Shown here in pieces: positions 1 to 64,000 of a stretch of 64,000 nt of DNA. Origin of the DNA: Gemmatimonas sp. (GTDB lineage: Bacteria > Gemmatimonadota > Gemmatimonadetes > Gemmatimonadales > Gemmatimonadaceae); assembly GCF_027531815.1 (NCBI RefSeq), contig NZ_JAPZSK010000002.1:62001-126000 (forward strand), written 5' to 3'. Below the pieces are notes generated by a model. It made no database searches. It saw nothing but the letters and a program-made list of their open reading frames with translations, and had not been told where the DNA came from. Both the position numbers and the translations under genes were made by a program. Positions within the stretch are counted from its first letter, which is position 1. The number at the start of each line of letters is the position of its first letter.

Positions 1-1
1 C

Positions 2-322
2 GGCGCCGATACGGCGCACGTGGTCATTCCCCGGGGGGTACGCAGCATCGAGCGCCTGCTCGGCGCGTCCGACGCGTGGCCGCTCCCCGACTGGCTCTGG
101 GCCGACCGCGGCCTGCCCCCCGTGGCCAAGCATGCGACGCCTGGGTGGACTGGGACGCACGCGATCGTGACCACAGGGGGAACCCTGCTGTACGCCGTGC
201 CCGGCAGCGGCCCGCTCGCCGACAGCAGTTATGTGATGCCCGGCTCCGTGCGCCTCGACGCCGGCGACTTGCGGGCCATACGCGAGAACCTCACCCCGGG
301 TACCCGGGTGTACTTCTACTGA
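2..322 (+). CDS. Partial L,D-transpeptidase-like protein without the catalytic cysteine
   Basis: The reading frame is open at the left edge, so only the C-terminal ~106 residues are visible. The end of the protein (…PGSVRLDAGDL…GTRVYFY) lines up with the end of the next protein (…HGCVRLRNEDI…GTPVFIY), so this is probably a YkuD-fold paralogue. The SHGC motif that carries the catalytic cysteine is replaced by MPGS. The family cross-links peptidoglycan, but without the cysteine this copy is unlikely to catalyse it; a structural or binding role is inference. It ends one base before the next ATG, so the two are probably co-transcribed. Confidence 0.6.
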   Translation, partial: GADTAHVVIPRGVRSIERLLGASDAWPLPDWLWADRGLPPVAKHATPGWTGTHAIVTTGGTLLYAVPGSGPLADSSYVMPGSVRLDAGDLRAIRENLTPGTRVYFY

Positions 323-323
323 C

Positions 324-1217
324 ATGACCCTGCACGCGGTACCCCCGGCGCCCGGCAAGGCCCGGTCACGCGCGCCGCGACGTGGCTGGCGCGGCGCGCC
401 CCTCTGGCTCCTGGCGCTCACCATCCTGGCACTCGGGTTCACCGGCTGGCTGACCGTGGTCACCTTGCGCGCGCGCTTCGAGCGCGACGTGGCGCGGCTG
501 GTGTTCAATGACAATTCCGAGGCGCTCGAACAGATCACCCTGCAGGCCGGCCTCGGCGCCGACAGCCTGCGCGCCGAGCTGGCCGCCACCCCCCAGGCGC
601 CGGCGGACTCCTCGTACATCGTGGTGTCCATCACCGACCGCCGCCTGTGGTACAAGCGCGGCGACAGCGTGCTCTTCACGGCGCCCGTGGCGACCGGCTC
701 GGGGAAGCAGCTGGTCGTGAAGGGCGGCGCCAAGGTCCTGCGCTTCGAAACGCCCCGCGGCCGGCTGGCGGTGCAGCGTCGGGACTCCGCGCCCGCATGG
801 ATTCCGCCCGACTGGCACTATCAGGAACAGGCCAACAAGCGACGGCTCGGCCTCACCCAGCTGGTGCGCGGCAAGCCTCTGCCATTACGCGACGGCGGGC
901 AGATCACCGTGAAAGGGAACGATGTCGTGCGCGTGACCCCCGATGGCGCGGTCCGGCCGCTGGCGGCCACGGACGGCCGGGAGATCGTGGCCGATGGCAC
1001 GATTATCATTCCGCCATTCGGAACAAATCAGCGCAAGTATCCAGACGTGCTCGGCAGCTACCGACTCTATCTGGGGGATGGCTACGCCCTGCACGGCACC
1101 AACAACCCGGCGTCGGTGGGGCAGGCGGTGAGCCACGGATGCGTGCGGCTGCGGAACGAAGACATCGCGGCGCTGTACCACCGCGTGGCCGTTGGCACCC
1201 CGGTCTTCATCTACTGA
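324..1217 (+). CDS. L,D-transpeptidase (YkuD family), membrane anchored
   Basis: 297 residues. A hydrophobic segment at about residues 27-48 follows a basic N-terminus and should anchor the protein in the inner membrane with the enzyme in the periplasm. The C-terminal YkuD domain has HGTNNP near residue 258 and SHGCVRL with His271 and Cys273, the catalytic pair. The family makes 3-3 cross-links in peptidoglycan or attaches proteins to it. The ATG lies just after the stop of the upstream paralogue. Two M15-type peptidases follow on the same strand, giving a small cell-wall remodelling locus. Confidence 0.85.
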   Translation: MTLHAVPPAPGKARSRAPRRGWRGAPLWLLALTILALGFTGWLTVVTLRARFERDVARLVFNDNSEALEQITLQAGLGADSLRAELAATPQAPADSSYIVVSITDRRLWYKRGDSVLFTAPVATGSGKQLVVKGGAKVLRFETPRGRLAVQRRDSAPAWIPPDWHYQEQANKRRLGLTQLVRGKPLPLRDGGQITVKGNDVVRVTPDGAVRPLAATDGREIVADGTIIIPPFGTNQRKYPDVLGSYRLYLGDGYALHGTNNPASVGQAVSHGCVRLRNEDIAALYHRVAVGTPVFIY

Positions 1218-1252
1218 AGTCACACGCACTTACAGATGAGATTCCCATAGGC

Positions 1253-1297
1253 GTTCATCACCGTCGGGTGAACGTGCGGACCAGGGTCGACTATATT
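1253..1297 (+). promoter_or_regulatory. Candidate promoter with inverted repeat before the M15 peptidase pair
   Basis: The sequence shows GTTCA-N11-TGAAC at 1253-1273 and TATATT at 1292-1297. With a 17-base spacer the -35 position (TGAACG, 1269-1274) falls on the right half of the inverted repeat. A start site near 1304 would give a ~60-base leader for the GTG-initiated gene at 1367. The -10 is good and the -35 poor; an operator role for the repeat is inference. Confidence 0.35.
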
Positions 1298-1366
1298 TCC
1301 CGAACGGGCGCCGGGTCGTCTGCCGTCAGGCAGCCGTGTCCTTGACCGTGCGCCACTACCAAACTC

Positions 1367-2368
1367 GTGATTCAGACACCTTCCGACGCCCAGGCGTCTT
1401 CAGCCAACTCCGCCGTACCGGTCGGGCGGCGCGCACGTACGCGCCGCCGCGGGGCGGTGGTTGTTGCCCTGTCCGTCGCTGCGCTTGCGGTCGTCGTGCG
1501 CCCGACCGGCATGTCGGCCACAACGGTACGGGCCCTGACGCCCGACACCCGTGCGGCCGCGCCGCGCACCGCGTCGCTGCCGGGGCTCGACTCCCTCCGT
1601 GGCGTGAGTCGCAAGCTTCGGGCCCGATTTCTCGCCCCGCACCGCGCCGCCACCATCCCGGTCCTGCGCCTGCTCTTCGGGGACTCGGCCGCCACGCGGC
1701 CTGGGGTGTACGCCGCCAACGATTCAGCGGGCGCGTTTCATTTCATCACCATGCGCCCCTTCGCCGACAAGGTGCGCGGGCGCATTGGTGCCTATCGCAT
1801 TGGCTTCTTTCCGGCCGAAAGGCGGGCGCGTGGCGGCAGCTACGGCAATCCCGAGGGCTTCCTGGAAGTCACGGCCGGCAATGCCGATACGCCCATTTCC
1901 GAGCATTTCCGCCTGCGCGACTTCCTGACCAAGGATCAGACGAGCGTGTGGCCCAAGTACCTCGTGCTGCGCGAGCCGCTCGTGGACAAGCTCGAGCTGG
2001 TCTTGCAGGAGCTGCGCACCATGGGCGTGCACGCGGCCACCTTGCGCGTCATGTCCGGCTTCCGCACGCCGCAGTACAACCAGCAGGGCGTGGGTAGCGG
2101 CGGGCGGGCCAACGACAGTCGCCACCAGTACGGGGATGCCGCCGACGTGTACGTCGTGAATGGCGCGCGCGACTGGATGAGCGATCTCAATGCCGACGGC
2201 CGTGTCGATACGCGCGACGCGCGCCTGCTGGCCCAGGCCGCCGAGCGGGTGGAGCGCGAGCATCCGGAGCTGGTGGGCGGCATTGGCGTGTACAAGGCCA
2301 CGAGTGCGCATGGCCCGTTCGTGCACATCGATGTGCGTGGGACCCGCGCGCGGTGGGGGGAGCTGTGA
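1367..2368 (+). CDS. M15-type (DUF882-like) peptidase with a dockerin-like calcium loop
   Basis: 333 residues from a GTG start. A basic stretch and a hydrophobic segment (about residues 29-47) form a signal or membrane anchor. The M15 zinc ligands are visible: His253 and Asp260 in SRHQYGDAAD, and His320 in FVHID. Such enzymes trim peptidoglycan peptides, often as D,D- or L,D-carboxypeptidases. Between the two ligand blocks sits DLNADGRVDTRD (273-284), which fits a 12-residue dockerin/EF-hand calcium loop with acidic or Asn ligands at positions 1, 3, 5, 9 and 12. The next gene is a paralogue with the same insertion. Confidence 0.75.
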   Translation: MIQTPSDAQASSANSAVPVGRRARTRRRGAVVVALSVAALAVVVRPTGMSATTVRALTPDTRAAAPRTASLPGLDSLRGVSRKLRARFLAPHRAATIPVLRLLFGDSAATRPGVYAANDSAGAFHFITMRPFADKVRGRIGAYRIGFFPAERRARGGSYGNPEGFLEVTAGNADTPISEHFRLRDFLTKDQTSVWPKYLVLREPLVDKLELVLQELRTMGVHAATLRVMSGFRTPQYNQQGVGSGGRANDSRHQYGDAADVYVVNGARDWMSDLNADGRVDTRDARLLAQAAERVEREHPELVGGIGVYKATSAHGPFVHIDVRGTRARWGEL

Positions 2369-2393
2369 TAAGCGCCGGGCAGGGAGGCGCGCC

Positions 2394-3386
2394 ATGATAC
2401 AGCGTCGTACGGCGCTCGTGCTGAGCGGCCTCATTGCCATCACGGCGGCGGTGCTCTATCAGCCGCCCGGTGAGCTCTTTGCCGACTCGTCCGCCGAGAG
2501 CTTCCGCCGTGCCGTGCCCCGCGTGGACGTGGGCGCCGCGGCCCGGGGGGCCAGTGGCGAAATCAAGATGCATTTCGTGCGCGCCGGCGAGCGGGTTGCG
2601 CTGCCGCTCGAGATCCGCGGGGCGTCGGGGTCGCTCGGGTTCCGGTATCAGTGGGTGGCCGTCGGCAGCGGCGAGTCGGGTGACGTCGTGCGTCCCCTCG
2701 AGGGCGACACGCTGCTCGCTCCGCTCACCCCCGGGTTTTACGAGCTCGAGGTCACGCGCCACGGCGTTACGCAACGTCTTGAGGAGCCGCGGCTGGCGGT
2801 GATGGTGCCCTTCGAACTCAAGCTGGGGAGCACCCTCAACGGCTACCAGATCGGACGCTACCCCGCCGAGTGGTCGCGCGATGACGCGGCGGAAAAGCCG
2901 CTGGGCTTCGCCGAAGTGCACGAGGAACACCTCGACCTGCCGCTCACCAAGCACCTGCGCGTGCGCGACTTCATCACCCACGACCGGCAGACCATGTGGC
3001 CGAAGTACGTGGCCGTCGATCCGCGCGTGCTCGACAAGATCGAGCTGGTGCTGCGCGAATTGGCCCGCCGTCGCGGCGAGGAGAGTGCCTCGTTCATGCT
3101 GGAAGTGCACAGCGGCTTCCGCACGCCGCTGCACAACGCCGGGGTGGAAGGCTCCGCGCGCGACTCGCGCCACCTGTATGGAGACGCCGCCGATGTGGCC
3201 ATTGATGCCGACGGCGACGGGCAGCTCACCCTGTTCGATGCGTACCGGGTGGAGCAGGCGGTGGATTGGGTCGAACGGGCGCACCCCGAGCTCGCCGGCG
3301 GCCTGGGCGTCTACAGCAGTCGCCGGTATGCCACGCCCTACTGCCACATCGACGCGCGCGGCGAACGGAAACGTTGGCGTGGATGA
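2394..3386 (+). CDS. M15-type (DUF882-like) peptidase, paralogue of the preceding gene
   Basis: 330 residues. The ATG at 2394 is preceded by GGGAGG at good spacing; the frame is open further upstream but that part overlaps the previous gene. One N-terminal hydrophobic segment (RTALVLSGLIAITAAVLY) suggests export or anchoring. The N-terminal third has no clear match. The C-terminal peptidase domain has SRHLYGDAAD (His260, Asp267) and CHID (His318). A loop DADGDGQLTLFD (271-282) fits a calcium-binding 12-residue loop with Asp at 1, 3, 5 and 12. Likely periplasmic and acting on cell-wall peptides; whether calcium matters is untested. Confidence 0.75.
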   Translation: MIQRRTALVLSGLIAITAAVLYQPPGELFADSSAESFRRAVPRVDVGAAARGASGEIKMHFVRAGERVALPLEIRGASGSLGFRYQWVAVGSGESGDVVRPLEGDTLLAPLTPGFYELEVTRHGVTQRLEEPRLAVMVPFELKLGSTLNGYQIGRYPAEWSRDDAAEKPLGFAEVHEEHLDLPLTKHLRVRDFITHDRQTMWPKYVAVDPRVLDKIELVLRELARRRGEESASFMLEVHSGFRTPLHNAGVEGSARDSRHLYGDAADVAIDADGDGQLTLFDAYRVEQAVDWVERAHPELAGGLGVYSSRRYATPYCHIDARGERKRWRG

Positions 3387-3425
3387 CCACGTAGGGCACG
3401 CCACACGGCACGCCACGAGGAGCCC

Positions 3426-3827
3426 ATGAATCCGTACGTTCGCGATCGCATCAATCGCAAGCTCGAGACCCTGTCCGATGAGCGCCTGTATCAGGTGCTC
3501 GATTACGTGGAGTTTCTCGAGTCGAAGTACGCGGAGAAGCCCGCCGCGGTCACCAACGTATTCCAGAAATTCACCGACGGCGTGGAAGACACGTTGCGTG
3601 CCGGCGGACTCGCGGCCAGTACCGTGACCGAGGCCGTCGGATTCCTCAACAAGGCCATGGGCGTGCTCAACAACGTGGCGCAGACCACGAAAACGGTCGC
3701 CACCGACGTGGTCTCCACCGCGCGCACGGTCGCCGATCAGATCGGGGCACCGCCGCCCCCCGGCACCACGACCGGGGCGGCCGCCGCGCCGCCTGCGCCC
3801 CCCACTCCAGCGCCCCCCACGTCATGA
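3426..3827 (+). CDS. Small DUF2281-like protein with a Pro/Ala-rich tail
   Basis: 133 residues. The first ~40 residues (MNPYVRDRINRKLETLSDE… then LDYVEFLESKY) resemble the short helical DUF2281-type segment found in many small bacterial proteins of unknown function. The middle is helical and Thr/Val-rich, and the tail is low complexity (PPPPGTTTGAAAAPP-like). No catalytic motif or membrane segment is visible. GAGG lies 4 bases before the ATG. Its stop overlaps the start of the next gene as ATGA, so the two are translationally coupled. Confidence 0.6.
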   Translation: MNPYVRDRINRKLETLSDERLYQVLDYVEFLESKYAEKPAAVTNVFQKFTDGVEDTLRAGGLAASTVTEAVGFLNKAMGVLNNVAQTTKTVATDVVSTARTVADQIGAPPPPGTTTGAAAAPPAPPTPAPPTS

Positions 3828-4228
3828 GCGACTTGCGCGGTCCGCGCACCGGCATGAAGCGCTCCGTCATGCGCGTCGTGCGGCAGATCCCCTCGTATCT
3901 TCGGCTGCTGGTCGGGCTGGTGGGGGATCGTCGCGTATCGCGTCTCGACCGCTTCTTCGTCGTCGCGGCACTCGCGTACATCGTGTCGCCGCTCGACTTC
4001 ATCCCCGACGTGATCCCGTTTCTGGGGCAGGTCGACGACGTCTTCCTGCTCATGACGGCCCTGCAGCGCATGGTGGAGCACGCCGGCCGCGGGGTGCTGC
4101 GTGACCATTGGCGGGGCGCACCGGAAGAGCTCGACGATCTCGATGTGGTCCGGGTGCTGCAGGCCGCGGCATTCTTCCTGCCCGTGGGGATGCGCCGGCG
4201 GTTGCGGCGCGTGGTCGGCCGCCGCTGA
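3824..4228 (+). CDS. YkvA family (DUF1232) membrane protein
   Basis: 134 residues. The central block ALAYIVSPLDFIPDVIPFLG is the hallmark of the YkvA/DUF1232 family, a short hydrophobic segment with the SPxDxIPD signature, followed by DDVFLLMTALQRM. Members are small inner-membrane proteins of unknown function. It overlaps the preceding gene by four bases. It ends next to a short tandem repeat, after which guaB begins with its own predicted promoter. Confidence 0.75.
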   Translation: MSDLRGPRTGMKRSVMRVVRQIPSYLRLLVGLVGDRRVSRLDRFFVVAALAYIVSPLDFIPDVIPFLGQVDDVFLLMTALQRMVEHAGRGVLRDHWRGAPEELDDLDVVRVLQAAAFFLPVGMRRRLRRVVGRR

Positions 4229-4230
4229 CG

Positions 4231-5798
<1,568 letters not shown>

Positions 5799-5811
5799 CC
5801 GGCACCCGGTA

Positions 5812-5880
5812 CCCGAAACCCATACTCACGACCCGGAACTGATCAGTTCCGGGTTTTGAGTTTGGGTGATGGGTTTCGGG
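5812..5880 (+). terminator. Nested inverted repeat and terminator after guaB
   Basis: The inner palindrome CCCGGAACTGATCAGTTCCG plus two bases (5832-5853) is perfect over 22 bases and is followed by TTTT. An outer pair, CCCGAAACCCAT (5812-5823) with ATGGGTTTCGGG (5869-5880), is a perfect 12-bp match. Together they form one long stem with the terminator hairpin at its tip. It belongs with the other 3'-end inverted repeats of the window. Confidence 0.75.
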
Positions 5881-5985
5881 CGCGAGTTCAACCCCACCAG
5901 CTCCCTGTACGTAGCCCGGGGGCAACCCAAGTCGCACGCCCTACTGTCCTAATGGCGCGCGCGCATCCACATTTGGCGCCGTACT

Positions 5986-6015
5986 GTCCCGCCGCACGTT
6001 CACCCGCGGCGGGAC
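5986..6015 (+). promoter_or_regulatory. Stem-loop in the leader of the amino acid permease
   Basis: GTCCCGCCGC (5986-5995) pairs perfectly with GCGGCGGGAC (6006-6015) around a ten-base loop, 70 bases before the permease ATG. No T-run follows, so it is not a normal terminator. The remaining sequence between 5881 and 6085 shows no gene; a promoter must lie here but I cannot place it with confidence. Confidence 0.4.
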
Positions 6016-6085
6016 GGGATGCAGCCGATCCTCCGCGGGCCACCCCACCTCCCTCCCGGCCCGTTCCACCCAGACCACACCGCTG

Positions 6086-7654
6086 ATGGGCATCTGGTCC
6101 AAGAAATCGATCACGGCGCTCCGCGCCGAGGCCGCCAGCTCGGAGGGCGGCCTCAAGCGCACGCTCGGCGCGCTCAACCTCACCATGCTTGGGATCGGTG
6201 CCATCATCGGCGCCGGCATCTTCGTGCTCACCGGAACGGCGGCGGCCAACTTCGCCGGCCCCGGTGTGTCGCTCTCCTTCGTGCTCGCCGGCCTGGCCTG
6301 CCTCTTCGCCGGCCTGTGCTACGCCGAGTTCGCGTCGATGATTCCCATCGCCGGTTCCGCGTACACCTACAGCTACGCCACCATGGGTGAAGGCGTGGCG
6401 TGGTTCATCGGCTGGAATCTGGTCCTCGAGTACCTGTTTGCCGCCGCCACGGTGTCGGTGGGGTGGTCGGGCTACTTCAGCGCCATGCTGAACGAAGTGG
6501 GCGTGCACATCCCGGCCGCCTTCGCCTCGGCACCGCTCACGGTGGTCAACGGGCATGAAGTCGTTCGCGCCTTCACCTGCGTCGACGGCACCGGCGCCAC
6601 CCTGATGGACGCGACCACCTCGGCTGCCTTCGTGGTGCGTGAAGCGTGCACCGCGGCCGGCGGCACACCGGTCGAAGGGCTCATCAACCTTCCGGCCGTG
6701 CTGCTCATCCTCGCCCTCACGTTCCTGCTGGTGCGTGGCGTGCAGGAATCGGCGACGTTCAACAACATCGTCGTGGCCATCAAGATGGTCATCGTGCTGC
6801 TCGTCATCGGCTTCGGCTTCATGTACGTGAACACCGACAACTGGTCGCCGTTCATTCCGGAGATGGTCACCAACCCCGATGGCAGCACGAAGTACGGCAT
6901 GTCCGGTGTGCTGCGCGCCGCACCGGTGGTGTTCTTCTCCTACATCGGCTTCGACGCCGTCTCCACCGCCGCGCAGGAAGCCAAGAACCCGCAGCGCGAC
7001 CTGCCCATCGGCATGATCGCGTCGCTGCTCATCTGCACGGTGCTGTACATCCTCATGTCGCTGGTCATGACCGGTCTGGCGCCCTACACGGCGCTGGGCG
7101 TGCCGCACCCGGTCTCGGCCGCGCTCGAAGCCGTGCCGCAGCTCAAGTGGCTCGAGTACCTCGTGAACATCGGCGCCGTGGCCGGTCTGTCGTCGGTCGT
7201 GCTGGTCATGCTCATGGGGCAGCCGCGCATCTTCTACACCATGTCGCGCGACGGTCTGCTCCCCAAGATCTTTGCCAAGGTGCATCCGGTGTACCAGACG
7301 CCGGCCGCCTCCACCTGGATCGTGGGCATCATCGCCATCGTCATCGCCGGCTTCTTCCCCCTCGGCCTGCTCGGTGAGCTGGTGTCGGGTGGCACGCTCG
7401 CGGCATTCGCCACGGTGTGCATTGGCGTGTGGGTGCTGCGCGCGCGTTCCCCCGAACTCGAGCGGCCGTTCAAGACGCCGCTGGTGCCCCTGGTGCCCCT
7501 GCTCGGGGCCGGTGCCACGATCTACATGATGCTGCAGCTTCCCGGGCTGACCTGGGCCCTGCTTGGCGCGTGGACCGCGATCGGCATGACCACGTATTTC
7601 CTGTACGGCATGCGCAACTCCACGATTGGCAAGCAGGAAGCCGGACAGAAATGA
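6086..7654 (+). CDS. APC family amino acid permease (cationic amino acid transporter-like)
   Basis: 522 residues with about 12-13 hydrophobic helices. The N-terminal block LTMLGIGAIIGAGIFVLTGT is the conserved TM1 substrate-binding signature of the APC superfamily, followed by YAEFASMIPIAGSAYTY. This is a proton- or sodium-coupled amino acid importer in the inner membrane; the long TM layout resembles the YfnA/CAT branch. The extramembrane loop between the third and fourth helices (about residues 145-205) is long and contains two cysteines (FTCVDG and REACTA). The stop overlaps the next gene as ATGA. Confidence 0.85.
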   Translation: MGIWSKKSITALRAEAASSEGGLKRTLGALNLTMLGIGAIIGAGIFVLTGTAAANFAGPGVSLSFVLAGLACLFAGLCYAEFASMIPIAGSAYTYSYATMGEGVAWFIGWNLVLEYLFAAATVSVGWSGYFSAMLNEVGVHIPAAFASAPLTVVNGHEVVRAFTCVDGTGATLMDATTSAAFVVREACTAAGGTPVEGLINLPAVLLILALTFLLVRGVQESATFNNIVVAIKMVIVLLVIGFGFMYVNTDNWSPFIPEMVTNPDGSTKYGMSGVLRAAPVVFFSYIGFDAVSTAAQEAKNPQRDLPIGMIASLLICTVLYILMSLVMTGLAPYTALGVPHPVSAALEAVPQLKWLEYLVNIGAVAGLSSVVLVMLMGQPRIFYTMSRDGLLPKIFAKVHPVYQTPAASTWIVGIIAIVIAGFFPLGLLGELVSGGTLAAFATVCIGVWVLRARSPELERPFKTPLVPLVPLLGAGATIYMMLQLPGLTWALLGAWTAIGMTTYFLYGMRNSTIGKQEAGQK

Positions 7655-8694
7655 CCGACGCTGTGGCCGATGGGCTGCTGAGTGCGTCCGAGGCGCGACA
7701 GGCGGCGATCCACGAGTGGTTCGCCGCCCTCCGCCCGGGTTCCACCGTGGCTCTGTCCACGCACATCAATGCCGATGGTGACGGGTGCGGCAGCGAAACC
7801 GCGCTGGCGAGATTGCTCGCCCAGCGCGGCATTCGCTGCCGCATCGTCAATCCCACCCCGTGGCCGTCCATGTTCGGCTTCCTGCTCGGTGACGATGTGG
7901 AGGAGGCGAGTGCACACGGTGCTGCCGCGCTCGCCGACGTCGATGCCCTGGTCGTGCTCGACATCAACGACGTGCGGCGCCTGGGCCAGCTGGCCGATGC
8001 GGTGCGGGCGCTCACGGTGCCCATTTCCGTGATCGACCACCATGTGGCCGGCGACGAACCGGTGGGTACGCTGGCGGTCGCTGACACGACGGCCTGTGCA
8101 ACTGCCGAGCTGGTGTACGACATCGCCGTGACGCTCGGGCTGGAGATCACCCCAGCCATTGCCCAGTCGCTGTACGCCGCCATCCTCACCGACACCGGCA
8201 GCTTTCGCTACAGCAACACCTCGCCGCGCGCGCATGGCATCGCCGCGGCGCTGCTGGCCGCTGGGGTGAATCCGGAAGAGATGTACCGGCGCATCTATGC
8301 GCAGGTGAGCCTTGGCCGGTTGCAGCTGTTGCGCGAGGCGCTCGGAACGCTGGTCAGCGAGCCCGATCTTGGCCTTTCGCACATTTCGGTGGATGCCGGG
8401 GTCACCGAGCGCTACGACGTGACCAGCGAGGAGCTCGACGGCATCGTGGAGCATCCGCGCAGCATTACGGGCACGCGCATGGCGCTTTTCTTCCGCGACC
8501 TGGGCTATGGCAAGGTCAAGGTGAGCTTGCGCAGCACCGGCGATGTCGACGTGCAGCGGTTCGCGCGTCGGTACGGCGGTGGTGGTCACCGCAAGGCGTC
8601 GGGAGCCATGATGACCGGGTCGCTCGATCAGGTGCGCACCCAGGTGGTGGCCGAGGCACGCGCGTACCTGCGCGGTGAGCTCACGGACGAGTAG
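7651..8694 (+). CDS. nrnA: DHH/DHHA1 phosphoesterase (NrnA-like oligoribonuclease / pAp phosphatase)
   Basis: 347 residues from the ATG that overlaps the permease stop. The DHH domain has STHINADGDGCGSE (motif I), VVLDINDVRRLG (motif II) and SVIDHHVAGD (the DHH motif), which bind two metal ions. The C-terminal DHHA1 domain carries GGGGHRKASGAM. Family members degrade 2-5-nt RNA and pAp in the cytosol. RecJ is excluded by the short length. Coupling to the permease is by position only; no functional link is apparent. Confidence 0.85.
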   Translation: MTDAVADGLLSASEARQAAIHEWFAALRPGSTVALSTHINADGDGCGSETALARLLAQRGIRCRIVNPTPWPSMFGFLLGDDVEEASAHGAAALADVDALVVLDINDVRRLGQLADAVRALTVPISVIDHHVAGDEPVGTLAVADTTACATAELVYDIAVTLGLEITPAIAQSLYAAILTDTGSFRYSNTSPRAHGIAAALLAAGVNPEEMYRRIYAQVSLGRLQLLREALGTLVSEPDLGLSHISVDAGVTERYDVTSEELDGIVEHPRSITGTRMALFFRDLGYGKVKVSLRSTGDVDVQRFARRYGGGGHRKASGAMMTGSLDQVRTQVVAEARAYLRGELTDE

Positions 8695-8727
8695 CGGCCG
8701 CGCAGTTCCGCCGCCGCCCAGGTGGCT

Positions 8728-8734
8728 CTAGCTT
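8728..8734 (+). promoter_or_regulatory. CTAGCTT motif, candidate -10 for mrp
   Basis: CTAGCTT ends 33 bases before the mrp ATG. The same seven bases occur in other gene starts here (14352, 28971 and 29996). The -35 position is not recognisable. Confidence 0.35.
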
Positions 8735-8767
8735 ACGGGATCGCAATTCCGAACCCGTTACTTCCCT

Positions 8768-9908
<1,141 letters not shown>

Positions 9909-9928
<20 letters not shown>

Positions 9929-11270
9929 CGCCACGTCAGCAGAGTCGCCCCGCGGCGAACTCGTCGGCGAACCCCTGTCGCTGACGATTCGCCGCGTGGC
10001 GCTTCCGGCCGTCATCGCGAACCTGCTGATGACGGCCTTTCACAACGTCGACACCTTCTGGATCGGGCGCTCGCTCGGGGCGGAATCGCTGGCGGCCGTC
10101 ACGGGCGCGGTGTTCTGGGTGTGGCTGGTGATCTCCGTGGGGGAGATGGTGAGCATCGGTCTCGACGCCATCGCCGCGCGCCGGCATGGTGAGCGACGGC
10201 CACAGGACGCGGCGCGTACGGTGGGCGATGGGTTCGTGCTGGCCTTGCTGCTTGGCGCCGCCATCGCCGTGGCTACGCCGTTCGTGCTCGGCGGACTCTT
10301 CGATCTGTTGGGGACCACCGACCGCGTCAGTGCGATTGGCCGGTCGTATCTGGGCATGTACTTCCTTGGCATGCCGCTGATCTTCGGCTTCTTCGCCGTC
10401 GATGCGGCCTTTCGCGCCCGGGGCGATACCCGTACGCCGCTCTGGATTCTGGCGGCGACCACGGTGCTGGGACTGGCGCTTGACCCGCTCCTCATTCGCG
10501 GCCTCGGTCCGTTTCCGGCGCTTGGGGTACGCGGCGCCGCGTTGGCTACGCTGGTGCCGCGCGGACTCGCGTGCCTTGCCGGGGTGCTCATCCTGCAACG
10601 TCGCGGGATGCTGACGTGGGGATGGCCACGTTGGCCGGTGCTGGGCACGATCGTGCGCGTCGGGGCACCCGCTGCGGCAACGGGCGTGGTGTTCAGCTTC
10701 ATCTACGTGCTGCTCACGCGCATCACCACGCAGTTCGGTACGCCCGCACTGGCTGCACTGGGCCTCGGTTTTCGCATGGAGAGCGTGGTGTACGTGGCCA
10801 GTGTCGGCATGGGCGCGGCCGTGGCGGCCATCGTGGGGCAGAGCCTCGGTGCCGGCGATGTTGCGCGTGCCGCGCGCGCCGGGTGGATGTCCACCGCCAT
10901 CGTGAGTGTGGTGGGGGTGGCCATGGCGGTGGCCAGTCTGCTCTTCGCCGAGGAGTTTGCGGGTATCTTCTCCGACGATCCGGCCGTCATAGCGGAGGCG
11001 GCGCGCTATCTGCGCATCTCCGCGTTTTCGCAGCTGTTTCTCGGCGCCGAGGTGGTGCTCGAAAGTGCCATGGCCGGCGCGGGGTGGACGCTGGTGCCGA
11101 TGCTGCTCAGCACGAGCATTACGGCGCTGCGACTACCGCTGGGCGCGTGGGCGGCCGGCGTGTGGGGTACGTCGGGGCTGTGGTGGACCATTGCCCTCAC
11201 CGCTGCGGCGCGTGGCGTGCTCATGGTGCTGCTCTGGGGGTCGGGGCGGTGGCGCGGCGTGCGCGTTTAG
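9909..11270 (+). CDS. MATE family efflux transporter
   Basis: 453 residues with two similar halves of six hydrophobic helices, typical of MATE transporters that expel cationic compounds by sodium or proton antiport. Characteristic stretches are NLLMTAFHNVDTFWIGRSLG near the N-terminus and the matching half beginning at VRVGAPAAATGVVFSFIYVL. The start is a TTG at 9909, overlapping mrp by 20 bases; I see no better start without losing helix 1. The substrate cannot be read from sequence. Confidence 0.85.
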
Positions 11271-11284
11271 CGCACGTTTGGCGT

Positions 11285-12034
11285 ATGTCCACGCCGGCCA
11301 TCACCCTCCTCACCGACTTCGGTACCGCCGACGGCTACGTCGCCGAACTGAAAGGGGTGCTGGTATCGCTGGCGCCCTCGGTGCCCATTGTGGATCTGTC
11401 GCACGACATCCCGCCGCAGGACATTGCCTTCGGCAGGCTGACCGTGGCGCGCTACTGGCGGCGCTTCCCGGTGGGGACGGTGCATCTGGTGGTGGTCGAT
11501 CCCGGTGTGGGCACGGCACGCGCGGCCATCGCGATTGCCAGCGAGGGACGCTATCTCGTGGGTCCCGATAACGGCGTGCTCTCCCCGGCACTCTTTTCGC
11601 TCGACGCGCGCGTGGTGCAGCTCCCCGTGGACCCGGCGGCATCGGCGACCTTTCACGGACGCGATGTGTTTGCCCCGGTGGCCGCGCGGCTGGCGCTGGG
11701 CGCGTCGTTGGAGGAGCTCGGCGAGTCGTATACGAGCCCCGTGCGCCTGCGCACGCCACCTCCCCATCGCGACGCCCACGGCCTGCTGCACGGCGAGGTG
11801 CTCACCATTGATCGCTTCGGCAACATCATTACCAACCTGCTCACGCGCGACAGCAGCGGGATGGTGAAGATCGGCGGTCGCGCCGCCCGGCTCGTGCGCA
11901 CCTACGGCGAAGCAGCGCGCGGCGAGCTGGTGGCCCTCATCGGGTCGAGCGGCTTTGTGGAGGTGGCGGTGCGGGAGGGGAACGCGGCCGCGGCGCTTGG
12001 CATCGAGCGCGGGGCGGCGGTGGTGCTGGGGTGA
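11285..12034 (+). CDS. S-adenosyl-L-methionine hydrolase (hydroxide adenosyltransferase, DUF62)
   Basis: 249 residues from the ATG at 11285. Conserved DUF62 motifs are LLTDFGTADGYVAELKGVL at the N-terminus, VVVDPGVG, GRYLVGPDNGVL and FHGRDVFAPVAARL. The family hydrolyses SAM to adenosine and methionine; halogenases of the same fold carry extra insertions that are not evident here. Cytosolic. It starts 14 bases after the MATE stop, so co-transcription is likely. It is convergent with a membrane-protein gene, and a large inverted repeat lies between them. Confidence 0.85.
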   Translation: MSTPAITLLTDFGTADGYVAELKGVLVSLAPSVPIVDLSHDIPPQDIAFGRLTVARYWRRFPVGTVHLVVVDPGVGTARAAIAIASEGRYLVGPDNGVLSPALFSLDARVVQLPVDPAASATFHGRDVFAPVAARLALGASLEELGESYTSPVRLRTPPPHRDAHGLLHGEVLTIDRFGNIITNLLTRDSSGMVKIGGRAARLVRTYGEAARGELVALIGSSGFVEVAVREGNAAAALGIERGAAVVLG

Positions 12035-12060
12035 CGGCGTGGGACACTGCGGCGTTCCTG

Positions 12061-12254
12061 CAGACGGCAGACGGCAGGAAGTACAGTGGGCAGACGGCAG
12101 GCATTCGGTAGAACCACACGGCGTCGTGCGCTGCGCGCCGCCGCCGATGCCCCTCCCGCAAAGGAAATCGGGCGCGCCGCGAAGCGGCTGCGCCCGTTTT
12201 GTTCTACCGCGTCCCTGCCGCCTGCTCACTGTAGCTCCTGCCGTCTGCCGTCTG
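12061..12254 (+). repeat. Long inverted repeat with central bidirectional terminator (element A)
   Basis: The 54-base arms (12061-12114 and 12201-12254) pair at 47 of 54 positions by my alignment. Each arm contains tandem CAGACGG-type words. The centre holds a strong hairpin: CGGGCGC (12169-12175) pairs with GCGCCCG (12190-12196), with an inner GCCGC/GCGGC stem, followed by TTTT; on the other strand the hairpin is followed by ATTTCCTTT. It fills the gap between two convergent genes. Positions 12107-12172 match 35049-35114 at 57 of 66 bases, so this is one copy of a dispersed element. Confidence 0.8.
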
Positions 12255-12276
12255 CCTTTCGGCAACCACGCCAGAC

Positions 12277-13005
12277 CTACCGCCCACTCGCCCCCGATTG
12301 CCCATCGGCCTTGGGCTTCGGCGCCGCCACCACACCCTGCACGGGCGTGGGCGTCTGCCAGCTCACCGGCACCTGCACTTCGTTCACGCCAGTGCTGCTG
12401 GACGGGCTCCACGTGCCGGTAAAGCGTTCTCCCGTTTCGGCGTCGAAACGGCTGAACTTGACGCTGAGGTGGGACACCCCGATGCGGCTCTTGACCACGG
12501 CGCCCAGCCCCACGGTGGCTACGGCCCAGGTGAAGGCGACCGCCACGAGCCGGGTGATGGCCCCGAGTACCGCAACGTTCGAGGCCAAGGCCGCGCCGAA
12601 CCACACCAGCGATAGCGTCACCAGCCCAACCGTGAGGCCACGCAGCGCGGCGCTGCGCTCGGAGGTGGCACCGCCACGCCCCGCGATGGCGCGGCCGATG
12701 ACCATGGCGACGGCGAGGATACCCAATGTGACGGCGCCAGAGAGCGCCAACGCCCAGGCCAACGCGGCTACCGGAATGACCAGAATGCCGATGATGGTGA
12801 CCGCACAGGCGATGACCAGCACCGCCAGCACAGGCACGGCCAGCAGTTGCGTGAGTACCCCCGCCCAGAAGCTGCCGCTTACATCGCGCGCCGCACTCTT
12901 GGCCACGGCCAGCAGCGCCTCCTCGGCAGTCATGAGCACCACCAGCCCGATGATCAGGCCAATGCCGAAGGTCCCGGCGACGGCGGCGAGCGTGGTGGAG
13001 AGCAT
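12277..13005 (-). CDS. Multi-pass membrane protein downstream of an anti-sigma factor
   Basis: 242 residues from the ATG at 13005. I do not recognise the family. At least five hydrophobic segments are visible, including GTFGIGLIIGLVVLMTAEEA and VLAVLVIACAVTIIGILVIP. A soluble C-terminal part follows (from about KSRIGVSHLSVKFSRFD), with a Pro/Lys-rich tail. It lies 16 bases after the anti-sigma gene and is probably co-transcribed with the sigma and anti-sigma genes. It may help sense an envelope signal, but that is inference from position. Confidence 0.6.
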   Translation of the reverse strand: MLSTTLAAVAGTFGIGLIIGLVVLMTAEEALLAVAKSAARDVSGSFWAGVLTQLLAVPVLAVLVIACAVTIIGILVIPVAALAWALALSGAVTLGILAVAMVIGRAIAGRGGATSERSAALRGLTVGLVTLSLVWFGAALASNVAVLGAITRLVAVAFTWAVATVGLGAVVKSRIGVSHLSVKFSRFDAETGERFTGTWSPSSSTGVNEVQVPVSWQTPTPVQGVVAAPKPKADGQSGASGR

Positions 13006-13021
13006 GGCCGGTTCCCGTGCG

Positions 13022-13606
13022 TCAGCGGGTGCGTGACGACGAGGCGAGCGCCCGGATGCCCACCACGCCCATGCCGGCCGCGGCCACGAATCCACCCAGC
13101 GCCACGGCCATGACTTCGGGTGAGCTACCGCGCAGGGCGTCGAGCCCGGGCTGCCCAAGGATGGTTGACGCCAGATCGCTGCCCGCAGCCACCACCTGCT
13201 CCCGGAAGCGCTCCAGCCCCAGCTGGGCCAGCAGCAATCCCATGTCGGCCCGGGCCACGGCCCAGGTTGCCCCTGCCGTGGCCAGCCCTGCTCCTACCGC
13301 AGCCGCGAGGCCGGCCGCCAGACGGGCCGGACGGCTGGCAGGGATGAACTGTTCCACCGTGCGGGTGGCCGCCGCATGCCACGGCTCGAAGACCTGCACC
13401 TGACTCATGACCCGGTCGGCAAACGCCGGCGAGGGGGCGAAGTCGGGGAGGGCGTCGAGCGCCAGCATGATCTCCTGCGCACTGGCCATTTCGGCCTGGC
13501 ATACCGAACACGAAGCGGCGTGGGCCCGCAACTGGGCCACGCCGAAGCCCTCTTCCCCGTCGAGAAGGAGCTCGATTTCGTCTGGTCTGAGGTGGCGATC
13601 GATCAT
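13022..13606 (-). CDS. Anti-sigma factor with zinc-finger (zf-HC2-type) motif
   Basis: 194 residues. The N-terminal HAASCSVC gives the H-x3-C-x2-C motif of zinc-binding anti-sigma domains, which clamp the cognate ECF sigma factor in the cytosol. A hydrophobic segment near residue 100 (AAGLAAAVGAGLATAGATWA) and a second near the C-terminus (MAVALGGFVAAAGMGVVGI) place it in the inner membrane. It follows the sigma gene by 130 bases. Regulated proteolysis or conformational release of the sigma factor is known for the family but not visible here. Confidence 0.8.
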   Translation of the reverse strand: MIDRHLRPDEIELLLDGEEGFGVAQLRAHAASCSVCQAEMASAQEIMLALDALPDFAPSPAFADRVMSQVQVFEPWHAAATRTVEQFIPASRPARLAAGLAAAVGAGLATAGATWAVARADMGLLLAQLGLERFREQVVAAGSDLASTILGQPGLDALRGSSPEVMAVALGGFVAAAGMGVVGIRALASSSRTR

Positions 13607-13736
13607 TGAGGTACCTCCATGCGGGGCCTACGGGCAGGAGTGGGACGAGGTTTCAGGGAGATACAGCGGATTTCGGTACAGGGAAGGGCACGCCGGCTGA
13701 AGCCCGCCTCATCTGCCGGGAAGTCGGTGGGGCAGG

Positions 13737-14339
13737 TCACTGACGCAGGGGTTCGAGGGCCTTGCGGAGCTCGTGCCGGGCACGGTGGATGTACGTCTTC
13801 ACCGTCCCGAGCGGGAGGTCCAGCGTGGCCGCGATTTCCTCGTAGGCGCGCCCCTCCACATGACGCAGCATGATGCAGGCGCGATACTCGGGGCGCAGGG
13901 AGGCGATGGCCCGTTCGATGGCCGAGCCCAGCTCTTTCGCCTCCATCTCGTCCAGCGCGCTTTCCTGCTCCGACACCAGCTCCAGCGACGACGCTTCCAC
14001 CTCCGACGCCGTCGTCGCGTGCGGGCTGCCGTCCATGCTGATCGTGTCCAGCTTGCGCCGCCGCAGGTGATCGATGGCGACGTTGTTGGCGATCTTGAAC
14101 AGCCAGCTCGAGAACTTGAACTCGGGGCTGTACTTGTCGATGTGATTGAGGACCTTCACGAAGGCGTCCTGCGCCAGGTCCTCGGCGGTTTCCCGGTCGC
14201 GCACCATGCGGAAGACGAGAGAAAACACGGGCCGCTCGTAGCGGCGCACGAGTTCGCGAAACGCGAGCTCGCGCCCCTGCTGGGCGAGGCGGACCACATC
14301 GGCGTCGGGGAGTGTTCCCAGCTCGTCGGGCATTGGCAT
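13737..14339 (-). CDS. ECF RNA polymerase sigma factor (RpoE-like)
   Basis: 200 residues. Region 2 (RRYERPVFSLVFRMVRD, then AEDLAQDAFVKVLNHIDKY) and region 4 (LRPEYRACIMLRHVEGRAYE, then PLGTVKTYIHRARHELRK) are complete, with a short acidic linker between. It directs polymerase to a stress regulon and is held by the anti-sigma factor encoded next. It is divergent from ubiE. The start may be at 14339 or the ATG two codons later. A CTAGCTT motif 12 bases upstream suggests a very short leader. Confidence 0.92.
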   Translation of the reverse strand: MPMPDELGTLPDADVVRLAQQGRELAFRELVRRYERPVFSLVFRMVRDRETAEDLAQDAFVKVLNHIDKYSPEFKFSSWLFKIANNVAIDHLRRRKLDTISMDGSPHATTASEVEASSLELVSEQESALDEMEAKELGSAIERAIASLRPEYRACIMLRHVEGRAYEEIAATLDLPLGTVKTYIHRARHELRKALEPLRQ

Positions 14340-14351
14340 GCGCAGGGGCCA

Positions 14352-14358
14352 AAGCTAG
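14352..14358 (-). promoter_or_regulatory. CTAGCTT motif, candidate -10 for the ECF sigma operon
   Basis: On the minus strand CTAGCTT ends 12 bases before the sigma ATG, which predicts a leader of only about five bases. I cannot see a -35 of either the housekeeping or the ECF (AAC-type) kind at a fixed spacing. Confidence 0.35.
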
Positions 14359-14481
14359 TCCAGCATTCGCGGTGGGACCAGCCACAAGGCCAATGATTCC
14401 GGACCGGCCCCTCGTCCCATCGCCGCGCGAAAGCCGCATCCCTGCGCTTGCTCGGCTTGCCTCGTCCCTCGATGTTTCGGG

Positions 14482-15258
14482 ATGCCACGCATTTTGGACG
14501 CTTCTTCCGCCGCGTCGAGCCACTCGGGGGATGGCCTGCAGGTCGCCGCCAGCGCCGCCCAGGGCGAAGGGAAGCGCGAGTACGTACAGCGCATGTTCTC
14601 CGACATTGCGCCGCGCTACGACCTGCTCAACCACGTACTCTCCCTCAACATCGACAAGCGCTGGCGCAAGCGGGCGCTGCGCGCGCTCGACTGGGATGCG
14701 CGTCCTGCCGGCACGTACCTCGACCTGTGCGCCGGCACCCTCGATGTGGGGGCGCTGCTGGTTCGCCAGCCCGGCTTTCAAGGGTTCGTGGCCGGAGCCG
14801 ACTTCGCGGTGCCCATGCTGCAGCATGGCAAGGGGAAGGCGCCGTATGCGGTGCTCACGCCCGTGGGTGCCGATGCCCTGCAACTGCCCTTCGCTGCAGC
14901 CAGCATCGATGGGGCCATCGTGGCCTTCGGCATCCGGAATGTGGCCGATCTCGACGCCGGCCTGCGTGAAGTCCGCAGGGTGCTGCGCCCGGGGGCGCGC
15001 TTCGTCATTCTCGAATTCTCCACGCCGCGCTTCGCGCTGGTCCGAGCGGCGTACCTCGCCTACTTCCACCACGTGCTCCCGTTCGTCGGACGCCTCGTCA
15101 GTGGACACCGGTCGGCGTATACGTACCTCCCCATGTCGGTGGCGAACTTCCCCACGGAGGAGACGTTGGCCGAGCGCATGCGCGCCGCCGGGTTCTCCAC
15201 CGTGACGTGGGAGCGACTCACGCTCGGCATCGCGGCCATCCACACGGGCACCGTGTAA
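14482..15258 (+). CDS. ubiE: Demethylmenaquinone methyltransferase
   Basis: 258 residues. Methylates demethylmenaquinone with SAM in the last step of menaquinone synthesis. Family motifs: FSDIAPRYDLLNHVLSL near residue 40, YLDLCAGTLDVG (SAM-binding motif I) and RVLRPGARFVILEFS. The first ~25 residues are longer than usual and poorly conserved, so the true start could be slightly downstream. It heads a same-strand run with ubiD, ubiA and ubiX, which points to a quinone locus. Ubiquinone-specific hydroxylases are absent from the window. Confidence 0.9.
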   Translation: MPRILDASSAASSHSGDGLQVAASAAQGEGKREYVQRMFSDIAPRYDLLNHVLSLNIDKRWRKRALRALDWDARPAGTYLDLCAGTLDVGALLVRQPGFQGFVAGADFAVPMLQHGKGKAPYAVLTPVGADALQLPFAAASIDGAIVAFGIRNVADLDAGLREVRRVLRPGARFVILEFSTPRFALVRAAYLAYFHHVLPFVGRLVSGHRSAYTYLPMSVANFPTEETLAERMRAAGFSTVTWERLTLGIAAIHTGTV

Positions 15259-15288
15259 CCAGCCCGTTCGCGGGCGACTCCTTCACGC

Positions 15289-16773
15289 ATGGCACTCGAT
15301 ACCCTTTCCGAATTCATCGACGCGATCGATCGCATCGGCGAACTGCACCGCATCACCCAGCCTGTGAAGGTGCATCTCGAACTCACCGAAATCGCCGACC
15401 GGGTCTCCAAGATGCCGGGGGGCGGCAAGGCGCTGCTCTTCGAGAAGCCGGTGCTGCGCGATGGCACCATCTCGCAGTATCCGGTGGCCATCAACTTGTT
15501 CGGCTCCATGAAGCGCATGTCGCTCGCCCTCGGCGTCGAGAACCTCGACGACATTGGCGCGCGCATCACACAGCTCATGGACCTCAAGGTCCCCGACGGG
15601 TTCCTCGGCAAGCTGTCGTTGTTGCCACGGCTGCTGGAGGTGTCGAAGTTTCCGCCGCGCGTGAAGGGCGGGTCGCCGTCGTGCCAGGAGATCGTGTGGC
15701 AGGGCGACGAGATCGATCTCGACCGGATTCCGGTGCTGCACTGCTGGCCGGAAGACGGTGGCCCGTACATCACCATGACCGCGGTGATCTCCAAGGACCC
15801 CGTGCGCGGCATTCGCAATGTGGGCATGTACCGCGTGCAGCAGCTGGGCAAGAAGCATGTGGCCATGCACTGGCAGCGCCACAAGACGGGCGCCGAGCAC
15901 ATGCGGCAGATGGCGGAGCGCGGTGAGAAGATGCCGGTGTGCATCGTGGTGGGGAGCGATCCCGCCAGCATGTTCAGCGCCAGCGCGCCGCTCCCGCCCA
16001 ACATCGACGAGTTTCTTTTCGCCGGCTTCCTGCGCCGTGATCCGGTGCGGCTCACCAAGGCGGTGACCAACGATCTCGAAGTACCCGCCGATGCGGAGTT
16101 CGTGATCGAGGGGTACATCGACCCGGCTGAAGAGCTGGTCGTGGAAGGGCCGTTCGGCGACCACACGGGCTTCTACAGCGAAGCCGACCTGTATCCGCGC
16201 GTGCACGTGACGGCGGTGACGATGCGACGCAACGCCGTGTACTCCACGACCATCGTGGGGCGCCCGCCCATGGAAGACTTCTATCTCGGGCACGCCACCG
16301 AGCGCATCTTCCTGCCGTTGCTCAAGCTTACCACGCCGGAAGTCGTGGACTACCACATGCCGGCCGAGGGCGGGTTTCACAACCTCGTGTTCGTGAGCAT
16401 CGACAAGAAGTATCCCGGCCATGCCGACAAGGTGATGCACGCCTTGTGGGGGCAGGGGCTCATGTCGCTGGCCAAGGTGCTGGTGGTGGTGGACAAGGAG
16501 ATCAATGTGCGCAACCCGGTGGAAGCCTGGTGGGTGGCGCTCAACAACATGGACCCGCAGCGCGACGTGCGCTTCACCATGGGGCCGGTGGACGTGCTCG
16601 ATCATGCCAGCCGCGCCTTCACGTACGGCAGCAAGATGGGGATCGACGCCACACGCAAATGGCCGGAGGAAGGCTTCACACGGGCGTGGCCCAAGGTAAT
16701 CGAGATGGACGCGGCCACGAAGCAGGCGGTCGATGCCAAGTGGGCGAGTCTCGGGTTGGGCCCGAGGCCGTGA
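15289..16773 (+). CDS. ubiD: UbiD family decarboxylase (quinone biosynthesis)
   Basis: 494 residues, the normal length. UbiD enzymes use prenylated FMN and Mn/K to decarboxylate aromatic acids. Conserved features include FEKPVLRDGTISQYPVAINL near the N-terminus and EFVIEGYIDP, EGPFGDHTGFYS in the middle, where the conserved Glu-Arg-Glu network lies. With ubiA and ubiX adjacent it probably acts on a prenylated aromatic acid. In organisms with the futalosine menaquinone route the equivalent is MqnL; which pathway runs here cannot be decided from this window. Confidence 0.9.
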   Translation: MALDTLSEFIDAIDRIGELHRITQPVKVHLELTEIADRVSKMPGGGKALLFEKPVLRDGTISQYPVAINLFGSMKRMSLALGVENLDDIGARITQLMDLKVPDGFLGKLSLLPRLLEVSKFPPRVKGGSPSCQEIVWQGDEIDLDRIPVLHCWPEDGGPYITMTAVISKDPVRGIRNVGMYRVQQLGKKHVAMHWQRHKTGAEHMRQMAERGEKMPVCIVVGSDPASMFSASAPLPPNIDEFLFAGFLRRDPVRLTKAVTNDLEVPADAEFVIEGYIDPAEELVVEGPFGDHTGFYSEADLYPRVHVTAVTMRRNAVYSTTIVGRPPMEDFYLGHATERIFLPLLKLTTPEVVDYHMPAEGGFHNLVFVSIDKKYPGHADKVMHALWGQGLMSLAKVLVVVDKEINVRNPVEAWWVALNNMDPQRDVRFTMGPVDVLDHASRAFTYGSKMGIDATRKWPEEGFTRAWPKVIEMDAATKQAVDAKWASLGLGPRP

Positions 16774-16780
16774 GCCGCTC

Positions 16781-17740
16781 GTGAGCACGCCGTCGAACAT
16801 CGTGCCCCCCAAGGGCGCGCGGGATGGGCAGCTCATGCGCGGGCAGTCGCTTCCCGTGCGTCTGGCCAACTTCGTGAAGCTGCCGCACACCGTGTTCGCG
16901 ATGCCCTTCTCGCTGGTCGGCGTGATCTTCGCCAGCGTGGTGGCACCGGTAACGCCAGCCATCGTCGGGTGGGTGCTGCTGGCGTTCACGAGCGCGCGCT
17001 TCGCCGCCATGGCGTTCAACCGGCTCGTCGACCGTGATGTGGATGCGCTCAACCCGCGCACGGCCATGCGCGAACTGCCGGCCGGCACGCTCACGGTGGG
17101 ACAGGCGAAGCTGAGTATCGTGGTGAGCAGCACCCTGTTCATTTTCGCCAGCTTCATGCTCAACCCGCTCTGCCTGGCCCTGTCGCCCGTGGCGCTGCTG
17201 TGGGTGCTGGGCTACAGCTACACCAAGCGATTCACCCGCTGGTCGCACCTCTGGTTGGGGCTCGGGCTGTCCATTGCCCCGGTGGGTGGCTATCTCGCCG
17301 TCACCGGCGCGTGGAGTGAGCCGGTGTGGCTGCTGCTGGTTCTGGCCGCCGCGGTGGTGTGCTGGAGCGGTGGCTTCGACATGATCTATGCCCTGCAGGA
17401 TGCGGCGTTCGACACCCGGCACGGCCTGCACAGTGTGCCCAGCACGTTCGGGGTGCACCGCGCGGTGGGCATTGCGCGCCTGCTCCACGTGCTGGCCGTA
17501 GGCGGCTTCGCCGCCGTGGTGGCGGCGCAGCCGCTTGGCAACGCGACGCCACTCGTGCAGGGCATCCTGTGGGTCGCCGTGGCGGGAATTGCCCTCATGC
17601 TGCTGTGGGAGCATCGGCTCGTGAAGGCCGACGACCTGAGTCGCATCGATGCCGCATTCTTCACCATGAACGGACTCATTTCCCTCGGTTTTCTGGCGTT
17701 CGTGCTGACCGCCCGCCTCCTGCTGCCGGAGACTCCATGA
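16781..17740 (+). CDS. ubiA: UbiA family prenyltransferase (MqnP-like)
   Basis: 319 residues from the GTG at 16781, seven bases after the ubiD stop; an upstream in-frame ATG would overlap ubiD. About eight membrane helices. The two Asp-rich motifs that hold the prenyl diphosphate are NRLVDRDVDALNPRT and DMIYALQDAAFDTRHGLHS. It attaches a polyprenyl chain to an aromatic acid in the inner membrane, before UbiD decarboxylation. The second motif and gene order fit the MqnP branch used for menaquinone. It overlaps ubiX by four bases. Confidence 0.88.
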   Translation: MSTPSNIVPPKGARDGQLMRGQSLPVRLANFVKLPHTVFAMPFSLVGVIFASVVAPVTPAIVGWVLLAFTSARFAAMAFNRLVDRDVDALNPRTAMRELPAGTLTVGQAKLSIVVSSTLFIFASFMLNPLCLALSPVALLWVLGYSYTKRFTRWSHLWLGLGLSIAPVGGYLAVTGAWSEPVWLLLVLAAAVVCWSGGFDMIYALQDAAFDTRHGLHSVPSTFGVHRAVGIARLLHVLAVGGFAAVVAAQPLGNATPLVQGILWVAVAGIALMLLWEHRLVKADDLSRIDAAFFTMNGLISLGFLAFVLTARLLLPETP

Positions 17741-18345
17741 GCGCCATGTCCGTCCGTCATCCGGTCGTGTTGGCCATTACCGGGGCGTCGGGCGCTCCCT
17801 ACGCGGTGCGGCTGCTGCAGGCGCTGGTGGCGCTGCGCGTGCCCACGTGGCTCATCGTGTCGAGCCATGGCTGGCGCCTCCTGCAGACGGAGAGCGGCCT
17901 TGGCGACCTTGCCGCACTGCGGGCACAGGTGGGGGCCGCGGCATTCGACGCCACGGTCACGGTTTTCGACGACAATGACCGGGGGGCTGCGCCGGCGAGC
18001 GGATCGGCGCGCACCAGCGGTATGGTGGTCTGTCCGTGCAGCATGGGTACCGTGAGCGCCATCGCGCACGGTACGTCGCGCTCGCTGGTGGAGCGCGCGG
18101 CCGATGTGGCGCTCAAGGAGCGTCGCCCGCTCCTTCTTGTGCCACGGGAGACGCCGCTCTCGCTCATCCACCTGGAGAACCTGACGGCCGTGACGCGTGC
18201 CGGCGCCACCGTCATTCCCGCTGCCCCCGGCTTTTATCATCAGCCCACGGCCATCGCCGAGTTGGTGGACTTCATGGTGGCGCGGGTGCTCGACCACCTG
18301 CAGCTCGAGCACACGGTGGGCAAGCGCTGGGGTGCGTCATCGTAG
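17737..18345 (+). CDS. ubiX: Flavin prenyltransferase UbiX
   Basis: 202 residues from the ATG overlapping the ubiA stop. Makes prenylated FMN from FMN and dimethylallyl phosphate, the cofactor of UbiD, which is encoded two genes upstream. Motifs: LAITGASGAPYAVRLLQAL (FMN binding), MVVCPCSMGTVSAIAHG, and LVPRETPLSLIHLENL, all typical of UbiX/Pad1. The cytosolic enzyme forms dodecamers in known members. A 30-residue stretch around residues 65-80 is slightly longer than in E. coli UbiX. Confidence 0.92.
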   Translation: MSAMSVRHPVVLAITGASGAPYAVRLLQALVALRVPTWLIVSSHGWRLLQTESGLGDLAALRAQVGAAAFDATVTVFDDNDRGAAPASGSARTSGMVVCPCSMGTVSAIAHGTSRSLVERAADVALKERRPLLLVPRETPLSLIHLENLTAVTRAGATVIPAAPGFYHQPTAIAELVDFMVARVLDHLQLEHTVGKRWGASS

Positions 18346-18349
18346 CCCC

Positions 18350-19030
18350 ATGACGCTCGATCCGGTCCTCCTCGAGCGGCAGGTCGCGCGTCAGCGACGT
18401 GGCGATCGCCGCAACCAGGGCGTCATGCTGCTGTACGCCTGGGTGGCTTTCGGTGCCGTCTCGTTCGTCTTCGCGTCGGTGGCGCGCGTGCCGTTTCCCA
18501 CCCGGCTGTGGGTCGCGGCACTCGGTGGGGGCATGGGGGCCGTCTTCACCGTTGTCGGTGTGCGGGTCATGCAGGCCGTCAGTGAACGCACCATGATGGC
18601 GGTGCTCGAGCCGGGGGGACGCGGCAGAGACACGGTCGTGTACTCCCACGCCGAGGCGCTCGCCGCGCGCGGCGATCTCGAGGGGGCCTCGCAGGCATTC
18701 GCGCAGGTGCGCGCCGAACACGGTGATCGCGCCTCGTTGCTGCGGGCCGAAGCCGAGCTGCGGCTGCGTTCCGAGGGAGACCCGTCGCGCGCGCGCGAAC
18801 TGCTCATGCGGCTGCGCAAGGCCCCCGATGCCACGCGCGCCGACGAGCTGTATGCAACGCACCGCCTCGTGGACCTGTATCTTGGACCGCTGGCCGACGA
18901 GGCGCGGGCCATGTCAGAGCTGCGCCGGTTGGCCGAACGCTTTCCCGGGACCCGTGACGCCGAGGGAGCCCGTGCCGAGCTCGAGCGCCGTCGCGCGCTG
19001 CGCCAGCATCCTGATTCGCCCTTGTCCTGA
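18350..19030 (+). CDS. Membrane protein with a TPR-like soluble domain
   Basis: 226 residues; family not recognised. Two hydrophobic helices (about 26-45 and 52-72) form an N-terminal hairpin. The rest is helical and repeats a TPR-like pattern, for example AEALAARGDLEGASQAFAQV and DLYLGPLADEARAMSELRRL. The ATG lies four bases after the ubiX stop, so it is co-transcribed with the quinone genes, though no function in that pathway can be inferred. Probably an assembly or scaffold protein facing the cytoplasm. Confidence 0.65.
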   Translation: MTLDPVLLERQVARQRRGDRRNQGVMLLYAWVAFGAVSFVFASVARVPFPTRLWVAALGGGMGAVFTVVGVRVMQAVSERTMMAVLEPGGRGRDTVVYSHAEALAARGDLEGASQAFAQVRAEHGDRASLLRAEAELRLRSEGDPSRARELLMRLRKAPDATRADELYATHRLVDLYLGPLADEARAMSELRRLAERFPGTRDAEGARAELERRRALRQHPDSPLS

Positions 19031-19038
19031 GTAACGCC

Positions 19039-19536
19039 ATGAAGCGCGCGACCATCATTGGTCTCATTTCCGATACGCACGGCCTCGTGCGCCCCGAAGT
19101 CTTCGAGGCGTTGCAGGGGGTGTCGCAGATCCTCCATGCCGGCGACGTGGGTCCCGCCGATGTCCTCACCGAACTGGCGACCATCGCCCCCGTCCGGGCG
19201 GTCTTCGGCAACACCGACGCGCCGGGACGCCCCGACCTGGTGGAGCGCATCGACGACGTGATCGACGGCGTGCGCATCGTGGTGACCCACGGGCACGAGT
19301 TGGGCAGCCCCACGCCTCCCAAACTGGTGGGGGCATATCCCACCGCCGACGTGATCGTGTACGGGCACACGCACCAGCAACTGGTCACCAAGGCCGCGCG
19401 GCGCGTGGTCGTGAATCCCGGCGCCGCCGGCCCGCGCCGTTTCAAGCTGCAGCCCTGCGTGGCCAAGCTGTACATCTACGAAGGGCAGGCCGATGTGGAG
19501 CTGATTCCGTTGGGGATACCGGGAGACGCGGAGTAG
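19039..19536 (+). CDS. YfcE/MJ0936-type metallophosphoesterase
   Basis: 165 residues. Motifs of the calcineurin-like fold with two metals: GLISDTHG at the N-terminus, HAGDVG, FGNTD, VVTHGHELG and YGHTHQQLV. This short branch hydrolyses phosphodiesters such as artificial substrates or 2',3'-cyclic nucleotides; the natural substrate is unknown. Cytosolic. It starts eight bases after the preceding gene. The 3' end runs into an inverted repeat shared with the convergent Cho-like gene. Confidence 0.85.
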   Translation: MKRATIIGLISDTHGLVRPEVFEALQGVSQILHAGDVGPADVLTELATIAPVRAVFGNTDAPGRPDLVERIDDVIDGVRIVVTHGHELGSPTPPKLVGAYPTADVIVYGHTHQQLVTKAARRVVVNPGAAGPRRFKLQPCVAKLYIYEGQADVELIPLGIPGDAE

Positions 19537-19553
19537 GGGAGGCGCGGGGAAGA

Positions 19554-19663
19554 GACTGACGACTGAAGACTGAAGACTGGAACTACGAACTCCAGACTTC
19601 CCCGGACATCACGCGATCTCCGGGGGAGTTTTTCGTTCGTAGTGTGAGTTCGTAGTCGCCAGT
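19554..19663 (+). repeat. Inverted repeat with tandem GACTGAA words and terminator core (element C)
   Basis: Four tandem 7-bp words (GACTGAC, GACTGAA, GACTGAA, GACTGGA; 19554-19581) lead into the left arm. Outer arms ACTGGAACTACGAACTC (19576-19592) and GAGTTCGTAGTCGCCAGT (19646-19663) pair with one slip. The core CTTCCCCGG (19597-19605) with CCGGGGGAG (19620-19628) is followed by TTTTT. The right arm encodes the last residues of the convergent Cho-like protein, whose stop codon (19609-19611) sits in the loop. The core resembles that of element D at 27684-27729. Confidence 0.75.
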
Positions 19664-20943
19664 GGACCTGCTGTTTGCACATGCATCGCCAGTTTCTCCA
19701 GCGCCCCGACCACCGTGTCGGCCACGAGTGCATCGGCGCCGTTGCGACCGCGGAACCACGACTCCACCAGCAGCAGCTCGTCGAGCTGATCCACCATGGC
19801 GCCGCTTGGCGGCTGCACGGCATTGATTTCCTGCGCCTGCAGAGCATTCACCGCGTGTGGATCGCCGCAGCGGGCTTCGGCCATGACCCGCCCGTGCCGC
19901 ACCAGATACAGTCGATCGTCGCCGTCCCGTCCAGGCACCGCGTACACGAAGCTTGGCCGCGTGAGCGCCTCCCGCACACGCGACAGCTGCGCGTCGAACT
20001 CCTGCAGCGCGGTGAGCCGGTCACGCAGCCACCCGGCACGTTCGTAGGAGAGCGCCGCGCTGGCCACCGTCATTTCGCGCACGAGGTGCTGGTGCGGCGT
20101 ATCGTCGCGACCCTCGAGCACCGCTTTGGCACGGGTGAGCTGGGCGCGGTACGCGTATTCGCTTGTGGCACCAATGCACGGCCCGAGGCAGCGTCGGGTT
20201 TCGTACCGATGGCACCCGGGCGTACGCTGCAGCGCCGGGTGGGCCTGTTCGAACAGTTCCGCGCTGTCGTTGGTGTGCATGGGGACGCGATCACTGCAGT
20301 CACGCAGCCCCAGCGCATCGTTCAGCACGCGCAACGCGTCCTGCAGCGGACGCCGTGAGGCGAAGGGGCCAATGACTTGCGCCACATCGCGCGAGCGCGC
20401 GGCGGCGCTGGCCCGCTGAATACGCAACCGCGGCGCCGGTCCCCTGGCGATCGTGATGACCCACCACTTATCGAGCGGTCGCGCCGAGCGCACGTTGTAG
20501 CGGGGCAGGTGGGCACGAATGAGGCGCACTTCCCGCAGGAGCGCGGCGAATTCGCTGGGGAGCGGCTCCCATTCGATGCGCGACGTCTCGCGCAGCAGGC
20601 GCGCGTGTCGATGCTCGGGCCACGGCAGGCGGAAGTACGACAACAGCCGCGTACGCACCTGCGTACTCTTGCCCACGTACAGCACTTCGCCGTGTGCCCC
20701 CCGCATGAGGTACACGCCCGGTTCGTTGCGGGCGCTGTCGCGCACATGCGCCTTGAGACGGGCGACATCGGATTCCGGGGTGCCAACCGCGAGATCCAGC
20801 TGGGTGGCGAGAGCGGGGCGCGTGCGGCGCCGGGGGAGCGGGAGGGCGGCGGCAAGCCCGCTGGCCAGCTCAGGACTGACACCCCGGGCAGAAGACCGTG
20901 CTGCGTCCGTCCACGGCGTGGGTACCGACCAGGCGCCGTCCAC
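19609..20943 (-). CDS. GIY-YIG excision nuclease, Cho-like (UvrC N-terminal half)
   Basis: About 444 residues from the GTG at 20943; other starts are an ATG at 21018 or a GTG at 20745. There is no ATG/GTG/TTG between the mutM stop and 20745, so overlap with mutM is likely. GIY-YIG motifs: PGVYLMRG and EVLYVGKSTQVRTRLLSYF, then SEFAALLREVRLIRAHLPRYN. A cysteine-bearing stretch RRCLGPCIG and a UvrC-like coiled region follow. The RNase H-like half and HhH of UvrC are missing, as in E. coli Cho, which makes the 3' incision in nucleotide excision repair. The C-terminal ~150 residues are not recognised. Confidence 0.75.
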   Translation of the reverse strand: MDGAWSVPTPWTDAARSSARGVSPELASGLAAALPLPRRRTRPALATQLDLAVGTPESDVARLKAHVRDSARNEPGVYLMRGAHGEVLYVGKSTQVRTRLLSYFRLPWPEHRHARLLRETSRIEWEPLPSEFAALLREVRLIRAHLPRYNVRSARPLDKWWVITIARGPAPRLRIQRASAAARSRDVAQVIGPFASRRPLQDALRVLNDALGLRDCSDRVPMHTNDSAELFEQAHPALQRTPGCHRYETRRCLGPCIGATSEYAYRAQLTRAKAVLEGRDDTPHQHLVREMTVASAALSYERAGWLRDRLTALQEFDAQLSRVREALTRPSFVYAVPGRDGDDRLYLVRHGRVMAEARCGDPHAVNALQAQEINAVQPPSGAMVDQLDELLLVESWFRGRNGADALVADTVVGALEKLAMHVQTAGPLATTNSHYERKTPPEIA

Positions 20944-21724
20944 AGCGGCGACAGGGTGCCCCGGCGCGACCGTACGCGGCCAGCTGTTCGACAAACCGTC
21001 CCCGTTCACCGCGCGCATCCCGGTAGTCGCGAAAGCTGGTGCCGCGCGCCGCGATGCTGGCCGCCAGTACCGCGCGCAGTTCCGTGCGCAGTCTCGACAG
21101 CTCCTGCGCGCTGAGCGTGCACGCTTCGCGTGACGGATCGATTCCGGCGAGCCACAGCGCCTCGTTTGCGTAAATGTTGCCCACCCCGGCGAGCCGCTTC
21201 TGGTCCATCAGCGCAATCTTGATGGCCTGACGCGTAACCCGAACACACCCCGAAAATGCAGCGTCGTCGGTCGCGTGGTCAAGGGGTTCGAGCCCAAGCG
21301 CTCCGGAGTAGGCAGCAAAACGCGTGCGATCCATGAGGGCCACGGTGCCCAGCCGCCGCACGTCGCGGTAGTGCAGCGACCGCCCGTCCTGCAGCGCGAA
21401 GGTCACGCAGGTATAGGCGCGCTCGCTCTCTTCGAGCGAGCCGTCATCCACCACCAGGCCGCCGGTGAAGCGGGGTTGCACCACGATGCGCCACGCCGGC
21501 TCGAGCGCCGCGAGTTCGGGGCGCGCGTCGATATCCAGCACGATGAGTTTGGCGCGACGCCAGACACGACGGATGGGCTGACGCACCAACGCCAGCACGA
21601 ACCCCTCGATGTCGGCTTCACGCAGCACATCGGGGCGGGGCACCGACACCCCGGAAACAACCGCGCCCACGACCATGTCGTGCAGGTCGCGGGCAATCGT
21701 TTCGGTTTCGGGGAGTTCGGGCAT
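20870..21724 (-). CDS. mutM: Formamidopyrimidine-DNA glycosylase (MutM/Fpg)
   Basis: 284 residues. Starts MPELPETETIARDL, with the catalytic Pro1 (after Met removal) and Glu2. The helix-two-turn-helix region (LMDQKRLAGVGNIYANEALW) and the C-terminal zinc finger (CRRCGRRL … FCPGCQS, four cysteines) are intact. Removes 8-oxoguanine and FaPy from oxidised DNA and nicks the strand. Downstream of purD on the same strand and followed by the Cho-like nuclease, so two repair genes are adjacent. Confidence 0.95.
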   Translation of the reverse strand: MPELPETETIARDLHDMVVGAVVSGVSVPRPDVLREADIEGFVLALVRQPIRRVWRRAKLIVLDIDARPELAALEPAWRIVVQPRFTGGLVVDDGSLEESERAYTCVTFALQDGRSLHYRDVRRLGTVALMDRTRFAAYSGALGLEPLDHATDDAAFSGCVRVTRQAIKIALMDQKRLAGVGNIYANEALWLAGIDPSREACTLSAQELSRLRTELRAVLAASIAARGTSFRDYRDARGERGRFVEQLAAYGRAGAPCRRCGRRLVGTHAVDGRSTVFCPGCQS

Positions 21725-21740
21725 GGCCGTGGTCTGGGAG

Positions 21741-21863
21741 GAAACGCGTGAGCACGGAGCTCGCGGAGGGCGGTGAGGGCGTGGAGAACGGCAAGGAACA
21801 CACACGAAAAAGCAGTGCTCCGTGTCCTCACCGCCCCCTGCGATCTCCGTGTGAACGCGTCCC
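21741..21863 (+). repeat. Long imperfect inverted repeat between purD and mutM (element E)
   Basis: Arms at about 21741-21789 and 21816-21863 pair at roughly 40 of 48 positions by eye; the centre contains CACACACGAAAAAGCA. The right arm matches the right arm of the element at 52488-52533 at 40 of 46 bases (both run GTGCTCCGTG … CTCCGTGTGAACGCGT). It lies just downstream of purD. No short GC hairpin with a T-run is evident in the centre; the A-run at 21807-21811 gives U's in the purD transcript. Confidence 0.7.
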
Positions 21864-21888
21864 AGCTGTCCTCTCGCCCACCAGCGGC

Positions 21889-23169
21889 TCAGCCCACCCG
21901 CGACGCTTCGCGCCAGCCGATATCGCGCCGGTACACCGCCCCCTCGAACTCGATGCGCGAGGCCGCGTCGCGCGACGCCTGCTGTGCTTCGGCAAAACTG
22001 TCGGCGAGCGCGGTCACGGCGAAGACGCGACCACCGCTCGTGAGCAGGTCGCCGTGGTCGCCGCGCTTCGTACCCGCATGGAACACGCGCACGGAGTCGC
22101 TGAAGCTCGGCAGATGCACGGGGAAGCCCGTCTGCGGCGCGTCGGGATAGCCGCCCGATGCCACCACGGTGGTCACGCTGGCACCGCTCCGCCAACAGAA
22201 CGGTGCCATGCCGCCAATGCGCGCGCCACGTGAAACAGCCAGGATGGGGTCGAGCAGGCTGCTCGTGAGCATGGGTAGGATGGCCTGGGTCTCGGGATCA
22301 CCGAAACGACAGTTGAACTCCACCACCTTCGGGCCCTCGGGCGTGAGCATCAGCCCCGCGTACAGCAGGCCGGTGAACGGCGTGCCGCGCTTGCGCAGCG
22401 CGTGCAGCGTGGGGAGGAAAATGCGCTCCGTCACGTCATCCACGAGCGACGGGGTGGAGAACGAGACGGGGGTATAGGCCCCCATTCCGCCGGTATTCGG
22501 CCCCTCGTCCCCTTCCAGCAGGCGCTTGTGGTCCTGCGCACCGATCATGGGCAGCACATCATGACCGTCGGCAATCGCGAAGAGCGAAAGCTCCTCGCCG
22601 GTCATGAAGGCCTCCACGAGACACTCGGCGCCCGCCTCGCCGAAGACCCGATCGTCGAGGATGCGATCGATGGCGTCGAACGCCTCGGCCTCCGTCTGGC
22701 AGACGATCACGCCCTTGCCCGCCGCCAGACCGCTGGCCTTGATCACCACCGGGGCGCCAAACCGGCTGCGGACAGCCTCCTTCGCCTCGCGTGCGCGGCG
22801 ATGCGTTTCGGCATGGGCCGTGGGGATCCCGGCGGCCATCATGAGCGCCTTCGTGTCGGCCTTGCTCGTTTCCACCGTCGCGGCGCCCATCGTGGGGCCG
22901 AACGCCGGGATGCCGCGCTGCTGCAGGTGGTCTACCACCCCGGCGGCAAGCGGCGCCTCGGGGCCCACCACCACCAGTGTAACCTGCTCCGCCTCCGCCA
23001 GTGCGGCGACCTCGCGCGGGTCGTTCGCGTTGACGCGCACCAGCCGCGCGAGTTCCGCGATGCCCGGATTGCCCGGCGCCGCGATCAGCTCGACCGGCGT
23101 GTTTTCCCGCGTGAGGGCGTCCGCCAGGGCATGTTCACGGCCGCCCGAGCCGAGGAGGAGGATCTTCAT
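21889..23169 (-). CDS. purD: Phosphoribosylamine-glycine ligase
   Basis: 426 residues. Joins phosphoribosylamine and glycine with ATP in purine synthesis. ATP-grasp features: MKILLLGSGGREHALADAL at the N-terminus, VIKASGLAAGKGVIVC, GEELSLFAIADG, GPNTGGMGAYTP and VEFNCRFGDPETQ. The start is the ATG at 23169; the frame stays open upstream but no PurD sequence lies there. A TACATT hexamer eight bases before the ATG and no ribosome-binding site suggest a leaderless mRNA. Divergent from the receptor kinase gene. Confidence 0.95.
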   Translation of the reverse strand: MKILLLGSGGREHALADALTRENTPVELIAAPGNPGIAELARLVRVNANDPREVAALAEAEQVTLVVVGPEAPLAAGVVDHLQQRGIPAFGPTMGAATVETSKADTKALMMAAGIPTAHAETHRRAREAKEAVRSRFGAPVVIKASGLAAGKGVIVCQTEAEAFDAIDRILDDRVFGEAGAECLVEAFMTGEELSLFAIADGHDVLPMIGAQDHKRLLEGDEGPNTGGMGAYTPVSFSTPSLVDDVTERIFLPTLHALRKRGTPFTGLLYAGLMLTPEGPKVVEFNCRFGDPETQAILPMLTSSLLDPILAVSRGARIGGMAPFCWRSGASVTTVVASGGYPDAPQTGFPVHLPSFSDSVRVFHAGTKRGDHGDLLTSGGRVFAVTALADSFAEAQQASRDAASRIEFEGAVYRRDIGWREASRVG

Positions 23170-23177
23170 GAACGAGA

Positions 23178-23183
23178 AATGTA
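23178..23183 (-). promoter_or_regulatory. TACATT -10-like hexamer for purD
   Basis: Minus strand: TACATT, eight bases (TCTCGTTC), then ATG. No ribosome-binding site and only a very poor -35 (TTCGAC at 17 bp). Predicts an mRNA starting one or two bases before the ATG. Confidence 0.4.
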
Positions 23184-23275
23184 GTCCGGCAGCCCCGACG
23201 GTCGAACCACTGCTGGAACGGGCTGCCCGGCAGCTGCCGCGGGGACGTTTGGTGGCGGTCCCTCGCGCCGAACGG

Positions 23276-23281
23276 TAACAT
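23276..23281 (+). promoter_or_regulatory. TAACAT -10-like hexamer for the receptor kinase
   Basis: TAACAT, nine bases (ACGCGCGTC), then the GTG start at 23291. No ribosome-binding site is visible. The spacing predicts a near-leaderless transcript. Confidence 0.35.
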
Positions 23282-23290
23282 ACGCGCGTC

Positions 23291-26200
23291 GTGTTCATCG
23301 TGTCGACCAAGGTCGGCCTCCCGATTCCGCTCCTCGTGGATAATCTGCTCCCCAGGCTCCAGCGCGCTTTCGAGGCTACGCACGTCATTGAGCGGGAGCT
23401 CGGCGGCGGTGGCATGTCCCGCACCTACCTTGCAACCGAGCGCGCCCTTGACCGTCACGTGGTGATCAAGGTGTTGGCGCCTGAGTTGTTGGCGGGTGTC
23501 AGCGTTGATCGATTCAAGCGGGAGGTGCTGCTTGCTGCCCAGTTGCAGCATCCCCATGTAGTACCGGTGATCGCGTCGGGCGATGCCGAGGGGCTCCCAT
23601 GGTTCACGATGCCCTTCGTGGACGGCCCTTCGCTCCGTCAGCATCTGGCCAATGGACCGTTGTCGGTATCCGAAACGGTAGCCATCCTCCGGGATGTCGC
23701 GCGCGCCCTGTCCTTTGCCCACGGGCGTGGGGTGGTTCACCGCGACATCAAGCCGGACAATGTGCTGTTGTCGGCAGGGAGCGCGACCGTCACCGATTTC
23801 GGCATTGCCAAGGCCATCTCGGCGTCGCAGAAGTCTTCCCCGGTCGGCATGACGCTCACCAGAGCCGGCATGTCCGTGGGGACTCCCGCCTACATGGCCC
23901 CGGAGCAGGCCGCCGGTGACGCCAGCACCGACCATCGCGCCGATCTCTACGCATTCGGTGCGATGGCGTACGAGATGCTGGTTGGCCGGCCACCTTTTGT
24001 CAGCGATTCACCGACGCGTCTGCTGGCCATGCAGATGTCGGAGATGCCCCGGCCCATCGCGCAGTTGCGTCCGGATGTGCCTGCGCCGTTGGCCGAGCTG
24101 GTCATGACCTGTCTCGCCAAGGAGCCGGACGCGCGCCCGCGCACGGCCGCCGACCTGTCGCGGACGCTGGAGGGCGTGGTGACGACGGGATTGGCAGCGG
24201 CGCCCCCGACGTGGCGCCAGGGCGGCGCCGCGCCGTTCAGTCGCATGCTCTTTCTGTGGGCAGCATTTACCGCCGCGATCCTGTCACTCACCTGGGCGGC
24301 CACCCTCACGGTTGGGCTGCCGGCGTGGGCCATGACCGTTGCCGCCGTGCTCATGGCGATCGGGCTGGTCGCCCTGGGCTTCACCGGCTGGGTGCAGCGC
24401 GCTGCCACTCGGCAGCTCACCCTCACGCCCACCCTCACACCCGGTGGGAGAGCCGTCCCCATGGGCACGATGGCGACGCTCGCCGTCAAGGCCAGTCCGC
24501 ATGTCTCGTGGCAGCGGGCGTGGAAGGGGGGCGGCATCGCCGTCGCGACGTTCGTGCTCGGACTCGGCGCCTTCATGACCGCGCGCGCGTATGGGATCGG
24601 TCCCATGGGGTCGCTCATCGCCAAGGGGGCGCTCGCGGCGAACGAGAAGCTCATTCTCACCGACTTCAAGAGCCCGGCCAGCGATACGGCCTTGGGGACG
24701 ACCATTACCGAGGCGCTGCGCGCCGACCTCGCACAGTCCCGCAGTATTCGGGTCCTGTCGCGCGCGAACGTCCGCGATGTGCTGCGACTCATGCGTCGTC
24801 CGAACGACACGCCTGTCGATCTGTCACTGGCGCGCGAAGTGGCAACGCGTGACGGCATCAAGGCCATCGTCGATGGCGAAGTGGTGCAGCTGGGCAGCGG
24901 CTACGTCGTCGCGGCGCGCTTGCTCACCACGCAGACGGGAGAGGAGCTCGGGGCATTTCGTGAAACGGCGAGCAACCCGGACGACCTGTTGTCGGCCGTG
25001 GAACGACTGTCGAGAGCCCTGCGCGAACGGATCGGCGAGTCGTTCAAGGACATCCGGGCGGCGGCGCCACTGGAGCGCGTCACCACGTCGAACGTGGAAG
25101 CGCTCAAGCTGTACGTGCGGGGTATGCGTGCCATCGAGGAACGCAACGACTTCGCCACCGGGGCGCCCCTGCTGGAGGAGGCGATCCGGCTCGACACCGG
25201 CTTTGCCATGGCCTATCGCAAGTATGCCGTATCGCTGAACAATCAACGTTCGGCGGACGTGGCCAAGGTCCAGCGTCTGCTGACCAAGGCGTACGAGCTG
25301 CGCGACCGTCTGAGCGAATCCGAACGGCTGCTGACCGAGGCGTCGTACTTTTCCACCGGTCCCCGGCAGGACAACCGCCAGGCCATTGCGGCCCTCGAGG
25401 CACTGGCCCAGCGGGATTCCGGCTATTTCCCGGCCTTCAACAATCTGGGCGTCCAGTTCGTCGAGATCGGGGATTTCAAGGCCGCGGAACGCAGTTATCG
25501 GCACGCGCTCTCCGTCGAGCCGAGCGTCCTCATCGGATGGACGAATCTGGCGGCTGTCCTCGGCGGCACCGGGCAGTTCGACGCCCTCCGGCAGCTCGCC
25601 GATTCGGCGGCCCGTGTGCTGGGGGCCGACTCGGATGTGCCCGCGCGCATGCGGCTGCAGCGCTTCGTCCACCCGGAGGAGGCGCCGGCCCTCGAACGGG
25701 AGGCGCGCGCCATTCTGGCGCGGTATCCGGATCGCCTCATTGTGCGCATCCAGGCCAACGGGGCGTTGGCCAGCAGTCTGCTCCGTCAGGGTCGCCTTCG
25801 TGAACAGGAGCGTACCACAGCCGCATCCGACAGCGCCGTACGCGCACAGGGACAAACCCTCGAGCCGCTGCGGCGGTCGCTGCAACAGGCCGAACGGCGG
25901 GCGGTGCTCATGGGCGACACCGTCGGGGGCCGCCGCGCAGCCCGCGAGGCGCTCAGGCTCTTTGACTGGCGGGCCCTGCCTGATGCCGATCGCGACTATG
26001 GCAGCTGGGCCATCGCGCTCACGCACATCGGACTGGTCGAGGAAGCCGAAGAAATGGTTGCCCTGCTCGGCAAACGCTTCGAACGAGGGAACGCGCGGGG
26101 CGACGGGCGTATCCTGGCACTGGTGCGCGGGGAGTTGGCCTTGCGGACGGGGCGCACAACCGAGGGGATGCGCCTGCTGCGGGAGGCCATGACCAGCTAC

Positions 26201-26521
26201 CCGGAATGGGGCGTTGCGGCATACGGTCTACCCGTAGGACTCGCCCTGGCCTCGGGGCAGCAACCTGACAGTGCCATTACGATGTTGGAGCAGTATCTCG
26301 CGTCGACGTTGCCGGCCCACACGCGCGGGTCAGGCCCGTTGTTCGACGCCGTGGTACTCGAGCGCCTCGGCGCCCTGTACGAAGACAAGGGGAACAAGGC
26401 ACTGGCCCTGCGGAACTACGAAACGCTGCTGGCCTTGTGGAAAAACGCGGACCCCGAGCTGCAGCCCGTCGTGCGCGACGTGCGCGCGCGCGTGGAGCGC
26501 CTGCGTCGGGGGACGGGGTGA
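23291..26521 (+). CDS. Membrane serine/threonine protein kinase with TPR sensor region
   Basis: 1076 residues. Kinase domain at about 31-300: glycine loop GGGGMSRTYLA, Lys60 in VVIK, HRDIKPDN with Asp152, DFG with Asp169, and GTPAYMAPEQ. Three hydrophobic helices lie between about 318 and 440. Then comes a domain starting ANEKLILTDFKSPASDTALG that resembles the TolB/FlgO-like nucleotide-free N-terminal fold seen in similar kinases, followed by a long TPR-type solenoid to the end. Probably a sensor of an unknown signal with the kinase in the cytoplasm. GTG start; divergent from purD. Confidence 0.88.
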   Translation: MFIVSTKVGLPIPLLVDNLLPRLQRAFEATHVIERELGGGGMSRTYLATERALDRHVVIKVLAPELLAGVSVDRFKREVLLAAQLQHPHVVPVIASGDAEGLPWFTMPFVDGPSLRQHLANGPLSVSETVAILRDVARALSFAHGRGVVHRDIKPDNVLLSAGSATVTDFGIAKAISASQKSSPVGMTLTRAGMSVGTPAYMAPEQAAGDASTDHRADLYAFGAMAYEMLVGRPPFVSDSPTRLLAMQMSEMPRPIAQLRPDVPAPLAELVMTCLAKEPDARPRTAADLSRTLEGVVTTGLAAAPPTWRQGGAAPFSRMLFLWAAFTAAILSLTWAATLTVGLPAWAMTVAAVLMAIGLVALGFTGWVQRAATRQLTLTPTLTPGGRAVPMGTMATLAVKASPHVSWQRAWKGGGIAVATFVLGLGAFMTARAYGIGPMGSLIAKGALAANEKLILTDFKSPASDTALGTTITEALRADLAQSRSIRVLSRANVRDVLRLMRRPNDTPVDLSLAREVATRDGIKAIVDGEVVQLGSGYVVAARLLTTQTGEELGAFRETASNPDDLLSAVERLSRALRERIGESFKDIRAAAPLERVTTSNVEALKLYVRGMRAIEERNDFATGAPLLEEAIRLDTGFAMAYRKYAVSLNNQRSADVAKVQRLLTKAYELRDRLSESERLLTEASYFSTGPRQDNRQAIAALEALAQRDSGYFPAFNNLGVQFVEIGDFKAAERSYRHALSVEPSVLIGWTNLAAVLGGTGQFDALRQLADSAARVLGADSDVPARMRLQRFVHPEEAPALEREARAILARYPDRLIVRIQANGALASSLLRQGRLREQERTTAASDSAVRAQGQTLEPLRRSLQQAERRAVLMGDTVGGRRAAREALRLFDWRALPDADRDYGSWAIALTHIGLVEEAEEMVALLGKRFERGNARGDGRILALVRGELALRTGRTTEGMRLLREAMTSYPEWGVAAYGLPVGLALASGQQPDSAITMLEQYLASTLPAHTRGSGPLFDAVVLERLGALYEDKGNKALALRNYETLLALWKNADPELQPVVRDVRARVERLRRGTG

Positions 26522-26555
26522 ACGCCTGGTGTGCCAATCGAGGTGGTTCTCCGCC

Positions 26556-27614
26556 TCAGTGCGCCGGCGGCTCACTCGGTGGCGGCGGTGGCGGTGGCGA
26601 ACTCGGCCCAGCCCCCGGCGCCGCATCACCCATGCTCGCCGCGGCCTTGAAGGCATCGCGGAAGGCATCGGCAGCGCGATTGATCACGCCCCCCATCGCG
26701 TCGGCGGCTTCCTTGGCCTTCTCCTTGTAGTAATCGCTCGCGTCGCGCAGATCGTCGCGGAACGGCCGCTCGGCCTCACTGCCGCGGCGGATGTAATCGC
26801 CGCCAAGGATTGCGCCGTACGCGCCCGACTGCTGCCACCGGTTGAGTTCACCGGCACGCACCGTGTGAAACGGATGCTCGCGGAGCGCCGTGTTGAGTGC
26901 CTTGAGCACGCTGTCCCACGCCGACCCCCCCATCTGGTACTCCTCGGCCTGCGCGAGATATGCGTCGAGGTCGATTGAGTCCCCGTCGGCCTTGCCGCCA
27001 GCCAGCTTGAGAAAGGTCATGAGACTGCTGCGGGGGTCTTGTGTCCCCAGCATGCCGGCGCGATCGGCGCTGAGCTCCGAGGTGCGATACCACTCGAGCA
27101 GCGCCAGCTGAAAGGGCAGGAGCGCAATGCTGGCCAGCAAGGGGAGCGCACTCATGCCGAAGAAGAGCACGATGAGCGCAATGGTCCGGTACGTGGTGCG
27201 ACCGGTCATGATGTGTCCGAGCTGCTGCGCCAGCACGAAGCGTTGCTCATCGGGGGAGAGCAGCTCGAGGGTGCCCGAACTGATCACGATGAACGGCTGC
27301 TCGAACCCTACGGCACCAGCGTTCGCAATGGGGGTTTGCGCCACGTACAGCTGCGGGGCCGGCTGGCCGGCGGCGGGCCAGTCGAGCGCGTGCAGCACCT
27401 CGAGGTACCGCGCGTGCAGGGCCGGGCGCTGAGTCGGCCCCACGAGGACTGCATCGCCGAGAAACAGGTTGCGCACCCCGCGCTCGCCAAAGGCGCCGGC
27501 GATCTTGCGCACGACCTCGTCGAACCCGGGGAGCGCCCGCAGGGCGCGTAACGCCGCCCGATCGGCGGGATGCTCCCAGGTCACGGAGCTGATCTGCGTG
27601 AGTTGGATGGCCAT
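26556..27614 (-). CDS. M48-like membrane protein lacking the HExxH zinc motif
   Basis: 352 residues. The layout is that of an HtpX/M48 peptidase: a soluble part with VISSGTLELLSPDEQRFVLA, the active-site helix, two membrane helices (about 143-185) and SELSADRAGML, the usual third-ligand region. The helix reads AQQLGHIMTG, with Gln130-Gln131 where family enzymes have His-Glu; only His134 remains. It therefore probably cannot cleave peptides. The C-terminus is a Pro/Ser-rich tail (SSPPPPPPPSEPP). It is convergent with the receptor kinase, 34 bases away, and downstream of metB. Confidence 0.8.
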   Translation of the reverse strand: MAIQLTQISSVTWEHPADRAALRALRALPGFDEVVRKIAGAFGERGVRNLFLGDAVLVGPTQRPALHARYLEVLHALDWPAAGQPAPQLYVAQTPIANAGAVGFEQPFIVISSGTLELLSPDEQRFVLAQQLGHIMTGRTTYRTIALIVLFFGMSALPLLASIALLPFQLALLEWYRTSELSADRAGMLGTQDPRSSLMTFLKLAGGKADGDSIDLDAYLAQAEEYQMGGSAWDSVLKALNTALREHPFHTVRAGELNRWQQSGAYGAILGGDYIRRGSEAERPFRDDLRDASDYYKEKAKEAADAMGGVINRAADAFRDAFKAAASMGDAAPGAGPSSPPPPPPPSEPPAH

Positions 27615-27656
27615 GGGGGACCGTACGGGACTGAGCCCAGAAAGGTTGCAGGGACG

Positions 27657-27749
27657 CTGAGAACCAAAGGCCGGAACTGGGAACCAGAAACTCCCCCGGG
27701 CAGCGCGTGATTCCCGGGGGAGTTTCTGGTCTTCCGTACGAGTTCTCAG
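27657..27749 (-). terminator. metB terminator within an inverted repeat (element D)
   Basis: CCAGAAACTCCCCCGGG (27684-27700) and CCCGGGGGAGTTTCTGG (27713-27729) pair perfectly over 17 bp around a 12-base loop. An outer pair CTGAGAAC (27657-27664) and GTTCTCAG (27742-27749) is also perfect. It lies just after the metB stop and also fills the upstream region of the M48-like gene. The core resembles that of element C at 19597-19628. Confidence 0.8.
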
Positions 27750-27766
27750 GCGTCAAGCCGAACTGC

Positions 27767-28936
27767 TCAGATCCCCACCAGCGCCTGCTCGAGGTCGGCG
27801 ATCAGGTCCTCGGCGTCCTCGATGCCGCAGCTCAGCCGCACCATCCCCTCGGTGAGCCCCATGGCGTCCTTCACCTCGGCGGGGACGGAGCCGTGGGTCA
27901 TGGTGTAGGGGTGATTGGTGAGGCTCTCCACCCCGCCCAGGGACTCGGCCAGCGAAAAGACGCGCACCTTCTCCAGGAACGACCGGGCCTGGTCCTTGGA
28001 GCCCAGGTCGAGGGTCATCATGCCGCCGAACGCCGACATCTGCCTCTTCGCCAGGTCGTGATGCGGGTGACTGGGGAGCCCTGGGTAAATCACTCGCTCG
28101 TGTCCGAGACGGCCGGCCAGATAGTCCGCGATGGCGCGCCCATTGAGGTCGTGCTGCTTCATGCGCAACGGCAGGGTCTTCGTACCGCGCAACGCGAGCC
28201 AGGCGTCGAACGGCCCCGGCACGGCTCCGGCCGCATTGAGGATGAACTGCAAGCGGTCGGCCAGCTCGTCCTCAAGAACGACGGCGAGCCCGCCGATCAT
28301 ATCAGAATGACCGTTGATGTACTTCGTGGTCGAATGCCAGACGATGTTGGCGCCGAGTTCGAGGGGCCGCTGGTAGATCGGGGTGGCGAAGGTGTTGTCG
28401 ACGATCAGCAGGGCCTGGTGACGCTTGGCGATCTCGCTCATGGCGCGCAGATCGGTGAGCCGCATGAGCGGGTTCGTGGGCGTCTCCACGAGCAGCGCGC
28501 GTGTGGCGGGCGTCATGGCGTCATCGACGCGCTGAGGCTCACTCGTGTCCACGTACGTGAACGACAGCCCCATATGCCGCAGAATTCGATCGAAGAGACG
28601 GAAGGTGCCGCCGTAGACATTTTCGGCGCACACAATGTGGTCGCCGGCCCGGAACAGCTTCATGATCGAATCGAGGCATCCCATGCCGCTGCCGAACGCG
28701 AAGCCGTGGGTGCCCCCTTCGAGGGTGGCCACGTTCCGCTCCAGCGCCTGGCGCGTCGGGTTCTTGCCGCGGGCGTATTCGTACCCCTTGTTGACGCCGA
28801 TGCTCTCCTGCACGTAGGTGGAGGTGAGATAAAGCGGGGTCATGATGGCACCCGACACTGGGTCGGGGCGCTGGCCGGCGTGAATGGCACGAGTGGCGAG
28901 GCCACCCGTCAGGTCTTCGTCGAAAATGCGCGTCAT
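27767..28936 (-). CDS. metB: Cystathionine gamma-synthase / gamma-lyase family enzyme
   Basis: 389 residues from the ATG at 28936. PLP-dependent Cys/Met metabolism family. Visible: TPLYLTSTYVQ, YEYARGKNPTRQALE, the PLP lysine in HSTTKYINGHSDMIGG, and the C-terminal SLGGVESLTNHPYTMTH. It either makes cystathionine from an activated homoserine and cysteine or splits cystathionine; sequence alone does not decide. The SLGGVES and NHP motifs are found in both. A second family member, closer to MetZ, is at 37474. Cytosolic. Confidence 0.88.
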   Translation of the reverse strand: MTRIFDEDLTGGLATRAIHAGQRPDPVSGAIMTPLYLTSTYVQESIGVNKGYEYARGKNPTRQALERNVATLEGGTHGFAFGSGMGCLDSIMKLFRAGDHIVCAENVYGGTFRLFDRILRHMGLSFTYVDTSEPQRVDDAMTPATRALLVETPTNPLMRLTDLRAMSEIAKRHQALLIVDNTFATPIYQRPLELGANIVWHSTTKYINGHSDMIGGLAVVLEDELADRLQFILNAAGAVPGPFDAWLALRGTKTLPLRMKQHDLNGRAIADYLAGRLGHERVIYPGLPSHPHHDLAKRQMSAFGGMMTLDLGSKDQARSFLEKVRVFSLAESLGGVESLTNHPYTMTHGSVPAEVKDAMGLTEGMVRLSCGIEDAEDLIADLEQALVGI

Positions 28937-28970
28937 GGGCTCCGGATCGTCCGTGGGGAGATGGAGCGGG

Positions 28971-28977
28971 AAGCTAG
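28971..28977 (-). promoter_or_regulatory. CTAGCTT motif, candidate -10 for metB
   Basis: Minus-strand CTAGCTT lies 34 bases before the metB ATG. I looked for a SAM riboswitch in 28937-29168 and saw none; this 232-base gap otherwise contains GC-rich sequence and a 7-bp stem (29054-29060 with 29079-29085). Confidence 0.35.
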
Positions 28978-29168
28978 TGCCACGGCATCCGGCCGGCGAG
29001 CGCCCGGCGCCCGGCGCGCCGTCCGGCTGCCCGAGCGCGCAGCGGCGCCGCCTTCCCTGGTACAATGGCCGCGTTTTCCCAGGGACCCCAAGCCCGCCGC
29101 GTGATGCGCGGTGTCCACCCAGCCTGAAACGCCGCCGCTCCGGTTGTTGCAGGTGCTTGCCGTGTCAT

Positions 29169-29855
29169 CTACGCCACACCGTCACCGGCGTGCTCGAGGG
29201 GAATCGTGGCCCCCGCCAGTAACGGGGCCAGCAGCGCCGCCACGAGCACCGACGGATCGTGCAGCGCGGTGCCCGGTGCGGCCGGACCCCCCTGCATGCC
29301 CCGGCGCGCCGAACCGACGCCACGTGCCTGCAGGAGCAGGTCGCCATGAGACCGCAGTACGCCGGTGACCGCTTCCACGTAACAGAGCTCCGTGGAACCG
29401 GCACTCTCCTCACCCTCCTGTACCCCGACCAGCTCCAGCGCGAAGTGGGAGCCAAGGTCAACGGTGACCGTCTGTGCCTCCACGTGCAGGTGGGCCGCGC
29501 GCGGTACCTGGTCGAGCAGCACCCGTGGGACATGTGAGGGGAGGTGCGCAGCCAGCGCGACGGTGGTGAAGACCGCGCCGACATTATGGGTCGCACAGAG
29601 CGCGGCGAGTGTGTTGCCGGGCAACGCCGGATCGAGTCCCACCAAGGCACGTCCGTCACTGGCCGCGAACGCCACCACCCACTGGTGCGGCTGCTCGAGC
29701 AGAGCCGCGGCGTGTTTCCCCGCCAGCAGGCGCACGAGGCGTGCGGAGCGTTGGAGCAGGGTGAGGCCGGCGGCCGTGAGGGCGTTGGCGGAGTGCTCAC
29801 CGACGCGACCGCCAGCCGCCGCAAGCGCATAAGGAAGCAAGGCCAGTGGATTCAT
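29169..29855 (-). CDS. Truncated AMP-dependent synthetase-like protein, probably a remnant
   Basis: 228 residues from the ATG at 29855; ORF extension upstream enters the glmM region and is not credible. The order of segments looks like the first half of an acyl-CoA synthetase: LTLLQRSARLVRLLAG, GRALVGLDPALPGNTLAALC, then TGVLRSHGDLLLQARGVG and VLVAALLAPLLAGATIPLEH. The P-loop TSGTTG-type motif, expected before GVLRSH, is missing and the whole C-terminal catalytic half is absent. It is either a decayed gene or a protein with a new role. Assignment rests on pattern similarity only. Confidence 0.5.
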   Translation of the reverse strand: MNPLALLPYALAAAGGRVGEHSANALTAAGLTLLQRSARLVRLLAGKHAAALLEQPHQWVVAFAASDGRALVGLDPALPGNTLAALCATHNVGAVFTTVALAAHLPSHVPRVLLDQVPRAAHLHVEAQTVTVDLGSHFALELVGVQEGEESAGSTELCYVEAVTGVLRSHGDLLLQARGVGSARRGMQGGPAAPGTALHDPSVLVAALLAPLLAGATIPLEHAGDGVA

Positions 29856-29972
29856 GCCTCGCAGCATAACGTGTTGCGCCGCCGCGTGCGCCCCGGGGCC
29901 AGCGGTGTAACGACCCGGTGCGCCGCTCGTCATAACCGCGGAAGGCGAACGGCAGGAGCCGTAACGGCCCAG

Positions 29973-30002
29973 TTGGTTTACCGCCTCGCAGGTCCCTAGC
30001 TT
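29973..30002 (+). promoter_or_regulatory. Candidate promoter of glmM-glmS
   Basis: TTGGTT (29973-29978), 18 bases, then TAGCTT (29997-30002, part of CTAGCTT). A start near 30009 gives a ~46-base leader, with GAGGAG before the ATG. The rest of 29856-30054 shows no gene. Confidence 0.5.
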
Positions 30003-30054
30003 TACCGATTGCGACTGAACGGGGCGCGCCCCAAAGACCCGCTCGAGGAGCGAC

Positions 30055-31419
30055 ATGGCGTTCGATGGCTTGATGGTGAGTGTATCCGGCGTGCGTGGCC
30101 GGGTCGGTGAGGCACTGACACCCGAGGTGGTCGCCACCTTCGCGGCGGCTTTCGGGGCGTGGGCATCACGCCACGGCAACCGCCGTGTGGTGGTGGGGCG
30201 CGATAGTCGCGTGTCCGGACCCATGTTCACGCGCATCGTGCATGGCGCCCTCGAATCGGTCGGCTGTACCGTCATCGATATCGGTATGGTGCCCACCCCC
30301 ACCATTCAGCTCGCGGTGGAACACCATCATGCCGCCGGGGGCCTTGGCATTACCGCCAGCCACAATCCCATTGAGTGGAACGCGCTCAAATTCATCGGAC
30401 CCTCGGGCTTGTTCCTTTCGGCGGCCGAAGGAGCCGAAATGCGCGCGCTGCTCGACACCGGCATCCCCCGCGCCACCTGGGACCAGCTCGGGACCATCGA
30501 GCAGGATGATGAGGCCATTGCCCGTCACATCGCGCAGCTCCTGGCACTGCCGTGGCTCGACGTGGAGGGCATTCGCGCGCGCCGCTTCCGGGTCGCACTC
30601 GACTGCTGTCACGGTGCGGGCAGCGCCATCATGCCGCAGCTCCTCACGGAGCTCGGGTGCGAGGTGTATGCCATCAACATGGATGCCGACGGACGCTTTC
30701 ATCGGCCCCCGGAACCGGTGGCCGAGAACCTCGGCGAGCTCGAAGCGCTCGTCAAGGCAACGCAGGCGCATGTGGGCTTCGCGACGGACCCCGATGTGGA
30801 TCGGCTCGCCCTCGTGCTCGATGACGGTCGGGCGCCCGGCGAGGACTATACGCTGGCCTTCGCCGCACGCACGGTGCTGCGCCATCGTCCGGGACCGGTG
30901 GTGACGAACCTCTCCACCAGCAAGGTGGTCTCCGATGTCGCTGCCGAAATGGGCGTTCCGTTCCATTTTGCCAAGGTGGGCGAGGTGAACGTGGCCTTGG
31001 CGATGCGAGATGCCGGGGCCACCATTGGTGGCGAGGGCAACGGCGGCGTCATTCTCCCCGAGATGCACCTGGGGCGTGACGCACCGGTGGGCGCGGCACT
31101 CATGTTGCAGCTCATGCACGAGGAGAATCGGCCGCTTTCCGAACTCGTGGCGGCGCGCCCGCGCTACGTGATCGTGAAGGACAAGCTGGATCGACCGGAT
31201 GCGGCGCTCGACGCCGTGTACGACGCGCTGCGCGGGGCTTTCCCCGATGCGAGCGCGGATACGCAGGATGGACTGCGCCTCGACTGGGCGGATCGCTGGG
31301 TGCACCTGCGGCCCTCCGGCACCGAACCCATCGTGCGCGTCATTGCCGAAGCGCCGTCGGACCGTGATGCCCGGGCGCTCATTGCTCAGGCGCGCGCGCC
31401 GCTCGCTGCCCTGGCGTGA
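30055..31419 (+). CDS. glmM: Phosphoglucosamine mutase-type alpha-D-phosphohexomutase
   Basis: 454 residues. Motifs: VSVSGVRGRVGEALTP (N-terminal), the phosphoserine loop GLGITASHNPIEWNALKF, the metal loop TDPDVDRLALV, GGEGNGGVILPEMHLGRD (sugar specificity) and the phosphate-binding LRPSGTEPIVRVIAE. It probably converts glucosamine 6-phosphate to glucosamine 1-phosphate for UDP-GlcNAc; this is supported by glmS starting 32 bases downstream. A phosphomannomutase/phosphoglucomutase activity cannot be ruled out from sequence. Confidence 0.85.
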   Translation: MAFDGLMVSVSGVRGRVGEALTPEVVATFAAAFGAWASRHGNRRVVVGRDSRVSGPMFTRIVHGALESVGCTVIDIGMVPTPTIQLAVEHHHAAGGLGITASHNPIEWNALKFIGPSGLFLSAAEGAEMRALLDTGIPRATWDQLGTIEQDDEAIARHIAQLLALPWLDVEGIRARRFRVALDCCHGAGSAIMPQLLTELGCEVYAINMDADGRFHRPPEPVAENLGELEALVKATQAHVGFATDPDVDRLALVLDDGRAPGEDYTLAFAARTVLRHRPGPVVTNLSTSKVVSDVAAEMGVPFHFAKVGEVNVALAMRDAGATIGGEGNGGVILPEMHLGRDAPVGAALMLQLMHEENRPLSELVAARPRYVIVKDKLDRPDAALDAVYDALRGAFPDASADTQDGLRLDWADRWVHLRPSGTEPIVRVIAEAPSDRDARALIAQARAPLAALA

Positions 31420-31451
31420 GACGATTACCTGTTTCCCTGACCTGAACGCCC

Positions 31452-33278
31452 ATGTGTGGAATCGTAGGATACGTTGGTGATCGTGTGGCCACGCCCATGC
31501 TGATCGAAGGACTGAAGCGGCTCGAGTATCGCGGCTATGACTCGGCCGGCGTGGCGATCATGAACGGCAAGGGCGTGGAAACCCGCCGAGCCGCCGGCAA
31601 GATCGCGCGTCTCGAGTCGGTCATCGCGGCCAATCCGCCGCACGGGACGTTGGGCATCGCGCATACCCGCTGGGCCACGCATGGGCCGCCAACGGAAACG
31701 AACGCGCATCCGCACGTGAGCCAGAACGGCAAGATCGCCGTGGTGCACAACGGCATCATCGAGAACGCTACGGTCCTCAAGGCCGGGCTCGAAGCGCGCG
31801 GCTACGTCTTCAAGTCCGACACCGACACGGAAGTGCTCGCGCATCTCATCGAAACCGCCTACGCCGGCAATCTCGAGGCCGCGGTCATCGAAGCGCTGCG
31901 CCAGGTCGACGGGACCTACGGCATTGCCGTCCTCAGCAGTGACGAGAAGGACAAGATGGTGGCGGCCCGCAAGGGCAGTCCACTGCTCGTCGGTATCGGA
32001 GAAGGCGAGAACTTCATTGCGTCCGATGCCTCGGCCATTCTCTCGCACACGCGGCACGTCGTGTATCTCGATGATGGCGACGTCGCGGTCGTGACAAAGG
32101 ATGGCTACAGGGTGCTCGATCTTGATTCCGTGATCCGGGAGAAGCCGGTCACCCGCATCGAATGGGACCTCGCGCAGATCGAGCGCGGCGGCTATCCGCA
32201 CTTCATGCTCAAGGAGATCTTCGAGCAGCCCACCACGGTGGAGAACACCATGCGCGGGCGCCTCATTCTCGAGGAAGGCTTCTCCAAGCTTGGCGGGCTC
32301 AACATCTCCAAGGAAGACCTGCTCGCCGTCGACAACATCATCATCACCGCCTGCGGCACCAGCTGGCACTCGGCGCTCATTGGCGAGATGATGATCGAGG
32401 AGCTGTGCCGCATTCCCGTCGAGGTGGAGTACGCGTCGGAGTTCCGCTATCGCAACCCGATCGTCACGCCGCGCACGCTCTGCATCGTCATCTCGCAGTC
32501 GGGGGAGACGGCTGACACGCTGGCCGCCATGCGCGAGGCCAAGCGCCGCGGCGCCCGCACGCTGGGATTGGTGAACGTGGTGGGTTCCACCATCGCCCGT
32601 GAGGACGACGGCGGCATCTACCTGCACGCCGGTCCCGAGATCGGCGTGGCCAGCACCAAGGCCTTCACCAGCCAGGTGGTGGCGCTGGCGCTCTTCACCC
32701 TCAAGCTCGCGCGCCTGCGCGACCTGAGCGTGGCGCGTGGTCGCGAGATCGCCCAGGCGCTGGCCAACCTGCCGGCGCAGATCCAGAGCATTCTCGATCG
32801 GGCCGAGGAGATCGAGGCGCTGGCCGAGGAGTTCAAGCGTGCCTCGAACTTCCTGTACCTCGGCCGGGGCTACAACTTCCCGGCGGCGTTGGAAGGGGCG
32901 CTCAAGCTCAAGGAAATCTCGTATATCCATGCCGAGGGGTACCCGGCGGCCGAGATGAAGCACGGCCCCATTGCCCTCATCGACGAGATGATGCCGGTGG
33001 TGTGCATCGCGCCGCACGACGCGGTCTTCGACAAGATCACGTCGAACATTCAGGAGGTGAAGGCGCGCAAGGGGAAGGTCATCGCCATCACCACGCGCGA
33101 CGAGCCCAGCCTGGCCGGCAAGATCGACTACGATTTCCGCATCCCGGAGACGGTCGACCTGCTGACCCCCATCCTGGCGAGCGTTCCCCTGCAGCTGCTG
33201 GCGTACTACATCGCCGTGAAGCGCGGGTGCAACGTGGATCAGCCGCGCAACCTGGCCAAGTCGGTGACGGTGGAGTAG
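31452..33278 (+). CDS. glmS: Glutamine-fructose-6-phosphate aminotransferase
   Basis: 608 residues, standard length. Starts MCGIVGYVGD with the glutaminase Cys2, followed by the class II glutamine amidotransferase domain (to about 240) with HTRWATHGPPTETNAHPH. Two SIS sugar-isomerase domains follow; CGTSWHSALIGEM and ISQSGETADTLAAM are sugar-phosphate-binding loops, and the end is NLAKSVTVE. Makes glucosamine 6-phosphate from fructose 6-phosphate and glutamine. I see no ribozyme-like leader in the 32-base gap after glmM. Confidence 0.96.
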   Translation: MCGIVGYVGDRVATPMLIEGLKRLEYRGYDSAGVAIMNGKGVETRRAAGKIARLESVIAANPPHGTLGIAHTRWATHGPPTETNAHPHVSQNGKIAVVHNGIIENATVLKAGLEARGYVFKSDTDTEVLAHLIETAYAGNLEAAVIEALRQVDGTYGIAVLSSDEKDKMVAARKGSPLLVGIGEGENFIASDASAILSHTRHVVYLDDGDVAVVTKDGYRVLDLDSVIREKPVTRIEWDLAQIERGGYPHFMLKEIFEQPTTVENTMRGRLILEEGFSKLGGLNISKEDLLAVDNIIITACGTSWHSALIGEMMIEELCRIPVEVEYASEFRYRNPIVTPRTLCIVISQSGETADTLAAMREAKRRGARTLGLVNVVGSTIAREDDGGIYLHAGPEIGVASTKAFTSQVVALALFTLKLARLRDLSVARGREIAQALANLPAQIQSILDRAEEIEALAEEFKRASNFLYLGRGYNFPAALEGALKLKEISYIHAEGYPAAEMKHGPIALIDEMMPVVCIAPHDAVFDKITSNIQEVKARKGKVIAITTRDEPSLAGKIDYDFRIPETVDLLTPILASVPLQLLAYYIAVKRGCNVDQPRNLAKSVTVE

Positions 33279-33306
33279 GCGACCGGCTGCCGTTTGCCCC
33301 CCTCAC

Positions 33307-33312
33307 TATCTT
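33307..33312 (+). promoter_or_regulatory. TATCTT -10-like hexamer for prfC
   Basis: TATCTT is followed by AGGAGG and then directly by the ATG at 33319. The AGGAGG is too close to work as a normal ribosome-binding site, so the six-base gap fits a leaderless start better. Confidence 0.35.
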
Positions 33313-33318
33313 AGGAGG

Positions 33319-34965
33319 ATGTCCGACAGCACCCCCGACATCGTCTCCACGGAAGCCGCTGCCACAGCGCCGCTCGATCATTCCCGCCTCGAGCGGGAGA
33401 TCGCCCGCCGTCGCACGTTCGCGATCATTTCGCACCCCGACGCCGGCAAGACCACCCTCACCGAGAAGCTGCTCCTGTACGGTGGGGCCATCCACCTTGC
33501 GGGTTCGGTGAAGGCGCGGCGCGCCACGCGGCACGCGACGTCGGACTGGATGAAGCTCGAACAGGAGCGCGGCATCTCCGTCACCAGTTCGGTGCTCCAG
33601 TTCGAGTTCCTCGGGTATCAGCTCAACCTGCTCGACACGCCGGGGCACGAGGACTTCTCCGAGGACACCTACCGCACGCTCGTGGCCGCCGACAGCGCCA
33701 TCATGCTGCTCGACAATCGCCGCGGGGTGGAAGAACGCACACGGCAGCTGTTCGACGTGTGCAAGATGCGGCGGACGCCCATCTTCACGCTGGTGAACAA
33801 GTGCGACCGTCATGGTGAGGACCCGCTCAAGCTCATCCAGGATGTCGAGGCGGATCTTGGCATCGACTGCTACGCGGCCACGTGGCCGGTGTTCGAGAAT
33901 GACGTGTTCGTGGGCGTATACGATCGGCTCAAGCGCGAGGTGCACCTGTTTGAGCGCAGCGGTGATCGTGGTGCCACGCGGGCCGACGATACCATCGTGA
34001 GTATCGACGATCCCGCGCTGCTCGACGCGATGGGCGAGAGCGCGTTCGATCGCCTCATGCAGGACATCGAGCTGCTCGACGCCGCGGGACACGAGTACGA
34101 GCATGCCCGGGTCATCGATGGCTCGCTTACCCCCGTGTTTTTCGGATCGGCACTCACCAACTTCGGCATCGAGCCCTTCCTGCGCGAGTTCCTCGAGCTG
34201 GCGCCGTCACCCGGGCCACGGGAGTCGAGCGTGGGCCCCATCGATCCGGCGCAGGAGGACTTCACCGGGTTCGTCTTCAAGATCCAGGCGAACATGGACC
34301 CGAAGCACCGCGATCGGGTGGCCTTCCTGCGCGTGGTCAGTGGGCACTTCGAAGCCAACATGCAGGTGCTGCACCAGCGCTCGGGCAAGCCCGTTCGCCT
34401 CGCGGCCCCGCAGCAGTTCATGGCGCGCGACCGTGTGGCCATCGAGGAGGCGTGGCCGGGCGACGTGATCGGCGTCATGGATCGTGGCAACCTGCGCATC
34501 GGCGACACGCTGGGCGGCGACGGCAAGATGGAGTTTCAGGGCATTCCGCGATTCGCGCCGGAGCACTTTGCGCGCGCCATGCCGGCCGACCCCATGAAGC
34601 GCAAGCAGTTCGACCAGGGGCTGCGTCAGCTCACCGAGGAAGGCGCCGCGCAGGTGTTCTACGCGGAGACCAGCGCCGGTTCACAGCCCATTGTGGGGGC
34701 CGTGGGACAGCTGCAGTTCGATGTCATGGCGTTCCGCCTCGAGTACGAGTATTCAGCGCCCTGCAAGTTCGAAAAGATGAGCTACCGTTGGCCGCGATGG
34801 CTCACCGGTCCCAAGGCCGATGTCGAGCGCGTGGCGACCGGCCTCGGGCGCATGAAGGTGTACGATCACAAGGGTGCGATCGTCGTGCTTTTCCAGGATC
34901 AATGGGCGCTGCGGCGCGCGCTGCAGCATGAGACGGCGGTGCAGTTTCATGAGACGGCGCCCTGA
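33319..34965 (+). CDS. prfC: Peptide chain release factor 3
   Basis: 548 residues. Translational GTPase that recycles RF1/RF2 after termination. G1 SHPDAGKTTLTEKLLLYGG, the switch region ERGISVTSSVLQFEF, G3 LLDTPGHEDFSEDTYRT and G4 NKCDR are intact; the later blocks FEKMSYRWPRW and GPKADVERVATGLG match the RF3-specific domain III. EF-G is excluded by length and by the DAGKTT/SDWMKLEQERG blocks. The N-terminal ~35 residues before the G domain are longer than in E. coli. Confidence 0.95.
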   Translation: MSDSTPDIVSTEAAATAPLDHSRLEREIARRRTFAIISHPDAGKTTLTEKLLLYGGAIHLAGSVKARRATRHATSDWMKLEQERGISVTSSVLQFEFLGYQLNLLDTPGHEDFSEDTYRTLVAADSAIMLLDNRRGVEERTRQLFDVCKMRRTPIFTLVNKCDRHGEDPLKLIQDVEADLGIDCYAATWPVFENDVFVGVYDRLKREVHLFERSGDRGATRADDTIVSIDDPALLDAMGESAFDRLMQDIELLDAAGHEYEHARVIDGSLTPVFFGSALTNFGIEPFLREFLELAPSPGPRESSVGPIDPAQEDFTGFVFKIQANMDPKHRDRVAFLRVVSGHFEANMQVLHQRSGKPVRLAAPQQFMARDRVAIEEAWPGDVIGVMDRGNLRIGDTLGGDGKMEFQGIPRFAPEHFARAMPADPMKRKQFDQGLRQLTEEGAAQVFYAETSAGSQPIVGAVGQLQFDVMAFRLEYEYSAPCKFEKMSYRWPRWLTGPKADVERVATGLGRMKVYDHKGAIVVLFQDQWALRRALQHETAVQFHETAP

Positions 34966-34999
34966 GGGGCTGGTGTCGTTTGGCGTGGAGCTGGTTCAA

Positions 35000-35229
35000 C
35001 GGCAGACGGCAGACGACAGGAGCTTCAGGTCGCAGACGGGAGGAATGCGGTAGAACGACACGGCAGCGTGCGCTGCGCGCTGCTGCCGATATCCCGACCG
35101 CAAAGGAAATCGGGGGCGCCGCGTAGCGGTCGCCCCCGAGTCATCTCTCCGCACTCCTGCGTGCTGCGTGCTGTGGTTCCTGCCGTCTGCCGTCAGCAGT
35201 TCGCGCCGTCAGCAGTTCGCGCCGTCAGC
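35000..35229 (+). repeat. Long inverted repeat with terminator core and 16-bp tandem units (element B)
   Basis: Between convergent prfC and an unknown gene. The left arm has tandem CGGCAGA words (from 35000), the right arm the complementary CCGTCTGCCG (35183-35192). The centre hairpin CGGGGGC (35111-35117) with GCCCCCG (35132-35138) corresponds to the terminator of element A; 35049-35114 matches 12107-12172 at 57 of 66 bases. The right side ends in GCCGTCAGCAGTTCGC repeated at 35189-35204 and 35205-35220, plus a partial third unit. Confidence 0.75.
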
Positions 35230-35255
35230 TTCCAGCAGCCGGCCGTTCGCGCCCC

Positions 35256-36824
35256 TCACTTGCCGATCGTGTCGATCTGCCGCCCCACGTGCCCAATCAC
35301 GAAGCCGCCGTCTTCCGTGCTGGCGAAGTAGATGCGCAGGCAGGTGGCCGGGTTGCTCCCCTTGCGCAGCTGATCGGCGCACTCGACTTCGCGCTCGCCA
35401 TCACGGAACACGTAGGGCGTCTTGCGCGACGGATCGCTGGGACCGGGTGAGTAGTCCACGCCCAGATCGGCAAAGACTTCTCCCAGGGGACGACCGAGGG
35501 CACGGTCCTGCCGGCGGCGCCCCACTTCGCCGAGCGCCTTCAGGTACGACCACGCCGTGTCGGGATCGGGGAACTCCGATTCCTTCGACGACGTGATCGC
35601 CGAGGGGAGAATGCGGATGGCGTCGCCGTACAGCGCCTGCGTACGCTCCACCGCCTCCAGCACCGACTGCGGCGCATCGCTGGCTTGCTTCGCGATGGGC
35701 TGGCGCTCCTTGTGAGCGGCGAGCGTCGTGCGCAAGGCACGCGCCGAGGCACGTTCCTGTTCGAGCTGCTGCCGCGTCTCGGAGAGTCGCTCCCGGGTGC
35801 GACTCAACTCCCCTTCGGCGGCACGGACCGCCTCTTCGAGCTGGCGCACGATGCCGATCAGCTGTCCCTTGTCCATCTCGACCCCGGACTCCGCGGCCGC
35901 CAACGCCTCGGTGGCATCGGGACGCGCACCGTAGGACGCCGCGCGCAAGTCCCGCAGCGTGTCGGCGATGACGGGATCGGAGAAGGGGCGCTGCACCGAC
36001 ACCTCGGCCAGTCGCTGCACGAGGCGACGACGTTCGCCCGGAAGGGCCAGCGCCCGGGCCAACACGAGCGGATGCTGAAACGGATCCGATTCGAGTGTGA
36101 AGCCGGGCAGGTACGCGCGTGCCGAACCGAGAAAGACCGAGCGCGCATGGCCCCCCACCGCGTCGGAGAGCGCGAAGGTGTCGGAGTGGCGCAGCTGGAA
36201 GCACAACCCCAGCCCGAACATCTCGGCGGCGAACTGTTCGGGAGGCAGCACGTAGCCACCGTCCGGCAATTCGGTGAGCAACAGCACCGGCATGGTGCGC
36301 GCCGGATCACAGAGCACGAAGCGCACGAAGGCGTCGAGCGTGCCTGCCTCGAGCTGCGTGGGGACGCGCTGCAACGGCCCGTCGTTCGAGACCAGGGTGA
36401 ACGCTGCGTCGAGCTCACTCAGCAGGCGCGGCGGGCGCACTGGCGGGGGCGCGCCGTTCGGCGCACCACCTTCCGTGCCCACGCGAATGTTCACCTGCCG
36501 CTGCTGGGCGCCCGAGGCCGACGTGGTGACCACGTAGGTCACATGCGTGGACCACTGCAGCGAACGGTCGAGAGGATCGGGCGCGTGCACCACGATGTCG
36601 GCCAGCGCCGATCCCTCGTGCCGATACGGCGCCCAGCGGAGAATGCGCCCACCGTCGAGCGTGTGATTCGAGGGCGTGTCCCAACTGAGCCGCTGGCCCT
36701 GATCCAACCCCAGCCACGCGACACATGCGGCAAGGAAGGCCGAGTCGGCATCGGTCGCCGCATGGCGCGGCGTCAAATCGAAATGAAGCGCAAGACGTGG
36801 GTGCACGGGTCTGTTGATTTGCAT
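35256..36824 (-). CDS. Unknown protein with a central coiled coil
   Basis: 522 residues from the ATG at 36824; no family recognised. The N-terminal ~300 residues are a globular region with no membrane segment and include VRFVLCDPARTMPVLLLTEL and DPFQHPLVLARALALPGERR. A coiled coil follows (GQLIGIVRQLEEAVRAAEGE and on to about residue 400). The C-terminal ~100 residues end in CLRIYFASTEDGGFVIGHVG, a short beta-rich block. Similar ends occur in proteins of defence islands as I recall, but there is no other defence gene here, so I make no functional claim. Divergent from dtd. Confidence 0.55.
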   Translation of the reverse strand: MQINRPVHPRLALHFDLTPRHAATDADSAFLAACVAWLGLDQGQRLSWDTPSNHTLDGGRILRWAPYRHEGSALADIVVHAPDPLDRSLQWSTHVTYVVTTSASGAQQRQVNIRVGTEGGAPNGAPPPVRPPRLLSELDAAFTLVSNDGPLQRVPTQLEAGTLDAFVRFVLCDPARTMPVLLLTELPDGGYVLPPEQFAAEMFGLGLCFQLRHSDTFALSDAVGGHARSVFLGSARAYLPGFTLESDPFQHPLVLARALALPGERRRLVQRLAEVSVQRPFSDPVIADTLRDLRAASYGARPDATEALAAAESGVEMDKGQLIGIVRQLEEAVRAAEGELSRTRERLSETRQQLEQERASARALRTTLAAHKERQPIAKQASDAPQSVLEAVERTQALYGDAIRILPSAITSSKESEFPDPDTAWSYLKALGEVGRRRQDRALGRPLGEVFADLGVDYSPGPSDPSRKTPYVFRDGEREVECADQLRKGSNPATCLRIYFASTEDGGFVIGHVGRQIDTIGK

Positions 36825-36897
36825 CGACTCGATGGTCAGGCGGCGCGTGTTCGTCCAGCGGCTTTCGCGACGCGACCAGGGAGCCAATCTTGTTGCT

Positions 36898-37377
36898 ATG
36901 CGAATACTGCTCCAACGCGTAAAACGCGCCGAAGTCCGCATTCGTGAGGGATCGGACGGAGGGCCGCGCGAGCGACTCGCCGGGCGAATCGACGGCGGGT
37001 ACCTGCTGCTGGTCGGCTTCACGCACTCGGACACCGATCGCGAGATCGAGTGGATGACCGAGAAGATTCTGACGTTGCGTCTGTTTCCAGACCACGAACA
37101 GAAACTTAACCGTGACATTGGCGAACAGGGCGGGGCCCTGTTGGTCGTGTCACAGTTCACGCTCTACGGCGACACCCGCAAAGGGCGCCGACCCAGCTTT
37201 GTGGATGCGGCAAAGCCAGACCTTGCCATACCACTATATAACCGGTTCGTAATGCGATTGAAACAGCGGGGGCTGCAGGTGGCCACCGGCGAGTTCGGAG
37301 CCATGATGGACGTCGAGCTGGTCAACGACGGCCCCGTCACGTTCTGGCTGGAACGGGAGGCCAGCTCTGCCAGCTGA
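36898..37377 (+). CDS. dtd: D-aminoacyl-tRNA deacylase
   Basis: 159 residues from the ATG at 36898. Removes D-amino acids (and glycine from tRNA-Ala) mis-attached to tRNA. The active-site motif SQFTLYGDTRKGRRPSF and the C-terminal NDGPVTFWLE (usually N-S/x-GPVT) are present, as is MRILLQRVKRAEVRI at the start. Cytosolic dimer in known members. Divergent from the unknown coiled-coil gene (73-base gap) and convergent with metZ. Confidence 0.92.
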   Translation: MRILLQRVKRAEVRIREGSDGGPRERLAGRIDGGYLLLVGFTHSDTDREIEWMTEKILTLRLFPDHEQKLNRDIGEQGGALLVVSQFTLYGDTRKGRRPSFVDAAKPDLAIPLYNRFVMRLKQRGLQVATGEFGAMMDVELVNDGPVTFWLEREASSAS

Positions 37378-37417
37378 CGTTATCCGGTACCGACCTCGGC
37401 TATATCCTACACTCTGA

Positions 37418-37441
37418 ACTGCGGCATGCACAGGCCGCAGT
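37418..37441 (+). terminator. Hairpin between convergent dtd and metZ
   Basis: ACTGCGGC (37418-37425) pairs with GCCGCAGT (37434-37441) around an eight-base loop. No T-run on either strand, so a weak or bidirectional terminator at best. Confidence 0.4.
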
Positions 37442-37473
37442 GGCAAGAAGCGATTCTCGTTAAGCCGAGGGGC

Positions 37474-38676
37474 TCAGTCGGCGAGCGCCTGCTCCAGATC
37501 GTCGATGATGTCGGCGACATGTTCGAGCCCCACGCTGATGCGAATGAGCCCATCGGTGATCGCCACCGCCGCGCGTTCCGCACTCGTGAGCTTGCTGTGT
37601 GTCGTGGATGCCGGGTGTGTGACGATCGTCCGGGTGTCCCCGAGATTGGCCGAATGCGAGGCCAGGCGCAGGCGGTCGAGAAACCGGCCGCTCCGTGACA
37701 GGCCACCAGACAGCTCAAGGACCACGATACCCCCGCCCTGCGTCATCTGCCGCTGCGCCAGCGCATGCTGCGGGTGTGACGGCAGGAACGGGTAGCGCAC
37801 CGCCTGCACGGCGGGATGGCCTTCGAAGTGACGGGCCACGGTCAGCGCGTTGCTGCAGTGCCGGTCCATCCGCACCGCCAGCGTCTCCAGCGACTTGGAC
37901 AGCATCCAGGCATTGAATGCGCTCATGGCTGGCCCGGTGTGCCGGGCAAAGAACCGGCAGTCGGCCATGTACGACCGATCGCCCACGATCACGCCGCCCA
38001 GCGCGCGCCCCTGTCCGTCCATGTACTTGGTCGCCGAGTGGATCACCGCCGTGGCCCCGAACGCGAGGGGCTGCTGCAGATACGGCGTGGCGAAGCAGTT
38101 GTCGACCACGAGGGGAATCCCGTGCGCCCGCGCGAGCGATCCCAGCCACGCGAGGTCCACCAGCTCGAGTCCCGGGTTCGACGGTGTCTCCACGTAGATG
38201 AGCTTCGTGGTGGGGCGCAGCAGTCGTTCCCAACTGGCCGGATCGGCGATGTCGGCGTAGTCGCTCGTCACCCCCCACTTGGGAAAGACACGCGTGAACA
38301 GCTGGTGTGTGCTGCCGAAGATGGCGCGGGCCGACAGGACATGATCGCCGCTCGCGACCTGGGAGGCGATCGCCGTGAACACGGCTGACATCCCCGAGGC
38401 GGTGGCTACCCCGTCCTCGCCTCCCTCCATCAGGCACACCTTGTTCACGAACTCGTCGGTGTTCGGATTGGCATACCGGCTGTAGATGTTGCCGCTCACC
38501 TCCTCCGCAAACAGCGCGCGCGCATGCTCGGCATCGTCGAAGCGGAAGCTCGAGGTGAGGTACAGCGGCACCGAGTGTTCGCGCGCCGGCGTCACCGGTG
38601 CCTGCGCACGAATGGCCTGCGTTTCGAAGTGGGCAGCCGCCGGGCTGCCGAAACTGCTCGAGGAGGTCTCGGACAT
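37474..38676 (-). CDS. metZ: O-succinylhomoserine sulfhydrylase (MetZ-like)
   Basis: 400 residues from the ATG at 38676. PLP-dependent Cys/Met metabolism enzyme. Visible: VPLYLTSSFRFDDAE, SRYANPNTDEF, the PLP lysine in HSATKYMDGQGRALGG, and SLETLAVRMDRHC, which is typical of the MetZ/MetY branch. It would make homocysteine directly from an O-acylhomoserine and sulfide, bypassing cystathionine. The acyl donor cannot be read from sequence. Divergent from maf with only 35 bases between the starts. Confidence 0.82.
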   Translation of the reverse strand: MSETSSSSFGSPAAAHFETQAIRAQAPVTPAREHSVPLYLTSSFRFDDAEHARALFAEEVSGNIYSRYANPNTDEFVNKVCLMEGGEDGVATASGMSAVFTAIASQVASGDHVLSARAIFGSTHQLFTRVFPKWGVTSDYADIADPASWERLLRPTTKLIYVETPSNPGLELVDLAWLGSLARAHGIPLVVDNCFATPYLQQPLAFGATAVIHSATKYMDGQGRALGGVIVGDRSYMADCRFFARHTGPAMSAFNAWMLSKSLETLAVRMDRHCSNALTVARHFEGHPAVQAVRYPFLPSHPQHALAQRQMTQGGGIVVLELSGGLSRSGRFLDRLRLASHSANLGDTRTIVTHPASTTHSKLTSAERAAVAITDGLIRISVGLEHVADIIDDLEQALAD

Positions 38677-38699
38677 GGCGAGGGGGAAGAGAGGTGCGG

Positions 38700-38705
38700 T
38701 AAACT
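38700..38705 (+). promoter_or_regulatory. TAAACT -10-like hexamer for maf
   Basis: TAAACT, six bases (TACCGC), then ATG at 38712. No ribosome-binding site. The same AT-rich patch (GGTAAACTTACC) is a near-palindrome and could serve both divergent genes. Confidence 0.4.
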
Positions 38706-38711
38706 TACCGC

Positions 38712-39323
38712 ATGACTTCGCCAATCCGGACGCCCGTACACGTCATCCTGGCATCGCAATCCCCGCGCCGACGGGAACTGCTGTCGCAGATCGGCATCGT
38801 CCACGACGTTCGGCCAGCCGATATCGACGAGACCGTGTGGCCCGGCGAGGCGCCGGTGGCGCACGCGGAGCGACTGGCCTGCACGAAGGCGCACACCCTG
38901 GCGCTCCGGCACCCCGACGCCGTGGTCATCGGGAGCGACACCATCGTGGTCATCGAGGGCGCCATCCTGGGGAAGCCAGCGAACGCCACCGAGGCGGTGG
39001 CCATGCTCGAGCGTCTGTCAGGGCGCGAGCATACGGTGGTCACCGCCGTGGCCGTGGCGCACGAGGGGCGGACCCTCTCGGGGGTCGAGGCCGTGACCGT
39101 GCGCTTCCGCACGCTCACGCGCCAGCAGATCGCGCAGTACGTCGCCACCGGCGAACCCATGGACAAGGCCGGCGCCTATGGCATTCAGGGCTTCGGCGCC
39201 ACGCTGGTCGAACGCATTCACGGCGACTACTTCGCCGTCATGGGACTGCCGCTGGGTCGCCTCGTGGGGCTCATTCGCGAGCTCGGCTACGAGTACGCGT
39301 TCGGGCCGGTGTGTGCGGCATAG
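38712..39323 (+). CDS. maf: Maf-like nucleoside triphosphate pyrophosphatase
   Basis: 203 residues. Maf/HAM1-type fold: LASQSPRRRELLSQIG at the N-terminus (conserved SxSPRR), VVIGSDTIVV and DKAGAYGIQGFGATLVERIH. Family members hydrolyse non-canonical or canonical pyrimidine NTPs to NMPs and affect septum formation in some bacteria. Which branch (dTTP/UTP or m7GTP) is uncertain. The mRNA may be leaderless. Convergent with a glycosyltransferase gene 21 bases away, with no room for a separate terminator. Confidence 0.9.
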   Translation: MTSPIRTPVHVILASQSPRRRELLSQIGIVHDVRPADIDETVWPGEAPVAHAERLACTKAHTLALRHPDAVVIGSDTIVVIEGAILGKPANATEAVAMLERLSGREHTVVTAVAVAHEGRTLSGVEAVTVRFRTLTRQQIAQYVATGEPMDKAGAYGIQGFGATLVERIHGDYFAVMGLPLGRLVGLIRELGYEYAFGPVCAA

Positions 39324-39344
39324 GCCACGGTCACCACGGGCGGT

Positions 39345-40457
39345 TCACCCCCGGCGCAGGCCGCGCGCCTCCAGCGCGGCGAGCCGCGTTTCGCGATAGC
39401 GCGCCTGCCACAGGACCAGCTTCGCGGCCACATCCTCGACGGTGATGCGCTCCACGCGCCCCTGGCGATACGTCATGTCGATGGGGTAGTTCTCGCCCGG
39501 ATCACCATAGGCGTCGATCATGAGGTCGTGCGCATGATCGTACGGGCCCACCCGCTTGGGGTTGGTATACCCGAGCAGTGAAACGACCGGCGTGCGCAAC
39601 GCCACGGCCAGGTGCAGCGGACCGGTATCCGGCGACAACGCCACCGCTGCACCATCGAGGATGGCTGCCAGCCGGCGCAGGCCGCTGCCCAACGCCGAGT
39701 GGGCCATGGGGGCCTCGCGCAGGATCACCGCTTCTGCTGCCACTTCGCGCGGCGATCGCCCACCCACCAGCACGGGCTGGAGCCCGTACTCGTACCACAG
39801 CAGGCGGCACACGGCCGCCCACCGATCGGGCAACCAGTCCTTGGCGGGCTTGCTGGTGGCCACCACGATGGGTGCAATCGGGCGATCGAACCGCGAGAGG
39901 AAGTCGCGCTGCCAGCGCTGCTCCTCCTCGTTCCAGGGGCCGAGCGTCCACGACGGTGTGCCGTGCGGAACGCCCAGCGCGTCGAGAAACTCGAAGTACT
40001 GCCCCTGCACGTGCTGGCCGGCATGTGGCGCGATGCGGTGCGTGGTGAAGAGCCAGTTGGCATCTCGCGCCCGCGCCCGATCGAAGCCAAGCTTGACTGG
40101 CGCGCGCGTGAAGCCGGTAATCAGCCCCGCCTTGAAGTACACCTGCAGCGCCAGCACCACATCGAACGCGCGGGTCGCCAGCGCCGCGCGCGTGTCGAGG
40201 AACGCCCGCCATCCGCGCGATCGGTCGAAGAGCACGATGTCATCCACGAGCGGGTGCCCGCGAACGAGCGTGGCGGGACCGGGCTGCAGGACCCACGTGA
40301 TGCGCGCCTGGGGCGCCTGAGCCTTCAGCGCGTGAATCACCGGCATCACGTGCACGGCGTCACCGACGGCGCTCATCATGACGATGCCGATGCGGTCGAG
40401 CCGCACCGGGGGGAGCGGGGGAGTGGTCGGCATGGCCGGAGTGGGGGGCACCGTCAC
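39345..40457 (-). CDS. Family 9 glycosyltransferase (heptosyltransferase-like)
   Basis: 370 residues from a GTG that overlaps the stop of the upstream kinase gene. N-terminal IGIVMMSAVGDAVHVMPVIHAL and the C-terminal sugar-nucleotide block ALSPDTGPLHLAVALRTPVVSLLG are characteristic of ADP-heptose:LPS heptosyltransferases. It would add a heptose (or related sugar) to the lipopolysaccharide core at the inner membrane. Last gene of an operon with a Kdo kinase-like protein, which supports a role in LPS core assembly. Confidence 0.85.
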   Translation of the reverse strand: MTVPPTPAMPTTPPLPPVRLDRIGIVMMSAVGDAVHVMPVIHALKAQAPQARITWVLQPGPATLVRGHPLVDDIVLFDRSRGWRAFLDTRAALATRAFDVVLALQVYFKAGLITGFTRAPVKLGFDRARARDANWLFTTHRIAPHAGQHVQGQYFEFLDALGVPHGTPSWTLGPWNEEEQRWQRDFLSRFDRPIAPIVVATSKPAKDWLPDRWAAVCRLLWYEYGLQPVLVGGRSPREVAAEAVILREAPMAHSALGSGLRRLAAILDGAAVALSPDTGPLHLAVALRTPVVSLLGYTNPKRVGPYDHAHDLMIDAYGDPGENYPIDMTYRQGRVERITVEDVAAKLVLWQARYRETRLAALEARGLRRG

Positions 40458-41230
40458 GCTGCCTCCGCCGGCGTGCAGGCGAGCGCCGCCGTCGCAAACG
40501 CGGCAATGCGCTGCTCGGCCAGCTCACAGCCGAACTGGTGCTTCCACTTGCGCAGCGAGCGAACGAGTCGGGCCACGTTGCGTTCCATCGTTCGGCGCAC
40601 GGACGTCGCGCCGATCATCACCACATCCACGTCAATCACCATCGCGCACGCCGCGGAACCGGGCGGTGTTTCGAGCAGGATGTTCTTCACGTTGAGGTCG
40701 GGGTGCAGGACGCGGTGCCGCGCAAGCAAGGCAAGCAGATCGAGCGTGGCGGCGAGCGCCGCGTCGCAGTCGATGGCCGGGGCCAGGCCGGCGAGCACCA
40801 TGCCCAGGTCGGCGGTGTCGCTCACGTAGCGCGTCACCACATCGACCCGAGCCAACCCCATGGCGGCGTCGTACAGCGCGAAGCCCACGACGTCGGTGGT
40901 GGGAATGCCCAGGTCACGCAGGCGGCGTGAATTCGCCATCTCCACGGGCGCGCGGGTCGGACGCCGGAACACGTCCTGGGTCAGCGGCGACAGGAGCCCC
41001 CCGTGCCAGGCATGCCGCACCACCACGCTGGGCCCATCGGGGGGCAGCGGTGCCACGTACACGGGGGCACGTCCGCGCAACGCCCGCGGTTGCGGTTGGG
41101 ACGCGGCCCACTCGTAGAGGGTGCCGTGCTGCTCGACGAGCGACACGAGCGGTGCCAGCCACGGCGGCGACGCATGCACCGTGGCGCGCTGTGAGGGGAC
41201 CACGCCGACCGCCACGCTGTCCACGGTCAT
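40454..41230 (-). CDS. Kdo kinase-like (LPS core sugar kinase) protein
   Basis: 258 residues. Kinase-like fold with HPDLNVKNILL (catalytic loop: Asp and Asn) and CAMVIDVDVV where the metal-binding DFD/DxD is expected. The N-terminal APVYVAPLPPDGPSVVVRHAWHGG fragment corresponds to the ATP-binding lobe of KdkA/WaaP-type enzymes, which phosphorylate Kdo or heptose in lipopolysaccharide. Overlaps both neighbours by four bases (ATGA and GTGA), so the operon is tightly coupled. Confidence 0.75.
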   Translation of the reverse strand: MTVDSVAVGVVPSQRATVHASPPWLAPLVSLVEQHGTLYEWAASQPQPRALRGRAPVYVAPLPPDGPSVVVRHAWHGGLLSPLTQDVFRRPTRAPVEMANSRRLRDLGIPTTDVVGFALYDAAMGLARVDVVTRYVSDTADLGMVLAGLAPAIDCDAALAATLDLLALLARHRVLHPDLNVKNILLETPPGSAACAMVIDVDVVMIGATSVRRTMERNVARLVRSLRKWKHQFGCELAEQRIAAFATAALACTPAEAA

Positions 41231-42810
41231 CGGGCGAACTCCACCTGCCAGACGGGGCTGTCGCTGCTGGTGCGCCGCAGCACGCGCAGGTCGTCACGCG
41301 AGCGGCAGTGCACCGGCAGGGTACGCGAGCGACTGACATGCTCCACAACGGGTTCGCTCACGAGCACCTCGTCGGCCTGCGCCAGACTGCACAACCGGCT
41401 CGCCACATTGACGGTATCGCCGATGAGCGTGAACTCGAGGCGTCGGGGGGACCCGATGTTGCCCACAAAGGCGTCACCATGATGGATGCCGATGCCGATG
41501 TGCAGCTCGGGGCGGCCTTCCTCGCGCCAGCGGGCATTCAGTGCCTCCAAGGCACCCTGCATGTCGAATGCGGCCGCCACGGCGCCGTCGATATCGTCGT
41601 CACGCGCCTCCGGCGCACCCCAATAGGCCATGATGGCATCGCCAATGAACTTGTCGAGCGCGCCGCCATGGCGGAATACGCATTCGACCATCACCGTGAA
41701 GTACTCGTTCAGCTGGTTGGCCATGTGCATGGGCGGCAACGACTCCGCAATGGCGGTGAAGCCGCGGATGTCGCTGAACATGACCACCACGGGTAAACGG
41801 GTGCCTCCGGGCTCCACCTGGTGGGTCGTGGCGGCGATCCGTTCGGCAATCTGCGGCGTGAAGTACCGCTCGAAATTCTCGCGCACCCGCGTAGCGCGCG
41901 TCAGCTGTTCCGCGGCGGTTTCGCGCTCGACCGCGGCGGCGGCGATGGCCGCGAACGCCACCAGCAGGGCCAGGTCGTCGTCATCGAACACCGCCCGGTC
42001 ACGCAGGTGATCCACATACAGCACCCCGATCGTGGCTCGGTGTTCGCCAATGAGTGGCGCGGCCATCGCCGACTTGACTGACTGCTGCAGCACCGACTCG
42101 CCGGCCGTGCGCGCATCGCTGGAGGCGTCGTTGGTGAGCAACGCCACCTGCCGCTCGGCGACGCCGTGCGCAATCGCGCGCGGTACCGGCCGCGGTATGG
42201 CCCCGCGCCGATCACGGGACACCTTCGTCTCGAGTTGGCCGTCGCTGGCCGACAGCAGAATGGCCACGCGGTCGGCGTCGAACGTGTCGAAGAGCTCCGA
42301 GGCGATGGCCTCGAGCAGCCCGTCGAGGGCACCGAAGGCGCCCAGACGTTGCGCGATGCGCACCAGCTGCGTGAGCCGCTGCGTGGCCCGCTCGGCCCCT
42401 TCGGTATCGCGCGCCACATCGGCCAGCGCCTGATCCCGCGATGGGACCACGCGCTCGCGAAGCCGCGTGGTGCCGGGGTCGGATGACGACACGGCCGGTG
42501 TGGCGCGGACCGGGGTAGGCGCGGCCGCGGCCAGCGTAAAGGCCACCGTGCCGAAGGCGATGCGGTCTCCGGGACGCAACAGCCCGCGCGTGATGCGGGC
42601 GTTGTTGATCCAGGTGCCATTGCGGGAGCCGAAGTCCGTGACATGCACCAGAGGCTCACGGGCATCGACGCGCAGCTCGGCGTGCCGTCGTGACACGGCC
42701 GGGTCGAGAATGGGCAGGTCGCTGACGGGGTCGCGCCCCACCACCAGCGCCTGATGCCCGGCGAGCGAAAAACGGCGGTCACCCGCGACCGACTGCAGTA
42801 TGAGAGGCAT
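41227..42810 (-). CDS. Class III adenylate/guanylate cyclase with FHA and GAF domains
   Basis: 527 residues from the ATG at 42810. An N-terminal FHA domain (about 20-95; VVGRDPVSDLP, SRRHAEL, FGSRNGTWIN) should bind phosphothreonine peptides. A GAF domain (about 165-310) follows. The cyclase domain has metal aspartates Asp347 (FSDIRGFT) and Asp391 (KFIGDAIMAYWG), and TLIGDTVNVASRL. Lys before FIGD fits adenylate rather than guanylate specificity, but this is inference. It links phosphorylation signalling to a cyclic nucleotide. No membrane segment. Two bases after the trpE stop. Confidence 0.88.
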   Translation of the reverse strand: MPLILQSVAGDRRFSLAGHQALVVGRDPVSDLPILDPAVSRRHAELRVDAREPLVHVTDFGSRNGTWINNARITRGLLRPGDRIAFGTVAFTLAAAAPTPVRATPAVSSSDPGTTRLRERVVPSRDQALADVARDTEGAERATQRLTQLVRIAQRLGAFGALDGLLEAIASELFDTFDADRVAILLSASDGQLETKVSRDRRGAIPRPVPRAIAHGVAERQVALLTNDASSDARTAGESVLQQSVKSAMAAPLIGEHRATIGVLYVDHLRDRAVFDDDDLALLVAFAAIAAAAVERETAAEQLTRATRVRENFERYFTPQIAERIAATTHQVEPGGTRLPVVVMFSDIRGFTAIAESLPPMHMANQLNEYFTVMVECVFRHGGALDKFIGDAIMAYWGAPEARDDDIDGAVAAAFDMQGALEALNARWREEGRPELHIGIGIHHGDAFVGNIGSPRRLEFTLIGDTVNVASRLCSLAQADEVLVSEPVVEHVSRSRTLPVHCRSRDDLRVLRRTSSDSPVWQVEFAR

Positions 42811-42812
42811 GG

Positions 42813-44324
42813 TCAGGGCGGCGACGCCGCACGGGCGCGTCCGATGGCGGTGAGCATCGCCCGGGCCTTGTTCTCGGTCTCGTCCCACTCCTTCTCGGGC
42901 ACGGAATCGTGCACGATTCCGGCGCCCGCCTGTACCGACGCCACCCCGTCGGCGATCACACAGGTGCGAATGGTGATGGCGAGGTCCATGCGCGTATCGC
43001 CGGCGCCGATCACCCCCAGCGCGCCGGCATAGGCGCCGCGCCGCTCCGGTTCGAGCTCGTCAATGATCTGCATGGCGCGCACCTTCGGCGCCCCGGTCAT
43101 GGTGCCAGCCGGGAACACGGCGCGGAAGGCATCGAGCGCGCTTGCCTCGGGGGGCAACTGCCCCTCCACCTGGCTCACGATGTGAAACACGTGCGAGTAT
43201 TGCTCGATGACCATGAGGTCGGTCACCTCCACCGTGCCGTAGCGCGCGAGGCGCCCCACGTCGTTCCGGCCCAGGTCGACGAGCATCACATGTTCGGCGC
43301 GCTCCTTTTCGTCGTGCCGGAGCTCATCGGCGAGGGCGCGGTCTTCCGCCTCGGTACGGCCGCGCGGCCGCGTCCCGGCGATGGGGCGCACCGTAACCTT
43401 GCCATCGGCAACGCGCACCATCATCTCCGGCGAACTGCCAACCAGTTCCAGCCCATCCAGCTGGAGGTGAAACATGTACGGGCTGGGATTGAGCGCGCGC
43501 AGCGCGCGATACAGCGTGATGGGGTCGAAGTCGAGGGGCACGTCCATGCGCCGCGCCAGCAGCGCCTGGAAGACGTCACCCGCGAGAATGTATTGCTTGA
43601 TCCGGTCCACATCGCGCAGGAAGTCCGCCCGCGCATAGGTGGAGCGCCCGACCGCCGGTGCGGCCTCCTCGTGCAGCGCCAGCGCCGGCAGCGCCTCCGG
43701 GCCCTGCAGACGGCTCGTGGTTTCCTCGAGCGTGTGCATCGCGCGTGCGTGCCGTTGCGCCAGCAGCGCATCGCTCGCACCGGCGGGGACCGGCACCGAC
43801 ACGATCACGCGCGCCTGTCCCCGCCAGTTGTCGATGACCACCAGCGCGTCGGTGAACACGAAGCAGGCATCGGGATACTCGAGTGCCCGGCGCGGCGCAC
43901 GGGGCAGGTGCTCGATGTGCCGTACGGTGTCATAGCTGAAGAAGCCGAACGCGCCGCTCCACAGCTCGCCAAGTTCGGGCGCGGACACCGGGTTCATGGC
44001 GCGCACGATGTCCCGCAGGTCGCCCAGCGGATCCTGCGGCGAGCGGGCCCCATGCCAGCCCTGCTCGGCGCTCCAGTCGTGCACGATGCCATCCTTGAGA
44101 CGCCACGCACCACGCGGCTCCGTGCCCAGGTACGTATAGCGCGACCACGCTTGGCCGCGCGTGACGGCTGACTCGAGCAAGAACGCGAACGGGCCGCGGC
44201 GCAGCTTCGCAAACGCGGACACGGGCGTGCAGAGGTCGAGCAGGCAGTCGCGCCACACCGGCACGAGGCCACCGGTTGCCGTGCAGGCGGCGGCACGTGC
44301 ACGGAAATCATCAAAGCTGGTCAT
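42813..44324 (-). CDS. trpE: Anthranilate synthase component I
   Basis: 503 residues from the ATG at 44324 (two GTG codons precede it). Converts chorismate to anthranilate using ammonia from TrpG. Chorismate-binding blocks: PIAGTRPRGRTEAEDRALAD, LVDLGRNDVGRLA, IEQYSHVFHIVSQVEG and PAGTMTGAPKVRAM. FLLESAVTRG with SRYTYLG corresponds to the tryptophan feedback site of TrpE, which argues against PabB. No trpG follows in this window. It heads an operon with a cyclase and LPS genes, an odd combination. Confidence 0.9.
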   Translation of the reverse strand: MTSFDDFRARAAACTATGGLVPVWRDCLLDLCTPVSAFAKLRRGPFAFLLESAVTRGQAWSRYTYLGTEPRGAWRLKDGIVHDWSAEQGWHGARSPQDPLGDLRDIVRAMNPVSAPELGELWSGAFGFFSYDTVRHIEHLPRAPRRALEYPDACFVFTDALVVIDNWRGQARVIVSVPVPAGASDALLAQRHARAMHTLEETTSRLQGPEALPALALHEEAAPAVGRSTYARADFLRDVDRIKQYILAGDVFQALLARRMDVPLDFDPITLYRALRALNPSPYMFHLQLDGLELVGSSPEMMVRVADGKVTVRPIAGTRPRGRTEAEDRALADELRHDEKERAEHVMLVDLGRNDVGRLARYGTVEVTDLMVIEQYSHVFHIVSQVEGQLPPEASALDAFRAVFPAGTMTGAPKVRAMQIIDELEPERRGAYAGALGVIGAGDTRMDLAITIRTCVIADGVASVQAGAGIVHDSVPEKEWDETENKARAMLTAIGRARAASPP

Positions 44325-44370
44325 CACCACAAAGTTCGCCGCGACGCTCGCCGTGGGGAAGCCGATCGCC

Positions 44371-44376
44371 TAGCAT
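44371..44376 (+). promoter_or_regulatory. TAGCAT -10-like hexamer for the Nudix gene
   Basis: TAGCAT, six bases (TCGCGC), then ATG at 44383. No ribosome-binding site. Predicts a leaderless mRNA. Confidence 0.4.
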
Positions 44377-44382
44377 TCGCGC

Positions 44383-44910
44383 ATGGCAGAGAACACTACG
44401 CCGCAGGACGCGCTCCAGGATGCCCAACCCGCGGGGACCCGCGTCGATGTGCGGGTGGTAGATGTGGTGGTGTTGAGTCCTGCACCGGAGGGCAGCACTG
44501 ATCGGTGGCGCGTGCTGGCCATGCGCCGTGCGGCCGGTACCCGGTGCACGGGGGCGTGGGAGATCGTGCACGGGCGCATTGAGCGAGGCGAGCGTCCTGC
44601 CGACGCGGCCCGCCGCGAGGTGCACGAGGAAACCGGCCTGTCCCCCGCGCGACTCTACAGCATTACCGTGAACCCCTTCTATCTGCATGCGTACGACACC
44701 GTGCAGTTGGCGGTCGTGTTTGCCGCCGTGGTGGAGCCGAACCGGCCCGTCGCAACCGGCGCCGAGCACGACGCGTGGGCGTGGCTTACACCGGCCGAGG
44801 CGTACGAGCGGCTGGCGTGGCCACGGGAGCATCAGGCCGTGCAGTACACGCTCCACCTGCTGCGCCACGGGGACGCCGGGCCGGTGGACGACGTGCTGCG
44901 GGTCCCGTAG
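44383..44910 (+). CDS. Nudix hydrolase
   Basis: 175 residues. The Nudix box GRIERGERPADAARREVHEE plus TGL fits GX5EX7REUXEEXGU fully. The enzyme would cleave an X-linked nucleoside diphosphate. The TGAEHDAWAWLTPAEA block after the fold is common in dATP/dihydroneopterin-type members but does not fix the substrate. Divergent from trpE and convergent with a lipoprotein gene. Confidence 0.85.
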   Translation: MAENTTPQDALQDAQPAGTRVDVRVVDVVVLSPAPEGSTDRWRVLAMRRAAGTRCTGAWEIVHGRIERGERPADAARREVHEETGLSPARLYSITVNPFYLHAYDTVQLAVVFAAVVEPNRPVATGAEHDAWAWLTPAEAYERLAWPREHQAVQYTLHLLRHGDAGPVDDVLRVP

Positions 44911-44920
44911 TCGCTACCGG

Positions 44921-44980
44921 GCGGTCAGCGCTTGAGCGGCCAGCGCTTGAACGGTCTGCGCTTGAGCGGTCAGCGCTTGG
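44921..44980 (+). repeat. Four tandem 15-bp units between convergent genes
   Basis: GCGGTCAGCGCTTGA, GCGGCCAGCGCTTGA, ACGGTCTGCGCTTGA and GCGGTCAGCGCTTGG follow each other exactly (44921-44980). The last unit overlaps the 3' end of the minus-strand lipoprotein gene, so its final codons (…RVAPKR) belong to the repeat. AGCGCT within each unit is self-complementary. Confidence 0.85.
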
Positions 44981-45638
44981 GTGCTACCCGGGACCGTACC
45001 AGCGCCCGCTCACGCTCCACCCGCTGCAGAATCGTGTTCCAGTCGGTCACACTGGGCACGCTTTCCAGCTGGGCCGTCACGGGCTGATTGAGATCGATCT
45101 GCCCGTCGAACACCAGCAGCGCCGACTGGACCTCGCGTTGCTTCAGTCGGTACTCGCCGAACCCTGGCGTGAGCGGCACGATGTCCAGCGGACGGAAATC
45201 CCGACCGGTGTTGGAGATGATGAATTCCTGCGGGGAGAAGCGGGTCTCGCCCTGCTCGAGCGCGAAAAAGCTCACGTACCAGATGGAGTACGACGGGAGG
45301 CGATTGCGCTCCTTCACCGCCAGCAGCGCCTGCGCCTTGCTGGCCTGCAGCTCTCGCAGTGATCGGTAGGAATCGGGAGAGAGCAACCGGATGAATCGCT
45401 CGTCCAGCGGAATGGCGCGGATCTGCAGGCCGTTTGCGGGCGACGACTTGAGCGCGATGTCGTCCTGCCGCAGCGTGCCGTACCCGGCAGGCACCCAGTT
45501 CGGATCGAGCGTGTCTCCGGAGACGCCCGCCTGACCGGCGGGCGGCACCTGCGCCGCCGCGGGCCCGGCACTCGCACAGGCCGAGAGCGCCACGCAGGCC
45601 AGCAGTGCCAGAGCGGGCCGCCGTACGGGGTGGGTCAT
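44970..45638 (-). CDS. Lipoprotein of unknown function
   Basis: 222 residues. The signal peptide ends in the lipobox ALLACVALSAC, so the protein is lipid-anchored and exported. The mature part begins with a low-complexity stretch and has a folded region (DERFIRLLSPDSYRSLRELQ, then SYSIWYVSFFALEQGETRFS and FRPLDIVPLTPGFGEYRLKQ). I do not recognise the family. The ATG overlaps the engB stop and follows GGAGG, so it is co-translated with engB. Confidence 0.7.
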   Translation of the reverse strand: MTHPVRRPALALLACVALSACASAGPAAAQVPPAGQAGVSGDTLDPNWVPAGYGTLRQDDIALKSSPANGLQIRAIPLDERFIRLLSPDSYRSLRELQASKAQALLAVKERNRLPSYSIWYVSFFALEQGETRFSPQEFIISNTGRDFRPLDIVPLTPGFGEYRLKQREVQSALLVFDGQIDLNQPVTAQLESVPSVTDWNTILQRVERERALVRSRVAPKR

Positions 45639-46288
45639 GGCGCCTCCTTCCAGTGTGGCATGGCGAGCAACGCCATGAGCGCGGACGCCAGGTCGTCGCG
45701 CCCCTGTCCGGTCTGCGCACTGAAGGGCACGATCTGATCGGGATCGAGCCCGAGCTGCCGCGCCAGCTCCTGAATGCGCGGGGCCACCTCGGCGCGCCGC
45801 AACTTGTCCACCTTGGTCACGGCGAAGATGGTGGGCACCCCCAGCTCCGCCAGGAAGTCGAGCATGACCATGTCGTCGTCCGTGGGATCGTGGCGCACAT
45901 CGAGCAGTTGCACCACGCCCCACAGCTTCGGGCTGTCGGTCAGGTACCCTTCAATGAGCGGGCGCCATTCGGCCTTGCGTTCCTTGCTGATGCGCGCGTA
46001 GCCGTACCCCGGCAGGTCGGCCAGGACGAACTGCCGGTTCACGTCGAAGAAATGGATCTCGCGGGTGCGCCCCGGCGTGTTGCTCACGCGCGCGAAAGCC
46101 TTGCGCTTCATGAGCTTGTTCAGCAGCGACGACTTGCCCACGTTGGAGCGCCCCACGAAGGCTACTTCGGGATACGAGGGATCCGGGCGCCATCCGTCGC
46201 GCTTCGACATGGGCCCCAGGTATTCGAGGTGCCGGATCACCAGAGGATCGGCCGCTGCTCCCGTGGCGGGCGCCGCGTCCTCGCTCAT
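45635..46288 (-). CDS. engB: Ribosome biogenesis GTPase EngB (YihA/YsxC)
   Basis: 217 residues. GTPase needed for large ribosomal subunit assembly. G1 [18 protein letters not shown]2/G3 [13 protein letters not shown] and [18 protein letters not shown], and G4 TKVDKL are intact. A 25-residue N-terminal extension precedes the fold. Its start overlaps the lon stop and its stop overlaps the lipoprotein start, both as ATGA, giving one coupled unit from clpX onward. Confidence 0.94.
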
Positions 46289-48713
46289 GCCACGACCTCG
46301 TCGCCCGTCGCCATGATTACGCGCTCCTCGTGCAGGGCCGGGACCGCCCCCCGCAGGGCGAGGGTGAGCACCTCATCCATGGACTTCACCGGGTGCCAGA
46401 TGACGCCGTTGCGCACGTCCTCCGGCAGCTCCGCCAGATCCTTGTTGTTGCCGGCCGGCACGATCACATGCGCGATGCGGTGCCGGTGCGCCGCCACCCC
46501 CTTCTCCCGCACGCCGCCAATGGGCAGGACCCGCCCGCGCAACGTGATCTCGCCCGTCATGGCGACATCGCCACGCACGGGAATCCCCGTGAGCGCGCTC
46601 GTCAGTGCCGTAGCCAGCGCAATCCCCGCCGACGGGCCGTCCTTGGGTGTGGCACCCGCCGGCAGATGCACGTGGATGTCGCGCGTACGATGGAAATCGG
46701 GGGAGAGTCCCAGCGCTCCCGCTCGCCCGCGCACAAAGCTCAGCGCCGCTGCGGCCGACTCCTTGATGACATCGCCCAGCGTGCCGGTAAGCTGCAGCCG
46801 GCCGCGGCCGGGAACCACGCTCACTTCGATCTCCAGCAGTTCACCCCCCGTGCTCGTGTACGCGAGGCCGCTGGCCACGCCGACCTGATCACGCAGTTCC
46901 AGGTCGTCGTCGCCATGCTGCGGCGTGCCCAGCATCTCCCGAAGCTGCGCGCTGGTGATCTTTACCGTACCACGGCCGTTCCAGTCGCGACGCGCCAGCT
47001 TGCGTGCGAGACGGGCAATACGGCGTTCGAGATCGCGCACCCCGGCTTCGCGGGTGTACTGCCGGATGATCGTCGGCAGCACGTCGTCGGCAAGCGCGAC
47101 CCGCTCGGCCGGGACGCCATTCGCCACCAGCTGCTTGGGCACCAAGAACCGCTTCGCAATCGCCAGCTTCTCCTGCTCGAGGTAGCCGGGCAGGCGAATG
47201 ATCTCCATGCGATCCCGCAGCGCCTCGGGGATGCTGGACAGCGAGTTCGCGGTGGTCACGAAGAGCACCTGCGACAGGTCGTAGTCCACCTCGAGGAAGT
47301 GATCGTTGAACGCGTGGTTCTGTTCCGGATCGAGCACCTCGAGCAGCGCCGCGGCCGGGTCACCCCGCCAGTCGGCGCCCAGCTTGTCGATTTCGTCCAG
47401 CAGGATGACCGGATTCACGCTCTCCGCGCGGCGCATGGCCTGCAGGATACGCCCAGGCATGGACCCGATGTACGTGCGGCGATGGCCGCGGATCTCTGCC
47501 TCGTCGCGCACACCGCCGAGGGCCATGCGTACGAACTTGCGGCCGAGCGCGTGCGCGATGGACCGCCCCAGCGACGTCTTGCCTACGCCGGGCGGCCCGA
47601 CGAGGCAGAGGATGGGCCCGGCGAGTTTCCCGACACGCGCCAAGACGGCGATGTGGTCGAGGATGCGTTCCTTGACTTCGGTGAGACCATGGTGGTCTCC
47701 CTCGAGTGAGGCCTGCGCCTGCGCCAGGTCGGTCGTGTCGACCGTGCGTACTTCCCAGGGAAGCGCCAGGACCCAATCGAGCCACCCGCGCGCCACGGCC
47801 GCATCCGGGCTGGTCGGGGAGCTGCGCTTCAGTCGGCGCAGCTCGCGCTGCGCGCGCGCGGCCACGGCTTCGGGAAGTCCCCGTGCCGCCAGCTGCCGCG
47901 CCAGCTCCTCGAACTCGTCCCCTTCCTCCTGCCCGAGCTCCTTGTGAATGGCGCGGAGCTGCTCCTGGAGGAAGAACTCGCGCTGGTTCTGGAAGAGCGA
48001 TCCGCGGACCTGGTCGTCGATCTTCCGCTCGAGCTTGAGCAGTTCGAGTTCGGCGCCCAGCATCTCCACCAGCTGTCCGGCCAGGTCGGCGAGACTGCCG
48101 GCCCCCAGCAGCGCCTGACGCTGCTCAATGGGAATCTGCAGATGCGCCGCAATACCGTAGGCAATGCGTTCTTCGTCATCGAGACCCTGCAGCAGCCCGA
48201 TCACTTCAGGCGGCAACCGGCGCTGCAGCCCCGTGTACTCCTCAAACAGGGCCAGCGCGTGGCGAATGCGCGCGTGCGTGGTCTCGCCGCCAGTCCGGCT
48301 GGCGCTCCGGCTCTTCTTGAGCGGCATGGCCTCCACGCGCGCCTCGAGCATGGTGCCGGCCTTGAGCCCCTTGGTGCGGGTCATGGCCTTGACCGAGCTG
48401 TAGCGCGTCACCTTGACCCGTTCGAACCCATCGACCAGGATGCGGGTGGTGCCGTTGGCCACGCGGGAGGCCTGCTGCACGCGTGCGCGCACGCCAATGC
48501 GATACAGGTCGCTGCCCGCGGGCACGTTCACGTCGGCGTTGCGCTGGGTAACCAGCAGGAGTTCCCGATTCCCCTCGAGCGCCGCGGTCACGGCCGCGAG
48601 CGAGGCGTCGCGCCCGATCAGGAGGGGCATGGCCACGTGGGGGAACAACACCACGTCGCGAAGCGGAAGGACCGGCAGCTTGGGGCCGCCGGTCCTCGAA
48701 GTGCGTTGCGTGC

Positions 48714-48717
<4 letters not shown>
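46285..48717 (-). CDS. lon: ATP-dependent protease Lon, apparent CTG start
   Basis: About 810 residues. N-terminal substrate domain begins [23 protein letters not shown] motifs: [19 protein letters not shown] and [10 protein letters not shown]. Protease dyad: Ser696 in [13 protein letters not shown] and Lys739 in GVREKG, the usual 43-residue spacing. In this frame there is no ATG, GTG or TTG between the conserved LPVLPLRD block and some 39 codons back inside clpX. The CTG at 48715-48717 overlaps the clpX TGA (CTGA) and has AAGGA just upstream. I take it as the start. Degrades misfolded and regulatory proteins. Confidence 0.9.
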
Positions 48718-49976
<1,259 letters not shown>

Positions 49977-50066
49977 AACGATCCGGTACGGTGGGCAAGT
50001 CGGGGACGAAATCCCCGCCCGGCAGAGAAAAACAGTGCGCGGCGGCCAGCGCCGCACAACTGAGAG

Positions 50067-50095
50067 AGTTAACCCCCTGAGACAGGCAGGGTCAA
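50067..50095 (-). promoter_or_regulatory. Candidate clpX promoter
   Basis: Minus strand: TTGACC (50090-50095), 17 bases, TTAACT (50067-50072). A start near 50060 gives an 84-base leader that contains a GTGCGGCGCTGG…CGCGCAC stem. The 262-base gap between clpX and the divergent membrane-protein gene shows no other gene. Confidence 0.4.
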
Positions 50096-50239
50096 GCGAA
50101 ACGCCGTGGTGGGAAGTGTCGGCACCCTCCCGCGAAATCCCAACCGGCGCCAACTTCCAGCAGAATCCGCCGGACAGCAGGCGGCTGGACCGCTTCCCCC
50201 GCTGATACCCCCGTTCCCGTCACAGGTACCCACGCGCCC

Positions 50240-50998
50240 ATGTGGCCCTTCGAAGGCTTCCTGTTCGTTCACATCGCCTGCGGGGCGGTGGGGCTGGTCC
50301 TGTTCTGGATCCCCACACTCGGGCGCAAGGGAAGCCAGACCCACCGGAAGGTGGGGCACTGGTACGCCCGTCTGATGCTGGTCACGGCCAGCATGGCGAT
50401 CGGCATGTCCATCACCACCCTGCTCGATCCGCTCACCACGCACCCCAAGCAGGTCGCGCTCGCCTGGCCGCAGTCCCGTATCGAGGGGATCTTCGGCTGG
50501 ATGATGCTGTACCTCGCCATCCTCACCATCCAGCTCGTCTGGCACGGCGTGGCGACGATTCGCAACAAGAAGGATCACCCGGCCAACCGGCACCCGCTGA
50601 ATGTGGCGCTCAACGTGCTCACGATCGTGGCGGCACTCTACTGCGCCTATCGCGGATGGCTCATCGACGAAGGACTCATGGAGGCGTTCGCCATCGTGGG
50701 GGTGGCCTCGGGGCTCACGAACCTCTGGTTCATCTACAGCGCCGCGCCCAGCCGGATCCTGTACCAGCTGGAGCACGTAAAGGCCATCGTGGGGTCGGGA
50801 ATCTCCGTGTACACGGCGTTCATGGCCTTCGGCTTCGTGCGCCTCAATCCCGGTCACGCACTCAATCCCAAAATGTGGGCCATTCCGCTGGCCGTGGGGC
50901 TGGTCATCATCATCTACCATCAGGCGCGCATCCGGCTGGCCTTCTACCGCACGCGACGGGGCCCAGGGGCATCACAGCCTGCCGGAGCGGAGGCGTGA
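50240..50998 (+). CDS. DUF2306-like multi-pass membrane protein
   Basis: 252 residues with six or seven hydrophobic helices. The start FLFVHIACGAVGLVLFWIP then KGSQTHRKVGHWYARLMLVT follows the pattern of DUF2306-like membrane proteins (helix 1 His and the KG…H…G…Y block), whose function is unknown. Co-transcribed with the cytochrome P450: the stop overlaps its GTG start as GTGA. It could provide electrons or membrane context for the P450, but that is speculation. Confidence 0.7.
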   Translation: MWPFEGFLFVHIACGAVGLVLFWIPTLGRKGSQTHRKVGHWYARLMLVTASMAIGMSITTLLDPLTTHPKQVALAWPQSRIEGIFGWMMLYLAILTIQLVWHGVATIRNKKDHPANRHPLNVALNVLTIVAALYCAYRGWLIDEGLMEAFAIVGVASGLTNLWFIYSAAPSRILYQLEHVKAIVGSGISVYTAFMAFGFVRLNPGHALNPKMWAIPLAVGLVIIIYHQARIRLAFYRTRRGPGASQPAGAEA

Positions 50999-52380
50999 CG
51001 GGCACCGCCACGCTCTGGCGTCCCCCCGCCCCAACCCCCCGGCCACCGGTCCCGTCGCTGCTGCGCCTCCTCTGGCGCCGCGAGAAGGACCTGCTGAGCC
51101 TCCTCCCCGACCTCGCCTATCGCGAGATGATCACGCCGCTCGGCTACACGCGGCGGGGGATTCTGCTCGTCAACGACCCGGTCTGGGTGTCGCGCATCCT
51201 CACCGATCACGACACCTTCCCCAAGAACGACCTGTTCGTGGAAGCGCTCGAGGATCTGGTGGGCAACTCCATGTTCGTCACGAGCGGCGACACCTGGCGC
51301 CGACAGCGCAAAATGGTGGATCCGGCGTTCTCGCACATGCGGATCAACCGGGCCTTCGAGTTCATGGCGGCCGCCGTGGACGATTACGAGCAGCGCCTCA
51401 CGGCGCAGGCCCGCAGTGGGGAGACCTTCTCCCTCGACGCGGCCATGAGCCACCTCACCGCCGACGTCATCACGCGCACGATCTTCTCCGTCCCGCTGGA
51501 AGGGCAGACCTCACACGACGTGTTCGAGGACTTCATGCGCTTCGAACGACAGGTGGGGAGCATCGACATCAAGCGCCTGCTCTGGGACAAGCCGTGGTCG
51601 CCGGTCACGCAGCCCGAACCGGTGCGGCAGGCATGCGCCCGCATTCGCATGCACCTGGGGACCATGCTGGATGCGCGTCTGCAGCACCCCGAGTACGACG
51701 ACATTGCCGGGGCCATTCTGGAGGCGCGCGACAGCGACACCGGCGCCCCGTTCACGCGCGAAGAGCTCATCGACCAGCTCGGCGTGTTCTTTCTCGCCGG
51801 CCACGAAACCACAGCCAGTTCGCTCACCTGGGCGTTCTTCATCCTGTCCCAGCGCCCCGACGTGGTCGCGCGCATTCGTGACGAGGTGCACGCCGTGGCG
51901 GGCGACGGCCCGGTGCTGCTCGAGCACACGAAGCGATTGCCCTACGTGCGCAACTTCTTCCGCGAGGTGCTGCGACTCTATCCGCCCATCACCTTCCTGC
52001 CGCGCGTGGCGGGCAAGGACACGGAGATTGCGGGGCGACGGGTGCCGCGGGGAACCATGCTCATGATTGCGCCCTGGTCGATTCACCGCCACGTGACGCT
52101 GTGGAAGGATCCGGCGCTGTTCGATCCCGACCGGTTTCTCCCCGAGCGCGAGGCCGAGCAGGTGCCCGGCAGCTACCTGCCATTCGGCGCCGGACCGCGC
52201 ATCTGCGTGGGGGCGGCGTTCGCCACCATCGAGACGGCGCTCATCATTGCGCGGCTGGTGCGGCGCTTCGATTTCGAGGCGCTGCAGCCGGAGACGGTGC
52301 GGCCCTACGCGCGGCTCACCACGCGGCCGGCGGTGGAGATCATGATGCGGGTGCGTTCGCAGGCCCTGGAGACGCGCTGA
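50995..52380 (+). CDS. Cytochrome P450
   Basis: 461 residues from the GTG at 50995. Class-defining motifs: AGHETT (268-273, oxygen activation), ExxR at Glu324-Arg327, and the heme loop FGAGPRICVG (397-406) with Cys404. No N-terminal membrane helix, so probably soluble and dependent on a separate ferredoxin and reductase; none is encoded nearby. The substrate is unknown. The fold resembles CYP102/fatty-acid or carotenoid-type bacterial P450s only in general. It is convergent with clpP across an inverted repeat. Confidence 0.9.
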   Translation: MTGTATLWRPPAPTPRPPVPSLLRLLWRREKDLLSLLPDLAYREMITPLGYTRRGILLVNDPVWVSRILTDHDTFPKNDLFVEALEDLVGNSMFVTSGDTWRRQRKMVDPAFSHMRINRAFEFMAAAVDDYEQRLTAQARSGETFSLDAAMSHLTADVITRTIFSVPLEGQTSHDVFEDFMRFERQVGSIDIKRLLWDKPWSPVTQPEPVRQACARIRMHLGTMLDARLQHPEYDDIAGAILEARDSDTGAPFTREELIDQLGVFFLAGHETTASSLTWAFFILSQRPDVVARIRDEVHAVAGDGPVLLEHTKRLPYVRNFFREVLRLYPPITFLPRVAGKDTEIAGRRVPRGTMLMIAPWSIHRHVTLWKDPALFDPDRFLPEREAEQVPGSYLPFGAGPRICVGAAFATIETALIIARLVRRFDFEALQPETVRPYARLTTRPAVEIMMRVRSQALETR

Positions 52381-52525
52381 CACGGAGCTCGCCGAGGTCG
52401 GTAAGGGCACGGAGAAGCGCGAAACCCATGGGAAGGCAAAAAGAGGAAGGGCCGGTTGCTGGCCCTTCCTCTTCCTGTTCGTTGGCAGTGCTCCGTGACC
52501 TCACCAGCCTCCGCGAGCTCCGTGT
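52381..52525 (+). repeat. Inverted repeat with terminator between P450 and clpP (element F)
   Basis: Outer arms 52380-52417 and 52488-52525 pair at 31 of 38 positions. The centre has GAGGAAGGGCC (52443-52453) paired with GGCCCTTCCTC (52461-52471) around a seven-base loop, preceded by AAAAA and followed by TTCCTGTT, so it can stop transcription from either side. The right arm matches that of element E at 21816-21863. Confidence 0.8.
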
Positions 52526-52558
52526 GAACGCGTTCCCAAGGAGCCGGAGGCGCCCACC

Positions 52559-53182
52559 TCACTTGGCGGCGACAAGCTCCGCCTGGTGCTGAATGACGTT
52601 GTCCACCAGACCATACACGCGAGCGTCTTCGGCGCTCATGAAGCGATCGCGGTCGGTGTCGCGCTCGATCTGCTCGATCGGGCGGCCGGAGTGCTTGGCC
52701 ATGAGTTCGTTCATCTTGCTGCGGAGATAGAGGATCTCCTTGGCCTGGATTTCGATGTCCGAGGCCGAGCCGCCGCCGCCGTTCTGTGACGGCTGGTGGA
52801 TCATGATGCGGCTGTGCGGCAGCGCGCTGCGGTGGCCGGCCGCGCCGGCGCAGAGCAGGAACGCGCCCATCGAGGCGGCCATGCCCATGCACGTGGTGTG
52901 CACCGGCGCCTTGATGAACTGCATGGTGTCGTACATCGCCAAGCCGGCGGAAACGGACCCGCCCGGCGAGTTGATGTACAGGTGGATGGGCTTCTCGGGG
53001 TTGTCGGCCTCGAGAAAGAGCATCTGCGCGATGATGATGTTCGCGACGTCGTCGTTGATCGGCGACCCCAGGAACACGATGCGGTCCATCAACAGGCGCG
53101 AGAAGATGTCATACGTGCGCTCGCCACGGCTCGAGCGCTCGATGATGTACGGCATGTAGATCGATGCCATCACGTTCTCCAT
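52559..53182 (-). CDS. clpP: ATP-dependent Clp protease proteolytic subunit
   Basis: 207 residues. Serine protease ring with the catalytic triad visible: Ser in [11 protein letters not shown], His in RIMIHQPSQ, Asp in RDTDRDRFM. The N-terminal loop ([20 protein letters not shown]) is standard. An alternative start is the ATG at 53170. It lies 23 bases after tig and is normally followed by clpX, but here two genes on the other strand separate them. Confidence 0.96.
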
Positions 53183-53205
53183 TCAGGTGACTACAAGACG
53201 GCGGC

Positions 53206-54450
53206 TCACGCCGTCGTCACGGGATTCTTCTCGAGCAGCCAGGTGAACACCTTCTCCTCGGTGATCTCGCGCTCGATCTCCTGCAGGCGCCCCTGCTTCT
53301 GGAGCTGCGCGTACACCTGACCGGGATCGGCGTTCCGCGCCTTCGCCAACTCTTCCACGCGCGCGTCGACCTCGGAGGCGCTGGCGGCGATCGACTCACG
53401 CTCGGCGATCGTATCCACGATCAGGTCGCGACGCACCTGATTCTCCGCCATCGGATAGAACTCCTTGGCGAACGTCTGCTTCTGCGCGTCGGGGACCCCG
53501 TACATCTGCATGTACCCCTCGACGAGCTGCATGACCCACGCCTTGGGCACATCGAACGGGTTGGTGTCCACGATCTGCCGGATGAGCTGCCCACGCACGT
53601 CGGCCTCGGCCTCGCGGCGCGCATGCTCGCCCATGTCGGTCCGCACCGTCGAACGCAGCGCGTCGACGGTGTCGAAGTCTCCGACCTCGCGGGCGAACGC
53701 ATCGTCGAGTGCCGGCAGCGCCTTGCGCTTGACGTCCTTGACCACCACGCGCACGACCTTGGAGACGCCGCGCTGCGTCTCATCCGGGAAGTCGTCGGGC
53801 CAGCGCACCGACTTCTCTGCCGTGGCGCCCGGCGCGGTTTCCATGATGAGCTCCTCGATGCCGGCGATCGCCTGACCGCCCCCCAGCACGAGCCGGTACT
53901 CCTTCCCCTCGGGCAGCGATCCGTCGGCCTCGGCGGTGGAGAGCAGGACGGTGACCATGTCCCCATCGGCCGCCTTATCCTCCACCGGCGACCACTCCGC
54001 CTTCTGTTCACGCAAGCGCTCGATCTGCTCTTCGACGAGTTCGTCGCTCACGGCTGATTCGGTCCGCGTGAGCGTGTACCCCTCGAGCTTCTCCAGCGTC
54101 AGTTCCGGGCGCACTTCGCAGTGCAGCTCGAACTCCAGCGGCTGTCCCGGAACGGCCTTGAGATCGTGCACATGCGGTTGGGCCGCCAGCTTCAAGCCCT
54201 CTCGCTCAATGGCCTCGCGGAACGCCTCGTTGATCACGAGTTCGATGGCTTCCTGGCGCACCGCCTCGGGGAACTTCTTGCGCACCATGGACGGCGGAGC
54301 CTTGCCCGGGCGGAAGCCCGGAAGGCGGACCTGCGTCGCGTACTTGCGCGCCGCCTGGTCCTCATAGGAGGCCACGGTATCGGCCGGCACCGTGATCTGC
54401 AGGCGCCGGGAGACGCCAGCGGTCTCGGTCGGAGTGATGGTGATGTTCAT
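53206..54450 (-). CDS. tig: Trigger factor (ribosome-associated chaperone and prolyl isomerase)
   Basis: 414 residues. The ribosome-binding N-domain has the signature LPGFRPGKAPPSMVRKKF. The middle FKBP-type domain contains KEYRLVLGGGQAIAGIEELI but is short. The C-terminal arms end in QLQKQGRLQEIEREITEEKV. Helps nascent proteins fold as they leave the ribosome. It heads tig-clpP. A TAGATT hexamer seven bases before the ATG suggests a nearly leaderless mRNA. Confidence 0.94.
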   Translation of the reverse strand: MNITITPTETAGVSRRLQITVPADTVASYEDQAARKYATQVRLPGFRPGKAPPSMVRKKFPEAVRQEAIELVINEAFREAIEREGLKLAAQPHVHDLKAVPGQPLEFELHCEVRPELTLEKLEGYTLTRTESAVSDELVEEQIERLREQKAEWSPVEDKAADGDMVTVLLSTAEADGSLPEGKEYRLVLGGGQAIAGIEELIMETAPGATAEKSVRWPDDFPDETQRGVSKVVRVVVKDVKRKALPALDDAFAREVGDFDTVDALRSTVRTDMGEHARREAEADVRGQLIRQIVDTNPFDVPKAWVMQLVEGYMQMYGVPDAQKQTFAKEFYPMAENQVRRDLIVDTIAERESIAASASEVDARVEELAKARNADPGQVYAQLQKQGRLQEIEREITEEKVFTWLLEKNPVTTA

Positions 54451-54457
54451 CCTGGAA

Positions 54458-54463
54458 AATCTA
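54458..54463 (-). promoter_or_regulatory. TAGATT -10-like hexamer for tig
   Basis: Minus strand: TAGATT, seven bases (TTCCAGG), then ATG at 54450. CAGG is a weak, badly placed ribosome-binding site. Confidence 0.35.
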
Positions 54464-54497
54464 GCTTGGGATTCGGGGAGACTGGAGGGGGAGACCC

Positions 54498-54698
54498 GAG
54501 AATTGAGCCGGAGAGTTGAGACGCACAGGGCGAGAATTGAGCCCGGATCGCAGTGAGGTGGAGGGTTCTAGCGGTGAGAGTTGAGGACCGACGCTCAGTG
54601 CTCACCGCTCACCCGCGCAACTCTCACCGCGATCCGGGCTCATGTCTCCGCCTCAGCCTCTCAACTCCGCCAGCTGGCCCTGACGTCTCAGTGCTCAG
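54498..54698 (+). repeat. Nested inverted repeats between crtI and tig (element G)
   Basis: Repeated GAGAATTGAG/GAGAGTTGAG words fill the left side; their complements (CTCTCAACTC, CAACTCTCACC) fill the right. Perfect pairs: GAGCCCGGATCGC (54539-54551) with GCGATCCGGGCTC (54629-54641), and GCGGTGAGAGTTG (54571-54583) with CAACTCTCACCGC (54618-54630); the two right arms overlap by two bases, so both pairs cannot form fully at once. It lies directly after the crtI stop and before tig. Confidence 0.75.
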
Positions 54699-54708
54699 GC
54701 GGGTGGGG

Positions 54709-56223
54709 TCAGACCGGCGCCAGCGTCGGCGCCGGCTCTTTCGCTCCCTTGCGCGCCGGGGCGCCCCCGATCAACTCCGCCACGATCTTGCCCGAGGCGA
54801 TGACCCCGGGGAGGCCGGCACCCGGGTGCGTGCCCGCGCCACAGAAGTACAGGTTGGGGATGTCCTTGCTCTGGTTGTGCGGCCGCATGTACGCCGACTG
54901 TGTCAGCACCGGCTGCGGACCGAAGGCACTCCCCAGGTAGCTGTTGAGCGTGTTCTCGAAGTACCGCGGATCGATGCGCCGTTCGGTGACAATGTGCTGC
55001 TGCAGGTCGGGGAGATACCGATCCTCAAGATACTGCATGATCTTGTCGCGATAGCGCTGCCCGACCGCTTCCCAGTCGGTGCCGCTGCCCAGATGCGGCA
55101 CCGGCGAGAGCACGTACCAGCAGTCGTGCCCCGGCGGCGCAAGCGAGGGATCGGTGGCGGTGGGGCGGTGCAGGTACAGCGAGAAGTCGTCGGACAGGAT
55201 CTTGCGCTCGAAAATGTCCTCGAGCAGCGCCTTGTAGCGCGGACCCATGATGATCTCGTGGTGCGCCGTGCCGGGGTACTGCTTGTTGGTGCCGAAGTAG
55301 ATCACGAACAGCGACATGGAGTGCTGCAGCTTCTCCACCTTGCGATTCGGCACACTGGGGCGCTTCTCGGGCGCGATGAGCGTGCGATAGGCCTGCACCA
55401 GATCGCCGTTGCACACCACGGCGTCCGCGCGCAGCTGCTGCCCGTTCTTGAGGCGCACACCCGTGGTGCGGCGGTTGTCGCCCACGAGGATTTCATCCAC
55501 CTCGCTGTTGAGCCGCAGCTCGCCGCCCAGGTCTTCGAAGGCCTGGATGAGCGCGCGCACGAGTGCGCCCGTGCCGCCCATGGCGAAGAGCACCCCCCAC
55601 TGCTGCTCGAGCTTGTGGATGAGCGCATACACGCTCGATGAGCGATACGGATTGCCACCCACGAGCAGCGGGTGGAACGAGAAGACCTGCCGCAGCCGCT
55701 CGTCCTTGATGTACTTCTCGGCGAATCCGGCCACGGAGCGGTCGGCGCGCGTACGCACGAGATCGGGGATTGCCGACACCATGGAGCCGATGGTGAGGAA
55801 CGGCTTGTCAATGAGCGGCATGCCGACGTTGAAAATCTCCCACGACTTTTCGCGGAAGCGGCGGTAGCCCTCCACGTCGCTGGGCGAAAAGGCCTCGACC
55901 TGACGGAAGATGTCGTCCTTGCTGCCGTTGTAGTGGAAGACGCTGCCGTCCTCGAACCGGATGTTGTAGAACGGATCGAGCAGGACGAGCTTGATATAGT
56001 CTTCGGTCCTGCGGCCGGTCAGGGCGAACAGCTCGTCGAGCACCCACGGTGCCGTGACGATGGTCGGGCCCCCATCGAACGTGAACCCGTCCTGCTCGAA
56101 CACGTATGCGCGGCCACCCGGTTTGTCGAGCTTCTCGACGATGGTGACCTCGTGTCCCTGGGCCTGCAGACGGATTGCGGCGGCGATGCCGCCGAAGCCA
56201 CTGCCAATGACGACGATGCGCAT
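54709..56223 (-). CDS. crtI: CrtI-type phytoene/carotenoid desaturase
   Basis: 504 residues. The N-terminal FAD-binding motif is VVIGSGFGGIAAAIRLQAQG followed by EKLDKPGGRAYVFE; the C-terminal block is NLYFCGAGTHPGAGLPGVIA, characteristic of bacterial CrtI. It inserts conjugated double bases bonds into phytoene (to lycopene or neurosporene) at the membrane. A CrtD-type role (3,4-desaturation) is possible because this family is hard to split by eye. The adjacent crtB and cruF support carotenoid synthesis. Confidence 0.9.
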   Translation of the reverse strand: MRIVVIGSGFGGIAAAIRLQAQGHEVTIVEKLDKPGGRAYVFEQDGFTFDGGPTIVTAPWVLDELFALTGRRTEDYIKLVLLDPFYNIRFEDGSVFHYNGSKDDIFRQVEAFSPSDVEGYRRFREKSWEIFNVGMPLIDKPFLTIGSMVSAIPDLVRTRADRSVAGFAEKYIKDERLRQVFSFHPLLVGGNPYRSSSVYALIHKLEQQWGVLFAMGGTGALVRALIQAFEDLGGELRLNSEVDEILVGDNRRTTGVRLKNGQQLRADAVVCNGDLVQAYRTLIAPEKRPSVPNRKVEKLQHSMSLFVIYFGTNKQYPGTAHHEIIMGPRYKALLEDIFERKILSDDFSLYLHRPTATDPSLAPPGHDCWYVLSPVPHLGSGTDWEAVGQRYRDKIMQYLEDRYLPDLQQHIVTERRIDPRYFENTLNSYLGSAFGPQPVLTQSAYMRPHNQSKDIPNLYFCGAGTHPGAGLPGVIASGKIVAELIGGAPARKGAKEPAPTLAPV

Positions 56224-56264
56224 GGATCGGAAAGCTGGAGGATCGGGACGCCGCTGATGCGTGT

Positions 56265-56555
56265 TCAGCGACGCAGCAGGACGGCAATGTGCCAGAGGTG
56301 AATGACCATGGCCGACAGCATGGCAATGGCGAACCCCTCGGGCGACGGGTCAGGACGCCGGTGGAAGATCATGGCTGCAACGAGCGAACCCCCCGCTCCG
56401 AGAAACGACACGATCCGGGCAACATTGGGCTTCCCCAATGCGGAGTCGGGCGTGCGCCGCTGCCAGATCACCAACACCAGCGCCTCGAACACGATGAGAA
56501 CGAGGATGCCGATCGGCAGGGCATCAGAGTCGAAAATGGGAACGAGGCGATCCAT
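56265..56555 (-). CDS. Small membrane protein between crtI and cruF
   Basis: 96 residues with three hydrophobic helices (LPIGILVLIVFEALVLVIW, IVSFLGAGGSLVAAMIF, GFAIAMLSAMVIHLWHIAVL). Not recognised. It lies after the cruF terminator and 41 bases before crtI on the same strand, so it probably shares the crtI transcript. A TAGCCT hexamer lies 13 bases before its ATG. A role in carotenoid or envelope biology is guesswork from position. Confidence 0.55.
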   Translation of the reverse strand: MDRLVPIFDSDALPIGILVLIVFEALVLVIWQRRTPDSALGKPNVARIVSFLGAGGSLVAAMIFHRRPDPSPEGFAIAMLSAMVIHLWHIAVLLRR

Positions 56556-56650
56556 GTCGCAGTCGAGTAGGCTAACGCGGCAGCGGCGCGCGGTGTGCCC
56601 GGGAAACCCCTATGGCTGCGGCCGCCTTGCGTCAAATGTAGGGGAAAAGG

Positions 56651-56679
56651 AAACGGCCGGGCGGGTGGCCCGGCCGTTT
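56651..56679 (-). terminator. Intrinsic terminator after cruF
   Basis: AAACGGCCGGGC (56651-56662) and GCCCGGCCGTTT (56668-56679) pair perfectly over 12 bp with a five-base loop. On the minus strand the stem is followed by CCTTTTCCCC. It lies 29 bases after the cruF stop codon. Confidence 0.8.
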
Positions 56680-56707
56680 CGCCCTTCGGGAGTGTGGGGA
56701 GCCTCGG

Positions 56708-57670
56708 TCAGCGCGTACCGAGCGCGCCATCGCGAGCCGGCTGCAGCGGGGTGGTCCCCAGACTCGTCAGCGGCGCCGGATCATTGCGCAGCGCCGCCCA
56801 GAGCGGGATGACCATGGCGATGGTGCCGAGTACGCCGGCCGGCACCATGTCCCAGCGGAAACAGATCGCGATGGGCAGCAGGCCGTTGATGGCGTACAAG
56901 GCGATCGGCAGGCGGTGCGGTGCCACCTTGGCCACCCACTCCGACGGCGGCACGAAGGCAAGCATGACCCGCGCCACCAGGATACCGGTGAGCAGCCACC
57001 CGAGCCAATTGGTGATGGGCATGCCGAAGAAGATGGGATTGCCGATCCACTGCTCGAACTGCGAGCGGTTGGACAGGTCCCCGATCTCCCAGAACCAGTG
57101 GTTCGTCTTCGCCATGGCCGGGTCCATGGACACGTCCCACAGCGTGAGCACCACGCCGCCCACCAGTGACCACCACCACTTGGAGACGTTGTCGTCCGTC
57201 CCCTTGAGGAAGCGGCCGCAAATCGCGAGCGACGCGACGAGCATGTAGAACCACGACGTCGGGATGTTGAACGGCACCTTGCCGCCGATCTTGTATCCCA
57301 ATTGGCTGCTGTACTCGTACGCGCCGAACGGATAATCCCACCGCGTGCCCACGTACTCCGACGTGAGCGCCAGGATGAAGGCCACGAGGAAGGTGATCAC
57401 CGCTTTGCGCGTCCCCACGGCCCACGCGAGGAAGGCGAGGCCGGAGATGGCTCCCAGCGTGACCGTGGTGGCGCCGCCGTAGGTGAAGCCCATGGCCATC
57501 ACCTTCTGGTTCTGCGGCGTCTGCAACCACTCCGGATATGGGGGCAGCAGGAACGTGGCAAAGGCGAACGCGGAAAACGCACTGAAAAACAGATGCCCCA
57601 GCAGGGTGATCGACGCGATCTTGAAGAGCGTCGACTTCGTACTGTCCTGTTGGTCTGTGTACAGGGTCAT
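56708..57670 (-). CDS. cruF: CruF-type carotenoid 1,2-hydratase
   Basis: 320 residues with about eight hydrophobic helices. The TSEYVGTRWDYPFGAYEYS block and WDVSMDPAMAKTNHWFWE are typical of the CruF/DUF422 family, which adds water to the psi end of acyclic or monocyclic carotenoids. With crtB 12 bases upstream and crtI downstream it fits synthesis of hydroxylated acyclic carotenoids; Gemmatimonas species are reported to make oscillol-type glycosides, which need such hydration. No glycosyltransferase or 2-hydroxylase is in this window. Confidence 0.85.
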   Translation of the reverse strand: MTLYTDQQDSTKSTLFKIASITLLGHLFFSAFSAFAFATFLLPPYPEWLQTPQNQKVMAMGFTYGGATTVTLGAISGLAFLAWAVGTRKAVITFLVAFILALTSEYVGTRWDYPFGAYEYSSQLGYKIGGKVPFNIPTSWFYMLVASLAICGRFLKGTDDNVSKWWWSLVGGVVLTLWDVSMDPAMAKTNHWFWEIGDLSNRSQFEQWIGNPIFFGMPITNWLGWLLTGILVARVMLAFVPPSEWVAKVAPHRLPIALYAINGLLPIAICFRWDMVPAGVLGTIAMVIPLWAALRNDPAPLTSLGTTPLQPARDGALGTR

Positions 57671-57682
57671 GCGAACTGCACC

Positions 57683-58678
57683 TCAGGCAAGACGGACAAG
57701 TGCATCGGCGTTGGACGATGCCGTGTTGGGTTCCCACACGATGCGCGGGCCATGGCCCAGCGCGGACAGATCGGGCGTGGGGGCGCGGTACCGCCACGCG
57801 TTCCAGAGTATGCCCACGCGCGCGAGTCGACCAATGCGGGCTCGCGACGAGATGGTGTCGTATCCCTGGGCTTCGATGGCGGACAGGATGCCGGCGTAGC
57901 CCGTCGCGCAAGCAGCCGCGCACCGCTGGGCGTCGGCATCGAGCAGGGCAATGCCGGGCATGGCCGCCGCGTACAACGCGCGCGCCCGGCTGACCTCGAA
58001 GGCCATGAGCTTGGCCCACGACGCATGGCGCGCCAATGCGGGATCGCGCGCCAGCACATCCTGCGCCGTCAGCCCGAAGCGCGCCATATCCTCAGCCGGC
58101 AGGTAGCAGCGCCCGCGTCCCGCATCCTCACCCACATCCCGCAGGATGTTGGTGAGCTGCATGGCGGTACCCAGCGTGCGCGCATACTGGATGGCCTTGA
58201 CCCGCATCGCCGGACCAGCCGGCACACCAAAGACGTAGGTGCACATCTCACCCACCGAACTCGCCACCCCTTCGCAATACTGCTCGAGCTCGGGCCACGT
58301 TTCGTATGTGTGCGCCTCGAGATCGCGACCCACGCCATCGAGCAGCTCGAAGAGGGGGGCGGGGGACACCTCGTACGCTCGCGTCACCCACGCCATTTCA
58401 CGGAAGATGGGACCCGACGGGCGCCCATCGAGCGCGGCCTGCAACTGCTCACGGTACGCGTCGAGCTGCAGGCGCAGCGCCACGAGATTGCCGTGATCGG
58501 CCTGATCCACGAGGTCGTCGGCGACGCGGCAGAAGGCGTACAGCGCGTACGCCGCACGGCGCTTTTCCAATGGCAGCAGCTTGCTGGCCAGCGAGAAGGT
58601 GCGCGCATGCGCCATCGTGATGCGCGCGCACTCCGCCGCATCGGTGTGCGCATTGCTGCGCGTGGCGGGTGCGATCAT
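57683..58678 (-). CDS. crtB: Phytoene synthase
   Basis: 331 residues. Joins two geranylgeranyl diphosphates to phytoene. Asp-rich motifs: YAFCRVADDLVDQAD and NILRDVGEDAGRGRCYLPAE, plus the YEGVASSVGEMC-like region (YCEGVASSVGEM). Squalene synthase is excluded mainly by context with crtI and cruF. It heads the crtB-cruF transcript. Its upstream region holds two TGT-N12-ACA palindromes and a terminator of the susD gene. Confidence 0.9.
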   Translation of the reverse strand: MIAPATRSNAHTDAAECARITMAHARTFSLASKLLPLEKRRAAYALYAFCRVADDLVDQADHGNLVALRLQLDAYREQLQAALDGRPSGPIFREMAWVTRAYEVSPAPLFELLDGVGRDLEAHTYETWPELEQYCEGVASSVGEMCTYVFGVPAGPAMRVKAIQYARTLGTAMQLTNILRDVGEDAGRGRCYLPAEDMARFGLTAQDVLARDPALARHASWAKLMAFEVSRARALYAAAMPGIALLDADAQRCAAACATGYAGILSAIEAQGYDTISSRARIGRLARVGILWNAWRYRAPTPDLSALGHGPRIVWEPNTASSNADALVRLA

Positions 58679-58812
58679 GCCACCGAACTCGGAAGACGCC
58701 GAGGTTTCATCGAAGCGATGTCAGGCAGGGATGACGAAGATGGCACAGGCTGGCCCGGAAACCGCAGTGATCCCCGGCACGAGCTTAACGCAGGACGGGA
58801 CAACGGGTTCCT

Positions 58813-58828
58813 GCCCCCCACGGGGGGC
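58813..58828 (-). other. GC hairpin in the predicted crtB leader
   Basis: GCCCCCC (58813-58819) and GGGGGGC (58822-58828) pair around two bases. It lies ~135 bases before the crtB ATG, within the long leader predicted from the -10 at 58853. It is GC-only, with no U-run, so its meaning is open. No gene is seen in 58679-58994. Confidence 0.35.
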
Positions 58829-58852
58829 GAAAACGCGACGGCTCCGGGGATG

Positions 58853-58880
58853 ATAATGAACCTGTGACCGCTTGGTCCAA
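58853..58880 (-). promoter_or_regulatory. Candidate crtB promoter
   Basis: Minus strand: TTGGAC (58875-58880), 16 bases, CATTAT (58853-58858). Both hexamers are moderate. The start would be near 58846, leaving a ~167-base leader. The nearest TGT-N12-ACA site begins two bases upstream of this -35. Confidence 0.35.
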
Positions 58881-58881
58881 C

Positions 58882-58924
58882 TGTCAACTGATTCTTACAG
58901 CGCCAGTGTCACGGATAATTGACA
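58882..58924. promoter_or_regulatory. Two TGT-N12-ACA palindromes upstream of crtB (PpsR/CrtJ-type sites)
   Basis: TGTCAACTGATTCTTACA (58882-58899) and TGTCACGGATAATTGACA (58907-58924) both read TGT-N12-ACA, and the second is symmetric over TGTCA-N8-TGACA. Seven bases separate them. TGT-N12-ACA is the known binding site of PpsR/CrtJ, redox- and light-responsive repressors of pigment genes; CrtJ binds paired sites cooperatively. They sit just upstream of the proposed crtB -35. Binding by such a regulator here is inference. Confidence 0.55.
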
Positions 58925-58935
58925 GGGTGGCCGAC

Positions 58936-58972
58936 AAAAGGGGGAGGAGCCGCGATGGCCCCTCCCCCCTTT
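58936..58972 (-). terminator. Terminator of the susC-susD transcript
   Basis: AAAAGGGGGAGG (58936-58947) pairs with CCTCCCCCCTTT (58961-58972) with one bulged C, with an inner GCC/GGC; on the minus strand the stem ends in CCTTTTGTC. It lies 22 bases after the susD stop. Confidence 0.7.
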
Positions 58973-58994
58973 ACACGTCCCGCATGCCGGCGAC

Positions 58995-60254
58995 TCAGGT
59001 GCGCATGTTGGGGTTGTTGTCACGCTCAACGAACGGAATCGGATAACAGGTGTCCGTTCCCGTGTTGCCGATGCCGGGCTTGAAGTACGGCTGTCCGGTC
59101 GCCGTCACGCCCGCCGTGGCCGCCGGGTCGCGGCGGAAGTCGGCCACGCGCTTGCCTTCGAGATAGAAGTCATAGCCGCGCTGCGTGAACAGCTCGCGCT
59201 TCACGCTCGCCGCGTCCTGCGGACCGCTGTAGGGCACCAGGCCGGCTGCCGCCCGGCGGGCGTTGATCAGCGTCAGCTGGGTGGTCACGTCCCCCGACGC
59301 CTCGGCCGCGATGTAGTCGGCTTCCAGCTTGCTCGCGAGGCGGATGGGCGCCGCATAGCCGGGGAACTTGAACTGCTGGTGGAAACCACCCGGCACGGGA
59401 TCCTGGGGCTGCGCCGTGGGCGCGGGCGTACCGCCCTGCACACGGTACGGCACGCGCGGATCGTTCGTGCGCCAGAACGGGGCCACGCTGATCGACCCAC
59501 GGTCGAAGCTGAAGAACCACAGGTCGTTCGACAGGCGGGCCCGGTTACCCGGGTCGTCGGTGTAGCGCATGGTGAACTCAAAGCCGGCCGGCACCGCCGC
59601 GGCATCCGCCGCCGCCCCGGCGTTGTCCCGGCGCTGCAGGCGCGCGCGAGCACGGCCTACGAGGGCCAGGTTCGCCAGCGACGCACCTTCCGCCGTTCCG
59701 TTGGCGCGCCCCACCTCGATGCCGCGGGTGAGCCAGAACGACGCCGAATCGAGCATCTGATTCGTGTTGAGTTCCGGCCCCGACGAGAAGCTGCCGGTGC
59801 AGAAATCGCTGGCCATCTGCAGCATGGCGAAGCCGCGGAACGTGGCCGCACGCGCCACGCTGATGTTGGTGTTCGGGTTCGGCAGCGCGAGGTCGAGCAC
59901 CTGCTTGGCCGAGGCGATGGCGCGAGACAGCGGCGCCCACACGTCACCGTTGAGCGACCCGTTGAGTGGCGTGATGTTGCGAACGCCGAACTCGTTGCGC
60001 GTGGGGAACGTGTCGGACACGTTCGCCTCGCCGCTGAACCAGGCGCCGTACATCGCGAGCAGCCCGAACATGTCGACGAAATTCTGCTGCGCCGACAGCG
60101 CCAGGGTGTTGCCGCTCGACACCGGGTCCACCGTGGAGGCGTCGATGACGTTGGGATTGGTCACGGTGACGAACTCGTCACCGCAGGCGGTCGCGCCGAG
60201 GGCGAGTACCGCACCCGCCGCCGTGCGCGAAACCGCGCGGACGATCTTCTTCAT
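58995..60254 (-). CDS. SusD/RagB-type outer-membrane lipoprotein
   Basis: 419 residues. Signal peptide with lipobox LALGATAC, so the cysteine is lipidated and the protein sits on the outer membrane. Helical SusD-like body: NTLALSAQQNFVDMFGLLAM, SRAIASAKQVLDLAL, and the C-terminal LFTQRGYDFYLEGKRVADFR with CYPIPFVERDNNPN, as in SusD/RagB proteins. It caps the SusC barrel encoded 13 bases upstream and captures the substrate, probably a glycan, peptide or other oligomer; no degrading enzymes are adjacent, so the substrate is unknown. Confidence 0.85.
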   Translation of the reverse strand: MKKIVRAVSRTAAGAVLALGATACGDEFVTVTNPNVIDASTVDPVSSGNTLALSAQQNFVDMFGLLAMYGAWFSGEANVSDTFPTRNEFGVRNITPLNGSLNGDVWAPLSRAIASAKQVLDLALPNPNTNISVARAATFRGFAMLQMASDFCTGSFSSGPELNTNQMLDSASFWLTRGIEVGRANGTAEGASLANLALVGRARARLQRRDNAGAAADAAAVPAGFEFTMRYTDDPGNRARLSNDLWFFSFDRGSISVAPFWRTNDPRVPYRVQGGTPAPTAQPQDPVPGGFHQQFKFPGYAAPIRLASKLEADYIAAEASGDVTTQLTLINARRAAAGLVPYSGPQDAASVKRELFTQRGYDFYLEGKRVADFRRDPAATAGVTATGQPYFKPGIGNTGTDTCYPIPFVERDNNPNMRT

Positions 60255-60267
60255 GGGATGGTTGCGG

Positions 60268-63200
60268 TCAGAAGTTGAGATTGAAACGGAGCACCGAGCG
60301 GCGCGGCAGCGGCGCCGTGAGGAAGTCTTCGCGCGCGAAGGCACCCGTCTGCGCGTTCACTTCCGGATCGGCCCCCGAGAAGTCGCTCCACAGGCGCACG
60401 TTCTGGAACGCCAGCGTCACCGAGGCACCCTGCACGCGCTTGCCCAGCTTGTCCATCAGAAAGCGCGGCACATCGTACGTGGCGGACAGTTCGCGCAGGC
60501 GCACGAAGTCGCCACGCTCGATGTAGGGCTCGCGAGCGTCGTTCACCGGCACCGCCGACCCGTTGGCTTCCGACACGAACGGGCCGAACCGGCGCAGCCG
60601 CTCTTCGGCCGGCAGGGCCGTGGGGTCGAGGCGCAGGTTCGAACGCACCAGCTGCGTCTCGCGGAAGAAGCGCGTGTTGTTGTACACCACGAAGTCACGC
60701 TTCGCGTCCAGCAGCGCGGCGATGCGCAGATTCTTGAAGAGCGTCAGGGTGTTCGTGATGTTCCACTCGAGCGTCGGGAACAGGTTGCCCACCGGCTCGA
60801 GCGTATCGCTCACGACCACGCGGTTGGCCGCGGCGTCGACCGAGCGCACGCGCTTGGCCACCATCACGCCGAGCTGCTGCCCCTTGAGGGCGCGACCCAC
60901 GCCACCAAGCGCGAAGGGCGAGATGCCACCGAGGCTCGTCAGCTCGTTGCGCAGCGTGTTGGCCGCACCACGCACATCCCAGCGCACGTTGCGCTTGTTC
61001 ACCGCCGTCACGTTGACCGCGACTTCCACACCCTGGTTCAGCACCGAGCCGAGATTCGCCAGCGGGTTGGCGTTGAAGCCAAGCGACGGCGGAATCGGAC
61101 GGGCGATGATCAGATCCTGCGTGGTCTTGCGGAAGAACGTGACTTCCGTCGACACCTTGTTGTCGAAGAAGCCGGCATCGAGCCCCGCTTCGAACTCCGT
61201 ACCCCGCTCGGGCTTGAGGTCGGCGTTGCCGGGGTTGCCGAGCACGGCACCGGCGAGCGTCGTGCCGGTGATGTTGTACGACGCCGCGGCCAGCGTGGTG
61301 AGCGCGTCACCCGGGTTCGGCGAGCGACCCGTGGTGCCGTACGCGGCGCGGAGACGCAGCGTGTTCACGAAGCGGGTCAGGGGGGAGAAGAACCCTTCTT
61401 CGCTGATCGCCCACGAACCGCCGATCTTGGGGAGCACGAAGCTCGGCGCCTGGTCACCGAACGACGAGTTGCGGTCGATGCGCACACCCACCTGCAGGAA
61501 GCGCTTGTTCTGGTTGCCGATCTGCAGCTGGCCGAGGTAGCCGTACTGACGCTGCTCCGTGAAGCCGCCACCGCCCGTGGTCTGCGACGCCGAGCCGATC
61601 GAGTTGTTCGCGTTGGTCACGAAGCCGATGCCGGTGGCGTTCAGATTCGTGTTGCGGGTCGAGATGACCTGGAGGCCGAACGAGAGGTTCGTTTCCCAGT
61701 CGCTCCCCCACTGCTTCTTCATGTTGCCCAGGTAGTCGAACGTGTAGCGCTCGGCGCCGCGCGACGTTTGGGCGTTGCTGCCACCGTCGGTCAGACCGCC
61801 ATACCAGAGGCTGTCGTTGCGCGGGAAGAAGCTGGTCTGCAGGTCGTTCGCGAAGTCGAGACCGCCGGTGAACCGGTTGGTGAACCAGTCGGTGGGCGCG
61901 TAGTTGGCCGTGATGCTCGACGTGACGCGCTTGGAGAGCAGCTGGCGATACACCGAGTTGATGGCGTTGAACTGGCGGTTGGAGAACCAGCCGTTGTTCG
62001 ACAGCCCGGCGTTCGGCCCGTCATTGCGGGTGGCGGGGCTGCCCAGCAGGGCGCCGCCGATCCAGCCGAAGATGTTGTTGTCGTTGTCCGGAAGGCGCGT
62101 GGCCGTTTGCACGAGGCCAAGACCGATGTCGAAGTTGAGCTTCGAGTTGGCGATATAGTTGGCGTTCGTGCGGAGGTTGTAGCGGTTGAAGCTTTCGTTG
62201 GGGAGCGTGCCCGACGAGTTGTCCGACCCGTAGTTGAGGGCAAAGCCGTAGTTCTGGCCGCCACCCCGGATGCCGTAGTTCACGAGCCGCTCCGTGCCGT
62301 CGCGGAAGGCGCCGACGCGCTCGAGCGGGTTGTCGCTCACCAAGTCACCAACCGCGCGACCGCGGCAGAGCGGGTTGGTGCTCGTGGGGGCCACGGTCGC
62401 CGCCGTGCAATTGGCGTAGTTGTCGGGGATGTCCCAGTACGACACGCTCGACGTGCCCTGCTCGGCGCGCAGCGTCTGCTGGAAGCTGCCCGAACCCGCC
62501 TTGCCCTTCTTGGTGATGATCTGGATCACGCCGGCTGAGGCGTCGGCACCGTAGAGCGTCGCCGCCGCGGGGCCCTTCACCACCTCGATGCTTTCGATTT
62601 CATCGGGGTTGAGGTCGTTGAAGCGGTCGTAGGCCTGCCCCGACTGCCCGGACCCGATGATGCCTTCGTTCACGCGCACGCCATCGATGAAGACAAGCGG
62701 CTGGTTCGACAGGTTGATCGAGGAAGCACCACGGATGCGGATCTGCGTGGCCGTGCCCTTCGTGCCCGACTGCGAGCTGAGCGCCACACCGGGCACGCGC
62801 GACTGCAGCAGGTTGGCCACGTTCGTGACGGGCGCGTCCTTGATGATGTCCGCCGCCGTAACGGAGGCGACGAGCGCCGACTGCGCCTTGCGCTCCTGGT
62901 TGCCGGCGGTGCCGGTCACGACCACTTCGGACAGGTTGATGGCCGACGTGGACATCTCGAAGTTGAGACTGGTCGTCGTGCCGGCGGTGACGGTGGCTGT
63001 CTGCGTGACCGACTTGTAGCCGATGCGCAGGGCGGCGACGCTGACGCTACCCGCCCGAACGTTCAGCAGGCGGTACTCACCATCCTTGTTGGTGGGAGCG
63101 GCCAGCATGGTTCCTACGAGAGAAATCCGAACATCCGAAATTGGCAGCTTGGTGGCGGCGTCGATCACCTTGCCGCTGATGGTACCGGTGGGCGCCTGCT

Positions 63201-63276
63201 GCGCGCCCAACGATCCCGCCAGGACCAGGGAGGTTACCGCTGCTGCCCAACGGGTAATGCTCAACCGATGGGACAT
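60268..63276 (-). CDS. SusC/RagA-type TonB-dependent outer-membrane transporter
   Basis: 1002 residues. Signal peptide ending SLVLAGSLGAQQ. Then a carboxypeptidase-regulatory-like domain (TGTISGKVIDAATKLPISDV), a TonB plug (VANLLQSRVPGVALSSQSG, RIRGASSINLSNQPLVFIDG, RFNDLNPDEIESIEVVKGPA) and a long beta-barrel ending in the terminal aromatic LRFNLNF. Imports a substrate captured by the SusD partner, powered by TonB. The start is the ATG at 63276; the frame is open upstream but reads non-homologous sequence. Predicted promoter at 63400-63428. Confidence 0.92.
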   Translation of the reverse strand: MSHRLSITRWAAAVTSLVLAGSLGAQQAPTGTISGKVIDAATKLPISDVRISLVGTMLAAPTNKDGEYRLLNVRAGSVSVAALRIGYKSVTQTATVTAGTTTSLNFEMSTSAINLSEVVVTGTAGNQERKAQSALVASVTAADIIKDAPVTNVANLLQSRVPGVALSSQSGTKGTATQIRIRGASSINLSNQPLVFIDGVRVNEGIIGSGQSGQAYDRFNDLNPDEIESIEVVKGPAAATLYGADASAGVIQIITKKGKAGSGSFQQTLRAEQGTSSVSYWDIPDNYANCTAATVAPTSTNPLCRGRAVGDLVSDNPLERVGAFRDGTERLVNYGIRGGGQNYGFALNYGSDNSSGTLPNESFNRYNLRTNANYIANSKLNFDIGLGLVQTATRLPDNDNNIFGWIGGALLGSPATRNDGPNAGLSNNGWFSNRQFNAINSVYRQLLSKRVTSSITANYAPTDWFTNRFTGGLDFANDLQTSFFPRNDSLWYGGLTDGGSNAQTSRGAERYTFDYLGNMKKQWGSDWETNLSFGLQVISTRNTNLNATGIGFVTNANNSIGSASQTTGGGGFTEQRQYGYLGQLQIGNQNKRFLQVGVRIDRNSSFGDQAPSFVLPKIGGSWAISEEGFFSPLTRFVNTLRLRAAYGTTGRSPNPGDALTTLAAASYNITGTTLAGAVLGNPGNADLKPERGTEFEAGLDAGFFDNKVSTEVTFFRKTTQDLIIARPIPPSLGFNANPLANLGSVLNQGVEVAVNVTAVNKRNVRWDVRGAANTLRNELTSLGGISPFALGGVGRALKGQQLGVMVAKRVRSVDAAANRVVVSDTLEPVGNLFPTLEWNITNTLTLFKNLRIAALLDAKRDFVVYNNTRFFRETQLVRSNLRLDPTALPAEERLRRFGPFVSEANGSAVPVNDAREPYIERGDFVRLRELSATYDVPRFLMDKLGKRVQGASVTLAFQNVRLWSDFSGADPEVNAQTGAFAREDFLTAPLPRRSVLRFNLNF

Positions 63277-63309
63277 CAACTTCTCCAGAGAGTGGAACAG
63301 AGGAGGAGG

Positions 63310-63333
63310 GCCCCGCAGCGAAACGGGCGGGGC
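63310..63333 (-). other. Stem-loop in the susC leader
   Basis: GCCCCGC (63310-63316) pairs with GCGGGGC (63327-63333) around a ten-base loop, ~34 bases before the susC ATG. It could slow ribosome access, but no evidence beyond the pairing. Confidence 0.3.
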
Positions 63334-63399
63334 GAGGAGGGGAACGCGCCGTGAGCGACGACGGGCCGGTTGGGGGGCCAGTCGCGCCGACACGGGACG

Positions 63400-63428
63400 A
63401 AGATAGATGCTAACCGATAAGTTCTCAA
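63400..63428 (-). promoter_or_regulatory. Predicted promoter of susC-susD
   Basis: Minus strand: TTGAGA (63423-63428), 17 bases, TATCTT (63400-63405): 5/6 and 4/6 matches to the sigma-70 consensus at ideal spacing, in the most AT-rich patch of this gap. Leader about 117 bases. Confidence 0.55.
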
Positions 63429-63704
63429 AGAGTAGACAGCGGGCGCGGATCGGCCCATCCAACGTCTGGCCTGGCAGGGCTGAATGGTGTGAGGCAACCG
63501 GCCACGGTTGCGTATGTTCCTGTGTCTGGAACGGCGGGGCCTCGATGGTGATGGCGCCTTGACGGGGGCTGGTACCGGGGTTCACGTTCGCGGATCCGGC
63601 AAGGTGTGTGGATCAGCCTGCCGGATGCTCCCCGCCGGGGGCAGCGTCGTGCCCAGTCCCGCCCCCCAGTCTCCACACAGGCTGCACTCCCCAGTGCCTG
63701 CTCG
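63429..63704. other. Intergenic region upstream of nuoA
   Basis: No gene recognised on either strand; overlapping frames are short shadows. One short inverted repeat is visible (ATCCGGCA 63594-63601 with TGCCGGAT 63619-63626). The nuoA promoter must be here but I cannot locate it. Confidence 0.4.
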
Positions 63705-64000
63705 ATGACGCCGTATCTCACATTTCTGCTCTATCTGACCGCCATTGTCGGCTTTGTCGGCCTGGCGCTGTCGTTGAACGCTCTGCTGGGCCCCAAACCG
63801 GCAGGCACGTCCACCAAGCTGGAGCCCTTCGAGTGCGGCGCCACGCCCGTGGATGTCATCAATGTGAAGGCCGTCCCCATCAAGTATTACGCGGTGGCCA
63901 TCGCGTTCCTGCTGTTCGACCTCGAAACCATGTTCCTGTTCATCTGGGCCCTCGGAGCACGCCCGCTCTCCGGGTTCATGGTGTTCACGTTCTTCCTGTT
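63705..64000 (+). CDS. nuoA: NADH-quinone oxidoreductase subunit A, partial at the right edge
   Basis: The ATG at 63705 opens a frame that runs off the window (98 residues seen). Helix 1 (LTFLLYLTAIVGFVGLALSL), the conserved EPFECGATP loop and IKYYAVAIAFLLFDLETMFL with FIWALGA are diagnostic for NuoA of complex I, which has three membrane helices. The C-terminal end is missing. It probably begins a nuo operon and fits a respiratory organism using menaquinone, made by the ubi-type genes earlier in the window. Confidence 0.92.
   Translation, partial: MTPYLTFLLYLTAIVGFVGLALSLNALLGPKPAGTSTKLEPFECGATPVDVINVKAVPIKYYAVAIAFLLFDLETMFLFIWALGARPLSGFMVFTFFL

Follow-up and report, generated by a model that had tools for sequence, protein, structure and literature searches.

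Paired PpsR/CrtJ-type palindromes at the promoter of an apparently resident crtB carotenoid operon in phototrophic Gemmatimonas

Regulators of the PpsR/CrtJ family combine an N-terminal region and PAS domains with a Fis-type HTH. They commonly carry a redox cysteine in the HTH region (Cys420/424/436), which is not a defining feature of the family and is absent in PpsR2. In Rhodobacter, the HTH cysteine of PpsR/CrtJ mediates the oxygen response (PMC4452267). CrtJ binds paired TGT-N12-ACA palindromes and, in the form of SAerR-CrtJ, represses the crtB operon of Rba. capsulatus (PMC9144470). The Rhodobacter operators (bchC, crtA, crtB and puc) place such pairs over promoter boxes of both carotenoid and bacteriochlorophyll genes, typically with a spacing of 8 bp or at a distance with looping. 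Rubrivivax gelatinosus, a purple bacterium rather than a member of a recipient phylum, has a photosynthesis gene cluster (PGC) that resembles those of Gemmatimonas (PMC12817894); its PpsR, in which Cys436 is present, acts on a carotenoid target (crtI) and on pucB through tight palindrome pairs spaced by 8/9 bp, with little redox effect at the 8-bp spacing (PMC4452267). The HTH cysteine is lacking in the PpsR2 of Bradyrhizobium and Rps. palustris, and that of Bradyrhizobium is regarded as controlled by light and not by redox state (PMC4452267). In Gemmatimonas, published work derives the PGC from a purple bacterium, a well documented cross-phylum transfer of photosynthesis, and describes PGC regulation as minimal in the new host. 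For G. phototrophica, one PpsR site has been reported, at bchID-puhE inside the PGC, in a text that makes no mention of crtB; the transcriptome of this species showed almost no response to oxygen and only transient repression by light (PMC11406998).

The locus described here lies in a 64,000-nucleotide stretch of a Gemmatimonas sp. genome (the window) and comprises a carotenoid operon, its predicted promoter and the gene upstream of it:

54709..56223, minus strand: crtI/crtD-family carotenoid desaturase (NCBIfam crtI_fam, 7e-184)
56265..56555, minus strand: small putative membrane protein of 96 aa between cruF and crtI (from the ORF list)
56708..57670, minus strand: cruF-like carotenoid 1,2-hydratase, 12 bp after crtB (NCBIfam CruF, 2.5e-37; Pfam Caroten_synth)
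57683..58678, minus strand: crtB, phytoene synthase family (Pfam SQS_PSY, 1.3e-75; NCBIfam)
58859..58864, minus strand: -10-like hexamer CAGGTT, 17 bp downstream of the -35 hexamer; CANNTT in relatives
58882..58887, minus strand: -35 hexamer TTGACA, inside the proximal palindrome; nearly all relatives have CA-N2-TT 17 bp after TTGACA
58934..58970, minus strand: GC-rich hairpin followed by TTTT (consensus read by eye), the likely terminator of the SusD-like gene
58995..60254, minus strand: SusD-like gene upstream of crtB (assigned by eye; no NCBIfam match)

The genes crtB, cruF, the 96-aa ORF and crtI all lie on the same strand. Since the hairpin likely terminates the upstream SusD-like gene, crtB probably begins its own transcript, whose leader is predicted to measure about 170 nt. 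The genome has a single close crtB homologue, which lies outside the PGC. Synteny in congeners lacking ppsR, where a similar SusD-like C-terminus also precedes crtB (G001 and G009, compared by eye), together with the phylogenetic place of crtB within the family, points to an operon that seems native to the host phylum; this distinguishes it from the Rhodobacter case, as does its position outside the PGC.

Two TGT-N12-ACA palindromes lie at this promoter, seven bases apart, at the coordinates given in an earlier note on this DNA. The distal one (58907-58924) reads TGTCACGGATAATTGACA, an exact match of the form TGTCA-N8-TGACA, also as described before; the proximal one (58882-58899) reads TGTCAACTGATTCTTACA, of the form TGTCA-N8-TTACA (TGTAAGAATCAGTTGACA on the minus strand). 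They are separated by GCGCCAG (7 nt, compared with the typical 8 bp of Rhodobacter) and are 25 bp apart from centre to centre. The earlier note had placed both just upstream of the crtB promoter; the proximal palindrome, judged from the sequence and from an alignment of 31 promoters, contains the predicted -35 box itself. A lone TGT-N12-ACA site would mean little, because isolated matches are common in the window (10 observed and 7.2 expected, not a significant difference). When the window was simulated 300 times with a Markov model, two runs produced a pair of such sites at an offset of 18-30 nt and no run produced two strict sites. Pattern searches for the strict form TGT(A/C)A-N8-T(G/T)ACA (TGTMA-N8-TKACA) returned exactly two matches in the whole 4.3-Mb genome, both belonging to the crtB pair, and a single genome-wide match when the pattern was read backwards. 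The pairing and extended symmetry of the crtB sites are thus far from chance. An Rfam scan of 58600-59100 gave sub-threshold chance matches only.

A search of the genome for a ppsR-like gene encoding PAS and HTH domains, as the earlier note had proposed, found a single PpsR above the family cut-off (L001, G000:C6:516630-517952). It scores 478 bits against TIGR02040 (cut-off 275), covering profile positions 1-441 of 442, and carries Pfam PAS and HTH_8 domains; it aligns with the solved PpsR structure 4hh2 (PDB) over 366 residues (E 1e-45), and sequence comparison places its recognition-helix region close to that of purple-bacterial PpsR. In the PpsR2 systems, by contrast, the work is divided between two PpsR copies. 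An aerR-like gene whose product has a B12-binding domain adjoins ppsR on its upstream side, and pufLM is present in the cluster around it, as are bch, puh and acsF genes, which were recognised by eye from sequence and order and paired one to one with genes of the G003 PGC. The genome is therefore of the phototrophic Gemmatimonas type, with its PGC on another contig (G000:C6) than crtB. That the window itself holds no photosynthesis gene, as previously observed, is correct; the conclusion drawn from it, that the control could be ancestral, is misleading, and the site pair is no relic, because the genome carries a PGC with pufLM, aerR and a full-length PpsR. The other suggestion, that the control was borrowed, agrees with the published derivation of the Gemmatimonas PGC from a purple bacterium.

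In all likelihood, cooperative binding of the acquired PpsR to the pair represses the resident crtB-cruF-crtI operon and matches native carotenoid supply to the acquired photosystem. Under this model, PpsR, encoded with aerR, would have arrived in the horizontally acquired PGC; two PpsR dimers would occupy the two palindromes cooperatively at 25 bp centre to centre, and the proximal dimer would cover the -35 box and block RNA polymerase, such that crtB, cruF, the intervening ORF and crtI would be repressed. AerR, the putative B12-binding partner encoded beside ppsR, would be the likely light or metabolic input. We infer PpsR binding, crtB repression and the signal from the sites, their overlap with the promoter, the PpsR gene, conservation, co-occurrence and a motif shared with the PGC. 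A rather unlikely variant is that PpsR bound to the pair does not simply repress crtB but activates it, or regulates it in either direction as determined by AerR. In Rba. capsulatus, CrtJ becomes an activator through LAerR (PMC9144470), PpsR of Rvi. gelatinosus is reported to be both repressor and activator (PMC4452267), an aerR-like gene adjoins ppsR here and pigments are made in air and light (PMC11406998); however, coverage of the -35 box itself by the proximal palindrome is the usual geometry of a repressor, as at purple-bacterial bchC.

Conservation of the palindromes upstream of crtB in related strains, likewise raised by the earlier note, was found. The genus sample comprised 27 genomes with crtB and at least 300 nt of upstream DNA, 24 of which carry TGT-N12-ACA at the crtB promoter (23 at the proximal position; in G014 the proximal spacer is 13 nt and the distal site is intact). 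The three without a site (G001, G009 and G019) all lack PpsR and pufM. The promoter block is absent from G001 and G009, despite the retained SusD-like C-terminus before crtB, and G019 keeps TTGACA and the -10 box with CGT in place of TGT in the outer half. The crtB genes of G009 and G001 (L031 and L032; pufM also absent) sit on long branches. Nine genus genomes, including the source genome, have a distal TGT-N12-ACA at an upstream offset of 25 nt from the proximal one, and one genome has it at 26 nt; several other relatives have CGT-N12-ACA at this position, and G015, G012, G010 and G013 each have just one intact site. In the sister genus g24, TGTCA-N8-TTGACA precedes crtB in all five genomes, each of which encodes PpsR.

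Across the family, PpsR and the site occur together in 28 genomes and are both absent in 27, with 16 genomes having PpsR only and two the site only (Fisher p 7e-7, a test that ignores kinship); both of the latter are fragmented MAGs with puf genes. The crtB tree holds only four independent contrasts in PpsR, of which two to three agree with the association and none oppose it, and a sign test on these is not significant. Retention of the crtB site is almost confined to genomes that retain PpsR. The association is lineage-specific, since a strict site upstream of crtB was not found in 16 PpsR-encoding genomes of other genera. Together, the ppsR gene, the conservation of the sites and their co-occurrence with ppsR lend support to the original assignment of the palindromes as PpsR/CrtJ-type sites controlling crtB; of the two findings that the earlier note had named as refuting it, a genome devoid of any PpsR-like regulator and unconserved palindromes, neither was obtained.

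The 31 upstream regions aligned (the source genome, G000, and 30 relatives, anchored on TTGACA) show three conserved islands in an otherwise poorly conserved stretch, namely TGT(A/C)A, TTGACA and CANNTT, and information peaks exactly at these, the last of them being the -10 box. In that box, the A is present in 30 of 31 rows and the final T in every row. In nearly all relatives, this box is CANNTT (often CACCTT) and not TATAAT, possibly a typical feature of the phylum. It is very improbable that the block represents a strong -35 element with chance symmetry and no role for PpsR. TTGACA alone supplies the ACA half, and the PpsR-less G019 retains both promoter boxes. Against this, the TGT and A columns of the TGT(A/C)A half reach 1.5-1.8 bits amid surroundings of mostly 0.05-0.5 bits, although they lie outside the promoter boxes; a second palindrome is found repeatedly at an offset of 25 nt; and the outer half has become CGT in G019, with the block missing altogether from G001 and G009.

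In other phyla, the operators of CarH/LitR at carotenoid promoters overlap the -35 box, and the region holds several TGACA/TGTAA words, but binding of TGTnA-type repeats at the crtB -35 box by such a B12-dependent MerR photoreceptor is the least probable reading, with hardly any likelihood left to it, given that the crtB site tracks ppsR across genomes. A search for a CarH/LitR candidate with PF02607 (B12-binding_2) gave just two matches in the genome, one of MetH size (1245 aa) and the ppsR neighbour, and no MerR-B12 protein.

The motif family of the crtB sites is also present within the PGC. A scan of the other pigment genes, as suggested in the earlier note, located weaker TGT-N12-ACA sites in the PGC of the source genome before crtF/bchI (483007 and 483042), bchC (484496) and bchG (518089), all conserved in relatives:

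L095:7008-7060: TGT-N12-ACA before crtF/bchI
L095:8497-8514: TGT-N12-ACA before bchC
L097:2090-2107: TGT-N12-ACA before bchG

G000, G003 and G007 share an identical crtF/bchI site, TGTACACTTTTCTTGACA, the bchG site can be recognised in the majority of 22 genomes, and some relatives have a further site between bchO and pufL. The motif published for G. phototrophica at bchID-puhE was found again here at crtF/bchI; the PGC sites outnumber the single one of that analysis, which lies inside the PGC, with crtB absent from the text (PMC11406998). The pathway proposed for gemmatoxanthin combines crtI and cruF with crtF of the PGC (PMC8342508), which gives a reason to coordinate the native operon with the PGC. 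Strict sites at further positions in relatives (e.g. G002:573425 and G012:C27) were considered as a pigment regulon and formed no evident conserved set. A strict PpsR-like palindrome lies between what are apparently the same two genes, one of them cystathionine gamma-synthase-like, in G002 and G021 (L183 2426 and L182 2472).

The signal governing PpsR probably differs from that in Rhodobacter. All 38 Gemmatimonadaceae PpsR sequences read (21 from Gemmatimonas and 17 others; the set includes L001, L036-L055 and L220-L237) have Phe (VERHFIEAAL) in place of the HTH redox cysteine, whereas the position is Cys in all five purple-bacterial references. Direct cysteine-based oxygen sensing has thus probably been lost in Gemmatimonadaceae PpsR. 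With Phe at this position in every sequence read, Rhodobacter-type redox control is unlikely; the substitution fits the reported absence of oxygen control in G. phototrophica (PMC11406998), and the redox component of the control previously proposed for crtB is not supported. Loss of the cysteine is not unique, as Cys-less PpsR2 is known from Bradyrhizobium and Rps. palustris.

One MAG bears on how far the regulator depends on the photosystem. In G013 (L153, G013:C2:143639-148095), ABC-transporter genes of the left PGC flank abut aerR-ppsR-bchG, and neither pufM nor BchY was found in this genome. PpsR is intact, bchG and bchP remain and the crtB site, TGTAAAGAGATGTTGACA, is retained. The arrangement represents an apparent deletion of the PGC core, though misassembly is possible; the loss may be recent, as bchG and bchP remain. 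This pattern suggests that what PpsR does at crtB does not depend on the photosystem. We give about even chances to the fuller scenario that the imported PpsR gave up its oxygen switch with its DNA specificity preserved, that it took over the native carotenoid operon, which holds the strongest PpsR sites in the genome, and that this control has outlasted the deletion of most of the PGC in one lineage or more.

For the missing oxygen response, the conserved absence of the HTH cysteine provides a simple molecular explanation. If PpsR does control crtB, a key point of integration would lie outside the PGC, where an acquired regulator would govern the phytoene synthase genes of the host. This bears on how transferred regulators rewire the genomes of their recipients, and it can be tested directly in cultured strains.
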